From positions 1 to 48,024 of the forward strand of contig JAFTBM010000060.1 in the NCBI GenBank assembly GCA_017455205.1: 48,024 bases of DNA, in the 5' to 3' direction. Positions within the stretch are counted from its first letter, which is position 1, and every line of letters starts with the position of its first letter. Source of the stretch: Bacteroidales bacterium (GTDB taxonomy: Bacteria; Bacteroidota; Bacteroidia; Bacteroidales; P3). The notes beneath the pieces are model-generated. The model did not search any database, was not told the DNA's origin, and saw only the letters and a program-made list of their open reading frames with translations. Of this stretch, positions 1 through 48,024 are shown in pieces. The position numbers were made by a program, and so were the translations under genes.

Positions 1-426
1 CAGCTCGGCACCCTGCCAGGGTCGGCTCTCTATGCGCCGACCGTCGGCGGAGTAGAGTTCCACCGAGGTCTCGGCATGCCCCTCGCCGCGCCGCAGCACC
101 AGCTGCCCTGCCGTGGGGTTAGGGAAAATCTCCACCTGTGGGGCAGTCTCCACGCCCGCAATACGCTCCACCTCGATGGTGAATCCCTGTTGCAATCCCT
201 CGCCGAGGCGGATGCCCTCGGCCGCAGCAGCCGAGGCCGCCACCTGCCCGAGGCTGTAGCCCATCGTGTAGCCGCCACCACTGCCGCTGCCTGTGGCAGC
301 ACCTCCAGCGGCCACCGTCCCGCTCTGTGCGGCGGCAGCCGCACAGAGCATCATCGCTGCCACTGCCATGCCCAGCCTTCGGGCACCAGCGACCAGTCTC
401 TCTTTCTTTTTGCTCTTTCTGTTCAT
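1..426 (-). CDS. Small T9SS-exported protein, 5' part (runs off the window)
   Basis: The reading frame opens at the ATG at 424-426 on the minus strand and is open for 142 codons to the window edge, so the 3' end is missing. Residues 1-35 look like a signal peptide: a basic start (MNRKSKKKER), then a hydrophobic stretch ending in AAAAAQ. A Gly/Ser/Ala-rich stretch with the phrase YTMGYSLGQ follows, as in small Bacteroidota proteins that carry little besides a sorting tail. From about residue 93 the text EIFPNPTAGQLVL and then VELYSADGRRI matches a type A T9SS C-terminal sorting domain, which directs export across the outer membrane. The leader upstream is unusual (hairpin at 469-513, G13 tract at 595-607, promoter at 666-673). 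The function beyond export is unknown. The sorting domain makes the frame secure. Confidence 0.85.
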   Translation of the reverse strand, partial: MNRKSKKKERLVAGARRLGMAVAAMMLCAAAAAQSGTVAAGGAATGSGSGGGYTMGYSLGQVAASAAAAEGIRLGEGLQQGFTIEVERIAGVETAPQVEIFPNPTAGQLVLRRGEGHAETSVELYSADGRRIESRPWQGAEL

Positions 427-468
427 CTCTTATCTATGATTTACATGTTACCACAACCGAAAAAGGGC

Positions 469-513
469 GAAGCCTCGGCTGCATACACCACAAAGGTATG
501 CAACCGAGGCTTC
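469..513 (-). promoter_or_regulatory. Long inverted repeat in the leader of the T9SS gene
   Basis: Two 18-base arms (469-486 and 496-513) pair at 17 of 18 positions around a 9-base loop. It lies 43 bases upstream of the ATG at 426 and downstream of the likely promoter at 666-673, so the transcript should carry it. No T-run follows on the minus strand, so it is not an ordinary terminator. It may be an RNA leader structure or a protein-binding palindrome. Confidence 0.6.
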
Positions 514-594
514 ACATCGCCACCGTAGAGGTGCGACACCCCCACGGAGACGCGGCACGCCGCCTCTCTACAGCCCATACAACCCCTCGCAAAT

Positions 595-607
595 GGGGGG
601 GGGGGGG
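595..607. repeat. Homopolymer tract, 13 consecutive G (C on the minus strand)
   Basis: Thirteen G residues in a row lie between the likely promoter (666-673) and the start codon (426) of the minus-strand T9SS gene. Tracts of this length slip easily in replication. Here it could change leader length or structure but not the reading frame. Confidence 0.9.
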
Positions 608-665
608 CTGATAATCAATATGTTACAAGAAGCATTCAACTTGCATTCTCTCCACTTTCGCACTG

Positions 666-673
666 CAAAGATA
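666..673 (-). promoter_or_regulatory. Bacteroidota -7 promoter element (TATCTTTG)
   Basis: The minus strand reads TTGTATCTTTGCAG, the commonest form of the TAnnTTTG -7 element in this phylum. The same string occurs before the DUF4160 gene (7577) and corA (19817). It would give a leader of about 235 bases for the T9SS gene. A matching -33 TTTG at the ideal distance is not clear. Confidence 0.65.
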
Positions 674-700
674 CAACATTTTTCCCAATCCTGGGAAAAA

Positions 701-728
701 GTGAATGGTGAAAAGTGAATGGTGAAAA
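701..728. repeat. 14-bp tandem duplication
   Basis: The unit GTGAATGGTGAAAA occurs twice in direct succession (701-714 and 715-728). It belongs to the simple A/G/T-rich direct repeats common between Bacteroidota genes. No function can be read from it. Confidence 0.8.
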
Positions 729-828
729 GTTTTTTTTCATCCCAATGATAGATGACCTGCGGCTGTTCCCTATTACAGCTACAGAAGAACGACCAGCACA
801 CCGAGTCGGGTCAAAGCAATTGGATACG

Positions 829-1191
829 ATGATGCATGATAGAATGACAGACGAGATGATAGCCCGCTACCCCTGCGGGAAGGCGACCTCGGAGGAGGAG
901 GCAATAGTACTCGACTACATAGCCGAGAGCGATGAGCACCTCGACGATTTCATCGCTATAGCTACTGTTATCGAACTGCACGAAGATGGCAGGAGAAGTG
1001 TGCAGAGAAAGCCTCGCGTGCACCAGCTATGGCTGGCGATAAGTGCGGCGGCTGTGGTAGCCCTGCTGGTCGGCGTGGGCATTGCTTGGCTTCATAGTGC
1101 AGGTAGCGGCGAGGCAATCGGCGTGGAGCAGGCGCCAGCCTACGCTGTGCAGGACACTATTGGCAGCACTGAAATGGAGGAGAGCCTATGA
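829..1191 (+). CDS. Short single-pass membrane protein, anti-sigma-like N-terminus
   Basis: About 120 residues if the ATG at 829 is used; ATGs at 832 and 844 are also possible and 844 gives 115. The N-terminal half (for example ATSEEEAIVLDYIAESDEH) resembles the start of Bacteroidota anti-sigma/FecR-type proteins, which bind sigma factors in the cytoplasm. One membrane segment follows (about residues 65-90, LWLAISAAAVVALLVGVGIA), then a short tail of some 30 residues outside the membrane. There is no zinc-binding HxxxCxxC motif. The stop overlaps the next start as ATGA, so translation is coupled to the transglutaminase-like gene. The anti-sigma role is an inference. The sigma-like gene at 5997 is a possible partner but is not adjacent. 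Confidence 0.6.
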   Translation: MMHDRMTDEMIARYPCGKATSEEEAIVLDYIAESDEHLDDFIAIATVIELHEDGRRSVQRKPRVHQLWLAISAAAVVALLVGVGIAWLHSAGSGEAIGVEQAPAYAVQDTIGSTEMEESL

Positions 1192-2654
1192 AGTGCGGCA
1201 TAGGGAGGGCGGCCATCATAGGCTTCGGCCTGATTTTCTGCCTTCAATTTCCAATGGTCGGTCTGACGCACGCCCAAGTGGTTCCCGATGGCTACCGCCA
1301 TCAGAAGCAGTTGGAACAGAGTCAATATAGGGACTCTACGCGTGAGGGATTTCTCCGATATGTGGAGCAGGTGTGGAGGGAGTATCGGCTGTTTGAAGGC
1401 GAGCATTCGCCGCAGAGCGTCAAGCCTGCTGGGCAGCCACACATCGACACCGCCCGCTGGGAGGGGGACACCCTGACGGCAGAGCACCGGGCATCGCACG
1501 GCGAGTTGGATACAGCGGAGAGGATTGGCATGGCGAAGGCACTGCCGCCGACGGCTGCGACTGACACGCCCTTGCGTGTATATGCAGTGCCATTCTATGG
1601 GCGGAGGCTCGAAATCTCCCTGCCAGAGAATATCGCGGGGGTAGCACTCGGCGGGGTCGGCGAGCGGCAGGTGGCACGCTACTGGAAGAGGCTCGACGGC
1701 GAACGTGCCGACCAGTGCATTGCCTCGCTTGACCGCCATCGCCACGACCTCTACCTCGGCGACTGGGGACTTTTCGACCTCATACGCCATATTTCAGCTG
1801 CCATATATCCAGGCCAACCCAATGAGCAGGCCGCCCTTGGGGTTTACCTACTCAATGCCATGCACTACGATGCTCGATTAGGCCGCGTGGGTGAGCAGCT
1901 GGTGATGCTCATCCCTACGGGTAGTCGCCTCTACGATATACCCTATATTGAGCTTGGCAACACGCGCTACTATGCCTTCGGCGAGTTCCCCCGCAAGGGC
2001 AAGCTTCGCAGCTACGAGCGACAGCCTGCGTATGCCCGCCAGACGGTAGACATGCACCTTGAACACTCCCCCAGACTGGGCGGTGCACTCGCCACGAAGG
2101 CGTACAGCTATGCTTTCGAAGGAGGCAAGGTTGAATTTCGCGTCAATCAGCCCCTCATAGACTTCTATGCCCGTTACCCGCAGACAGAGCTGTCGGTCTA
2201 TGCCACGGCGGCGATGGAGGAAGCCTTTGCAGCTGCCGTGGAGCGGGAGATGCGACCGATGGTGGAGGGGATGCCCCCCGTCGAGGCATTGAACACACTG
2301 CTTGAATTCATACAGCATGGATTTGCCTATCAAGCCGACCGCAGCCAGTTCGGACGCGAGAAGAACTTCTTCTGCGAGGAGAACTTCTACTACCCCGCCA
2401 ACGACTGCGAGGACCGCGCCGTGCTCTTCGCCCGGGTGGTGGGGATGCTGCTCGGCTACGACGCGGTGCTGTTGGCCTACGACGACCACGTGGCCACGGC
2501 AATTCGCGTCCCAGGGCGGAAAGTCAAGGGCTACCATATTGAACTGGACGGGAAGCGGTATATGGTCTGCGACCCGACATACCTCGGTGCTACGGTGGGC
2601 GACCTTGGACGCAAATACCGCAGCAAGCGAGCCCAAATAATCCTAACCAAGTAA
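1188..2654 (+). CDS. Secreted transglutaminase-like protein (paralogue of the 14373 gene)
   Basis: 488 residues. The N-terminus (MKCGIGRAAIIGFGLIFCLQ, then a cut near THAQ) is a signal peptide. The last 100 residues hold a transglutaminase-like cysteine fold: NDCEDRAVLF with the presumed nucleophile Cys near residue 406, DDHVATAIRV with His near 433 and VCDPTY with Asp near 461. Members of this fold act as proteases, amidases or cross-linking enzymes; the substrate cannot be told here. The central part (DWGLFDLI, IPYIELGNTRYY) aligns with the gene at 14373 (DWGYIKLL, RPYIELDGVQHF), so the two are full-length paralogues over about 350 residues. It overlaps the upstream gene by 4 bases and is followed after 22 bases by a lipoprotein gene, which suggests a periplasmic or surface role in an envelope operon. 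Confidence 0.75.
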   Translation: MKCGIGRAAIIGFGLIFCLQFPMVGLTHAQVVPDGYRHQKQLEQSQYRDSTREGFLRYVEQVWREYRLFEGEHSPQSVKPAGQPHIDTARWEGDTLTAEHRASHGELDTAERIGMAKALPPTAATDTPLRVYAVPFYGRRLEISLPENIAGVALGGVGERQVARYWKRLDGERADQCIASLDRHRHDLYLGDWGLFDLIRHISAAIYPGQPNEQAALGVYLLNAMHYDARLGRVGEQLVMLIPTGSRLYDIPYIELGNTRYYAFGEFPRKGKLRSYERQPAYARQTVDMHLEHSPRLGGALATKAYSYAFEGGKVEFRVNQPLIDFYARYPQTELSVYATAAMEEAFAAAVEREMRPMVEGMPPVEALNTLLEFIQHGFAYQADRSQFGREKNFFCEENFYYPANDCEDRAVLFARVVGMLLGYDAVLLAYDDHVATAIRVPGRKVKGYHIELDGKRYMVCDPTYLGATVGDLGRKYRSKRAQIILTK

Positions 2655-2676
2655 AATACCTAAAAACAAATACACA

Positions 2677-3246
2677 ATGAAACGCAAAATGATGATGGTG
2701 GCCGCAGTGGCCACGCTGCTCCTCGGAGCCTGCAAAAGCAACCGCAACGTGGTAACGCCCGAGACGATGGGCAACAGGGAGGTGGAACTTCCCTGCGCGC
2801 AATACGACCGCGACTCGGAGGAGTACTTCACTGGCATGGGAGTGGGTGAAAACCTCAACATGCAGAATGCCCGCATGGCCGCGTTCAACGCAGCCAAGAG
2901 CATGGTCAATGGCAAGCTTGGTGGTCTGGCCAAGGGGCTTTCGACCGACTATGTGCGCAGTCAGGCTGGCGGAGCGCAGCAGGACGACGTGCAGCGCATC
3001 GCCGAGCGCGAGATCACGGCAGTGATCGAGCGAATGCTCAACGATGCCGAGCAGACCTGCGAGAAGCTCTACCAGACCCCTGCTGGCACCTACCAGAGCC
3101 ACATAGCCATCCGCATCAGCAAGAAAGAGTTGGCACAACGGACTGCCACCGCCCTCAGCGAGGATCAGAAGCTTGAGGGGATGTTCCACCGCGACCAGTT
3201 CCGCAAGTGGATGGAGGAATACATGGCGAAACACTCGGGAAATTGA
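2677..3246 (+). CDS. LPP20-like lipoprotein
   Basis: 189 residues. A lipoprotein signal ends in LLLGAC, with the lipid-bearing Cys at residue 19. The body begins with a stretch typical of LPP20-type domains: YFTGMGVGENLNMQNARMAA, meaning a glycine-rich GxGxG turn followed by a helix in which many Ala and Arg residues are spaced as in proteins that start 'eAr..A...A'. The rest is helical and charged and ends in KWMEEYMAKHSGN. LPP20 domains occur in outer-membrane lipoproteins of poorly known role. It sits third in the 829-5389 operon, before another protein with a related N-terminal domain, so the two may form a complex. The family call is by pattern and moderately sure. Confidence 0.6.
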   Translation: MKRKMMMVAAVATLLLGACKSNRNVVTPETMGNREVELPCAQYDRDSEEYFTGMGVGENLNMQNARMAAFNAAKSMVNGKLGGLAKGLSTDYVRSQAGGAQQDDVQRIAEREITAVIERMLNDAEQTCEKLYQTPAGTYQSHIAIRISKKELAQRTATALSEDQKLEGMFHRDQFRKWMEEYMAKHSGN

Positions 3247-3271
3247 GAATTGAAAATAGAGAATTGAGAAT
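3241..3271. repeat. AATTGAGAAT-type intergenic direct repeats
   Basis: The gap between two operon genes consists almost entirely of variants of AATTGAGAAT/AATTGAAAAT (three copies). The first overlaps the end of the upstream gene. A similar AATTTTCAATTTTCAATT string occurs at 19947-19963. Such repeats are common spacer material in Bacteroidota. Confidence 0.7.
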
Positions 3272-3279
3272 ATAGGTTG

Positions 3280-4095
3280 ATGCAAAAGACGTTCTTCACC
3301 ATCATACTAATGCTGACGGCAGTGCCGCTGTGCTGGGCACAGCGGCTGCCGTCGTGGATGAACGAGCTGCCGAAGGCCAGCAACAGCACCATCGTCTATG
3401 TGCGGGAGTCGGGAGAGGGAAAGACGCCGTCGGAGGCTATGAATGAAGCACTGCTGCGGGTAATGCAAAGCGCAGCACTGCGCATCGGGCGTCCGTTTGA
3501 TGCCTATGAGGTGGACATAGCCCTTGCCAAAGGCGGCGACTATCGGGCAATCAGCCGCCAGTACAACATCCCCATCAACAAAGTCGACGAGTACGAGACC
3601 CGACTGACGGATGGCACCATCCGTGTGTGGGTGCTGTGCCAATTAGCCACCAGCGGCAGTGTGCCTCCCCAGTGGGAAAAGATGCGTCGCAGGGGGGAGG
3701 TGAACAGCTGGGTGTCGCTTGTCAAGAGCACAGTGGTGCCAGGACTGGGACAGATGGGCAAAGGCTACACCGCCGAGGGTTGGTTCACGCTCGGCGGTGA
3801 GCTGCTGCTGGTGGGCAGTGGCGTGGGCAGTTACTTCATGGCACAGAATCAGCTGGATGTGATGCACGATGCTACCACCGCATACGCTGATTGGAACGCG
3901 GCTCGAAGCACCTACAACACCCTGCAGACAGTTTCCTACATCGCTTGGGGCAGCGCTGCCGTGCTTTACGCCTTCAACCTCTACCGTGCCTTCACCATGC
4001 AGCCCAGGCGCGCGTCGGGCATCGCCTTCGCCCCGTCGATGCTGCCGACAGGCAACGGCACTGCCCCCACCCTTTCATTCACTTTCAAATTCTGA
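3280..4095 (+). CDS. Membrane protein with LPP20-like N-terminal domain
   Basis: 271 residues from the ATG at 3280; a TTG directly before it is less likely. A signal peptide (MQKTFFTIILMLTAVPLCWA) ends before QRLPSWM. Residues 20-130 resemble the LPP20-like domain of the previous gene (VYVRESGEGKTPSEAMNEAL, then a helix rich in Ala). From about residue 150 the text VPGLGQMGKGYTAEGW and hydrophobic segments (LGGELLLVGSGVGSYFMA; VSYIAWGSAAVLYAFNLY) point to two membrane passes, as in Bacteroidota proteins with a P-G-x-G-Q motif before a hairpin of membrane helices. The gene lies in the middle of the 829-5389 operon, four bases before the next start. The function is not known. It may anchor an assembly that includes the lipoproteins on either side. 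Confidence 0.6.
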   Translation: MQKTFFTIILMLTAVPLCWAQRLPSWMNELPKASNSTIVYVRESGEGKTPSEAMNEALLRVMQSAALRIGRPFDAYEVDIALAKGGDYRAISRQYNIPINKVDEYETRLTDGTIRVWVLCQLATSGSVPPQWEKMRRRGEVNSWVSLVKSTVVPGLGQMGKGYTAEGWFTLGGELLLVGSGVGSYFMAQNQLDVMHDATTAYADWNAARSTYNTLQTVSYIAWGSAAVLYAFNLYRAFTMQPRRASGIAFAPSMLPTGNGTAPTLSFTFKF

Positions 4096-4099
4096 CGCT

Positions 4100-5389
4100 A
4101 TGACACTCCGTAGATTAAGACCTTGGCTAATGTTTGTAGCCACCACCACCGTGCTGATGCATTCGTGCATCAAGGACTTGGAGGTGGAGGGAATCTATCC
4201 CGAGGGGAACGTGCGAGGACGAGTGGTGGAACGCAGCTCGCAGCAGCCCGTCGGTGGGCTTGCGGTGAAGCTCATCTGCGACGGAGCCACACTCGCCTCC
4301 ACCACCTCGGCTGATGATGGCAGGTTTACCTTCAGGCTGACAGCGGAGAGGATGGCCGATGGGTGCCAAGTGGTGGTCAGTGCCGACTCGTTGTATGCTG
4401 GATGCAGTGCCGATGTGCCCAATGGAGGATTCGGTCGGGAGGAATACGACCTCGACGTGCTATTCGTCGAGGGGCCTGGGCTTCCTGTGGTGCATACCAA
4501 GTCGGTAGCATCTGATGCCGTCGGCGCCACCACAGCGACGCTTGCTGGCAGTGTGGAGGACGACCTTCGCTCGGCCGTCGTCAGCCGTGGCTTTGCCTAC
4601 AGCACCCTGCAATATCCCACGCTGGCCAACGGGAGCGTGTCGGCCGGCGGAGGATTGGGCGATTTCAGCGCCATCGCCACAGGTTTGCAACCTGGCATCA
4701 CCTACTATGTGCGTGCCTACGCCACCAATGGCGTGGGTACAGCCTACGGCGAGCAGCAGAGCTTCACCACCCTTAGTGGTCTTCCCATGGTCGCAACCGC
4801 AGCCGAAGCTTCGCTACTCGGCGTCAGCTCCGCCCAGTGCGGTGGCACGGTAACAGGCGATGGTGGCTTTGCCGTCACCGCTCGTGGAGTCTGCTGGAGC
4901 GTCGCTCCATCGCCCACGGTGAGTAACCTGCACAGCAACGATGGCACCGGGTTGGGCGCCTTCGTCAGCACCCTGACGAGCCTGCAACCAAGCACCACCT
5001 ACTATGTGCGTGCCTACGCCACCAATGCCAACGGCACCGTCTACGGCGAGCAGCGCACCGTCGCCACACCCAGCGGGATGCCCACTGTCACTACAACATC
5101 TGCCAGCAGCATCACCGCCACCTCTGCCGTCTGCGGCGGCGAAGTGGCCACCGATGGGGGCTATGCTGTCGCCGCCCGCGGTGTCTGCTTCAGCACCACA
5201 CCCGAACCCACCACCTCAAGCCCACACACCACCGATGGCAGCGGCACAGGTGCATTTGTCAGCAACCTCACATCGCTATCCGCAGGCACCACCTACTACT
5301 ACCGCGCCTACGCCACCAACGCCACAGGCACAGTGTATGGTGAGGAACGGACATTTCGCACCAGCGAATTAGGTGCCAAAAACCGATAG
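4100..5389 (+). CDS. Surface lipoprotein with fibronectin-like repeats
   Basis: 429 residues from the ATG at 4100. An open frame runs further upstream but overlaps the preceding gene and lacks a signal. The N-terminus ends in VLMHSC, a lipobox with Cys at 23. Residues 35-120 look like a carboxypeptidase-regulatory/CNA-B-like beta-sandwich (VRGRVVERSSQQPVGGLAVK, then TTSADDGRFTFRL). Three repeats of about 90 residues follow, each closing on TTYYVRAYATN and GTVYGEQ-like text; they are fibronectin type III-like repeats known from many Bacteroidota surface lipoproteins. The last gene of the 829-5389 operon, it is a likely surface-exposed binding or scaffold protein. No catalytic residues are visible. 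A repeat element begins 60 bases after the stop. Confidence 0.75.
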   Translation: MTLRRLRPWLMFVATTTVLMHSCIKDLEVEGIYPEGNVRGRVVERSSQQPVGGLAVKLICDGATLASTTSADDGRFTFRLTAERMADGCQVVVSADSLYAGCSADVPNGGFGREEYDLDVLFVEGPGLPVVHTKSVASDAVGATTATLAGSVEDDLRSAVVSRGFAYSTLQYPTLANGSVSAGGGLGDFSAIATGLQPGITYYVRAYATNGVGTAYGEQQSFTTLSGLPMVATAAEASLLGVSSAQCGGTVTGDGGFAVTARGVCWSVAPSPTVSNLHSNDGTGLGAFVSTLTSLQPSTTYYVRAYATNANGTVYGEQRTVATPSGMPTVTTTSASSITATSAVCGGEVATDGGYAVAARGVCFSTTPEPTTSSPHTTDGSGTGAFVSNLTSLSAGTTYYYRAYATNATGTVYGEERTFRTSELGAKNR

Positions 5390-5448
5390 CGCCCAAAACA
5401 CCTTATCGAAAATCTCGTAATGGGAAAGATTTTTTTCTTGTGGAGGGA

Positions 5449-5570
5449 GGGACTTGGTCCGTATCAACTCCGTGTCATCTCCGTGTCACCTCCGTGTCAC
5501 CTCCGACTCCAGTCGGACCAAACACGGACCAAACACGAACCAAACACGGCTCGAACACGGCTCAAGTCCC
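5449..5570. repeat. 122-bp inverted element of 11-bp units, family 1 copy A
   Basis: The element has 59-base halves around a 4-base centre (tcca). Its ends are GGGACTTG and CAAGTCCC. The left half holds four units of the form (C/G)TCCGTGTCAN; the right half holds four units of the form CCAAACACGGA. When the halves are paired, each 11-base period gives 7 pairs (TCCGTGT with ACACGGA) and a 4 x 4 mismatch, and the centre closes with TCCGAC/GTCGGA. Copy B at 19964-20085 has the same length and layout. It lies 60 bases after the envelope operon. It could act as a DNA cruciform, a phased protein-binding array or an RNA hairpin. Confidence 0.85.
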
Positions 5571-5990
5571 TACCAGCAGCACTGCTGCTTGCGAGGTATC
5601 CCAGAAGCCTTGCATTTGCAGCCCCTGGCGATGATTGTCCGCAAGATATTTTGGGCACAATTGAAAAAGTTGAAAAAAACGGCTGGAAATATCCAGAAAA
5701 AACAGCGCATTTGCAGTCAGCAATGAGATGCAACATAATAGGATAAATTAAAAAACAACAGATTAAGAAACAGAAATTTAGCAAGAGAACGGACATCTAT
5801 ATATAATAGCAATTCGTGCTATTCTTGATAACCAAATTTCCACATCGTCCCCATAAGTGGGGGCTTATCAATGCAAGAATAGGTCGACGAAGCGCCGTGC
5901 ATCGGCGTGGAATGGATCAGTTTGCATTGAAGGGCGTGGAAACCCTGGTTATCAGACGAAAGTTACGTTCCACGCTTTTCTTTTTGCTAT
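5571..5990. other. Gene-free spacer before the sigma-factor gene
   Basis: No gene is visible. The only structures are a short palindrome around 5807-5821 (TAGCA/TGCTA) and an 8-base inverted repeat, GCGTGGAA at 5934-5941 and TTCCACGC at 5968-5975, followed by the T-rich run TTTTCTTTTT. The latter lies just before the sigma-factor start and could be an attenuator-like hairpin. No clear TAnnTTTG promoter was found; TATTCTTG at about 5818 is one mismatch away. Confidence 0.5.
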
Positions 5991-5996
5991 GTGCCT

Positions 5997-6626
5997 ATGC
6001 CGATGAGACTTACGTTCAGATACCGCTACACTGACGACCGTCAGCTGGTGGCCGACCTGCTGGCCGACGACGGGCGGGCAGTGGCCTATCTGCTCTACGA
6101 CGGCTTTGAATCTCTGCTTCGGAGCAACGCCGAGAAAGCCTCGGGGCTGCTCTCGGCGGACCTGCGGCGGGGACTGTCGGCCGAGACGGTCGACGACTTC
6201 CTCCACGAGTTCTACCTCTACCCCCGGACCGATGGCTGGGCGCGGCTGCGCCGCTACGACACAGCGTTGCCGTTCGCGAGCTGGCTTTCGGTTGTCAGCT
6301 ACCGTTTCTTCAAGAATCATGCCCAGAGCCTGCGCGACAGCCTGCGGCAGCGACCCTTGGCCGACCGCGACGACCTGCGGCTGGTGCAGGAGGGTGGCCA
6401 GCGGGCGGCGGCCATCATGATGGACATCCGCCAAGCTCTCGCGGACTTGCCGTCGGGGCGCGACCGCGAGGTGCTGGAAGCCCTGCTTCTGCGCGACGAA
6501 GAGCCTGCCGCCGTCGCCGCGCACCTTGGCATCGGCGTGGACAACCTCTACAACATCAAGCGCCGCGCCCTTGCACGGCTGGTGGCCAAGCACCTGCAAG
6601 GCTACAAGGAATGCCGAGGGAGGTGA
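5997..6626 (+). CDS. RNA polymerase sigma-70/ECF-like factor
   Basis: About 209 residues from the ATG at 5997; the GTG at 5991 and ATG at 6003 are alternatives. Region 2-like text runs from AVAYLLYDGFESLL through VDDFLHEFYLY and PFASWLSVVSYRFFKNH (about residues 25-105), matching the core-binding and -10 recognition helices of ECF factors. Region 4-like text follows near residues 145-200: ALADLPSGRDREVLEALLLR, then EEPAAVAAHLGIGVDNLYNI KRRALARL, a helix-turn-helix that contacts promoter DNA. It has no gene next to it on the same strand. The anti-sigma-like membrane protein at 829 is a speculative partner. It is G+C-rich, like the operon before it and unlike the island that starts at its 3' side. 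Confidence 0.75.
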   Translation: MPMRLTFRYRYTDDRQLVADLLADDGRAVAYLLYDGFESLLRSNAEKASGLLSADLRRGLSAETVDDFLHEFYLYPRTDGWARLRRYDTALPFASWLSVVSYRFFKNHAQSLRDSLRQRPLADRDDLRLVQEGGQRAAAIMMDIRQALADLPSGRDREVLEALLLRDEEPAAVAAHLGIGVDNLYNIKRRALARLVAKHLQGYKECRGR

Positions 6627-6744
6627 TAGATTGCAGAGTTGAAAACCCTATATGGTAGTAGGATATGGGAAAATGTAAGTCAAAGGTGTCTCGCTCTGGT
6701 GTCTCTCCAGATGTTCCAGTGTCTGCTGGGTCATGGCGTTGTTC

Positions 6745-7008
6745 TTATACACTTATCAATGGAACGCCCAGAGTGGTAGATATTTTGGCGAGAATAGCCA
6801 ATGTAAAGTTGTGGGTACCGCCAACCCAGCGGCACACTTCGGCTTCGGAGCGTCCTATTTGTTTGGCAAATTCTTTTTGCGTCATTCCTCGTTCCTTCAA
6901 GATGCCATCTATTTTGTCGGCAATCTCGAATGACCAGTCAACACGCTGCTTAATATCCTGCGGCGTGGATGCAATCATTTCGTTGAAAAGATCTGATGTT
7001 TTGCTCAT
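6745..7008 (-). CDS. XRE-family helix-turn-helix protein (likely antitoxin or repressor)
   Basis: 87 residues. Residues 30-85 form a Cro/CI-type helix-turn-helix: DKIDGILKERGMTQKEFAKQ, then IGRSEAEVCRWVGGTHNFTL and AILAKISTTLGVPL. Such proteins bind palindromic operators and often act as antitoxins that repress their own operon. It is the last of three minus-strand genes with DUF4160 and DUF2442 members upstream (gap of 31 bases). The DNA is A+T-richer than the flanking sigma-factor gene, which fits acquired DNA. The fold is confident; the antitoxin role is inferred from gene order and small size. It could also be a repressor for a lost element. Confidence 0.85.
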   Translation of the reverse strand: MSKTSDLFNEMIASTPQDIKQRVDWSFEIADKIDGILKERGMTQKEFAKQIGRSEAEVCRWVGGTHNFTLAILAKISTTLGVPLISV

Positions 7009-7039
7009 GGGTCGAAATCTGTTGTGTCAATACCTGAAA

Positions 7040-7291
7040 TCAAGCAACAGCGATACCTCGTTCGTAGAGAGACTCCGGGGCAAAACCAACTTCATTGTTC
7101 CAATCAACGGTGAATGGGTCAAGCGTGAAGTTGCGGAAATAGTCCATATCCTGCAACTTGCGGCAGATGCCCTTTTGCATCAGTGGCGTAAAGTCTACCA
7201 ATTTTACTGCACCGTCATTGAAAGTGAGTTTCAGGATATAGTCGCGGACATACTCCGCAGAGGTAACGCACAAGATAAAATAGTCTTCCAT
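7040..7291 (-). CDS. DUF2442-family small protein
   Basis: 83 residues. The pattern YILKLTFNDGAVKLVDFTPL followed by LQDMDYFRNFTLDPFTVDWN and FAPESLYERG is that of DUF2442 proteins: a small alpha/beta fold with the phrases 'v.f.dG....vDl.p.l', 'F..f.v......i.W..g.d..p..LY'. DUF2442 genes usually sit beside DUF4160 genes and the pair is suspected to form a toxin-antitoxin-like module, although the activity is not settled. Here it follows the DUF4160 gene after six bases, so they are surely co-transcribed. The recognition is good; the function is open. Confidence 0.85.
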   Translation of the reverse strand: MEDYFILCVTSAEYVRDYILKLTFNDGAVKLVDFTPLMQKGICRKLQDMDYFRNFTLDPFTVDWNNEVGFAPESLYERGIAVA

Positions 7292-7297
7292 AACAAA

Positions 7298-7555
7298 TCA
7301 ATCAAGAGGTTCGATATTAAAGGGGACCTTCGCATTCTTAAGGTTGTCCCAGTTTTGAAGAAGCTCCTCTTTATGCAGGTCGAGCCATTCGTATACAAGA
7401 GACAAAACTCTTCTGGGCAAAGTTCCCTTGACGAGTCCATCCTTTATAAAAACGATGGCCTTGTAGTTGTTGTACCACACGTGGAAATGAGGCGGATTGT
7501 GGTCGTCAACATACATATAGATGATAATCCCGTAAAATTTGCTTATCTCTGGCAT
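7298..7555 (-). CDS. DUF4160-family small protein (putative toxin partner)
   Basis: 85 residues from the ATG at 7553-7555. A TTG start at 7579 would overlap the -7 promoter element and is rejected. The text MPEISKFYGIIIYMYVDDHN and PPHFHVWYNNYKAIVFIKDG is diagnostic for DUF4160: the conserved 'ISRFyGi.I.my..DH.PPHFHv.Y....a.i.i..g...G.lP...l..v.eW...h..el..nW'. The His-rich PPHFH could bind metal or act in catalysis. It is the first gene of a three-gene minus-strand operon (DUF4160, DUF2442, XRE), with a leader of about 15 bases. These pairs are widespread in mobile regions and may be toxin-antitoxin modules. Confidence 0.9.
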   Translation of the reverse strand: MPEISKFYGIIIYMYVDDHNPPHFHVWYNNYKAIVFIKDGLVKGTLPRRVLSLVYEWLDLHKEELLQNWDNLKNAKVPFNIEPLD

Positions 7556-7576
7556 AACAAGTCTATTTTTGATTTG

Positions 7577-7584
7577 CAAAGATA
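7577..7584 (-). promoter_or_regulatory. Promoter -7 element for the DUF4160-DUF2442-XRE operon
   Basis: TATCTTTG on the minus strand within TTGTATCTTTGCAA, 22 bases before the ATG at 7555. It places the likely start of transcription about 15 bases upstream of translation and helps to decide the start codon. A -33 TTTG is not clear. Confidence 0.7.
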
Positions 7585-7851
7585 CAACTTTTTTTTTGAA
7601 TTAAATCCTCTTGTGAGGTTTTTTACAAAAAACAGTATATAATATGAACACAATACACATAATAGCAGAAAGCATCGTTGCTCTCGTTGGCATGGGGCTG
7701 AGATTTCCTGTATTAATAAGGACTTTTTGTGTAAAGTATTGTCGATGGAACATGGTGTTCTTGTCGAATTAGCTGAGAAAACGAATTGCAACTTTCAAAA
7801 ATGAGGCAGTTGGAATTTGTTTCGTTGATTCTTTACATATAATAAAATGAA
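7585..7851. other. A+T-rich spacer between divergent genes
   Basis: The spacer separates the minus-strand DUF4160 operon from the plus-strand FRG gene. Short open frames here show no start context, motif or codon pattern of a gene. A possible promoter for the FRG gene lies in the last 50 bases (TTTG at about 7816, TACATATAATAA near 7837), but it does not match TAnnTTTG well. Confidence 0.5.
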
Positions 7852-8823
7852 ATGAAAAAGACAAATCACAAAAAAGTAGAATCGGTTGCGCAATATCTTC
7901 TGCTTATTGAAGGAATTCGGAGAGAACACGAAATTAATGGTGAAATGAAGCCTATCGTGTTTAGGGGTGAACCACAATGTTTTAAACACGTGCGGGCTTC
8001 GATATTTGCAGGTGATACGGGAGAGAAAAATGCTGTTTGTGTTGCAGACGAAGTGTCAATGATAAGTCATGCAAAGAAAGAATATCCTCATGTATTTAAG
8101 GAGTGTTTGACAGAACTAGATATTCTAACCACAATGCAACATTATAGATTACCGACTCGAATGATTGATGTTACGACAAATCCTCTTGTGGCATTATACT
8201 TTGCGTGCGAGAAGGATTTTCAGAGGAATGGACGAATTATGTATGCAACCGGCCTTGAATACAAAGAAGAAGAAATACTACAAATAGTTGCAACACTTGC
8301 AGGTGTTACAGTAAATGAACCGTTTTCTGTAAAAGAACTAGAGTTTCTGATACGCAACAGATGCCCTTTTCTGGATAAAATATCCCGAAGAATTACCAAA
8401 GAAACGGTTTTATTCCAGATTATTACACAATCGTTCCTATTTGCCCCTACGTCGAGCAATGCGAGAATAAGGGCACAGCATGGAGCATTCATTATGAGTG
8501 CCTTTGCATCTCCTCACGGTAATTTGAAGAACGAGTATGAGTCGTTACTTCATAGAGGTGATAATATGTGGAAAGAAAAAGAAATGAATAAAATAATGTT
8601 TCTAAAAACTCACTGCTATTTAGATGAGTTGTTTATCCCTGTTTACTTTACTATTCCAGCTAGAAAAAAGGATAAAATACTATATGAGCTAGATAAAATT
8701 GGGATAAACAAAGGAACAATCTATCCAGATGCTGAACATCAAATGATTTCCATTGCAGACAATCAAGTCAGAAGAAGAATGTATGAGAAAAAGAATGTCG
8801 AACCAATGTCAGAAGAAAGATGA
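7852..8823 (+). CDS. FRG-domain protein
   Basis: 323 residues, cytoplasmic (no signal). The FRG domain, named after its Phe-Arg-Gly signature, is shown by KPIVFRGEPQCFKHVRASIF near residue 35, then LTTMQHYRLPTRMIDVTTNP and LVALYFACEKD (about residues 95-120), the typical 'l..aQHyG.pTRLLDwT.nPlvAlyFA' core. FRG proteins of unknown activity are frequent in mobile and defence-linked regions. The A+T-rich gene lies in the same compositional island as the DUF4160 operon. Its stop overlaps the start of the giant secreted protein gene by four bases (ATGA), so the two are probably translated together, an unexpected pairing for a cytoplasmic and an exported protein. The family call is strong; no function is assigned. 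Confidence 0.9.
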   Translation: MKKTNHKKVESVAQYLLLIEGIRREHEINGEMKPIVFRGEPQCFKHVRASIFAGDTGEKNAVCVADEVSMISHAKKEYPHVFKECLTELDILTTMQHYRLPTRMIDVTTNPLVALYFACEKDFQRNGRIMYATGLEYKEEEILQIVATLAGVTVNEPFSVKELEFLIRNRCPFLDKISRRITKETVLFQIITQSFLFAPTSSNARIRAQHGAFIMSAFASPHGNLKNEYESLLHRGDNMWKEKEMNKIMFLKTHCYLDELFIPVYFTIPARKKDKILYELDKIGINKGTIYPDAEHQMISIADNQVRRRMYEKKNVEPMSEER

Positions 8824-11800
8824 AAAAGACTTTAATATTATTTCTAATGGTTGCGACAGGCGTTCGCTTATACGCCTACAACTTCTCGGCGGTATGTAGT
8901 ACTGGGCAAACGCTGTATTATAATATTACCAGCGATTCAACAGTTGAAGTTACTTTCCCTGCACGAGACCGTAGGAGTACGGGAACATATATATATTATG
9001 GGTATAGGACAGATAGTTACTGGGATAGATGGACATATTTGACCAAACCAACGGGTTATTTGATAATTCCAGAGACCGTAAGCAACAATGGAGTGGCTTA
9101 TACCGTAAATTCTATCGGACAATCTGCTTTCCAGCAATGTTATGACCTGGATTCTGTGTATATAGGCAATCAGATAACGAGCATTGGGAATTATGCATTT
9201 AATAATTGTAACTCATTGAGTTATGTTTATTTGGGCTATTCAATAGAAAGCATTGGATATTGCGCTTTTAATGGTACGAATGTGAACTATTTATATTATG
9301 ATTGTCCCAATGTAAGCCCATCTATAAATGTGGTGAGCATTGATGTTAATGAAAATATTATTGGTTCGGTATTCTCGGCAGTTGCGTCCTATTCAAGTCA
9401 AAGGGTACTAACAGATCCATTTTATTCTATTCGTACACAAGACTCATTGACAATAGAGTTTGGTTCACATATCATAAATATTCCACAATGGGTAATATAT
9501 CGTCAAAGTTTTTCCTTTAGTTATGGAACAAGTGCAGGGAATATGGTCCATACCTATCCGGAGAGTTATTGTATGGCTGAGACCATTATCCTTGGCCCTA
9601 ATATTAGAACAATACCAGATCACCAGTTCTCGGGATTACGGCTTTCAACAATAGTACAAATAGGTAGCATTGACTCTATTGGTGCACATGCATTTGACGG
9701 CTGTAATCGACTGTCTCTTCCTCAATTTTCTGATAGTTTATCCTATATCGGCGAATATGCATTTCATGCTTGTACAAGTATTCAGGGTAATATCAGTTTC
9801 CCTTCGAAGATTAAAGTGTTGAAGAATAATACTTTTGATGGGTGTTCTCATATTAATGACATCACGCTCTCTGATAGTATACAGAAAATCGGAGATTTTT
9901 GTTTCTCTAATTGTTCTGATGTAAATAGTATTCATTTAGGTTCGGGTATTGATTCCATTGGAAATAATGCATTCTATAATTGTCATGGGAGTGGAATCCT
10001 ATCAATTCCCGCCAATGTAAGGTACATAGGAAATAATGCATTTGTAGGATGTTCTGGTTTTAATACCATTCAGATTCCAAGTACGGTTAATTGGATTGGG
10101 GAAATGGCGTTCGCTAATCTAATGAACATAAATCAACTTACTTTTGATAGTGCAAAATATATAGGGGCATCAGCCTTTATTAATTGTTCAAATATCGACA
10201 GCCTTTTTTTAGGAGATAATCTAAGATTGTTAGGCAATTCTGTCTTTCAAAATTGTATAGGTATACAAACTTTGATTATTCCTGATAGCGTAATTTGCAT
10301 TGGAGCATCGTCTTTCCAAGGATGTTCCGGGATAATGCATTTGCAGCTTGGACAAGGTCTTGTTTCTATCGGCAATAATGCTTTTGCGAATTGCTCAAAT
10401 ATTCAAGAGTTGAATATTCCCACAGAAGTTGACTCTATTGGTTCATACGCTTTTAGTGGATGTTCTAGTATAACTCACCTGATGATTCCGGACAATGTAA
10501 GTTATATTGGAAACAATGCGTTTGATGGATGTACGGGAATTGAAACACTACAAATCGGAAGTGGTGTCAGCACCTTAAACAATAGTGTTTTCTCTGGTTG
10601 TACAGGGATACAAATCCTCTCGATTCCTAATACAATTAAAACAATCGGACAATCGACTTTCAGTAATTGCACATCTCTTGATAGCGTATATATTGGTAGC
10701 GGGGTCACATCGATTGGCAGTGGGGCATTTGCAGGTTGTAATAACATTAGGGCAGTCTTGTATAACGCAAAGAATTGCACTACTCCTTTATGCTACCAAT
10801 CTAACCCGATGACAAACGCCATCTCCTCTCTTGCTTTTGGAGACAGCGTACAGAGTGTTCCCGATAATGCATTCTATAACTGCGATAATCTACAGAATAT
10901 CTCGATCACGGCTCAGACGATTGGGAACAACACATTTGCTAGTTGCGACAATCTGCTTTCTGCCAATATTAATAGTAAAAACATCGGAAATAACGCCTTT
11001 GCCAACTGTGACAGACTTGTTTCTGTGACTCTTGGTGACTCCGTGCAGACGGTCGGGGCGGGGGCGTTCAGCGGGGACTTCCGGTTGCAGACGGTGACGA
11101 TGGGAGACAATGTCGCCTCTTTGGGCGACAGCGTATTCCAAGGGTGTGTGCGCCTGACGAGGCCGGAGCTTCCTGCCAACCTGCAAAGCATAGGCACACG
11201 TGCTTTCGACGGATGCAGCGAGGTGAGCGGCAAGCTGACATTTCCCGCAGGGGTAACGAGCATCGGCGACTACGCCTTCAACGGCATAGGCTCCGTCACG
11301 GAGATAGAGATGAAAGGCAGCACACCTCCGACCATCTACTCCCACACCTTCGCTTCGGTCAGCAATAGCACGCCCGTGGCGGTGCCCTGCGGCTCGGTGC
11401 TCAACTACTACACCACCGACTACTGGGAGAACTTCTCCAACATCGTGGAGGCGCCGCCATTCCTGCTGTCCGTGGCCACGAACAACGAGGTGCTGGGAAC
11501 GGTGGAGATAACGCAGCAGCCCACCTGCAGCAACCACACGGCGCGTATCGCGGCCACCGCCAACACAGGCTACCACTTCCTGCGGTGGAACGACGGCAAC
11601 ACCGCCAACCCGCGCCAAATCACGATGACTCAGGACAGCAGCTTCACAGCCATATTCGTAATAAGCAATAGTTACATCACCGTGGAGGCCAACGACCCAC
11701 TGCTGGGTACTGTCAGCGGCACCGGTCTTTACGGATACAACGCCCCCGTGACCCTCACGGCTACGGCATACGACGGCTACCACTTCCTGCGGTGGAACGA

Positions 11801-14360
11801 CGGCAACACCAGCAACCCGCGCTATATGGCCGCCATCTGCGACACCAGCTTCACGGCCATCTTCGTGAGCAACGTGAGCATCATCACCGTCAACAACGCC
11901 AACCCCGGCTGGGGCAACGTGGGCGGCAGCGGCGTGTACTACTACCAGAACCTCGTTAGCCTCACCGCCACGCCACTCTACGGCTACCACTTCGCTCAAT
12001 GGAACGACGGCAACACGCTGAACCCGCGCACCGTTACCGTCGCGCAGGACTCCTCGTTCACGGCCTACTTCGCTGTGAACACCTACAGCATCGTGGGCAC
12101 GAGCAACAGCACCGCAATGGGCAGCGTCAGCGGCGGCGGCAGCTACACCTACCTGCACAACATGTCGCTGACGGCGACACCGGCCTTCGGTTACCACTTC
12201 GTGCAATGGAACGACCAGAACACCGACAACCCACGCACCATCACGGTGACTCGCGACAGCAGCTTCACCGCCCAGTTTGCGGCCAACAGCTACACCATCA
12301 CCTCCGAACCCAACGACCCGACGATGGGTAGCGCCTACGGCAGCGGAGCCTACAACTACAACACCACCGCCACGCTGACGGCAGTGGCGGAATACGGCTA
12401 CCACTTCACGCAGTGGAGCGATGGCGTGACGGACAACCCGAGAACCGTTACCGTGCAGCACGCTGCCACCTACACCGCCCAATTCGCCATCAACAGTTAT
12501 ATCCTCACCGTGCAGAGCAGCAACCCCGCAATAGGCACTACTAGTGGAAGCGGAAGCTACAACTACCTCACCCCTGTCAATATCACCGCCAACCCCAATG
12601 CGGGCTACCATTTCTCCCAGTGGAGCGACGGCAACACGGCCAACCCGCGCCTGGTGAGCGTTACGCGGAACGCCACCTATACCGCCCAGTTTGCCATCAA
12701 CAGCTACGCAGTGAGCACCACGAGCAGCAACAGCAGCATGGGTGGAACATCTGGCAGCGGCACCTACAGCCACGGCAGCACCGCCACCCTGACAGCCACA
12801 GCCTTCTACGGCTACCACTTCGTGCAGTGGCAGGACGGAAACACCGACAACCCCCGCAGCATCGTGGTGAACGACTCGGCACATTATACCGCCCACTTCG
12901 CCGCCAACAGCTATCTGATTACTGCTGGCAGCAGCAACGTTACGCTCGGCAGCACCACCGGCGGCGGCTCGTACAACTACCTCTCGCAGGTAGCACTGAC
13001 GGCGGTACCCGTGCCGCACTATCACTTCACCATGTGGAACGACAGCGTCGCCGACAACCTGCGGACCGTCACCGTCACGCGCGACACCACCTTCACCGCT
13101 CACTTCGCCATCGACAGGCACACCGTCAGTGTACGCACCACCGATGCCCTGCAGGGTACCACCAGCGGCAACGACACAGTGGACTACGGCACAGCCATCT
13201 GGATAAACGCTACGGCACACTACGGCTACCATTTCACGCAGTGGAGCGACGGCAACAGCAGCAACCCGCGGCGTGTGGTGGTGCAGCAGGACACCCTCTT
13301 CACCGCCCTCTTCGCCCCCAACCAGTACACGGCCACCTGCCAGACGGGCGACAACCTTCGTGGCACGGTGGACAATGCTGGTGGCCAATACGATTACCTT
13401 ACGCGACTCACCTTCACCGCCACCCCTCGCTACGGCTACCACTTCCTGCGTTGGAGCAACGGCAGCACTGAAAATCCCATCAACCTGACCCTAACCGCCG
13501 ACACCACGCTGACCGCCCTCTTCGCCCCCGACATCTACTGTCTCGCCCTCGCCAGCAGCGACACAACTCTTGGAACCGTACAAGGCAGTGGCAACTACGA
13601 GTACCTCACGCAGACCACCATCACCGCCACAGCCGCACCACACTGCCACTTCGTCCAGTGGAGCGATGGCAGCACCACCAACCCACGCCTCGTAACGCTG
13701 ACCCGCGACACCACATTCACCGCCCTCTTTGAGCAGTACCAACAATTCCATATCACGGCCACTGCCAACGACAGCCTACGCGGCACCGTGCAAGGCAGCG
13801 GGCTCTACTATCTCGGCGGGACGGCAACGCTCACGGCCACCGCCGCTGCACACTACTACTTCGCAGGGTGGAGCGATGGCATCACCAGCAACCCGAGGAT
13901 GGTTACCGTTACTGGCGATATGGCCTTCACTGCCCTATTCGAGCCTGTGATGTACACCCTCACCATCACGGCCAACGACTATGCCATGGGTAGTGTCAGC
14001 GGCACAGGAAGCTACCCCTATGGCAGCACGGTGAACATCGCTGCCCAACCTTTCGACAACTACAGCTTCATCAGTTGGAGCGATGGCAGCACCGATGCCA
14101 CGCGCAGCCTCGTGGTCAGCGAGAGCCTACAACTCGAGGCGCAGTTCGCACCAGCGGGCGATGTCGGAATAGCAGGGGTGGAGCAGACGGCCTACGTTGT
14201 CTATGTGCTGCACGGGCGTATCATCGTTGAAGGTGCGAAACCCTCCAGCGTGCGGATATATGATGCCGTAGGCCGCCACCACTCACCCGATGAGCTGCTG
14301 CCCCATGGCGTGTATATGGTGCATATCGGCCAATGGACAAAGAAGGTAGTGGTGATATAA
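8820..14360 (+). CDS. Giant BspA-like leucine-rich and InlB-repeat surface protein
   Basis: 1846 residues. Signal peptide MKKTLILFLMVATGVRLYA. Residues 90-860 are BspA-type leucine-rich repeats of about 23 residues (such as IGNNAFANCSNIQELNIP and SIGSYAFSGCSSITHL), a fold used for adhesion to host proteins. From about residue 880 come thirteen repeats of 69 residues (YGYHFVQWNDQNTDNPRTIT and alike, each closing on FTAQFA-type text), the divergent InlB/Listeria-Bacteroides repeat. The end (VRIYDAVGRHHSP, VYMVHIGQ, KVVVI) resembles a T9SS sorting domain, so the protein is probably exported and anchored outside. Base composition is A+T-rich to about 11040 and G+C-rich after it, with the break inside the leucine-rich part, a sign of recombination. 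It overlaps the FRG gene by four bases. The adhesin role is inferred from the domains. Confidence 0.9.
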   Translation: MKKTLILFLMVATGVRLYAYNFSAVCSTGQTLYYNITSDSTVEVTFPARDRRSTGTYIYYGYRTDSYWDRWTYLTKPTGYLIIPETVSNNGVAYTVNSIGQSAFQQCYDLDSVYIGNQITSIGNYAFNNCNSLSYVYLGYSIESIGYCAFNGTNVNYLYYDCPNVSPSINVVSIDVNENIIGSVFSAVASYSSQRVLTDPFYSIRTQDSLTIEFGSHIINIPQWVIYRQSFSFSYGTSAGNMVHTYPESYCMAETIILGPNIRTIPDHQFSGLRLSTIVQIGSIDSIGAHAFDGCNRLSLPQFSDSLSYIGEYAFHACTSIQGNISFPSKIKVLKNNTFDGCSHINDITLSDSIQKIGDFCFSNCSDVNSIHLGSGIDSIGNNAFYNCHGSGILSIPANVRYIGNNAFVGCSGFNTIQIPSTVNWIGEMAFANLMNINQLTFDSAKYIGASAFINCSNIDSLFLGDNLRLLGNSVFQNCIGIQTLIIPDSVICIGASSFQGCSGIMHLQLGQGLVSIGNNAFANCSNIQELNIPTEVDSIGSYAFSGCSSITHLMIPDNVSYIGNNAFDGCTGIETLQIGSGVSTLNNSVFSGCTGIQILSIPNTIKTIGQSTFSNCTSLDSVYIGSGVTSIGSGAFAGCNNIRAVLYNAKNCTTPLCYQSNPMTNAISSLAFGDSVQSVPDNAFYNCDNLQNISITAQTIGNNTFASCDNLLSANINSKNIGNNAFANCDRLVSVTLGDSVQTVGAGAFSGDFRLQTVTMGDNVASLGDSVFQGCVRLTRPELPANLQSIGTRAFDGCSEVSGKLTFPAGVTSIGDYAFNGIGSVTEIEMKGSTPPTIYSHTFASVSNSTPVAVPCGSVLNYYTTDYWENFSNIVEAPPFLLSVATNNEVLGTVEITQQPTCSNHTARIAATANTGYHFLRWNDGNTANPRQITMTQDSSFTAIFVISNSYITVEANDPLLGTVSGTGLYGYNAPVTLTATAYDGYHFLRWNDGNTSNPRYMAAICDTSFTAIFVSNVSIITVNNANPGWGNVGGSGVYYYQNLVSLTATPLYGYHFAQWNDGNTLNPRTVTVAQDSSFTAYFAVNTYSIVGTSNSTAMGSVSGGGSYTYLHNMSLTATPAFGYHFVQWNDQNTDNPRTITVTRDSSFTAQFAANSYTITSEPNDPTMGSAYGSGAYNYNTTATLTAVAEYGYHFTQWSDGVTDNPRTVTVQHAATYTAQFAINSYILTVQSSNPAIGTTSGSGSYNYLTPVNITANPNAGYHFSQWSDGNTANPRLVSVTRNATYTAQFAINSYAVSTTSSNSSMGGTSGSGTYSHGSTATLTATAFYGYHFVQWQDGNTDNPRSIVVNDSAHYTAHFAANSYLITAGSSNVTLGSTTGGGSYNYLSQVALTAVPVPHYHFTMWNDSVADNLRTVTVTRDTTFTAHFAIDRHTVSVRTTDALQGTTSGNDTVDYGTAIWINATAHYGYHFTQWSDGNSSNPRRVVVQQDTLFTALFAPNQYTATCQTGDNLRGTVDNAGGQYDYLTRLTFTATPRYGYHFLRWSNGSTENPINLTLTADTTLTALFAPDIYCLALASSDTTLGTVQGSGNYEYLTQTTITATAAPHCHFVQWSDGSTTNPRLVTLTRDTTFTALFEQYQQFHITATANDSLRGTVQGSGLYYLGGTATLTATAAAHYYFAGWSDGITSNPRMVTVTGDMAFTALFEPVMYTLTITANDYAMGSVSGTGSYPYGSTVNIAAQPFDNYSFISWSDGSTDATRSLVVSESLQLEAQFAPAGDVGIAGVEQTAYVVYVLHGRIIVEGAKPSSVRIYDAVGRHHSPDELLPHGVYMVHIGQWTKKVVVI
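11466..14156 (+). repeat. Thirteen tandem 207-bp units encoding InlB-type repeats
   Basis: The distance 11466-14156 is 2691 bases, which is 13 times 207. The units share codons for YHF-x-W-x-D-G-N/S-T and FTA-x-F but have diverged in sequence, more so at the end (the last two lack YHF). Units 3 to 9 look closest to each other. Unequal crossing-over could change the number of units. Confidence 0.8.
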
Positions 14361-14372
14361 AGGTTATCGGTT

Positions 14373-15869
14373 ATGGAAAAAGTTTGCAAAACAATCATCA
14401 GCGTCAGCCTAATTTTTATCTTGTGTCTCTTAACTTTTAACAGTGCTAGCGCACAAACACCGAAGGCAGACTATGAGGCTTGGAAACAGCAAGCCAGAGG
14501 CGACTACCAAGCGTTTCACCAGCAGCAGACCGATGCCTACCAAGCATTCCGCAAACAGGCCAACGCAGAGTATGCCGAGTTTGTGAAGACGGCGTGGACT
14601 TCCATAGGCTTTCATCCAGCGCTCACACCACCTTCGGAGCCGAAACCTCCACTCCCTCCAGTGGCACCTCCCAATGTGGACACCACTCCGAAAGTGATAC
14701 CACATGAGGAAATTGTCCCTCTCCCCTCCCCTATGCCAGTGCCCAAAGTGCCAGCACCTGTACCAGAAACACCCACTGGCGAAACCACCGAGATCGCCTT
14801 CTACGGCACCAGCCTCGCCGTCCATATCCCTATCGGAATGCCACTCAGCCTGAAGAGTCCCGACGGCGATGAGTTGAGCAAGGCGTGGACTACACTTTCC
14901 GATGGCAGATGCGATGCACTATTGGCCGACTGCCTACAGGGGAAAAAAGCACTGGCACTGGCCGACTGGGGCTATATCAAACTGTTGGAGACGCTGTCGG
15001 AACACATCGCGGGGAAGGGCAACGCTGCTGTCCTGCTGCAACAATGGCTGCTAACTCAATCGGGCTACCACAGCCGCATGGTCAGAACAGATGAAGGACG
15101 GCTACTACTGTGGATGCCTTTCGACGTACCAGTCTACGACCGCCCGTATATAGAACTCGATGGCGTGCAGCACTTCCTCATCACCGAAAGCGGGCGCGAT
15201 GAGAGTGGGCTGCAGGTGATGGATAAAGCCTTTCCCAGCGAGAACATAGCAAGTCTCCGTGCAGCCCAGCAACCACGGCTGGCCTATGTCGCCAGCGGAA
15301 AGCGCACACTGCAATCCAGTAGATACCCAACCTTGGTACTCCAGGCCGAGACCAACCGCAACCTCATCGCCTACTACAACGACTACCCCAAGCTGGTGGG
15401 GGCATGGGACGTCTATGCCAATGCCTCGTTGAGCAAGGAGGCAAAAGAGCAGCTCTACCCGAAGCTGCGGAAGCTACTATCTGGGAAAAACGAGCTGGAG
15501 AAGGCCGAGCTACTGCTCAACTGGGTGCAGACAGCTTTTGAATACAAGACCGACGATGAACAATTTGGTGGCGAACGCTCGCTCTTTGCCGACGAGACGC
15601 TCTACTACCCTTACTGCGATTGCGAGGATCGAAGCATCCTCTTCAGCGTGCTGGTGCGCGACCTACTGGGACTGGATGTCGTACTGCTGCACTTCCCCGG
15701 CCATCTGGCCACTGCCGTGAAGTTCAACTCGGCTGTGGAGGGCGACTACCTCGACCTCAACCACGGTCGCTTCATTGTCTGCGACCCTACTTATATCAAC
15801 GCCCGCGTCGGCATGGCTATGCCGAACTGCCTGCAACAGGAAGTCAAGGTGTATACACTCACCCTATAA
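14373..15869 (+). CDS. Secreted transglutaminase-like protein (paralogue of the 1188 gene)
   Basis: 498 residues. Signal peptide (MEKVCKTIISVSLIFILCLL, cut near SASAQ). Residues 30-70 hold a helical repeat (YEAWKQQARGDYQAF, QQQTDAYQAFRKQANAEYAEF), then a Pro-rich linker (about 85-135). The catalytic region near the C-terminus has YYPYCDCEDRSILF (Cys near 417), PGHLATAVKF (His near 443) and VCDPTYINA (Asp near 470), the transglutaminase-like triad also seen at 1188-2654. The central domain also matches that gene. It lies 12 bases after the giant surface protein gene, so co-expression is likely and the giant protein or a lipoprotein may be a substrate. The enzyme activity (protease or cross-linker) is not decided by sequence. 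Confidence 0.75.
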   Translation: MEKVCKTIISVSLIFILCLLTFNSASAQTPKADYEAWKQQARGDYQAFHQQQTDAYQAFRKQANAEYAEFVKTAWTSIGFHPALTPPSEPKPPLPPVAPPNVDTTPKVIPHEEIVPLPSPMPVPKVPAPVPETPTGETTEIAFYGTSLAVHIPIGMPLSLKSPDGDELSKAWTTLSDGRCDALLADCLQGKKALALADWGYIKLLETLSEHIAGKGNAAVLLQQWLLTQSGYHSRMVRTDEGRLLLWMPFDVPVYDRPYIELDGVQHFLITESGRDESGLQVMDKAFPSENIASLRAAQQPRLAYVASGKRTLQSSRYPTLVLQAETNRNLIAYYNDYPKLVGAWDVYANASLSKEAKEQLYPKLRKLLSGKNELEKAELLLNWVQTAFEYKTDDEQFGGERSLFADETLYYPYCDCEDRSILFSVLVRDLLGLDVVLLHFPGHLATAVKFNSAVEGDYLDLNHGRFIVCDPTYINARVGMAMPNCLQQEVKVYTLTL

Positions 15870-15895
15870 GCACCATCCAAAATCGGGCTGCCGCC

Positions 15896-16894
15896 CTACT
15901 GGAAGTCGCCCCTGTCCACCACCAACTCGCATCCCGTGGAGGCTATCCTCGCCGCGAGGCAAGCGCGGCACTCGGCAGCCTCGTGGCCAGTGCAGAGCTT
16001 ATTGTCGTAGAGGGCATATTCCTCGCGATGCTCTTTGGGGCTGAGGTTGGGCATCACCACGTTAGCTCCCGCCAGTATGCCCCGTTCGCGTCCCTGCGGA
16101 TGCAGCGTGCCGAGTGCCGTAGTGGCTGGCAGCAACACGTGAGGGTGCATAATGCGGATGATGGCCAGCAGCCGCAGCGTAAGTTCCACACTGCCCGCCT
16201 TTCGGTCGCCAAACGGGGTGCCGTGGGCAGGAATAAAGGGACCAATGCCTACCATCTCGGGGCGGAACTCGCTGATAAAAGCAAGGTCCTCCATCAGCGT
16301 CTCTACCGTCTGCCCTGGTGAACCCACCATGAACCCAGCTCCCACCTGATACCCCAGCTCCCGCAAGTCGCGAAGGCACTGCATGCGATGGTCGAAACTC
16401 ATCTCCACGGGGTGCAGGCTGGCGTAATGCTCACGGTCGGCAGTCTCGTGGCGGAGCAGGTAGCGGTCGGCTCCTGCCTTGCGCAAGCGTTCAAAGCTCG
16501 CCCTTCCACGCTCGCCCAGCGAGAGGGTTACCGCACAATCAGGCCACTCCCGCTTGATATTCTCCACTATGCGGCACACACGCTCGTCGGTAAACCAACC
16601 ATCCTCGCCACCTTGAAACACGAAGGTGCGAAAGCCCAACTCATGACCCTTACGGCAGCAGGCCAAGATCTCCTCTTCCGAGAGTCGGTAGCGGCTGCAC
16701 TTTGCACTGCGACGGATGCCGCAATAGAAGCAGTCGTTCTTGCAGTGGTTGCTCACCTCGATAAGCCCCCTCATGAAAACCCTCGGCCCATAGACCTCGT
16801 CGCGCACACGCCGAGCCTCGGCCATCAGGGCATCCACCTCATCGGGAGTTGCCTCGGTCAGCAGCCGCCTCGCTTCATTCAACGATAAACTCAT
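15896..16894 (-). CDS. hydE: Radical SAM protein HydE ([FeFe]-hydrogenase maturase)
   Basis: 332 residues from the ATG at 16894; an ATG at 16915 adds seven. The motif CxxxCxxC in NHCKNDCFYCGIR (about residue 47) binds the radical SAM iron-sulfur cluster. Family features include FVFQGGEDGW, SLGERG, YLLRHETAD, VGAGFMVGSPGQT and GPFIPAHGTPF. Near the C-terminus CTGHEAAECRAC has the C-x7-C-x2-C spacing of the second cluster site known in some HydE proteins. HydE helps build the dithiolate-bridged H-cluster of [FeFe] hydrogenase with HydF and HydG; those are not in the window. The start lies inside the end of the upstream GH20 gene (20-base overlap), so the two are co-transcribed. The identity is strong. 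Confidence 0.9.
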   Translation of the reverse strand: MSLSLNEARRLLTEATPDEVDALMAEARRVRDEVYGPRVFMRGLIEVSNHCKNDCFYCGIRRSAKCSRYRLSEEEILACCRKGHELGFRTFVFQGGEDGWFTDERVCRIVENIKREWPDCAVTLSLGERGRASFERLRKAGADRYLLRHETADREHYASLHPVEMSFDHRMQCLRDLRELGYQVGAGFMVGSPGQTVETLMEDLAFISEFRPEMVGIGPFIPAHGTPFGDRKAGSVELTLRLLAIIRIMHPHVLLPATTALGTLHPQGRERGILAGANVVMPNLSPKEHREEYALYDNKLCTGHEAAECRACLAARIASTGCELVVDRGDFQ

Positions 16895-18767
16895 AGACCG
16901 TGTCTCTTTCCACATCCTTATACACCGTCAGGGTCTTGAGGTGCGTACCCCGCGCAAGGTTCATCGGCCCCACGTAGATGTCAGACTGCCGTGTGGGTGT
17001 AGATCCATCGGTGGTGTAGAAGACGTAAGTGTTGGGCACCTCGGTGTTGATAGCCACCGTGGCCGTCTGTTCATTCACCTTCCGCATGGTCAACCTCGGG
17101 GTGAACTCTCCTTCGCCATAGTTGTAGCCTTTGACTCGCAGACGATCCTTGTGTTCCTCCACCTTGCGGCGGAAGCGATTCCAGTCTTTCTTCTCGCGCG
17201 GCGACCACACACACTCGCTGATTGCCAACATGCGGGGCAAAAGCATATATTCGGCTTGCTGCGAGGTGGGGATAAACTCTGTCCAAAGGTTGCACTGGCC
17301 ACCCATCACTCGCTTCTCCAATTGGCTGTCGACACCCGCTGGCACTGGGTCGAACTCATAGACCTTGGCCATCGTGGTATACCCACCGATGGCAGGTGGC
17401 TCGAACCGACGGTCGGCCTGATAATAGTCGAGGTAGCAATGCTTCGTGGGACACATGATCACCTGGTAGCCCGCACGCGCTGCCGTCAGCCCTGGTTGAA
17501 CCCCGCGCCACGACATCACCACCGCATCCTTGCTCACCAGCGGATTGTCCTCCTCCACCTCGCCGTCCGATGTCCATCGCCCCTCTTTCATACCCATAAT
17601 CTCATCCCAACCGATAATCCGTTTTCCTTTTCCTGCCACATACTGCTGCACCTTTCCCACCAGCCAACTCTGCAACTGCTCTTCGCCCGTCAGGTGCTCG
17701 GTGCGGATGCGCCGCTGGCACTTCTGGCATCGCTTCCAATTTCCCTTCCAAGCCTCATCGCCCCCAATGTGGATATACTCCGAGGGGAACATCTCGCACA
17801 CCTCGTCCATCACCTCGTAGAGGAAGGTCAGCACAGAGTCGTTGCCTGCACAGAGGATGGCTTTCGGTGGCCAATAGCGCCCCAGGGCGACGGCATAGGC
17901 CGTGTCGTCGCAGGCCAGCTGGGGATAGGAGGCTAAAATCGCACTGCTGTGGCCTGGAAGCTCCACCTCGGGCACCACCTCGATGCCACGCTCGGCGGCG
18001 TACTCCACGATGTCGGCTATCTCCTCGCGGGTGAAAAAGCCACCATAGGTAGGCCGCTCACCTTCGCGGGCAGGCTCCTGCTCATTCCAAGTGGCGATGC
18101 TGCGCTCCACTCGCCACGACCCCACACTGTTGAGCCTCGGCCAGCGCTCGCTGGGCAACCGCCAACCGTGGTCGTCGGTCAGGTGCCAATGGAAGCGATT
18201 GAGCTTATATGCAGCCATCACATCAAGGTATTTCTTCACAAACTTGGCATCGAAGAAGTGGCGGCAGACATCAAGGTGCGCTCCGCGCCAGGCAAAACGC
18301 GGATAATCCACCACGCGGCACGCAGGAAGCACTATGCTGCTATACTTCACCTTCATCACATCAGTCGGAAGCATCTGCACCAGCGTCTGGTAGGCATAGA
18401 AAAGCCCGCGCTCGGTATTGGCCGCCAAGCGAATGCCCGAAGTCGAGACTTCCAGCACATACCCCTCGTCGCCAATAGTGGCATCCACCGTGTCGTTGAG
18501 CACCAAATCAATATCGCTCGCACTCCCCACCTCCACCAACGAAGGGTGCATGTGAGCCGACCGCATCGACTTGGTGATGTAGCGCACCGTGGGCGAATTC
18601 TGCCCTATGCCCTCTATGCTTATCCTTGGGCTCCCTTTCAGTGCATAACTCCCCTCTCCCACCAGCATCTGCACCGGCTCGGGCACCACGTTATACTCCG
18701 TCACCGTGGCCACCCTTCCGCACGAGGCCAGCACCGCCACCGCCATCGCCAAAACAATCTTTTTCAT
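16875..18767 (-). CDS. Beta-N-acetylhexosaminidase, GH20 lipoprotein
   Basis: 630 residues from the ATG at 18767, with the lipobox VLASC (Cys 16). Longer in-frame starts fall in the corA gene. Residues 25-140 resemble the GH20 N-terminal domain (VVPEPVQMLVGEGSYAL). The catalytic barrel starts at FAWRGAHLDVCRHFF and has the hallmark YIHIGGDEAWKG near residue 332, where the Asp-Glu pair gives substrate-assisted catalysis. The C-terminal 80 residues (VFYTTDGSTPTRQSDIY) match the chitobiase/HEX C-terminal domain. The enzyme removes terminal GlcNAc or GalNAc from glycans and is likely on the periplasmic or outer surface. It follows corA after 38 bases. Confidence 0.95.
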   Translation of the reverse strand: MKKIVLAMAVAVLASCGRVATVTEYNVVPEPVQMLVGEGSYALKGSPRISIEGIGQNSPTVRYITKSMRSAHMHPSLVEVGSASDIDLVLNDTVDATIGDEGYVLEVSTSGIRLAANTERGLFYAYQTLVQMLPTDVMKVKYSSIVLPACRVVDYPRFAWRGAHLDVCRHFFDAKFVKKYLDVMAAYKLNRFHWHLTDDHGWRLPSERWPRLNSVGSWRVERSIATWNEQEPAREGERPTYGGFFTREEIADIVEYAAERGIEVVPEVELPGHSSAILASYPQLACDDTAYAVALGRYWPPKAILCAGNDSVLTFLYEVMDEVCEMFPSEYIHIGGDEAWKGNWKRCQKCQRRIRTEHLTGEEQLQSWLVGKVQQYVAGKGKRIIGWDEIMGMKEGRWTSDGEVEEDNPLVSKDAVVMSWRGVQPGLTAARAGYQVIMCPTKHCYLDYYQADRRFEPPAIGGYTTMAKVYEFDPVPAGVDSQLEKRVMGGQCNLWTEFIPTSQQAEYMLLPRMLAISECVWSPREKKDWNRFRRKVEEHKDRLRVKGYNYGEGEFTPRLTMRKVNEQTATVAINTEVPNTYVFYTTDGSTPTRQSDIYVGPMNLARGTHLKTLTVYKDVERDTVYEFIVE

Positions 18768-18805
18768 ATCTATCCTTGTTTTATGTTTATCCTTCAGCCT
18801 ATGCA

Positions 18806-19735
18806 TCAACGCCGTGTGATGCGACGGAAATAGACTATCAGCACCGCCATCAGCACCGCCAGTGCCCCCAGTATCACCCAAAACGCCGTGGTATTGGCCA
18901 CAAACGGGAAAGCCACGTTCATACCGAAAAAGCCCGTAACCAGCGTCAGCGGAAGCATAATCGTGTTGAAATAGGTCAGCACCCGCATAATCTCGTTGGT
19001 GCGATTGGTCAGCAGCGAATCAAACGTCTGCGACAAGCCCTCAATCAGTTCGCCAAAGTCCTCCACCTGGTCGAACATCTTCTGGTACTGGTCGAGCAGG
19101 TTGCCCCAGTAGTCCTCCATATCAATCTGCCCCGCATCCACAAAGCCCTTGATGCCTCCACTCTCAAACATGTGGAGCACCCGAAGCTGCGGACGGAACG
19201 TGGTGTTGAGCAGGATGGTATTGCGCCGAGTGATGGATATCTGCTCGATGATGGCTCGCGCACGACGGTTGAAGATGTCGTAGTTAATCAGATCCACCTC
19301 AGCCCCCACGCGCTGCACCAGCGTGTTGGTCTCCAGCATCAACCGATTGAGAATGTTGTAGAGCAACTGGTCGCTCGTGGCCATCACCTCCTGTATCTCG
19401 GCATCGTTCTCGGTCAAATCCTCTTGCACCTCCTCAAAAAACTTCTTCACCGCCCAGTGCGCCTTGCCCACCGTGATGATGTAGTCTCGCCCCCAAAATA
19501 TCTTCACCTCGCGGATGCGGATAAACTTGTTGTCGCGGTCGAAATAGGGAAAATGCAGAATGAGAAAATAATAGTCGTCGTACTCGTCAATCTTCGGACG
19601 CTGGATAGTACTGCGACAGTCCTCAATATCAAGGGGATGGAAATGATATTCGTCGAGAAGCAAACGGTAGTCGTCCTCGCTCGGATTGGTGATATCAAGC
19701 CATTGCAACGCCTTGTACTGTACCTTTTCTATCAT
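18806..19735 (-). CDS. corA: CorA-family magnesium/divalent cation transporter
   Basis: 309 residues. The long cytoplasmic domain (helical, for example FFEEVQEDLTENDAEIQEVM) ends in two membrane helices near residues 245-305. The first closes with the invariant GMN motif (LTLVTGFFGMNVAFPF), the pore mouth of CorA channels; the second is FWVILGALAVLMAVLIVYF with a basic tail RRITRR. Such pentameric channels move Mg2+ and sometimes Co2+ or Ni2+ into the cell. A clear promoter lies at 19817-19848. The gene heads the transcript corA-GH20-hydE. The family is certain; the exact ion is not. Confidence 0.95.
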   Translation of the reverse strand: MIEKVQYKALQWLDITNPSEDDYRLLLDEYHFHPLDIEDCRSTIQRPKIDEYDDYYFLILHFPYFDRDNKFIRIREVKIFWGRDYIITVGKAHWAVKKFFEEVQEDLTENDAEIQEVMATSDQLLYNILNRLMLETNTLVQRVGAEVDLINYDIFNRRARAIIEQISITRRNTILLNTTFRPQLRVLHMFESGGIKGFVDAGQIDMEDYWGNLLDQYQKMFDQVEDFGELIEGLSQTFDSLLTNRTNEIMRVLTYFNTIMLPLTLVTGFFGMNVAFPFVANTTAFWVILGALAVLMAVLIVYFRRITRR

Positions 19736-19816
19736 TGCGGCATCTCCTTCTTAATTAGGTTCGACTACCTGATTACTAAACTCCTACATTCGGACTCTGA
19801 TTTTCAAAACCGACTG

Positions 19817-19848
19817 CAAAGATACAACTTCCCACGCTAACAGCCAAA
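19817..19848 (-). promoter_or_regulatory. Promoter of corA operon
   Basis: On the minus strand, TTTG (19845-19848) and TATCTTTG (19817-19824) are 20 bases apart, matching the Bacteroidota -33/-7 consensus. Transcription would start near 19811, giving a leader of about 75 bases before the corA ATG. Confidence 0.8.
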
Positions 19849-19963
19849 AATTTTTCCCCACAGCAGTCAATTTCTTCATTGCAATGCCGAAAACACATTT
19901 CACCCATTCGGACTTACCCACGCCTCCTATCAGTTTTCGACTGCCAATTTTCAATTTTCAATT

Positions 19964-20085
19964 GGGACTTGGTCCGTGTCATCTCCGTGTCAACTCCGTG
20001 TCAACTCCGTGTCACGTCCGACTCGATACGGACCAAACACGGACCATGCACGGGCCATGCACGGGCCAAACACGGGGGAAGTGGC
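19964..20085. repeat. 122-bp inverted element of 11-bp units, family 1 copy B
   Basis: It has the same length and layout as copy A (5449-5570): left half 19964-20022, centre tcga, right half 20027-20085. It starts with the identical GGGACTTGGTCCGT, has left units (C/G)TCCGTGTCAN and right units such as CCATGCACGGG and CCAAACACGGG. The last base of each left unit varies between copies (A, T, C), while the other ten are nearly fixed. It lies between the promoter of corA and the terminator of the M13 peptidase gene. Confidence 0.85.
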
Positions 20086-20133
20086 TGGGGAGCTGCTGCC
20101 ATTTTGGCAGGGGGCATGGAAACGGAATTGATG

Positions 20134-20178
20134 AAACAGAAAACCGCCCAGCGGCAGGGGTGCCGAGAGCTGGGCGGT
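20134..20178 (-). terminator. Rho-independent terminator of the M13 peptidase operon
   Basis: On the minus strand a perfect 10-base stem (ACCGCCCAGC at 20169-20178 with GCTGGGCGGT at 20143-20152) is followed by TTTTCTGTTT. It starts 26 bases after the peptidase stop codon and closes the long minus-strand transcript from the right. Confidence 0.85.
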
Positions 20179-20204
20179 CGGAGAAGGCGGGTCGAAGTGG
20201 GAGG

Positions 20205-22262
20205 TTACCAGAGGCGAGCACGTTTTTCGGGGGCGAGCCACATGGGGTCGCCTTCCTCCACGCCGAAAGCCTCAAGGAATTCGGTTACTTGCGGCAGGGC
20301 CACATTGACGCGGTTGCGCCCGAGGGAGTGGACATCGGTCTGGGTCAGTTGGAGGGCCGCCTTGGGGCGGATATTGGATGCCCAGACGGCAGCATAGGCG
20401 AGGAAGAAGCGTTGTGCGGGGGTGAAGCCATCCATCGGGTCGGGGTTCACTTGCTTTTGGCTCATGGCGTTGAGCATGGCAAGGTAGCTGACGTGGAGGC
20501 CACCGTTGTCGGCTATGTTCTCGCCGAGGGTGAGCTGACCGTTGCCGTGGTGAAGTCCGAGTTCGGGGTCGTCGAGGGCGATGCAGCTGTCGAAGGCATC
20601 GATGAGGGCTTGCTTGTTGCGGTTGAAGTTGTCGGCATCTTGTTCGGTCCACCAGTCGCGGAGGTTGCCTTGGGGGTCGTATTTGCGTCCTTGGTCGTCG
20701 AGGCCGTGGGTGAGTTCATGGCCGATGACGACGCCGATGGCACCGTAGTTGGCGGCTTCGTCGGCCTGCATGTCGAAGAATGGGGGCTGGAGGATAGCGG
20801 CTGGGAAGCAGATTTCGTTGGTGGTGGGGTTGTAGTAGGCATTGACTGTTTGCGGGGTCATGTACCATTCGTCGCGGTCGACGGGACGGTTGATTTTGGA
20901 GAGCATGTAGTCCATGTCGAAGAGGTCGCTGCGGACGATGTTGGCGTAGTAGCTATCGGGCTTGATTTCGAGGCCGGAGTAGTCGCGCCAGCGGTCGGGA
21001 TAGCCTATTTTGACGAGGAGGGTAGCGAGCTTGGCGTGGGCGGCGGTCTTGGTGGTGTCGGTCATCCAGTCGGCCATGTCAATACGCTGGCCGAGGGCGG
21101 TGATGAGGTTGGCGACGAGGGTCTGCATGCGGCTCTTGGCCTCGGCGGGGAAGTGGCGCTCGACGTAGAGTTGGCCGAGGGCTTCGCCCATAGCGCCATC
21201 GACCACGGAGGTTACGCGTTTCCAGCGGGGGCGCATCTGTTCGCGGCCGCTCATCAGGCGTCCGTAGAAGTCGAAGTTGGCTTCGACGAAGTCGTCGCTC
21301 AAGTAGGAGGAGGCTGCGCTGATTTGCCGCCAGGCGAAGTAGGCTTTGAGGGTGGGGATGTCGGTGTCGGCGAGGACGCGGCTGACCTCTTCGAAGTATT
21401 TGGGTTGGGCGATGTTGAAGGACTTCGTGCCGTCGAGCAGCCCCATGTGCGCGAAGTAGCCGCGCCAGTCGATGTTGGGTGCGAGGGTGGCAGCTTGGTC
21501 GAGGGTGTGGCGGTTGAAGGTGGCCTGTGGGTCGCGGTTTTGGATGCGTGTGTTATGGCTGCGGGCCAGACGGGTTTCGAGGTTCATGACCGAGGCTGCG
21601 AGGTTGGCGGCTGGGATTCCAGCGAGGGAGTCGTAGGAGGCGAGGGTAAACATTTTGGTCATCAGCTCGACGTAGCCTTTGCGGATAGCGGGGTTGTTGC
21701 CTTCGTCGGTGAGGTAGTAGTCGCGGTCGCCGAGGCCGAGGCCGCCCTGGTAGGCCCAGGCGATGCACTGGTTGGCGTCGTCCTTGTCGGCTTCGCCGAA
21801 GAAGGAGAAGAGTGGGTGGTTGCCACGGCGGTGCATGACGAGCAGCTGCTGCCAGAGGTCGGCACGCGACTGGATGGCGTTGATTTCCTCGAGGTAGGGC
21901 ATCAGCGGGGCTGCGCCTTGCTGCTGGAGCGCGGCGGAGTCCATACCGATGTTGTAGAGGGTGGCAATTTTGTCGGCCACCGAGCCTGGAGCGTTCTGCA
22001 TGGCACTGACCGAGTCGATGATGGCACGGAGGACTTCCTGTGCGGTTTCGGCCAGCTTGTCAAAGGTGCCGAAGCGGGAGTGTTCGGCATCGAGGGGATT
22101 GTTTTTCATCCAGCCTCCGCAGGCGTATTGATAGAAGTCGTCCTGCGGGCGGACGGTGGTGTCGAGGTTGGCAGGGTCGATGCCTGAGAGGGGTTTGTTC
22201 CCTGGTGTGCAGGCTGCAGCGGCAAGGGTCATGGTGGCGATGGTTAAAAGGGTTTTGTTCAT
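20205..22262 (-). CDS. M13-family zinc metallopeptidase (neprilysin/PepO-like) lipoprotein
   Basis: 685 residues from the ATG at 22262. A lipobox at LAAAAC (Cys 18) makes it a lipoprotein. The start of the mature part (RPQDDFYQYACGGWMKNNPL) is the M13 N-terminal signature. The zinc site HELTH is in VIGHELTHGLDDQGRKYDPQ near residue 517, and the third ligand is in GENIADNGGL. NAYYNPTTNEICFPAAIL precedes it, as in the family. These enzymes cut short peptides at the amino side of hydrophobic residues. It is preceded by an unknown secreted protein gene 20 bases upstream and followed by a strong terminator. The coding strand is C-rich, unlike the genes from about 28.7 kb on. Confidence 0.95.
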   Translation of the reverse strand: MNKTLLTIATMTLAAAACTPGNKPLSGIDPANLDTTVRPQDDFYQYACGGWMKNNPLDAEHSRFGTFDKLAETAQEVLRAIIDSVSAMQNAPGSVADKIATLYNIGMDSAALQQQGAAPLMPYLEEINAIQSRADLWQQLLVMHRRGNHPLFSFFGEADKDDANQCIAWAYQGGLGLGDRDYYLTDEGNNPAIRKGYVELMTKMFTLASYDSLAGIPAANLAASVMNLETRLARSHNTRIQNRDPQATFNRHTLDQAATLAPNIDWRGYFAHMGLLDGTKSFNIAQPKYFEEVSRVLADTDIPTLKAYFAWRQISAASSYLSDDFVEANFDFYGRLMSGREQMRPRWKRVTSVVDGAMGEALGQLYVERHFPAEAKSRMQTLVANLITALGQRIDMADWMTDTTKTAAHAKLATLLVKIGYPDRWRDYSGLEIKPDSYYANIVRSDLFDMDYMLSKINRPVDRDEWYMTPQTVNAYYNPTTNEICFPAAILQPPFFDMQADEAANYGAIGVVIGHELTHGLDDQGRKYDPQGNLRDWWTEQDADNFNRNKQALIDAFDSCIALDDPELGLHHGNGQLTLGENIADNGGLHVSYLAMLNAMSQKQVNPDPMDGFTPAQRFFLAYAAVWASNIRPKAALQLTQTDVHSLGRNRVNVALPQVTEFLEAFGVEEGDPMWLAPEKRARLW

Positions 22263-22282
22263 GATTGAAATGTGTTGATAAA

Positions 22283-23473
22283 TTAATTCACAAGCGAATG
22301 TTTGAGGATTTGTGCGTGGCCGTAGTAGGAGCGGTGTGTACCATCGGTGAAGTAGAAAGTGATGGCCGTCAGGCGCATGAACTTGATGCGCCCGCTGTCG
22401 TCCCAAAAGAGCTCGTCGAAGACGAACTGTGCGGGTTCGCCAGGGGGTATTGGGCCGACGCAGCGTATGTCGCGGGCTGCACGCTTGTATTTGTCCTGCT
22501 GGACGCGCCCGCTGGCGTTGTAGGGGGTTATGGTGAGTTCGATGCGCGAGATGGTGCGCGAGAAGCAGTTGTAGAGGTTGAGTTCGAGGCCGAACATATA
22601 GTCGCTGCGGGCGGTTTTGAGGTTGAAGATAAAGAGGGATTCGCGGCTCATGCGTTGCATGGTGCGTTTGACTTCGGCCAAGCGTTGCTGGCGCTCGGCG
22701 GCGACGGAGTCGGCCTCCAGTTCGAGGGCGATGGAGTCGGCCTGACGGGCGAAGAGGTCGCCCCAGAAGGAGAGCGAGTCGAGGAGGGCGTCGAGGGAGT
22801 CGCGCTGTCGGAGGTCGAGACGGTGGTGGTCGAGCTGCTGCTGGGTGTAGGCATAGAGGTCGGCTTCGGATGCGAAAGCTCCCTGCTCGGCCAGGTGCTG
22901 CACTTGGTCGAGGGTGAGGGACTGGGGTTGCGGGGTGTTGGTGGTGAGGCGGAAGCTGACGGGCGAGGTGGGCGAGGTGGCGCTGAAGGAGTAGGAGAGC
23001 AGATGGAGTGGGGAGTAGTGGCCATAGAGGTGGCCGAGGGTGTCGAAAGCGAGGAGGGAGTCGGCCTTGTCGAGCCTAACATACGACCATTGGAGCAGTT
23101 GCGCGAAGCGGTGTTCCCAGTAGCGGCAGGAGACGAGGTGGGGCATCAGATCGGTGGCAAGTGCCACGGGAAGGCGAAACGAGGGTGCGGCGAGGACGGT
23201 GTCGTCGGCGGGTTGGAAGAGGATATAGGCACGGCTGCGGCTGCCGTGCGGCCCCGAGAGGTGGTAGCGGATGCCTGTGGTGATGGATTGCCCTACTGCC
23301 TTTTCGAGTGCGGACTGCAGCGAGTCGGGTAAAGCGGGAAGGTAGGCATCGGCGAGGCACATTTCCTCGACCGAGGAGAAGTGCCACGGTTGCTGTGCCG
23401 AGGCACCAGAGTGGCCGATGGATGTCAGTAGGAGAATCGCTACGAGGATGTGGAGTGTACGATGATGATTCAT
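22283..23473 (-). CDS. Secreted protein of unknown function
   Basis: 396 residues. The signal peptide (MNHHRTLHILVAILLLTSIG, cut near GASAQ) indicates export. Residues 190-270 are strongly helical and charged (LDHHRLDLRQRDSLDALLDS; ALELEADSVAAERQQRLAEV), probably a coiled coil. The last 120 residues look like a beta domain (LELNLYNCFSRTISRIELTI TPYN, then YKRAARDIRCVGPIPPGEPA and FDELFWDDSGRIKFMRLTAI). I do not recognise the family. It lies 6 bases after polA and 20 before the M13 peptidase, so it is co-transcribed with both. No enzyme motif is visible. Confidence 0.75.
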   Translation of the reverse strand: MNHHRTLHILVAILLLTSIGHSGASAQQPWHFSSVEEMCLADAYLPALPDSLQSALEKAVGQSITTGIRYHLSGPHGSRSRAYILFQPADDTVLAAPSFRLPVALATDLMPHLVSCRYWEHRFAQLLQWSYVRLDKADSLLAFDTLGHLYGHYSPLHLLSYSFSATSPTSPVSFRLTTNTPQPQSLTLDQVQHLAEQGAFASEADLYAYTQQQLDHHRLDLRQRDSLDALLDSLSFWGDLFARQADSIALELEADSVAAERQQRLAEVKRTMQRMSRESLFIFNLKTARSDYMFGLELNLYNCFSRTISRIELTITPYNASGRVQQDKYKRAARDIRCVGPIPPGEPAQFVFDELFWDDSGRIKFMRLTAITFYFTDGTHRSYYGHAQILKHSLVN

Positions 23474-23479
23474 AATTGC

Positions 23480-26134
23480 TTAATGGGCTTCAAGCCAGTT
23501 ATTGCCCACGCCGATGCCCACTTCGAGGGTGAGACCTTCGAGGGGAAGTGCGGATTGCATTTGGCTGACTACGAGGGCGCGAACTTCGGATTCCTCGGGG
23601 CGATAGAGGTCGAAGACGAGTTCATCGTGGATTTGAAGGATGAGCTTCGTGCGGAGATGGCGGAGGGTAAGCTGGCTGTGGATAGCGTTCATGGCCAGCT
23701 TGATCATGTCGGCCGAGGTGCCTTGGATGGGCATATTGACTGCGTTGCGTTCGGCGAAGCTGCGGGCAGCTGCGTTGCGCGAGGCGATGTCGGGCAGGTA
23801 GCGCCGGCGCCCGAGGAGGGTCTGGGCGTAGCCTTTCTGCCGTGCCTCGTCTTTGCAGTGCTCAATAAAGCGCTGCACCTCGGGGTATTGCACGAAGTAT
23901 TCGTCGATGAGTGCAGCGGCTTCTTTACGCGGAATACCGAGCTGCTGGGCGAGTCCGAAGGGCGAGATGCCATAGACGATGCCGAAGTTGACGCTTTTGG
24001 CGTTGCGACGCTGGTCGGGGGTAACCTCGCTGATGGGGAGGTGGTAGATTTTGGCAGCTGTGGCGGCATGGATGTCGAGACCGGCATTGAAGGCATCCAG
24101 GAGGTTGCGGTCGCGGGAGAGGGAGGCGATGATGCGAAGCTCGACTTGCGAATAGTCGGCGGCAAGAATCAGGTGGTCGGCATCGGCTGGGACGAAAGCT
24201 CGGCGTATTTCGCGGCCACGCTCGGTGCGGATAGGAATATTCTGCAGGTTGGGGTTGGAGGAGGAGAGTCGGCCTGTGGCGGTAACGGTCTGGTTGTAGA
24301 CAGTGTGCAGACGGTGGTCAATGGGACTTATGAGGCTCGGAAAATTGTCGAGATAGGTGCCAATGAGCTTGGAGAGCGAGCGGTAGTCAAGGATAAGAGG
24401 GATGATGGGATGGGCAGAGGCGAGACTGCTGAGAGCTTCCTCGGCGGTGGAGTATTGGTGGGTGGAGGTTCGCGGGGGCTTGTCGGTTACCTTCAGTTCA
24501 TCATATAGTACCTCGCCCAGCTGGCGAGTGGAGCTAATATTGAAAGAGTGGCCGGCGAGGGCAAATATCTGCTGCTCGACGGCATCGCGCTCCTTGGCCA
24601 AATCAGCCGAGTACTGGGCAAGGGCATCGGTATTGATGCGGACGCCTGCTTGTTCCATGGCGATAAGCACGTCGACCAGCGGGAGCTCGACTTCGGAGTA
24701 GAGCTTCTCCAGTCCAGCCTCGCGAAGGCGGGAGGTAAGCAGCGGATAGAGCTGCCACATAGCCGCTGCCTCCTCGGCCAAGCTGCTGGGGGTGAAGCCT
24801 AACAGCCCCGAGGCAATATAGCCGATGGTATGGCGTAGCTCGGGGTCAATTAGATAGTGGGCGATGGCAATGTCAAATGCCTCCCCTTGGAATGGAACAT
24901 CCAATTCGGCGAGGAAATATTTCAGACTTTTCAAGTCGGCACAGAGGGTGAGCGAAGAGGGAGCCCAGAGCGAGCGGAAGAGGGGGAGGTCGAGGTCGGA
25001 GAGGCGGGTGGTCCACACGTGGTCAGCATCGGTGGCGAGGGCTATCTCTGGACCTTTGAAGGCCAGCGAGATGGCTTGCCCTGCAATGCGCTGCAACACA
25101 TCGGAGGTAAGAGGTTCAAGGGCAAGGGAGACTTTATCGTGGACGGGGGAGATGGCACTATCGAACAATGAAGGTGCAGACACATCTGGGGCTGGGGCTT
25201 GGGGGGAGAAGAGCGAGGGGGCTGAAGGGTGGGTGGGTGCGGAGGAGAGGGTCGGTGTGCAGTCCGAAAAGACACGTCGGGCGAACTGGCGGAATTCGAG
25301 CTGGTCGCAGATGTCGCGCAGCAGGTCATAGTCAGGTGGGGCAATGGATAGAGCCTCTTCGTCGAAAGCGATGGGTGCGTCGATGCGGATGGTGGCCAGC
25401 TGCTTGGAGAAGAGGGCATCGGCGGCGTGCTGACGCACGTTTTCGCGGAGGCGGTCGTTGAGGATATCGTCCACATGAGCAACCATCTCCTCGATGGAGC
25501 CGAACTGTGCGATGAGCTTTTGTGCGGTCTTTTCGCCAACGCCTCGGATGCCTGGGATGTTGTCGACGGTATCGCCCCAAAGGCCAAGGAGGTCGATGAC
25601 CTGCTCGGGCGAGGCCACACCGAACTTCTCGCACACTTCGGCCACGCCCAATATCCTATCGGGTGTCTTGCCCCGTCCGAAGCGATAGAGCTTGATGCAG
25701 GGTGAGACCAACTGGGCAAAGTCCTTGTCGGGCGTTACCATAACGATTTGGTCGAATCCTGCCTGTTGGGCGGCCACGCTTAAGGTGCCGATGACATCGT
25801 CGGCCTCGAAACCCTCACAGGTGAGCTGGGGGATGCGGAAGGCATCGATGATGCGATGAATCCAAGGAAGGTTTGTTTGAATCTCCTCGGGCATGGGGTC
25901 GCGGTTGGCCTTGTAGTCGGGGAACATCTGGTGGCGGAATGTGGGAGCAGGGAGGTCGAAAGCCACTCCGATGTGGGTTGGTTTCTGCTTACGCAGGAGG
26001 TCGTAGAGGGTGGTGGCGAAGCCCAAGGCTGCCGAGGTGTTCATCCCTTTGGAATTGATACGCGGTGAGGCACTCATGGCATAGTAGCCCCTATAGACGG
26101 CGGCCATGCCATCGATGAGAAGGAGCTTCTTCAT
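23480..26134 (-). CDS. polA: DNA polymerase I
   Basis: 884 residues. Residues 1-290 form the 5'-3' exonuclease (LLIDGMAAVYRGYYAM, FEADDVIGTL, VTPDKDFAQL, LLGLWGDTVDNIPGIRGVGEKTAQKL). The polymerase domain has motif A (DYSQVELR, about residue 660), motif B (RRNAKSVNFGIVYG, near 715) and motif C (QIHDELVFD, near 840). The middle domain seems to lack 3'-5' exonuclease residues: where FDTET is usual there is LALEP, and the usual N-x-x-x-D pattern reads DLKSLKYFL. So proofreading is probably lost, as in Taq polymerase. PolA fills gaps in repair and removes Okazaki primers. Its start overlaps the pdxA stop by four bases. The coding strand is C-rich. Confidence 0.97.
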   Translation of the reverse strand: MKKLLLIDGMAAVYRGYYAMSASPRINSKGMNTSAALGFATTLYDLLRKQKPTHIGVAFDLPAPTFRHQMFPDYKANRDPMPEEIQTNLPWIHRIIDAFRIPQLTCEGFEADDVIGTLSVAAQQAGFDQIVMVTPDKDFAQLVSPCIKLYRFGRGKTPDRILGVAEVCEKFGVASPEQVIDLLGLWGDTVDNIPGIRGVGEKTAQKLIAQFGSIEEMVAHVDDILNDRLRENVRQHAADALFSKQLATIRIDAPIAFDEEALSIAPPDYDLLRDICDQLEFRQFARRVFSDCTPTLSSAPTHPSAPSLFSPQAPAPDVSAPSLFDSAISPVHDKVSLALEPLTSDVLQRIAGQAISLAFKGPEIALATDADHVWTTRLSDLDLPLFRSLWAPSSLTLCADLKSLKYFLAELDVPFQGEAFDIAIAHYLIDPELRHTIGYIASGLLGFTPSSLAEEAAAMWQLYPLLTSRLREAGLEKLYSEVELPLVDVLIAMEQAGVRINTDALAQYSADLAKERDAVEQQIFALAGHSFNISSTRQLGEVLYDELKVTDKPPRTSTHQYSTAEEALSSLASAHPIIPLILDYRSLSKLIGTYLDNFPSLISPIDHRLHTVYNQTVTATGRLSSSNPNLQNIPIRTERGREIRRAFVPADADHLILAADYSQVELRIIASLSRDRNLLDAFNAGLDIHAATAAKIYHLPISEVTPDQRRNAKSVNFGIVYGISPFGLAQQLGIPRKEAAALIDEYFVQYPEVQRFIEHCKDEARQKGYAQTLLGRRRYLPDIASRNAAARSFAERNAVNMPIQGTSADMIKLAMNAIHSQLTLRHLRTKLILQIHDELVFDLYRPEESEVRALVVSQMQSALPLEGLTLEVGIGVGNNWLEAH

Positions 26135-27174
26135 TTCAGCGGATTGGCATTGAGAGCATCATATTCCTGGCGATTGCGCAGGATGTTGCAAGCGAGGTAG
26201 ACTGCCGAGCGGAAGGATTGCTCGTTGGCTTTGTCCTTGCCTGCGATGTCGTAGCCAGTGCCGTGGGCAGGACTGGTGCGGACGTAGGGCAGGCCAGCTG
26301 TGAAGTTTACCCCTTCGGTGAAAGACATGAGCTTAAAGGGTATTAGGCCTTGGTCGTGGTAGAGAGCCAGTACGCCGTCGAAGTGGTTAAACTCTGAGCT
26401 TCCAAAGAAGCCGTCGCTCGGGAATGGCCCGTAGGCGAGGATACCTTTTTGCTGTGCCTCGTTGATGACGGGAGCCACGGTAGTGGCATCGAAATCGCCG
26501 ATAACGCCATTGTCGCCAGCATGAGGATCGAGAGCGAGGACGGCTATCTTTGGGCGGGTGATGCCGAAGTCGCGCTTGAGGCTATTGTTGAGCAGCGTGA
26601 TTTTCTCCAGCAGGAGGTCGTGGGTCAGTGCAGCGGGTACATCCTTCAAAGCCAGGTGGTTGGTAACAATACCTATCCGTATTCGGTCGCATACCATAAG
26701 CATCAGCGAGGAGGAACCAAACTGGTGGGAGAGGTATTCGGTATGGCCAGGGAAGTCGAAATCAGGAGCTTGTATGTTGCGTTTATTGATGGGCGCTGTG
26801 ACCAGCACATCCACCTTGCCCGCCTTCAAGTCGCCGCACGCCCTATCCAGACTCATTCGCGAGAGTTTTCCTGCCACTTCGGTACTTTTACCAAGGTCGA
26901 TTTTAATCTCTTCCTGGGTGAGGTTGAGGACATTGTAGCGCTTATCCTGTGCCTCGGCTGCATCGTGGATAGAAAAGAACTGCATTTCCTGCTGCACCGA
27001 TGCCAAGAGGTTCTTGTGGTAGGATGCCACTTTTGATGAGCCGTAGAGCACGGGGGTGCAGAGGTCGAACATGCGGCTATCGCTAAAAGTCTTTATGATG
27101 GTTTCATAGCCCACGCCGTTGATGTCGCCGTGCGTGATGGCTACACGGATTTTCTTTTCGTCTTTATTGTCCAT
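26131..27174 (-). CDS. pdxA: 4-hydroxythreonine-4-phosphate dehydrogenase
   Basis: 347 residues. The start MDNKDEKKIRVAITHGDING VG, then LVTAPINKRNIQAPDFDFPG HTEYL and LALDPHAGDNGVIGDFD are PdxA signatures; the His residues of the metal site appear in GHTEYL, DPHAGDNG and ALYHDQGLIP. The enzyme oxidises 4-phosphohydroxy-L-threonine in the DXP-dependent route to pyridoxal 5'-phosphate (vitamin B6). It overlaps polA by four bases (ATGA). The upstream gap of 97 bases holds a TTGTATCTTCA string that resembles the -7 element but lacks the TTTG. The identity is secure. Confidence 0.97.
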   Translation of the reverse strand: MDNKDEKKIRVAITHGDINGVGYETIIKTFSDSRMFDLCTPVLYGSSKVASYHKNLLASVQQEMQFFSIHDAAEAQDKRYNVLNLTQEEIKIDLGKSTEVAGKLSRMSLDRACGDLKAGKVDVLVTAPINKRNIQAPDFDFPGHTEYLSHQFGSSSLMLMVCDRIRIGIVTNHLALKDVPAALTHDLLLEKITLLNNSLKRDFGITRPKIAVLALDPHAGDNGVIGDFDATTVAPVINEAQQKGILAYGPFPSDGFFGSSEFNHFDGVLALYHDQGLIPFKLMSFTEGVNFTAGLPYVRTSPAHGTGYDIAGKDKANEQSFRSAVYLACNILRNRQEYDALNANPLK

Positions 27175-27271
27175 GACTAATCTGTTTTTGCTTCTATGTT
27201 ATTTCTCAACTATATCCGCATTTGTTTATAGTGGTGAAGATACAATCTTCGCCTCCTTGGGATATATTCCG

Positions 27272-28723
27272 TTATTTTTCAATCATATCTTGCATTTGCA
27301 AAAAGGCGTAGAGCAGGCGGATGCCGTAGCCCGAAGCTCCGACTTGGTAGCAATGCTGGGGTTTGGTGAAATAGGCTACGCCTGCAATGTCGAGGTGGAT
27401 GTAGGGTACACCGTGGGCAAAGTGGGCGAGGAACTTTCCAGCCGTGATGGTACCAGCCTGCGGAGTACTGCCGCAGTTGCGCAAGTCGGCATAGTCGCTT
27501 TTTATATATTCGCCATATTCTTCCCACATCGGGAATTCAACCAGCCGCTCGTAGACTTGCTCGCCCACCACTTTGAGCATGGCCATTGGGTTGTCGGCAC
27601 CTTCCTGCATAGCAGCAATTCCGAAAGTGGATATTGCCCTCACGGCAGCACCGGTCAGCGTGGCTACATCGATAATCAACTTGGGAGAATAGTTGCGACT
27701 GGCGTAGGCGATGGCGTCGGCCAGTATCAAGCGACCCTCGGCATCGGTATTGACCACCTCCACGGTGGTGCCGTCGTACATGGTCAGTATGTCATCGGCA
27801 GCATAGGCATTGAAACCGGGGCGATTATCGGTCAGTGGGAGCAAGGCTACGAGGTGGACAGGTAGCTGATTGTCGGCAGCAGCAAAGAGTACCGAGGCCA
27901 TTGTGGCAGCACCTGCCATGTCGGACTTCATCTCCTGCATATAGTCATCGGGCTTGATGTTCAGCCCTCCTGTGTCGTACATAATACCTTTGCCCACCAA
28001 GCATATCGGGGCTTCCTTTGCGGCACTACGAGGCTTGTATTCCAGCACGACAAAGCGAGGTTCATCCACCGACCCGCGATTGACGGCCAATAGTCCCCCC
28101 ATTCGCAGGCTTTCAATCTGTCGCTTGTCCATCACCGTGCACTCCACTTCGTCGAAGTCGGCTGCGATGGATGCCAGCTCTTCAGCGAATCCTGTTGCAT
28201 TGAGGTCCTGCACAGGAAGGTTTACCCATTCGCGACACCAGTAAATGCGGTTCCAAAGCTTTTGGGCAACTTCAAGTTCTTCAGCTTTCAAGTAGAGGCT
28301 GTCTATCACCAGTTCATTGAGGTGGTAACGCTCTTTGTTATAGTAGCGGTCGAAACTGTAGTCGGCCAAGGTCAGCCCTTCGATCATTGCCTCTACCTCT
28401 TCGGGGAGTACCCCTTCGCCTGTGATGGCAAGGCGGCTCACCTTGTCTGCCTTCAGCTGCTTGAGCAGACGTGCGGCACTGCGGCGCAACTTTTCTTGGC
28501 ATTCGGGAGCATTTTTCTCACTATCAAACGAAAGGACATAGATGTGGTAGGGCAGACGGTCGAACACCAACAGTTGCTCACGCTCCTCGCTGCGTCTTGC
28601 TTTCAGAAGTTCAATCTCTTTTTTGCCGAGAGGCAGATTGCGCTCTGCGGCTTCATCGCCATAAAGGAAAAGCAGGTCGCCCTCCCAGGTCTTGGCGTTT
28701 ATACTTTCAAGTGTGTAGGTCAT
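27272..28723 (-). CDS. M17 leucyl aminopeptidase
   Basis: 483 residues. The C-terminal catalytic domain shows the M17 set of metal-binding motifs: VGKGIMYDTGGLNIKP (Lys and Asp), MKSDMAGAATMASVL (Asp) and the signature NTDAEGRLILADAI (Asp, Glu and the Arg). Such enzymes are hexameric, need Mn2+ or Zn2+, and release N-terminal amino acids from peptides in the cytoplasm. No signal peptide is seen. The start ATG lies five bases after the stop of the upstream ABC transporter gene, so the two are tightly linked. Confidence 0.95.
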   Translation of the reverse strand: MTYTLESINAKTWEGDLLFLYGDEAAERNLPLGKKEIELLKARRSEEREQLLVFDRLPYHIYVLSFDSEKNAPECQEKLRRSAARLLKQLKADKVSRLAITGEGVLPEEVEAMIEGLTLADYSFDRYYNKERYHLNELVIDSLYLKAEELEVAQKLWNRIYWCREWVNLPVQDLNATGFAEELASIAADFDEVECTVMDKRQIESLRMGGLLAVNRGSVDEPRFVVLEYKPRSAAKEAPICLVGKGIMYDTGGLNIKPDDYMQEMKSDMAGAATMASVLFAAADNQLPVHLVALLPLTDNRPGFNAYAADDILTMYDGTTVEVVNTDAEGRLILADAIAYASRNYSPKLIIDVATLTGAAVRAISTFGIAAMQEGADNPMAMLKVVGEQVYERLVEFPMWEEYGEYIKSDYADLRNCGSTPQAGTITAGKFLAHFAHGVPYIHLDIAGVAYFTKPQHCYQVGASGYGIRLLYAFLQMQDMIEK

Positions 28724-28728
28724 ACGCT

Positions 28729-30345
28729 TTATGTGTGGGTTATCATGATGATTACTCTATCTTTTTTCAACACCTCCACCTTGTCAAGGAAGCGTTGGCG
28801 GGTGGGGATGTCCATCCACGCCATCGGCTCGTCCATCACGAGGATAGGTGCCTGTGTGTGAATCATGCGTGCGATGGCTATCCTTTGCCATTGCCCCATG
28901 CTCAACTCCGCTCCCCCGTTGAACGCACGGCCAAGCATATTATTATATCCCTCAGGCAATTTTTCCACAAAGTCATCGGCGGTAGCCAACTGGGCAGCAT
29001 CTTTCACACCCGAGTCATCGGCAAAGCTGATGTTTTCCGCTACCGTCAGGTGGTAGCACACAAAGTCTTGGAACAGCACCCCTACCCTCTTCCGCCAGGC
29101 TTCAATAGGGAACTCCCGAATATCTATTCCATTGACAAGCACAGCCCCTTCATCGGGGTCGTAGAGCCTCAAGAGGAGCTTCACCAGCGTGGATTTTCCG
29201 TAGCCGTTCTCGCCCTCGATTTGCGTTATCTCCCCCACCTTCGCTATGAGCGAGAAGTGGTCCAACACCATCCTATCCATCCCTGGATAGCGAAACGTGA
29301 TATTCCTGAACTCCACCGTCTCCACTCTGTCGGGCACTGGCAGCGGCCTTTGTGGAGAACAGAGCGTGGGCTGCATTTCGAGGAAATCGAACAGATTGCC
29401 CACAAACAGACGGTTGTCGTAGAGCGTTGCCACCGCCGCGACCAGCCCCGACATATAGCCTTGCCCCCGGCGGTAGGCTTCGAAGAGCATGACAAAGGTA
29501 CCCACTGTGATGGCTTCAGCCCGCGCCTCTCCAATCAGCATCCACACCACCACAAACATGGCTACCGCCTCCACCACCGCACACTCCATATCCATCACAC
29601 CCAGCTGCCTCGAGATGTGCAACAGTTTTTCCACCAACTGATGTCTGACACCCACAAAGCGCTTTCTGAAAAAGTCTGCCAAGCCATAGGCTCGCATCTC
29701 CTTGGCATAGTCGCGGGCGGAAAGCACAGTGCCGTAGTAGGCAGTCTGGCGGTAGAGTTGCGTGTTTGCTTTGCGAAAGCGGTAAACCCTACGAGCCTTC
29801 ACCAATCGCACTGCAAAACTTGGAGCCACCGCCACCGCCATCACCACGATCACCCACCCCGAGGCCGTACAGAGCATCGCCACCACCCCCACGATGGATA
29901 TCAGCTCGCCGAAGAGCGACATGAAGTTGTTCATGATTTGCAGTGGGCGGGCGGTAGCCTCCTGCTGTGCGCGGTGCAGCGTGTCGTAGTACTCGGGGGT
30001 GTCGTAATAGGCCATATCCAGTCGAGCCGACTGCCGTTGCATGAGGTCGCTCATATAGTCAATAATCTTCTGCGAGAGTACGTCGCCGTTCACCCCATAA
30101 AGGGCGGTTATCACCCTCCGCAAGAAATAGACCCCCACCATCAGCAGCAGGTAATTCAGCGCCCAAGCATAACCCTCACTGCCACCTCCAGCAGCCATCA
30201 TCCCAACTGCATCCACCAGCAGTTTCAGCACATATAGATTGACCAGGGGCAGCACACTCTGCAGCACCACGTAGACTACTCGCCTTCGAAACAGCCATCG
30301 GTCGCACCCTCGCACCAGCAGCAACGCTTGCCACAGCTTTTTCAT
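28729..30345 (-). CDS. ABC transporter, fused membrane and ATPase domains, shortened C-terminus
   Basis: 538 residues. Residues 1-300 carry membrane helices (for example YALNYLLLMVGVYFL region, VVAMLCTASGWVIVVMAVAV). The ATPase part has Walker A GENGYGKST (near residue 375), a Q-loop (GVLFQDF), signature LSMGQWQR instead of LSGGQ, Walker B ILVMDEPMAWMD and an H-loop His in MITHT, after which the protein stops. Most homologues continue for some 40-60 residues past the H-loop. The stop lies five bases before the next gene, so a deletion or a mutation may have removed the tail. The substrate is unknown. It overlaps the DUF721 gene by four bases. Confidence 0.85.
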   Translation of the reverse strand: MKKLWQALLLVRGCDRWLFRRRVVYVVLQSVLPLVNLYVLKLLVDAVGMMAAGGGSEGYAWALNYLLLMVGVYFLRRVITALYGVNGDVLSQKIIDYMSDLMQRQSARLDMAYYDTPEYYDTLHRAQQEATARPLQIMNNFMSLFGELISIVGVVAMLCTASGWVIVVMAVAVAPSFAVRLVKARRVYRFRKANTQLYRQTAYYGTVLSARDYAKEMRAYGLADFFRKRFVGVRHQLVEKLLHISRQLGVMDMECAVVEAVAMFVVVWMLIGEARAEAITVGTFVMLFEAYRRGQGYMSGLVAAVATLYDNRLFVGNLFDFLEMQPTLCSPQRPLPVPDRVETVEFRNITFRYPGMDRMVLDHFSLIAKVGEITQIEGENGYGKSTLVKLLLRLYDPDEGAVLVNGIDIREFPIEAWRKRVGVLFQDFVCYHLTVAENISFADDSGVKDAAQLATADDFVEKLPEGYNNMLGRAFNGGAELSMGQWQRIAIARMIHTQAPILVMDEPMAWMDIPTRQRFLDKVEVLKKDRVIIMITHT

Positions 30346-30626
30346 AGCACCACTATTTTTTTCACCACTTCGCCTTTCAACTCCTCATTCATCTTTAAGC
30401 GAAGACTCTCTTTCCGATAGGTTATCTCCTGTCGCAGGGCTGCAGCTGCAAAGCGCAACGTCAGCCGCCCCTCCCTATACCGCAACGTAGTCGTCAGCTT
30501 ATATATCAAGTCGCCTACTAGAAGGCGGTAGGCACGCTTCACCTCCATCTCGGAGGCAAACTGCTGCATCTCCAACTGCTTGAAGAGCCGATTTATGTAG
30601 TAATCAAGTGGACGGTCAGGTTGCAT
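30342..30626 (-). CDS. DUF721 (DciA-like) protein
   Basis: 94 residues. The pattern LFKQLEMQQFASEMEVKRAY, then L-T-L-R-F...L-R-Q-E-I-T-Y-R-K-E-S-L-R-L-K-M-N is that of DUF721: a small basic KH-like fold, related to DciA, the replicative helicase loader partner in many bacteria. It sits immediately after recF (11-base overlap) as in many Bacteroidota and Actinobacteria, which supports a role in replication or repair. Its coding strand, like that of recF, is G-rich. The family is confident; the exact role in this phylum is not settled. Confidence 0.85.
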   Translation of the reverse strand: MQPDRPLDYYINRLFKQLEMQQFASEMEVKRAYRLLVGDLIYKLTTTLRYREGRLTLRFAAAALRQEITYRKESLRLKMNEELKGEVVKKIVVL

Positions 30627-31707
30627 ACACTTCTCCTTTCTCTACCGTGAAAAGCTTATGCTCCAAGTGGGGGAGTTCATCGAATATGGCCTGAACACGC
30701 CCTGGCTGTGTGTCGGTAAGCATCACCTGCCCAAACCGCTCACTCCCCACCAAGGCGATTAACTGCTTCACACGATTCATGTCAAGCTTGTCAAACACAT
30801 CATCGAGCAGCAGCATCGGCTTGCCCACACAATGCTCGTCAATATACTGGAACTGCGCCAACTTCAATGCCAGTGCAAAGCTTTTCTGCTGCCCTTGCGA
30901 CCCGAACCGCTTTACTGCCATCTCGCTACCAAGGCGCATCACCAAGTCGTCCTTATGCGGCCCAACGTTGGTGTACTGCGTATATTTGTCTGCCTGTCGG
31001 CTTTCCATCAGTTGCACTTCCAACGGGCGATTGCCGGAGGCAAACTCAAGTTCCACCCTCTCCTCGTCGCCAGCTATCTTGCTGTAGTAGTGGTGGAATA
31101 TCGGCTCGAAGTCCTTTACAAACCGTCGTCTCGCCTCGCCCAGCGGCACACCGTGTTGGCAAAGTTGCTCGTCCCACACACTCACCATCGCCTCCTCCCA
31201 CACCCTATCTTCCCACATCTGCTTCAGCAGCCGATTTCTCTGTTCCAACGCCTTCCCGTACTGCATCAAGTGGTGTAGGTAGCCTGCATCGGTCTGTGAT
31301 AGCACCCCGTCCAAGAACCTCCGCCGCCCTTCGCTTCCCCCCGTGATGAGTGATTGGTCGGCTGGCGATACCATCACCAGTGGCAACCGCCCAATGTGTT
31401 CGGCAAGTGTTCGGTAAGGCTTCTTGTTCCACTTCATCTGCTTACCCTTCCCCTTTCGCACCACGCAGCTGGCCATATCCTCGCCATAGTACCCATGGAT
31501 GGCAAAATAATCTTCCCCTATTCTTATGTTCTGCACATCCACTGGGTTGAAGTGGCTCTTGCAGAACGAGAGGTAGTAGACTGCATCCAGCAGGTTTGTT
31601 TTCCCCGCACCGTTGTTGCCCACAAAGCAGTTCACCCCTTCGCAGAGGTGCACATCGGCCTCGCGATAGTTCTTGAAGTTCACCAGTGTCAGCCTGTCCA
31701 GTGCCAT
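30616..31707 (-). CDS. recF: DNA replication and repair protein RecF
   Basis: 363 residues. Features are the P-loop VGNNGAGKTNLLDAVYYLSF near residue 30, the RecF text PADQSLITGGSEGRRRFLDG and the Walker B MLLLDDVFDKLD near residue 310 with the nearby signature GSQGQQKSFALALKLAQ. RecF binds gapped DNA with RecO and RecR and helps load RecA at stalled forks. It precedes DUF721 and follows ispH (four-base gap). Its closeness to dnaA (about 5.5 kb, opposite strand) is common near replication origins. Confidence 0.97.
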   Translation of the reverse strand: MALDRLTLVNFKNYREADVHLCEGVNCFVGNNGAGKTNLLDAVYYLSFCKSHFNPVDVQNIRIGEDYFAIHGYYGEDMASCVVRKGKGKQMKWNKKPYRTLAEHIGRLPLVMVSPADQSLITGGSEGRRRFLDGVLSQTDAGYLHHLMQYGKALEQRNRLLKQMWEDRVWEEAMVSVWDEQLCQHGVPLGEARRRFVKDFEPIFHHYYSKIAGDEERVELEFASGNRPLEVQLMESRQADKYTQYTNVGPHKDDLVMRLGSEMAVKRFGSQGQQKSFALALKLAQFQYIDEHCVGKPMLLLDDVFDKLDMNRVKQLIALVGSERFGQVMLTDTQPGRVQAIFDELPHLEHKLFTVEKGEVYAT

Positions 31708-31711
31708 AGCC

Positions 31712-32575
31712 TTATTCCATTTGCCTCAACCTATTGGCCACTTCTTCCATCAGCCAACGCGGTGTCGACGTGGCTCCGCTCACCCCTACCCTATTGGCTC
31801 CAGCCACCCACTCGTGCCTCACCTCCGCAGCCTCGCCTATTAGGTAGGTACTGGGCTGCACGCCACGGCAATACTCATACAGGTAGCGCCCGTTGCTGCT
31901 CTCTGCACCTGCCACGAAAAGCAGCACATCCACACTCCGTGCAAATCCCTCAAGCTGACGTGCACGGTTGGCCACGCTGTTGCACACCGTGTCGTAGGCC
32001 ACAAAATCCACCGCACCGCGTGCCTTAATATTCTCTATCAGCTGTCGGTAATCTTCCCGTCCTTTGGTGGTCTGTGAGTAAAGTCTTATCGGTCGCCCGA
32101 AATCAATCGCCTCCAGGTCGGTAGGGCTGCTCACTATCACTGCCGTCCCCTCTGTCTGCCCATCAAGTCCCGTTACCTCGGCATGCCCTGGCTTGCCGTA
32201 TATCACTACCTGCCCCCCCACGCGCTTCATCTCCTCATACCCTTGTTTCACTCTCTTTTGCAATGCCAGCACAATGGGGCATGTGGCATCCACCAGGTCT
32301 ATCCCCAGCCGCTCGGCTGCATTGTAGGTTGAGGGAGGCTCCCCATGCGCCCTAATGAGTACTTTCTGCCCCCTTGCAGCCTCCAACTGTTGGTGGTCTA
32401 TCACTTCCAATCCCTGGTGCTTCAGCCGCTCTACCTCTGCACTATTGTGCACTATGTTGCCCAAGCAATACAGGTGTCCACGCTGCCGAAGCTCACTTTC
32501 CGCTGCTCCTATCGCCCGCACCACTCCCGAGCAGTAACCCGCTTGTTCGTCTATTCTAACCTCCACAGCCAGCAC
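31712..32575 (-). CDS. ispH: 4-hydroxy-3-methylbut-2-enyl diphosphate reductase
   Basis: 287 residues. IspH motifs: GYCSGVVRAI (first Cys, residue 14), IVHNSAEVERL, IRAHGEPPSTY, VDATCPIV (second Cys) and DTVCNSVANR (third Cys). The three Cys hold the iron-sulfur cluster that reduces HMBPP to IPP and DMAPP, the last step of the MEP isoprenoid pathway. The C-terminal GASTPRWLMEEV is also typical. It follows the M23 peptidase gene after seven bases and precedes recF. The identity is secure. Confidence 0.97.
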   Translation of the reverse strand: MLAVEVRIDEQAGYCSGVVRAIGAAESELRQRGHLYCLGNIVHNSAEVERLKHQGLEVIDHQQLEAARGQKVLIRAHGEPPSTYNAAERLGIDLVDATCPIVLALQKRVKQGYEEMKRVGGQVVIYGKPGHAEVTGLDGQTEGTAVIVSSPTDLEAIDFGRPIRLYSQTTKGREDYRQLIENIKARGAVDFVAYDTVCNSVANRARQLEGFARSVDVLLFVAGAESSNGRYLYEYCRGVQPSTYLIGEAAEVRHEWVAGANRVGVSGATSTPRWLMEEVANRLRQME

Positions 32576-32582
32576 CTCCCTA

Positions 32583-33569
32583 TTAGCTCATACTCTGATT
32601 TTCCCGTCGCGCCAGTTCAAGTACCTCTTCATACTCCCCTGGGGTCAGGTCGTTGAAGAAATAGTAGACGGGGTCTACCTTCTTGCCATTCTGCACCACC
32701 TCGTAGTGCAGATGTGCACCAGTGGAGATACCCGTGCTTCCCACCGTTCCTATCTGCTGCCCGCGCACCACCTTCTGCCCCACCTTCACCTTCACCTCCT
32801 TCATGTGGGCATAAAGCGTCTGAAAACCATAGCCATGGTCTATCACCGCTACCACTCCGTAGCCCGAAAGCCCCTTGGGATTGCGCCCTGCCACCTTGAC
32901 CACCCCATCGCCTGTGGCATATATCGGTGTGCCCTGCCGTGCCGTCAGGTCAATGCCCGAGTGTAGACGCCGGTAGCGCAATATCGGGTGGAAGCGCATC
33001 CCATAGCCGCTCACCACCCGACACATACTTTTCTCTATCGGCATGATGGCAGGCATCGTGGCCATACGCTCATTCTTCGTGCGAGCCATCTCGTAGACCT
33101 CATCCATCGACTTCGAGTCCACTGCCAGCCGCTTCAGCAGTCCATCCACTTTCTGCGTGGTCTGTTTCAGCAGGCCGCCATCCTCCAACCCGTCAAACTC
33201 GGCGTAGCGTTCCACACCTCCTATGCCGCTGTGCCGCTCCCCCTCGTCCACTGGGGCACTCTCGAAAATAACACGATACAGGGCATCATCGCGCTCCTCC
33301 AAGTTCTCCAACACCTTCTCTGCCCTATCCACCCTTTCGCCCAGCAGCCGCGCCTGGCGTTTGTACTGCGCCAACTCGCGCTGCATCGCACGTTCCTTCG
33401 GCGAAGAGACAAATTGTAATCCCACCACCACCAGCACCACGCCCAGTACCACGCCCAGCAGAACGTTGAAGCTGATGCGGCGCACCTGCTCCTTGAGCGA
33501 CACCAGCACCTTCTCATACCTCAAGGTGTGCGGGTTGAATCGATATGTGTGGCGGGGCTTCTGGCTCAT
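32583..33569 (-). CDS. M23-family zinc peptidase, inner-membrane anchored
   Basis: 328 residues from the ATG at 33569, which overlaps the stop of the upstream gene as ATGA; longer open frames lie in that gene. One membrane segment near residues 35-55 (FNVLLGVVLGVVLVVVGLQF) is followed by a coiled coil (AQYKRQARLLGERVDRAEKV LENLEERDD). The C-terminal LytM domain starts at SGYGMRFHPILRYRRLHSGIDL with zinc ligands in HSGID and HLHYEV. Such enzymes cut peptidoglycan cross-bridges or, if they lack full activity, activate amidases as EnvC and NlpD do. The Zn sites look intact. It is translated with the unknown 323-residue protein and may act in cell wall remodelling. Confidence 0.93.
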   Translation of the reverse strand: MSQKPRHTYRFNPHTLRYEKVLVSLKEQVRRISFNVLLGVVLGVVLVVVGLQFVSSPKERAMQRELAQYKRQARLLGERVDRAEKVLENLEERDDALYRVIFESAPVDEGERHSGIGGVERYAEFDGLEDGGLLKQTTQKVDGLLKRLAVDSKSMDEVYEMARTKNERMATMPAIMPIEKSMCRVVSGYGMRFHPILRYRRLHSGIDLTARQGTPIYATGDGVVKVAGRNPKGLSGYGVVAVIDHGYGFQTLYAHMKEVKVKVGQKVVRGQQIGTVGSTGISTGAHLHYEVVQNGKKVDPVYYFFNDLTPGEYEEVLELARRENQSMS

Positions 33570-34537
33570 AGGCGACGTTTGAGCTCGTTGATAGCAGCCA
33601 CCAGCCTGACCAGCGACCTCACATGATTGAAGTACCACGTGGCATCGTAGGCCGGTATCCTGAGCATGCTCGACACATCGCCCAACCGCTGGCTGATCAC
33701 CTCCACTGGCTCCTCTATCGAAAGCTCTTGCCCCACGATGGTCAAGTCCTTCAACGGCACACACTCAAAGTCCACATTGCTCTTGGCCACAATGACGAAG
33801 GTGGGCAGGATGTAGAACGTGCGTCCACGGGTGTCGCGCAGCACGGGCAAGTAGTTCTCCGAGCGGATAAAATCAAATATCCCCATGTCGAGGTACACCT
33901 GCTCGTATTTGAGCTTGGCATCCTCGTTGTATTGCCACACACGGCGGTTTTCGGTTACTTTGCTGAACGCATCCACCACCTCCTTGTATGCCTCGTACTG
34001 CTCCTCGGTGCAGAGGACCTTGACGTGGATTTCCACCGAGCGCATATCAGCCTCGAGCTTCTTGATGCGGCTCTTGTAGTGGCTCAACACACTCACCAGG
34101 AATTTGTTGCTCTTGTTTCCTATCTTTCGCTTGATGCCCACCACCACGCGCTCCAGCTGCTCCTCCATCTGTGCAATCCCAAGCGAATTGACGTAGGCTT
34201 CCAATATCTGCCTCCGCATCGGCTCATGTGCTTCGGCAAGGGCCTTACGTGCCTTCGCCAGCTCCTTTTCGTAGCTCGGCTCCTTCCCGAGGAGCATCCG
34301 CAGGTAGCTCGGCTTCTGACGATTGGTGTAGCTGCGGACAAACTCATGGTAGCCGTGGCTCTCTACCTCACGCTCAATAAATCCAGTGCCAGGCTCTCCT
34401 GTATTGACATAGCGGTTGCCTGTGTAGCGCCGCTCTTCGAAGTCGCGCACCCCAAACTCGGTGTAGTAGAAGTGCTGCGACAGCATAATATACAGTCCCT
34501 CGGTTACCTTTATCCGCTTATACGGCAATATCTTCAT
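33566..34537 (-). CDS. Conserved-looking protein of unknown function
   Basis: 323 residues without signal peptide. A helical middle part (about residues 85-210) is rich in charged residues (ELAKARKALAEAHEPMRRQI; LEADMRSVEIHVKVL). Near the N-terminus YTNRQKPSYLRMLLGKEPSY stands out. I do not recognise the family and see no enzyme motif. The stop overlaps the start of the M23 peptidase gene (ATGA), so the two products are made together. It may regulate or localise the peptidase. The gene starts 63 bases after lpdA. Confidence 0.7.
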   Translation of the reverse strand: MKILPYKRIKVTEGLYIMLSQHFYYTEFGVRDFEERRYTGNRYVNTGEPGTGFIEREVESHGYHEFVRSYTNRQKPSYLRMLLGKEPSYEKELAKARKALAEAHEPMRRQILEAYVNSLGIAQMEEQLERVVVGIKRKIGNKSNKFLVSVLSHYKSRIKKLEADMRSVEIHVKVLCTEEQYEAYKEVVDAFSKVTENRRVWQYNEDAKLKYEQVYLDMGIFDFIRSENYLPVLRDTRGRTFYILPTFVIVAKSNVDFECVPLKDLTIVGQELSIEEPVEVISQRLGDVSSMLRIPAYDATWYFNHVRSLVRLVAAINELKRRL

Positions 34538-34600
34538 ATTCCTCTGTCTTTAGGTTGTTCCTTTTGTTCCACTGCACATCAGCCCCACGCGTGCAGCTGG

Positions 34601-35965
34601 TTATTCTCCCACTGCATCAAGTGCATCCATCACGCCCTCGCTCATCGTCGGGTGCGGATGGATGGCCTGTTTCACCTGGCTGGCCGTCAGTCCCTGCTCG
34701 CGAGCCACCACTATCTCGGCTATCATCTCCGTGACGTTGTCGCCGCACATGTGGCATCCCAGTATCAGGTCGGTCTTGGCATCAATCACCATCTTCACGA
34801 AGCCGTCGGTGTTGCCGGCCGCGGTGGCTTTGCCACTGGCCTTGAAGAAGAACTTGCCAGTCTTCACCTCATAGCCAGCCTCTACGGCTTTCTTCTCCGT
34901 CAAGCCCACACTCGCCACCTCGGGCACCGTGTAGGTGCAACCCGGCACATTCTGGTAGTTCACCTTCGTGGCTTCACCTTTGACGATATGCTCCACGCAG
35001 CACACTGCCTCCTTCGAGGCCACATGAGCCAATGCCGGTCCATGCACCACATCGCCGATGGCATAGTAGCCCTCCACCGAGGTGCGATACCAGTCGTCCA
35101 CCTCTATCTTGCCGCGCTCGGTCTTTATGCCCACCTCTTCAAGCCCAAGACCCTCGAGGTTGGTTACAACGCCCACCGCGCTGAGCACCACATCCACGTC
35201 CACCACCGTCTCGCTGTTCTTCTTCAGGTCCTTCACCACCACGTGGCACACATCGCCTTCCACCTCCACCTTCTCCACCGAGCACGAGGGCATCACCTTC
35301 ATCCCCATCTTGCGGAACGAGCGACTCATCTGTGCCGCCACCTCCTCGTCCTCGTTGGGCAATATCTGCGGCATAAACTCCACCAGCGTCACTTGCGTGC
35401 CGATGCTCTGGTAGAAATAGGCAAACTCGCTCCCGATAGCACCGCTTCCGCACACCAGCATCCGCGACGGCTGCTCGCGCAGCGTCATCGCCTCGCGGTA
35501 GCCGATGATGTGCTTCCCGTCCTGCGGCATCGAGGGCATCACGCGGCTGCGCGCACCAGTGGCAATAATGATGTGGTCGGCCTCATACTCTGTGCCGTCC
35601 ACGCTCACCTTACGCCCAGGCAACACTTTGGCCGTCCCCATCAGCACCTCCACACCGCTCTTTTTCATCAGGAACTCCACACCCTTGTTCATCGTCTGCG
35701 CCACTCCGCGCGAGCGATCTACCATAGCATTCAGGTCGGCCTCCACACCCTCGGCCTTCACACCGTAGGCCGCAGCATGTCGCGCATAGTTGAATGCCTG
35801 CGCACTCTTCATCAGCGCCTTGGTCGGGATGCAGCCCCAGTTGAGGCATATCCCACCCAAGTTCTCACGCTCCACCACGGCGGTTTTCAAGCCCATCTGG
35901 GCAGCCTTCGCGGCAGCTACATAACCTCCCGGACCGCTGCCTATCACTATCAAATCGTACTTCAT
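34601..35965 (-). CDS. lpdA: Dihydrolipoyl dehydrogenase
   Basis: 454 residues. The FAD-binding GSGPGGYVAAAKAAQMGLKT lies at residues 9-28, and the redox-active disulfide CLNWGC is in GGICLNWGCIPTKALMKS near residue 40. NAD-binding GSGAIGSEFAYF lies near 175, and the catalytic His-Glu-like end HPHPTMSEGVMDALDAV closes the protein. It is the E3 subunit of pyruvate or oxo-acid dehydrogenase complexes or of the glycine cleavage system. No E1, E2 or gcv gene is in the window. A good promoter is at 36020-36051. It is the first gene of the long minus-strand block. The identity is secure. Confidence 0.97.
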   Translation of the reverse strand: MKYDLIVIGSGPGGYVAAAKAAQMGLKTAVVERENLGGICLNWGCIPTKALMKSAQAFNYARHAAAYGVKAEGVEADLNAMVDRSRGVAQTMNKGVEFLMKKSGVEVLMGTAKVLPGRKVSVDGTEYEADHIIIATGARSRVMPSMPQDGKHIIGYREAMTLREQPSRMLVCGSGAIGSEFAYFYQSIGTQVTLVEFMPQILPNEDEEVAAQMSRSFRKMGMKVMPSCSVEKVEVEGDVCHVVVKDLKKNSETVVDVDVVLSAVGVVTNLEGLGLEEVGIKTERGKIEVDDWYRTSVEGYYAIGDVVHGPALAHVASKEAVCCVEHIVKGEATKVNYQNVPGCTYTVPEVASVGLTEKKAVEAGYEVKTGKFFFKASGKATAAGNTDGFVKMVIDAKTDLILGCHMCGDNVTEMIAEIVVAREQGLTASQVKQAIHPHPTMSEGVMDALDAVGE

Positions 35966-36019
35966 AACCGTTTACTTTCTTTTTATTGATTATTATTCTA
36001 ATGATTGCAAACCGAATTG

Positions 36020-36051
36020 CAAAGTTACACAATTTTCCCGACATACCCAAA
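36020..36051 (-). promoter_or_regulatory. Promoter of lpdA
   Basis: On the minus strand, TTTG (36048-36051) and TAACTTTG (36020-36027) are 20 bases apart, matching the Bacteroidota consensus. Transcription would start near 36014, about 50 bases before the lpdA ATG at 35965. Confidence 0.8.
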
Positions 36052-36434
36052 TCCACCCCAAAATAATTTCTCCACACCCCCCTCCTACCCGCCACCTCAC
36101 GCCCCGCAATTCCTATCCCCTCACCCTTCCTCCATCCCTCTCCCCCACCGCCAATGCATCGCCACTCCACTCCCTCGTTGTTCACCTTCCACCTGCCCAC
36201 CCAAACTATCTCACAAGCCACTTTCATCCCCCCGATTACTCCCCTCTTCAAAGCTCATTTCCCTCCCCTCTGCACCAAACCCGCAATCCTTTCCCCAGAA
36301 GCCCCAATTGAAGCAAAACAGCACCGCAACATACTCATTACAAGCATAATACAACCAAATTTCACTTTTTTGAAAAAAGGCGAAAAAAGGCCGATTTTTG
36401 CACTTTTCCAACTGCCTGATTGTCAGACACTGGC

Positions 36435-36532
36435 AGTGACCATCTCCTTACCATCTCCTTACCAACTCCTACCCATCCCCTACCCATCGCCTTCCGGGGT
36501 AGGATTTGATAGGGAGAAGAGGTGGAGATGAT
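36435..36532. repeat. Inverted element of 11-bp units, family 2 copy C
   Basis: After AGTG come five units of 11 bases: two identical ACCATCTCCTT, then ACCAACTCCTA, CCCATCCCCTA and CCCATCGCCTT (36439-36493). The right half is more worn (GGGGTAGGATT to GGTGGAGATGAT). The first 18 bases, AGTGACCATCTCCTTACC, occur identically, on the other strand, at the right end of copy D (46608-46715). It lies in the gene-free region between lpdA and dnaA. Confidence 0.75.
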
Positions 36533-37080
36533 ATGCATTTCGGAGGGCGATAGATATACTTCGGAAGAAGGGGACTACACATCGGGGGACTGTGGGAAGG
36601 CAAGCCACACCAGGCTCGGGAGTTTGGCCATACCATCCTTCCGTTAATAGTAGCACAGACTGATTTTTTTCAAAAAAGAAAATGGCACTTCCGAAAAAAT
36701 AATTTTCAACCGAGTTAGGTGGATAAAATATCTAAAAGCATATCATCCAAATCGTTGAAGCATTCAATTAGGAAAATAAGAGGTGATTTTCAGCCGTTTG
36801 CCACAAAAGCAAACAAATCAGGGGGATAATGAGATTATTAACATATAGTGTGCTGACAATCAACCGATATGTATTTTATCAACATGAAAACGGATGGAAA
36901 CCAATTTTTTTGAAAAAAAAAGTTTTGCGTAACGAAAAAAGTTGTATATTACGCAGGGAAAGGTGATGGCATTGATTGGTGTTTGTATTCTAATATTCAC
37001 TCGATTAAATTTTGTTGTAGGGGGAGGTGCGTCCGAGTGGATAAAAAATCTTTAAGGAAAAAAGATGAGATAGCAAATTT
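36533..37080. other. A+T-rich gene-free region upstream of dnaA; candidate origin
   Basis: No gene is visible. Three sites differ by one base from the DnaA box TTATCCACA: GGTGGATAA (36718-36726, minus), TTATCAACA (36876-36884, plus) and AGTGGATAA (37036-37044, minus). There is a TGCGTAA/TTACGCA hairpin at 36926-36955 and several A/T runs. Genes diverge from this region and recF and dnaA are near. This is compatible with oriC but weak, since no exact box was found and Bacteroidota origins are not always at dnaA. Confidence 0.4.
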
Positions 37081-37090
37081 TTTTTTTCAA

Positions 37091-37120
37091 TTGCTGTTCA
37101 CAAAAAAAGAGTGAACTTTG
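37091..37120 (+). promoter_or_regulatory. Likely dnaA promoter with overlapping palindrome
   Basis: TTG at 37091-37093 and GAACTTTG at 37113-37120 (one mismatch from TAnnTTTG) are 19 bases apart. Transcription would start near 37126, with a leader of about 45 bases. GTTCAC (37096-37101) and GTGAAC (37111-37116) form an inverted repeat that covers the spacer and the -7 element, as an operator would. Confidence 0.55.
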
Positions 37121-37170
37121 CAAACGACGAAAAGGAAGCATAGTACACGTAAGTAATTGAGAAACGCGAT

Positions 37171-38628
37171 ATGGCTATCAATATGGAAGAAGACTACAAG
37201 AGGGTCTGGAGGGAGTGCCTCGAAGTGATAAAGGACAGCCTTGGGCCAGAGAACAGCAAAGCCTACGAGACTTGGTTTACCCCCATAGTGCCGCTGCAGT
37301 TGAGCCGTGGGACACTGATTGTGCAGGTGCCGAGCCAGTACTTCTATGAATATTTGGAGGAGCACTACATTGACCTGCTGCGGCGGGTGATAAGGATGCA
37401 ACTGGGGGCAGGAGGAATGCTGAAATACAGCGTGGTGGTCGACCAAAGCATCGCCAGCCGTCCGATGGCGGTGACGCTGCCTTCGACTGGCCGACAGTCC
37501 ACCCGCAACCGTCCGAGCGACCTGCCCGTCAACCTTAATAAAGAGGGTTCGCGCGAGCTTCCCAATCCGTTTGTCATCCCTGGCATACAGAAGACGCGCA
37601 TCAACTCGCAGCTTAATCCCAACTGCACGCTGGAGAACTTCGTGGAGGGAGATTGCAATCGGTTGGCACGGTCGGCTGGCTACGCTGTGGCCGAAAAACC
37701 GGGGCAGACCTCGTTTAACCCCCTGCTGATTCACAGCAATGTGGGGCTCGGAAAGACCCATTTAGCCAACGCCATAGGGATGAAAACCAAGGAGCTTCAC
37801 CCCGACAAGGTGGTGCTCTACGTAACCAGTGAGCAGTTCATGGCACAATACGCCCAAGCGGGTCGCGATGGCTCGACCAACGATTTCATCCATTTCTACG
37901 AGACCATCGATGTGCTCATCATCGACGACATACAGTTTTGGGCAGGAAAAGCCCCCAAGACTCAGGAGGCCTTCTTTCACATATTCAACTATCTGCACCA
38001 GCGCAATTGCCAGATTATCATCACGTCGGACAAGGCTCCTGGTGAGCTTCAGGGCTTGGAGCACCGCTTGATATCGCGCCTAATGTGGGGGTTGGTGGCC
38101 GAGTTGCAGATGCCCGATGTGCAGACCCGCAAGCAGATACTGATGCAAAAGCTCCAGAACGAGGGCATTGAGATGAGTAATGATGTGGTGGAATATATCG
38201 CCTATAATATCAGTTCCAACGTGCGCGAGCTGGAGGGAGTGCTCATCTCGCTTATGGCACAAGGGTCGCTCAACCACAAGCAGATAACCATCGACTTGGC
38301 ACGGCAGATGGTGGATCGCTTTGTGCAGAGCAGCACGCGAGAAATCAGCATCAGCTACATTCAGAAGGTGGTCTGCGACACACTCAACCTGCCTGTGGAG
38401 TGCATCCAGCAGACCTCGCGCAAGCGCGAGATAGTGCAGGCTCGGCAGTTGGCGATGTACTTCGCCAAGCAAATCACCAAGTCGTCGCTTTCGGTCATCG
38501 GGATGCAATGTGGCAACAAAGACCACGCCACGGTGCTTCACGCTTGCAAACAGATCGAGAACCTGCGCCAGACCGACCGCCACACGCGTGCCTTGGTGGA
38601 GGAGTTGGAACGCAAATTTGCCGACTGA
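37171..38628 (+). CDS. dnaA: Chromosomal replication initiator DnaA
   Basis: 485 residues (ATG at 37171; another at 37183). Domain I is residues 1-90 (YETWFTPIVPLQLSRGTLIV; YFYEYLEEHY). After a linker the AAA+ domain starts near 150 (NPNCTLENFVEGDCNRLARS). Walker A reads SNVGLGKTHLANAIG, so the first Gly of GxxxxGKT is Ser. Walker B is VLIIDDIQFWAGK, and HRLISRLMWGLVAEL holds the sensor/Arg-finger region. Domain IV ends with a DNA-binding helix-turn-helix (KREIVQARQLAMYFAKQIT; CGNKDHATVLHACKQI) that reads DnaA boxes. It is the initiator that opens the origin. It is followed by a flavin reductase-like gene with a one-base stop-start overlap. Confidence 0.97.
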   Translation: MAINMEEDYKRVWRECLEVIKDSLGPENSKAYETWFTPIVPLQLSRGTLIVQVPSQYFYEYLEEHYIDLLRRVIRMQLGAGGMLKYSVVVDQSIASRPMAVTLPSTGRQSTRNRPSDLPVNLNKEGSRELPNPFVIPGIQKTRINSQLNPNCTLENFVEGDCNRLARSAGYAVAEKPGQTSFNPLLIHSNVGLGKTHLANAIGMKTKELHPDKVVLYVTSEQFMAQYAQAGRDGSTNDFIHFYETIDVLIIDDIQFWAGKAPKTQEAFFHIFNYLHQRNCQIIITSDKAPGELQGLEHRLISRLMWGLVAELQMPDVQTRKQILMQKLQNEGIEMSNDVVEYIAYNISSNVRELEGVLISLMAQGSLNHKQITIDLARQMVDRFVQSSTREISISYIQKVVCDTLNLPVECIQQTSRKREIVQARQLAMYFAKQITKSSLSVIGMQCGNKDHATVLHACKQIENLRQTDRHTRALVEELERKFAD

Positions 38629-39197
38629 TGAAGCGTGCCTTCAAGCCAGGGACGATGATCTACCCGCTGCCGGCGGTGATGGTCAGTTGCGGCGACGAGC
38701 CGGCGAACTACAACATCCTCACCGTGGCTTGGACGGGGACGATATGCAGCGACCCGCCGATGTGCTACGTCAGCATTCGCCCCGAGCGCCACAGCCACGG
38801 AATCATCAGTCGCACAGGCGAATTTGTGCTCAACCTGACCAACGCGGCTTTGGTGCGTGCCACCGACTGGTGCGGCGTGAAAAGTGGGCGTGATTACAAC
38901 AAATTCCGCGAGATGCACCTCACAGCGGAGGCGGCACAGGTGGTCAAAGCACCGCTCATTGCCGAAAGTCCGCTGAACATCGAATGCCAGGTGGTGGAAG
39001 TGAAGCCGCTGGGCAGCCACGATATGTTCATTGCCCGCGTGGTAGCAGTGAATGCCGAAGAGAGCCTCATCGACAAAGGGACTGGCCAGTTCCAGTTCAA
39101 CCACACCTCTCCCCTCGCCTACTCACACGGCAAATACTTCGCCCTCGGCGAGAAACTGGGCGGATTCGGCTTCAGCGTGAAAAAGCGTGGACACTGA
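38628..39197 (+). CDS. Flavin reductase-like FMN-binding split-barrel protein
   Basis: 189 residues. The ATG at 38628 overlaps the dnaA stop TGA by one base. The text YNILTVAWTGTICSDPPMCY VSIRPERHSHGII, then GEFVLNLTNAALV, DYNKF and SPLNIECQVVEVKPLGSHDM FIARVV are typical of the flavin reductase/DIM6-NTAB split-barrel family, which binds FMN. Members act as flavin reductases or as small flavoproteins of unknown partner. The likely Cys residues in MVSCGD and DWCGV could be functional. It is translated after dnaA, probably coupled to it. Confidence 0.9.
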   Translation: MKRAFKPGTMIYPLPAVMVSCGDEPANYNILTVAWTGTICSDPPMCYVSIRPERHSHGIISRTGEFVLNLTNAALVRATDWCGVKSGRDYNKFREMHLTAEAAQVVKAPLIAESPLNIECQVVEVKPLGSHDMFIARVVAVNAEESLIDKGTGQFQFNHTSPLAYSHGKYFALGEKLGGFGFSVKKRGH

Positions 39198-39234
39198 CAC
39201 GAGAGACAAGTATAATCCACAAATAACCCAAACG

Positions 39235-39678
39235 ATGAAAAGAATAGCAATCATGATGATGTGCGTGGCCACGCTGGCGATGAGTGCTTGCAGTGCACTG
39301 ACGGCGGCCAGCAGCAGCAACGCAGCAGCCTCGGCCAGCGGCTCGGCTTGCGGCTCGGCGGTGCAAGGTCTGTATAGTGCCTACAAAAGTAGCGGCAAGG
39401 TAGACCTCGGCAACGCCACCAACCTCAGCAACGCTGTGGCCTTGGCTTCGGCCTACACCAACTTGAAAAACAACAAGAGCGACAGCGACTACCGCAAAGC
39501 ATTCACCAGCGGTCTGATTGCCAGCTCGGCAGGACTCGTTACGCAGAGCAACGCTTCAACATTTATCAATCAGCTGCTCTCCACCTCAAGCCTCGGCAAC
39601 ATCAACACGCAGACCGTCTCGCAGACAGCCGCCACGGCATCGGCCATCGTCACGCTGCTCAACACCCTCAAACAATGA
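39235..39678 (+). CDS. Small Ser/Ala/Asn-rich lipoprotein of unknown function
   Basis: 147 residues. Lipoprotein signal ending LAMSAC (Cys 19). The mature part is low in charge and rich in Ser, Ala and Asn (TAASSSNAAASASGSACGSA; NATNLSNAVALASAYTNLKN), then helical with SGLIASSAGLV and TQTVSQTAATASAIVTLLNT L. I recognise no family. The stop overlaps the start of the nitroreductase gene (ATGA). It is probably a minor outer-membrane or periplasmic lipoprotein; a role cannot be given. Confidence 0.7.
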   Translation: MKRIAIMMMCVATLAMSACSALTAASSSNAAASASGSACGSAVQGLYSAYKSSGKVDLGNATNLSNAVALASAYTNLKNNKSDSDYRKAFTSGLIASSAGLVTQSNASTFINQLLSTSSLGNINTQTVSQTAATASAIVTLLNTLKQ

Positions 39679-40235
39679 CGGATAACGAGGTGATGCAGAA
39701 TATAAAAGCACGGCGCAGCTGCCGTGCTTTTATGCCAAAGATGCCCCCCCGAGAGCTGATAGCACAGGTGTGTGAAGCGGGCACATGGGCACCGACAGGG
39801 CACGGCAAGCAGAGTCCGCTGATTGTGGCCATCACCCGTCGCGATATACGCGACCGCCTTTCGGCACTCAACGCCCGCATCTGGAACGAGCTGACGGTGC
39901 AGCGTGGAGGCGTTGCCCGCGAGGGGATTGACCCTTTCTATGGCGCACCAGTGATACTACTGGTGCTGGCCGACCACACTGTGCCCACCCACCTCTACGA
40001 TGGCTGTGCCGTACTGACAAACATGGCCAATATGGCCGAAAGCCTGGGACTGGCCACCTGCTGGATACATCGAGCCCACGAGGAGACGGAATGCACCGAA
40101 GGCCGACAGCTGCTGGCCGAGATGGGCATCAGTGGCGACTACGTCGGCATCGACCACCTCGCCCTCGGCTATGCCGCTGGGCCTGCTCCCGTGCCACGCC
40201 CCCGGAAAGAGGGCTACGTGAGGTGGGTTGAATAA
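39675..40235 (+). CDS. Nitroreductase-family flavoprotein
   Basis: 186 residues. The start IKARRSCRAFMPKMPPRELI, AGTWAPTGHGKQSPLIVAI and the later YGAPVILLVLADHT, NMANMAESLGLATCWIHRAH and LALGYAAG are typical of the nitroreductase fold: an FMN-binding homodimer that uses NAD(P)H to reduce nitro compounds, quinones or flavins. The basic RRSCRAF holds the phosphate-binding Arg. The gene overlaps the small lipoprotein gene by four bases. Its natural substrate is unknown. Confidence 0.93.
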   Translation: MTDNEVMQNIKARRSCRAFMPKMPPRELIAQVCEAGTWAPTGHGKQSPLIVAITRRDIRDRLSALNARIWNELTVQRGGVAREGIDPFYGAPVILLVLADHTVPTHLYDGCAVLTNMANMAESLGLATCWIHRAHEETECTEGRQLLAEMGISGDYVGIDHLALGYAAGPAPVPRPRKEGYVRWVE

Positions 40236-40248
40236 GTTGCATTCCCTT

Positions 40249-42372
40249 ATGGTAAGTATCTCCGACAACCCGCAGACCGCACTCGCTTGGCGCTACATTG
40301 AGCAGACGGGCGTCTCGGTATTCCTCACTGGAAAGGCTGGCACTGGGAAGACTACATTCCTCCAAGAGGTGGTGCGCACCACCACCAAGCGGCACGTGGT
40401 GGTCGCCCCCACGGGCGTGGCCGCCATCAACGCGGGTGGCGTTACCATCCATTCCTTCTTCCAGCTTCCGCTCGACCCCTACCTGCCCGACGTCAAAGAG
40501 CTGATGACCGAATACCAGATAACGCAACGTCGGTATTCGCTCACCCGCGAAAGGCTCAACATCATCCGCACACTTGAGCTACTCATCATCGACGAAATAT
40601 CAATGGTCAGGGCCGACCTGCTCGATGCAGTGGATATGACCCTGCGCCGTGTGCGACACAGCGGGCGCCCTTTTGGCGGCGTACAGCTGCTGATGATTGG
40701 CGACGTGCACCAGCTCTCGCCAGTGGTAACCGACCGAGAGCGCCCCTTTATGGAGCAAGTCTACCCTACCCCCTACTTCTTTGCCAGCAAAGCACTCAAC
40801 CGCCTGTCCTACACCACCATTGAACTCACCACCATCTACCGTCAGCAAGACAGCCTCTTTGTGGAGATACTCAACAGCATACGCAACAACCACATCACCT
40901 CCGAGGTGCTTGATACACTCAACCACCGCGTAGGTCCTGCCAACCCTGACGCTATTACCCTCACCACCCACAACCGCCAAGCCGATGCCATCAACCAGCA
41001 GCACATGGATGCCCTGCAGACCAAGCAGCACACCTTCAAAGCCCACATCACAGGCGACTACTCCGAGCGCCTCTACCCATGCCCCAGCGAGCTGACACTG
41101 AAGGAGAACGAACGCGTGATGTTTATCAAAAACGACTCGTCGGGGCAGCACAACTACTACAATGGGATGCTGGCCACGATAGTGGAGATACGCTCCAGTG
41201 GCGAAGAGGAGATAGTGATGGTGGTAGACGATGAAGGCAACCTGTTCAAAGCCCGACGCGAAACGTGGGAGAACGTGCAATACCACCTTGACCCCCAAAG
41301 CCACGAAATAGCACAGGAGGTGGTCGGTGTCTTCAGCCAATTCCCCTTGCAACCCGCTTGGGCGGTTACTATCCACAAGGCACAGGGATTGACCTTCGAT
41401 CGCGTCAATGTCGATGCCGCTTCGGCATTTGCCTTCGGCCAAGTATATGTAGCCCTCAGCCGCTGCCGAACCCTTGAGGGACTGACACTCACCTCGCGCC
41501 TGACAACCAACATCGCCTTTAGCGACACCTCGGTCAGCCACTTCGTGGACAGCCAGCCCACCTTTGAGGCCGTGTCCAGTGCCGCACCCCAATGCGAGCA
41601 GAACTACCGCATCGAAAAGCTGATGGAACTCTTTGGGATGGAGGGAATGCTCCACGATGCCGACCAACTGGCACTGCAATTCGGCAAGGTTGCCTCCCTC
41701 TACCCCAAGGAGAAGGATCAGCTCAACCACCTGTGCACCACACTTGGTGAACTGCACAACGTGGCAGAACGCTTCAAATCGCAACTGCTCCGCCTTGATG
41801 AGCCGCAGCAATGCACCCGTGCTAGGCAGGGCGCACAATACTTCTCCGACCAGCTATCCCACCTGCTCACCACGCTCGACCAAGCTATGGACGTGGAGAT
41901 CGACAACAAGGAGACCCGCAAAGCCATCGGCGATAGCCACGATGCACTGAAGGGAAGTCTACAACTTCGGCTGGCCTGCTTGAAAGCGGTGGTCGAAAAA
42001 GGCTACAGCGTGGCCACAGTGCAGAAAGCACGTGCCGCCTTTATCGCCGAGGGCAACAAGCCATCTCGCCATCAAAGCCCCTCGGAATCGAAGTCCAAGC
42101 CCAAGGAAAAAGCCTCCAAGCCCAAGCCCGTCTCGGTGGAGCAAGGTCTTATCAACGCCCTGCGCAAATGGCGACTCGAAAAGGCCAACGAGCTTAACGT
42201 GCCTGCCTTTGTCGTTCTCCACCAACGTACCCTCTTAGCCATCGCCAAGGCTCGCCCGCAGACCACCGAGCAGATGCTTCACCTCGAAGGTGTAGGTCCC
42301 AAGACGGTGGAACGCTTCGGCGAGGAAATCATCGGGGCACTCAATGCCTACTTCGACAGCCTGCAGCACTAA
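40249..42372 (+). CDS. PIF1-like superfamily 1 helicase with C-terminal HRDC-like domain
   Basis: 707 residues from the ATG at 40249; an upstream TTG at 40228 overlaps the nitroreductase gene. The Walker A FLTGKAGTGKTTFL is near residue 30, followed by VVVAPTGVAAINAGGVTIHS FFQLP, a hallmark of PIF1/RecD2 helicases, then LLIIDEISMVRADLLDAVD (Walker B) and LLMIGDVHQLSPV (motif III). Motifs V and VI appear as TIHKAQGLTFDRV and VYVALSRCRTLEGL. A Lys-rich linker (about residues 600-630) leads to an HRDC-like end (LRKWRLEKANELNVPAFVVL and LHLEGVGPKTVERFGEEIIG) that may bind DNA. It probably works on forks or G4 DNA. It overlaps the convergent S41 gene by four bases. Confidence 0.93.
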   Translation: MVSISDNPQTALAWRYIEQTGVSVFLTGKAGTGKTTFLQEVVRTTTKRHVVVAPTGVAAINAGGVTIHSFFQLPLDPYLPDVKELMTEYQITQRRYSLTRERLNIIRTLELLIIDEISMVRADLLDAVDMTLRRVRHSGRPFGGVQLLMIGDVHQLSPVVTDRERPFMEQVYPTPYFFASKALNRLSYTTIELTTIYRQQDSLFVEILNSIRNNHITSEVLDTLNHRVGPANPDAITLTTHNRQADAINQQHMDALQTKQHTFKAHITGDYSERLYPCPSELTLKENERVMFIKNDSSGQHNYYNGMLATIVEIRSSGEEEIVMVVDDEGNLFKARRETWENVQYHLDPQSHEIAQEVVGVFSQFPLQPAWAVTIHKAQGLTFDRVNVDAASAFAFGQVYVALSRCRTLEGLTLTSRLTTNIAFSDTSVSHFVDSQPTFEAVSSAAPQCEQNYRIEKLMELFGMEGMLHDADQLALQFGKVASLYPKEKDQLNHLCTTLGELHNVAERFKSQLLRLDEPQQCTRARQGAQYFSDQLSHLLTTLDQAMDVEIDNKETRKAIGDSHDALKGSLQLRLACLKAVVEKGYSVATVQKARAAFIAEGNKPSRHQSPSESKSKPKEKASKPKPVSVEQGLINALRKWRLEKANELNVPAFVVLHQRTLLAIAKARPQTTEQMLHLEGVGPKTVERFGEEIIGALNAYFDSLQH

Positions 42373-43985
42373 TCCTGCCACATCACCTCGCAGGCACGGC
42401 GATAGCCCTCGTCATCGGCTTTCATCACCTGGTAATAATACTCAATGCCATACAGGTAGCGAGCCACCTGTGCTTTGAGCAGCAGGGAAAGGTAGCGGTC
42501 GCTATGCCGTGTGCGGTCGGGTTCGGCTGCCTCCTTGTCGCGGTCGCGCACTATACCGTGGCGTTCAGCCTCGGCGGCCAACAGGGTGTCAATTCCCAAT
42601 TGGTCATAATGGGATTCGAAGTCGGCAAAGTTCTGCAAACGTTCATCTGCCCTGTGGGTATTGACCCACTGCAGTGGGAATTGATTAAGTAGACCATTGC
42701 CACGCAGCGAGATAAAGTAATCGGTCAGCCGCATAGTATCCATCGGGACAAACACATCGGGCATAATCCCCCCACCACCATAGACTATGCGCCCACCAGC
42801 AGTAGTATACTTCAGCGAATCGACAAAATGGATTGAATCGGCATTCACCATCTCGCCGTGCTTCATACGCTGACCGACATCCTTGCGGTAAGCATCCGTC
42901 CCCTCGTCGTAGGGGCGCTGGATGCAACGCCCCGAGGGAGTGTAGTAGCGGGCAGTGGTCAAGCGCACCTGCCCACCATCCTTCATGGGAAACATGCGCT
43001 GCACCAGACCTTTGCCAAACGACCGACGCCCCACCAGCACTCCCCTGTCCCAATCCTGCACCGCACCAGAGACGATTTCCGATGCCGAAGCCGACCCCTC
43101 GTCGATCAGCACCACCAGTCGGTTACCCACAATCGAGCCATCTTCCCCCCTGACGGCCTTCCAACCACCTCGCCCATTGGCACGAAAGTTCTGCCTTGGC
43201 GAAGCGCGACCCATCGTGTAGACTATCAGCTGTTCACGCTCCAGGAACTCGTTGGCCATCCGGTAAGCGATGTCGAGGAAACCACCAGTGTTGCCCCGCA
43301 AGTCAAGTATCATCCCCCGCATCCCCTGTCCTTTGAGGCTTTTCATTGCTTTGTGAAACTCATCAATGGAGGTTCGGGCAAAGCGCGTCAGCCGAATATA
43401 ACCTGTGCTATCGTTGGCCATGAAGTAAGTGTCGATGGAATAAATCGGTATCTTGTCGCGCACCACACGGAAAGTATACTGCCTCCCTTCGCGCAGGATG
43501 TCGAGCACCACCTCGGTGCCTTTCTCGCCGCGCAGGTGGCGGAAGACGAAGTCGTTGCCGATGCTGTCGCCCGTGGCTGGTTTTCCATCGACGCGCAGCA
43601 GGCGGTCGCCCGCCATAATGCCCACTTTCTCGCTCGGTCCACCAGCTATCACGTCGGTGAACACTATGGTATCGCTCACAATCTGGAACGAGACCCCTAC
43701 TCCCTCGAAGTTGCCCTGCAACCCCTCGTTGGCACGCTTCACCTCGCGTGCAGGGATGTAGACACTGTGGGGGTCAAGGGCTTTGAGCATCGCGTTGATG
43801 GCCGTCTCGCCCATCTTGTCCATATCGGGGCGCTCTACATAATTGCCATCGATCATCCCCATCACCTCATCCACCCGCAACTGTCCCGCACTCGTGGTGT
43901 CGGGCACTATCATTGGCTGTGCCATAACCGTGGCTGCCGACCAGCTGACCAACAGCACTACTATCATTATCGCCAAACGTTTCAT
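42369..43985 (-). CDS. S41-family C-terminal processing protease (CtpA/Prc-like)
   Basis: 538 residues. Signal peptide MKRLAIMIVVLLVSWSAATVMA. A PDZ domain lies near residues 85-180 (NFEGVGVSFQI, AGGPSEKVGIMAGDRLLRVD). The catalytic core has ILDLRGNTGGFLDIA, the nucleophile Ser in DEGSASASEIVSGA near residue 298 and the general-base Lys in SFGKGLVQ. YYTPSGRCIQRPY and LLKAQVARYLYGIEYYY follow. Such proteases cut proteins at the C-terminus in the periplasm and help quality control. It overlaps the helicase stop by four bases in convergent direction. It lies 9 bases after the agmatine deiminase gene, so it is probably cotranscribed with the putrescine genes. The call is secure; the substrate is unknown. 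Confidence 0.96.
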   Translation of the reverse strand: MKRLAIMIVVLLVSWSAATVMAQPMIVPDTTSAGQLRVDEVMGMIDGNYVERPDMDKMGETAINAMLKALDPHSVYIPAREVKRANEGLQGNFEGVGVSFQIVSDTIVFTDVIAGGPSEKVGIMAGDRLLRVDGKPATGDSIGNDFVFRHLRGEKGTEVVLDILREGRQYTFRVVRDKIPIYSIDTYFMANDSTGYIRLTRFARTSIDEFHKAMKSLKGQGMRGMILDLRGNTGGFLDIAYRMANEFLEREQLIVYTMGRASPRQNFRANGRGGWKAVRGEDGSIVGNRLVVLIDEGSASASEIVSGAVQDWDRGVLVGRRSFGKGLVQRMFPMKDGGQVRLTTARYYTPSGRCIQRPYDEGTDAYRKDVGQRMKHGEMVNADSIHFVDSLKYTTAGGRIVYGGGGIMPDVFVPMDTMRLTDYFISLRGNGLLNQFPLQWVNTHRADERLQNFADFESHYDQLGIDTLLAAEAERHGIVRDRDKEAAEPDRTRHSDRYLSLLLKAQVARYLYGIEYYYQVMKADDEGYRRACEVMWQD

Positions 43986-43994
43986 ATTCGCTCT

Positions 43995-45038
43995 TTACTG
44001 AATGAGTGCTGGCATCTGCTGGCTCAGGCAATGGAAACTGCCCAGCCCCCACACAATGTCGGTCGAATCTATTCCCACCACTTCCCTGTCGGGGAAGCAT
44101 GCCTCAAGGATATAGGCAGCCTCGTTGTCGGTCAGGCAGCGGTAGGTGGGGAAAATCACCTTACCGTTGGCTATGTAGAAGTTGGCATAGCTGGCGGGAA
44201 GTCGTTGCCCATCGTAGAACACCATATCGGGCATCGGCAACTCAACCACCGTGGGCTGCTTGCCGTTGGCCAGCCGACAGTGGTTGAGCATGCGCAAATT
44301 CTTTTGCAAAGGCTCATAGTTCTCGTCCCAAACGTTCTCCTCCACCGCAGCCAATATCGTATCTTCGCCCACAAAGCGGACTATATCGTCGATATGTCCA
44401 TCCGTATCGTCGCCCACAATGCCCTCGCCCAACCACACAATGTTTTCCACCCCGTAGTAATCACGCAGGTAACCTTCTATCTGGTCCTGACCAAGCTGCG
44501 GATTGCGGTTGGAGTTGAGCAAACACGAGGTAGTGGTCAGCAAATCGCCACAGCCGTTCACTTCTATTGAGCCCCCCTCCATCACTATCCCTGGCGAGAA
44601 CAAGTCCACCTCGGGCATCAACTCGTGAATACGCAGCGGCACCTCGGTGTCCAACTCGTAGGGATATTTCCCGCCCCAGGCATTGTGGTTCCAATTGACC
44701 ATTGCTCGCCGCGAAGGCTCTTTGCGGTTGAGCAGAAACGCTGGGCCATGGTCGCGGCACCATGCATCGTTGCTCGGAATAATATGCAGGCTGATATTCT
44801 GCATCCGGCATCCAGCCTCTTCCAGTTGCCCCCGCACCCGGTCGGCCACCTCTTGGTCGTCCACATTGATATGCACCCTCTCGTCCTCGGCGAGGGTTTT
44901 GATAAAGAGGTGATACGATGGGTAGATGTTCTCAATCTTCCCTGGCCATGAGTCGGGATTCTTGGGGTAAGTGAGCCAAGTGGCCTCATGCTTTGCCCAC
45001 TCTGCCGGCATATAATATCCTTGTTCCTTTGGAGTCAT
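43995..45038 (-). CDS. aguA: Agmatine deiminase
   Basis: 347 residues from the ATG at 45038; longer frames overlap the upstream gene. Family text includes MPAEWAKHEATWLTYPKN, IIPSNDAWCRDHGPAFLLN, FNHNAWGGKYPY-like NWNHNAWGGKYPYELD, MEGGSIEVNG and GDDTDGHIDDIVRFV. The nucleophile Cys is in GLGSFHCLSQQMPA near residue 336. The enzyme turns agmatine into N-carbamoylputrescine and ammonia. The next gene upstream makes the second step, and the two are ten bases apart, a complete pathway to putrescine. The identity is secure. Confidence 0.96.
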   Translation of the reverse strand: MTPKEQGYYMPAEWAKHEATWLTYPKNPDSWPGKIENIYPSYHLFIKTLAEDERVHINVDDQEVADRVRGQLEEAGCRMQNISLHIIPSNDAWCRDHGPAFLLNRKEPSRRAMVNWNHNAWGGKYPYELDTEVPLRIHELMPEVDLFSPGIVMEGGSIEVNGCGDLLTTTSCLLNSNRNPQLGQDQIEGYLRDYYGVENIVWLGEGIVGDDTDGHIDDIVRFVGEDTILAAVEENVWDENYEPLQKNLRMLNHCRLANGKQPTVVELPMPDMVFYDGQRLPASYANFYIANGKVIFPTYRCLTDNEAAYILEACFPDREVVGIDSTDIVWGLGSFHCLSQQMPALIQ

Positions 45039-45048
45039 ATCGCAGAAC

Positions 45049-45921
45049 TTATTCTTCGTCAATATAGCGTTTAAGGATGCTGTCGTAGCTATCGATGCGG
45101 CGGTCGCGGAGGTAGGGCCAGTGGCGGCGGTAGTGGTCGCTCTGGTCGAGGTCAAGCTCCTCCACGTGCCATGCCTCCTCCAAGTGGGGCGCCTGCCAAA
45201 GCACCCTGCCGAAAGCATTGGCCACAAAACTGCCCCCCCAAAATTGCATCCCCCCCTCGCGGCCTGTGCGGTTGACGCTCACCACCGGCACCCCGTTGGC
45301 CACCGCATGGCTGCGCTGGATGGTCTGCCAAGCCTCATACTGCTCGCGGTTGTCGGCCTCCTTCTGCCGCACGTCCCAACCGATGGCCGTCGGGTAAAAC
45401 AGTATTTCAGCTCCCATCAAGGCCGTTATCCTGCTGGCCTCGGGAAACCACTGATCCCAGCATATCAGCACACCGATGGTGGCAAACCGAGTTCGAAACA
45501 CCTTGTAGCCCAAATCGCCTGGCGTGAAGTAGAATTTTTCATAGAAGCCAGGGTCGTCGGGGATGTGCATCTTGCGATATTTGCCCAGGTAGCTGCCGTC
45601 GGCATCAATCACGGCGGTGGTGTTGTGGTACAAGCCTTCAGCCCGCTTCTCGAACAGCGAACAGACTATCACCACCCCCAGCTCGCGCGCCAGCTCTTGA
45701 AAGTGCCGCGTGGTCGGTCCCTCGGGCACTGCCTCGGCCAGTGCAAAGGCTTCGTAGCGCTCCTCATCGCAGAAATATAGCGTCGCAAACAACTCCTGAA
45801 GGCAGATGATCTGTGCACCCTCGGCGGCCAACCGGCGCACGCTATCGGTGTAGCGCACAATGTTTTGCTGCTTGTCGGCCACGCAGCTCATCTGCGCCAG
45901 CCCCACTTTCACTTTATTCAT
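45049..45921 (-). CDS. aguB: N-carbamoylputrescine amidohydrolase
   Basis: 290 residues. A nitrilase-family enzyme with catalytic Glu in ICLQELFATLYFC (near 43), Lys in GKYRKMHIPDD (near 115) and Cys in GVLICWDQWFPEASR (near 154). The texts QELFATLYFC and HIPDDPGFYEKFYF are characteristic of the putrescine branch. It cleaves N-carbamoylputrescine to putrescine, CO2 and ammonia. First gene of the transcript aguB-aguA-S41 protease, with promoter at 45944-45973. Putrescine serves as polyamine and in some Bacteroidota for surface peptidoglycan or lipid use; the use here is unknown. Confidence 0.96.
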   Translation of the reverse strand: MNKVKVGLAQMSCVADKQQNIVRYTDSVRRLAAEGAQIICLQELFATLYFCDEERYEAFALAEAVPEGPTTRHFQELARELGVVIVCSLFEKRAEGLYHNTTAVIDADGSYLGKYRKMHIPDDPGFYEKFYFTPGDLGYKVFRTRFATIGVLICWDQWFPEASRITALMGAEILFYPTAIGWDVRQKEADNREQYEAWQTIQRSHAVANGVPVVSVNRTGREGGMQFWGGSFVANAFGRVLWQAPHLEEAWHVEELDLDQSDHYRRHWPYLRDRRIDSYDSILKRYIDEE

Positions 45922-45943
45922 AGTCGCCTCATCAATTTGCCTG

Positions 45944-45973
45944 CAAATTTACGAAAAAATTACGCAACCTCAA
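45944..45973 (-). promoter_or_regulatory. Promoter of the putrescine operon
   Basis: On the minus strand TTG (45971-45973) and TAAATTTG (45944-45951) are 19 bases apart. Transcription would begin near 45938 with a leader of about 17 bases before aguB. Confidence 0.75.
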
Positions 45974-46099
45974 CCGCCTGCCGAAAAATAATTCCCCTGC
46001 GTCTTGAGCCATTGAGCATTACCTTATCGTCTTTCGCTACACGCCAGCCAGCTGCGGAGAAGGGTTTACCTCAATCAATGGTCGATAGAACCACCTACA

Positions 46100-46420
46100 T
46101 CAACTTTTGCCAATGCTCCTTTCGCTCCTTGCCGTTTTGCTGCACCATAAGGTCCTTACTATTCGTCTATATGTCCATACAACTCGTCCCACTCTCTTCA
46201 CACCCATAGGCATTCCTTTACATCCTAACGCAATAATGTAAGGGACACAAGCCGTAAAATACCCAAGCTGTACGACCACTGTATTTGGAGAACGGTTGAT
46301 TAGTTGTGCCAGTTCAATCACTTCGGGGCTTGTGCCATTCATTCTCCCCAAAGGTACTTGAACATGCACACCAAGATTCAGTATCAACTCTTCTCTCGTC
46401 CAAAGTCGACCTCGTGCCAT
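46100..46420 (-). pseudogene. Decayed N-terminal fragment of an HNH-endonuclease-like gene
   Basis: A 106-codon frame starts MARGRLWTREELILNLGVHV, then LGRMNGTSPEVIELAQLINR and SPNTVVVQLGYFTACVPY. This resembles the N-terminus of predicted HNH restriction endonucleases whose usual text is 'R..W.reELilaLnLY.k.pfGr.h...PeVieLA.liGRtpnAva.rL.Nfa..DP'. Here key positions are changed and the frame loses similarity after about residue 80, ending without the HNH domain, which would be expected some 100-150 residues on. It is best read as a remnant of a lost defence gene. The recognition is by memory of the family, with moderate certainty. Confidence 0.6.
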
Positions 46421-46607
46421 ATCTTATGTACCATCGCTACATCACCAGTTTTCTGCTCTCTTTGCTATACTTGAATTTTCGTTAGTACGCCATTCACTTT
46501 TGTTGCAACACACTTCCCCTTTTTACCGTGAACTATCAACATCTAAATTATGTAATGTTTACCTTACGGATCTTGGTAGCTGATTTGATGGAGGTACTTT
46601 TTCATTT
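46421..46607. other. Gene-free spacer, no clear feature
   Basis: The sequence between the HNH remnant and repeat copy D has no recognisable gene or promoter. It may contain more decayed DNA from the same acquired region. Confidence 0.5.
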
Positions 46608-46715
46608 CCAACCCCACCTCAACTCCTCATCATCTCCTATCCATCTCCTACCTAAAAAAAGGATGGGTAGGAGATGGGTAGGAGATGATAAGGCGTTGGT
46701 AAGGAGATGGTCACT
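46608..46715. repeat. Inverted element of 11-bp units, family 2 copy D
   Basis: On the plus strand the left half (CTCCTCATCATCTCCTATCC and on) and the right half (GGTAGGAGATGGGTAGGAGA and on) pair over about 30 bases with few mismatches around TAAAAAAA. Read on the minus strand it begins with AGTGACCATCTCCTTACC as copy C does, followed by ACCAACGCCTT-like, ATCATCTCCTA and CCCATCTCCTA units, all of 11 bases. One more CATCTCCTACC occurs just outside at 46746. Confidence 0.75.
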
Positions 46716-47005
46716 CTTAATGACTGATAATGAACTATTTGCAATCATCTCCTACCAAATTCATATTTTGTTGGTTTTCAAATTGTTACAAAATGGACAA
46801 TTTTGGGGGTGTTTAGGGAGTTTTGTCCCGTTTTCGATGCTTTCCGAATGAGCATTTTCTTCGCTCACGAGGGTCATCATGCTAATAACTGATGGCCTTT
46901 CGAGAGCTATTTGATGAAAATGCCATCGGCACCGACTACGCTACAAGATTGCATTTGAACAAGGTGAAGAATATTTGCTCCGCGATTGCTTTTTTTTTCG
47001 TAAAA
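46716..47005. other. Gene-free region before nqrA
   Basis: A+T-rich, with the open frames interrupted or made of repeat copy D. No gene is supported. It holds the promoter-like site for nqrA at its end. Confidence 0.5.
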
Positions 47006-47036
47006 TTGCATTGCTAAAAGTGTATACTTACCGTTG
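47006..47036 (+). promoter_or_regulatory. Possible nqrA promoter
   Basis: TTG at 47006-47008 and TACCGTTG at 47029-47036 (one mismatch from TAnnTTTG) are 20 bases apart. It would give a very short leader (about 7 bases) before the ATG at 47049, which makes the call moderate. Confidence 0.5.
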
Positions 47037-47048
47037 CAGAACAGCAGA

Positions 47049-48024
47049 ATGACCATCAAGATAAGGAAAGGACTTGACATTCCTATCGGCGGGATGCCGA
47101 AGATGGAAATAATTGATTTACTATCCACCACACAACGATTTGCCATTAAACCGCCCGATGTGGTGGGTTTCACACCGAGGCTGCTGGTGGCCGAGGGTGA
47201 TAGCGTTGTGGCAGGGCAGCCACTGGTGGCCGATAAGGACGACCCGAGATTGACGTTGCCATCGCCAGTCAGCGGTGCGGTAAAGGCCATTGTTCGCGGC
47301 GAGAAACGCAAGTTGCTGGAGGTGGTGGTTTGTCGGATTACTCAGAATAATCAGAATACTCCGAATACTCAGAGTACTCCGAATACTCTGCCCCCCGATA
47401 GCCCCGTCTGGTGGATGATCAAGGAACGCCCCTTCGGCACCATCGCCGACCCCGACCACAAGCCCAAAGGCATCTTCGTCTCCATGCGCGACACCAACCC
47501 CCTGGCACCGGACCTCGCCTTCGCCCTGAAGGGGCGCGAGCATGAGTTCGAGGCTGGCATCGCCGCCCTGGGCCGGCTGGCCGAGGTGCACACCGTGCAT
47601 GCCGAAGGCCCCCACCCCGCCGGCAACGTCGGCACACAGATTGCCGCCATCAGCCCCCTGAACAAGGGCGAGTACGTATGGACCGTCAACGCACAGGATG
47701 TGGCCACCATCGGCCGCTGGTGCCTCACCGGCGAGTACCGCCCCGAGCGCGTCATTGCCGTCGGTGGCCCCGCCGCCAAGTGTCCCAAGTACTACCGTGT
47801 GCTCTGCGGCACCAGCATACAGCGCATTGCCGAAGTACAGCTGATGGATCCTTGCTATCCTCAACTGACCACTGCCCACTCCCCTCTTCCCACTCGAATC
47901 ATCTCCGGCAGCGTTCTCAGCGGCACCCGCATCGAAGCCGACGGCTTCCTGGGCATGTACGACCACCAGCTCACCTTCATCGAGGAGGGCGACCAGTACG
48001 AGTTCATGGGCTGGCTTATGCCGG
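47049..48024 (+). CDS. nqrA: Na+-translocating NADH:quinone reductase subunit A, 5' part
   Basis: The frame is open for 325 codons from the ATG at 47049 to the window edge; the usual length is about 450, so the 3' end is missing. The start MTIKIRKGLDIPIGGMPKME, then FTPRLLVAEGDSVVAGQPLV, PSPVSGAVKAIVRGEKRKLL EVVV and HPAGNVGTQIAAISPLNKGE YVWTVN are NqrA signatures. NqrA is the peripheral quinone-binding subunit of the six-subunit pump that exports Na+ during NADH oxidation. Residues about 97-115 (NNQNTPNTQSTPNT) and 270-283 (LTTAHSPLPTR) are low-complexity inserts made from repeated DNA. The genes nqrB-F would be expected beyond the window. Confidence 0.95.
   Translation, partial: MTIKIRKGLDIPIGGMPKMEIIDLLSTTQRFAIKPPDVVGFTPRLLVAEGDSVVAGQPLVADKDDPRLTLPSPVSGAVKAIVRGEKRKLLEVVVCRITQNNQNTPNTQSTPNTLPPDSPVWWMIKERPFGTIADPDHKPKGIFVSMRDTNPLAPDLAFALKGREHEFEAGIAALGRLAEVHTVHAEGPHPAGNVGTQIAAISPLNKGEYVWTVNAQDVATIGRWCLTGEYRPERVIAVGGPAAKCPKYYRVLCGTSIQRIAEVQLMDPCYPQLTTAHSPLPTRIISGSVLSGTRIEADGFLGMYDHQLTFIEEGDQYEFMGWLMP

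Follow-up and report, generated by a model that had tools for sequence, protein, structure and literature searches.

What is a 122-bp inverted element built of 11-bp units, and is it read as DNA or as RNA? The question arises in a 48,024-nt stretch of Bacteroidales DNA, the whole of which is referred to here as the window. The original prediction described an element at 5449-5570 with two 59-base halves around 4 bases and a second copy of exactly the same length and layout at 19964-20085. Both are present in the sequence as claimed, and we refer to the family as F1. Its features in the window are as follows.

5449..5570, + strand: copy A of F1, 122 bp, 59+4+59
5449..5507, + strand: left (constant) arm of copy A, GGGACTTGG cap followed by TCCGTRTCANN units
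5508..5511, no strand assigned: 4-bp centre of copy A, variable between copies and species
5512..5570, + strand: right (variable) arm of copy A, NNNNWNNCACG units followed by an AAGTCCC cap
19964..20085, + strand: copy B of F1, with the centre TCGA at 20023-20026

A two-unit pattern matches the window eight times (0.02 matches expected from shuffles). In the genome to which the window belongs (G000), 78 distinct copies were extracted and aligned, nearly all with the 59+4+59 layout. Hence, the many copies of nearly fixed length that were expected of a functional element exist, and the opposite case, in which copies A and B are the only ones, does not apply. The 78 copies derive from a centre pattern without the outer left units (among the matches listed) and from fetched stretches, with 30 of them coming from a whole-element search (at least 43 matches, 40 of 85 candidates scored); extraction required at least one intact upstream unit and gave no copy for L083, which lies at a contig end. 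A three-unit pattern yields 330 matches, several per element, and none in the reversed control. The length of F1 is near-fixed with exceptions, namely extra left units in L028, L068, and L077 and one right unit fewer in L078 and L098. Extrapolation from 19 copies in a 448-kb sample of G000 gives approximately 90 per genome, and we estimate the total at about 80-100 copies, with a density of about one site per 24 kb. In G000, contigs C13, C23, C26, C34, C56, C57, C64, and C66 have an F1 copy no more than a few hundred bases from one of their ends, so F1 copies may be undercounted. In the same 448 kb, TCCGTGTCA occurs 75 times, 74 times in arrays and once in an F1 right arm, and its spacing is 11 in 54 of 55 cases.

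The two arms differ strongly in conservation. Across the columns of the 78 copies, the left arm is almost invariant and consists of a cap ending in ACTTGG and four TCCGTGTCANN units. In units 1-3, which were absent from the centre search pattern, each core column has one base shared by 74-78 of the 78 copies. The arrangement deviates from the predicted single free base per unit, as two positions separate the 9-bp cores (TCCGTGTCA-NN). The NN dinucleotide depends on its place: units 1 and 2 are mostly followed by WC, unit 3 by GG or CC, and unit 4 by CC or CG. The centre reads TCCGAC-N4-GTCGGA and variants thereof. The right arm has CCAAACACGGA units as its consensus, and ACACG, recurring every 11 bp, is their best-kept part. 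It drifts, yet CACG and an A/T position (W) recur once per 11 bp. W is A or T at 370 of 375 positions in 75 copies (L064, L078, and L098 being dropped from the 78). In the 18 most divergent of these 75 copies, the right unit is reduced to NNNNWNNCACG with W being A/T at 89 of 90 positions (48 T, 41 A, 1 G), the CG being retained (C 68/72, G 70/72), and several other linker positions being mostly G or C. The partner of W in the opposite arm is an invariant A, with which T would pair and A would not, and both are common. C, which would permit a wobble on the other strand, hardly ever occurs at W. Because W faces an invariant A, pairing does not explain the interchange of A and T. Thus, W might be a contact in double-stranded DNA that tolerates inversion of an A-T pair, once per turn.

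How closely the left arm is kept becomes apparent next to its surroundings. A loose flank pattern to the left of F1 is matched by 20 of the 78 copies including copy A; three of the 20 were left out of their alignment. The repeats that flank the window copies are listed below.

5386..5448, + strand: left flank repeat of copy A, left limit approximate, from the loose flank pattern
5571..5660, + strand: right flank repeat of copy A, right limit approximate, a weak match (E 0.07)
19945..19963, + strand: (CAATTTT)n 7-bp tandem repeat abutting copy B, with a similar junction at many F1 copies

For 15 of the 20 flank-sharing copies (5 dropped), the mean pairwise identity is 71% in the homologous left flank, 76% in the right arm, and 99.7% in the left arm without NN. 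Therefore, something maintains or renews the left arm. This upkeep might be purifying selection or homogenization, and the free NN speaks for selection on the remaining left-arm bases. The exactness of the left arm is greater than selection for binding usually gives, and hence gene conversion or recent spread may act as well. The right flank of L018 matches six places, all beside arrays, with the place at copy A being the weak match; an empty site, i.e., the flank repeat without an array, was not found among the six. In many F1 left flanks (L008, L014, L017, L026, L082), 7-bp repeats of the type (CAATTYT)n or (TATAACC)n adjoin the element, and the junctions are similar. Other species of the genus also contain short matches to the (CAATTTT)n stretch. 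The F1 right arms in L104, L105, and L108 are near-identical, and next to these three copies lies another tandem repeat, of about 65 bp.

The inverted halves had been predicted to pair in regular 7-bp helices separated by 4 × 4 loops. This holds for the inner part of the + strand fold of copy A, while the outer loops are larger. As RNA, copy A folds with z scores of -7.5 (+ strand) and -9.1 (- strand), copy B folds more weakly (-2.8 and -2.6) with a minimum-energy fold that slips register, and two copies from the relative G024 fold like shuffles (-1.6 and -1.1). A G128 copy, which is a palindrome with a perfect fold, reaches z -21 and a copy of the F4 family z -8.3. At the gathering scores of Rfam, there are no matches in the window. 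The predicted covariation of the halves is not borne out: none of the 18 testable column pairs, i.e., those variable on both sides, shows complementary change in 77 copies, the invariant left arm leaving other pairs untestable. Only the central pair 60/65 is associated (z 9.5), in a non-complementary manner, and the mean z of the 18 pairs is 0.47. L064, which is cut by a contig end, was excluded from the arm-pair tests, the first of which gave the best 45 column pairs. Sliding the register does not lower the average score (sums 126-128 are higher, 122-124 lower).

Related species provide further information on pairing. At an orthologous locus, one left unit reads TA in G009 and AG in UBA2939, yet its counterpart in the right arm reads TA in either species. 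A comparison of G070 with UBA2939 shows changes in the first unit, which is partnerless there, and in all four central bases. Among the arrays listed for G024, the same kind of left array occurs mostly without an inverted partner. Thus, pairing does not seem to be the conserved feature in the F1-type species compared. The lack of arm covariation, the uncompensated unit change, and the partnerless arrays of G024 favor recognition at the level of DNA. In G128, however, some arms are perfect palindromes (55/55 in two copies), which look like a hairpin and count against DNA-level reading. The original prediction, which took an 11-bp period to place every unit on one face of the helix, raised a protein array, a cruciform, or a structured RNA. 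It is partly supported, in that DNA-level recognition is favored and pairing lacks support from covariation.

F1 and its relatives lie between genes. None of 36 clear-dyad arrays in 448 kb of G000 and one of eight dyad arrays in G128 is centred in a called gene. For the 63 F1 copies with both neighbors called (15 of the 78 without one or both being left out), 23 contexts are divergent, 33 tandem, and 7 convergent, compared with 12, 68, and 9 among 89 other intergenic regions of at least 100 bp. These counts use a codon-usage gene caller; a superseded crude ORF caller gave 21 convergent contexts. Divergent regions are enriched for F1 (23/63 vs. 12/89, p 0.0015), which could reflect their greater length and hence larger targets, and convergent regions are not (7/63 vs. 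9/89). Beyond the divergent excess, these data revealed no rule of orientation or context for F1. A strand bias along contigs was considered and rejected, as neighboring copies have the same orientation in 22 cases and the opposite one in 16 (79 listed copies). The 139 proteins flanking 77 copies fall into 184 Pfam families, 25 of which were listed; none is found in more than three proteins, and no transposase family is among those listed. The same limit of three in 139 proteins applies to a putative adjacent gene for a cooperative DNA-binder, which did not emerge as a recurrent neighbor. Among 27 G024 loci, a Bacteroidota promoter motif lies on the right side of the array 15 times and on its left side 10 times, giving no clear rule.

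The 11-bp design is not limited to F1. When G000 was scanned for self-match at a fixed lag, 448 kb contained 48 arrays of several families at lag 11. Lags 5, 6, 8, 10, 12, and 13 gave none, and others gave few (lag 7, 11 arrays; lag 9, five; lag 14, two; lag 15, one). In 160 kb of G128, 15 arrays have lag 11, 10 have lag 8, and six each have lags 9 and 14, counts that include two runs of N at each lag. G016 has three arrays at lag 11 and none at other lags in 120 kb, and G043, from another family, has none at lag 11 in 116 kb. In addition to F1, G000 contains at least three more inverted 11-bp families, and in the copies of F2, F3, and F4 listed, one arm is again more constant than the other. 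Two F2 arrays lie in the window.

36434..36501, + strand: F2 11-bp array (ACCATCTCCTT)
46609..46716, - strand: F2 11-bp inverted array (GGTAGGAGATG)

The array at 46609-46716 shares, in one of its arms, a stretch of approximately 55 identical bases with an arm of the L245:8187-8247 array. The array at 36434-36501 lies about 670 bp upstream of the ORF at 37171-38628, which presumably is a dnaA gene. In G128, the 11-bp arrays at L251:1805-2027 and 6751-6933 (e.g., CACTCCTCTAT) extend over 180-220 bp, far above the usual length.

Beyond G000, the TCCGNNTCANN (TCCG) unit is found in 30 of 120 genomes of the genus, ranging from single matches to more than 100, with the reversed control of this search being nonzero in five other genomes (up to 9 matches). 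Across the order, nine of 393 genomes including G000 have any match. Three genomes of other families have real-looking TCCG arrays, with G471 having six places and a constant left array and G304 and G146 one array each. No lag-11 arrays were detected in 236 kb from 20 genomes of other families, and 257 kb from 20 arbitrary genomes of the same genus (12 of them with more than 10 kb sampled) contain two, both in G001. Relatives with matching stretches are Bacteroidales genomes assembled from rumen and yak metagenomes, e.g., RUG11699, RUG11969, RGIG9971, RUG156, and UBA2939. Of 32 matching stretches, 29 belong to Bacteroidales or Bacteroidetes; the other three are single matches in unrelated phyla, about the number expected by chance. 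The arrays are a lineage-limited class, for which "genus-wide" is too strong a term and which is not strictly restricted to the genus. The exact centre TCCGAC-N4-GTCGGA is present in seven of 28 loci from 28 other species, with differing N4, and many of these loci are without a clear dyad.

Is the position of an array kept when its letters are replaced? Upstream of two genes that have F1 in G000, other species often carry an 11-bp array of unrelated letters, with units such as TTCTTCAGTAG, AGCTGCTCTAT, and AATCGAAGAAC. Among orthologues with a gap of at least 150, upstream arrays were found in 15 of 26 and 6 of 9 for two genes with an array in G000 and in 2 of 14 and 7 of 21 for two control genes without one. 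The first gene had been picked for arrays already known from five species, the comparisons involve different sets of species and unequal gap lengths, and an 11-bp array is present in 37% of the upstream windows sampled in G000 (44 of 118). The counts are suggestive of arrays that stay in place as their letters are replaced. Flanking genes shared between G000 and G024 are near chance (five pairs, approximately 3.4 estimated, with 25 of 34 clusters listed). That some relatives keep the 11-letter rhythm and not the letters suggests that the DNA is read once per turn. An unlikely extension of this idea would make the arrays chromosomal sites of a new class, serving control or packaging. Phased 11-bp arrays would then occupy roughly one third of the promoter-bearing intergenic regions of G000, with positions kept across species and letters rewritten genome-wide, as if one co-evolving, filament-forming DNA-binding protein read the rhythm and occasionally switched dialect.

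The explanation we tentatively prefer is that F1 is a dispersed, non-coding, intergenic palindromic element of the REPIN/MITE/BIME kind, helically phased and read by a putative cooperative double-strand DNA-binding protein. In this model, each arm would be an array of 11-bp units, approximately one per helical turn, and the protein might contact the major groove at TCCG or CACG as well as one A/T base pair per unit. The left arm would then serve as a strong and the right arm as a relaxed half-site. The protein presumably co-evolves with the units, and copies may be spread or homogenized within each genome as non-autonomous elements. Gyrase wrapping, an uptake sequence, an RNA hairpin, and a decayed microsatellite are less well supported.

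A doubtful competitor is a REPIN- or MITE-like transposable hairpin, where single-strand hairpins would be moved by a transposase encoded elsewhere, the arms being transposase sites and the element being without a host function. High copy number, extragenic and inverted arrangement, one conserved arm, several families per genome, mixed orientation, and composite flanks all agree with it, as do the near-perfect palindromes of G128 with their similar outer ends. However, the 25 listed of the 184 families in the 139 flanking proteins, a survey of neighbors and not of the whole genome, include no transposase, and the six right-flank-repeat places include no empty site. Moreover, arrays occupy orthologous places in some related species, which implies that they have been resident for long, and most of the G024 arrays listed are without an inverted arm. 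Intergenic read-through might alternatively produce a structured RNA or a terminator-like hairpin. The strong folds of copy A, the G128 copy, and the F4 copy are in line with this idea, and 11 bp corresponds to a turn of A-form RNA. We regard it as improbable because complementary change is absent from the 18 testable pairs, one unit difference is uncompensated, two G024 copies fold like shuffles, and the window is without an Rfam match. Furthermore, F1 has no clear orientation to genes, and neither pairing nor wobble explains the W pattern.

Wrapping sites for DNA gyrase, analogous to BIME-2 with about 130 bp, a 4-bp cleavage centre, and helically phased arms, are a quite improbable reading. 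The E. coli gyrase motif spans 130 bp, is symmetric about a 4-bp cut, and has a GC periodicity of 10.75 bp in its arms, according to the sections cited (PMC6379681). The length, 4-bp centre, and 11-bp period of F1 resemble this motif, and its unequal arms recall the Mu SGS, whose right arm matters (PMC6379681). According to the same sections, the E. coli motif is degenerate and thought to be read indirectly, whereas the left arm of F1 is nearly exact. Furthermore, when 21 unit clusters were compared with permuted units, helical phasing exceeded the permutations neither in AT/GC (first harmonic of AT with a mean rank of 0.51, p 0.89) nor in bendability from a bend table (mean rank 0.485, p 0.84), which also counts against the explanation preferred above. 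Convergent regions are not enriched, and the G024 arrays listed are mostly without a dyad. Neutral tandem repeats, arising in constant 11-nt steps from slippage or from copying off a hairpin template, would fit the turnover of unit letters under a constant period, the 7-bp tandem repeats beside many F1 copies, and the G128 arrays with lags other than 11 (e.g., lag 8 with 10 arrays, two of them runs of N). Decay would not hold one arm at 99.7% identity beside a 71% flank, W and CACG are kept in divergent arms, and lags 10 and 12 are absent in G000, which makes this origin very improbable. Least probable by far is a DNA uptake signal with species dialects that spreads by biased uptake. Such dialects are known in Neisseriaceae (PMC3630211, in the part cited), and the species-specific sequence, high exactness, and many sites of F1 would agree. 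In 448 kb, however, no single units lie outside F1 elements (74 of 75 in arrays, one in an F1 right arm), and the density is only about one site per 24 kb.

How does F1 relate to known systems? In accordance with the original prediction, no named element with this design was found in the open-access literature on 11-bp, inverted, tandem, or interspersed intergenic repeats of Bacteroidales or Bacteroidetes. Integron attC sites (VCR) are of similar length, and set beside their cassette arrays, F1 copies are scattered between varied genes. For the RU-1 elements, which we take to be ERIC, we know of no 11-bp design. The following comparisons draw on parts of the articles cited. RU-1 elements are enterobacterial, have 127 bp, and resemble F1 in length, intergenic location, and MITE-like character (PMC2759123). 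REPINs of the REP-RAYT system are likewise extragenic and of high copy number, with a hairpin-capable inverted pair, conserved parts, and several families per genome (PMC3116915). They consist of two REP sequences and a spacer, whereas the arms of F1 are unequal tandem 11-bp arrays, and compensatory changes are reported to be common in REPINs (PMC3116915), in contrast to none in 18 testable pairs of F1. BIMEs are repeats preferred by gyrase (PMC6379681); unlike BIME-2 and strong gyrase sites, F1 has a nearly exact arm and units without an excess of AT/GC phasing. Plasmid parC and iteron arrays share with F1 tandem repeats of about one turn (11 bp in R1), on which a protein, ParR, assembles. 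However, parC is a plasmid partition locus with direct repeats (PMC9426499), while F1 has about 80-100 genomic copies that are mostly inverted. PINSR of Prevotella intermedia is a lineage-specific Bacteroidales repeat with 177-184 intergenic copies and unknown function, and about three quarters of its places are kept between two strains (PMC4755523). It differs from F1 in its length of 188 bp, in being reported without terminal inverted repeats, and in that section 3.4 of the article describes no 11-bp units (PMC4755523). On the basis of these sources, PINSR is the nearest parallel in lineage and REPINs are the nearest in kind.

If one protein reads the arrays once per turn, these bacteria would possess a dense, genome-wide system of sites. 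The host, a bacterium of the gut or rumen, belongs to a lineage represented here by metagenome assemblies alone. The model would also make two questions testable: what keeps a near-exact sequence constant at some 80-100 scattered positions whose flanks have diverged, and how a sister species replaces the sequence while period and layout stay.

Carriage of F1 by phages or plasmids was considered as well and rejected, as the searches gave no match. In viral contigs, 13 stretches were found with single matches only. One position in a 57-kb IMG/VR contig (L418:2901) reads CATCAAC-TCCGAGTCAAC-TCCGAGTCAAC-TCCGAC and looks like a true array.
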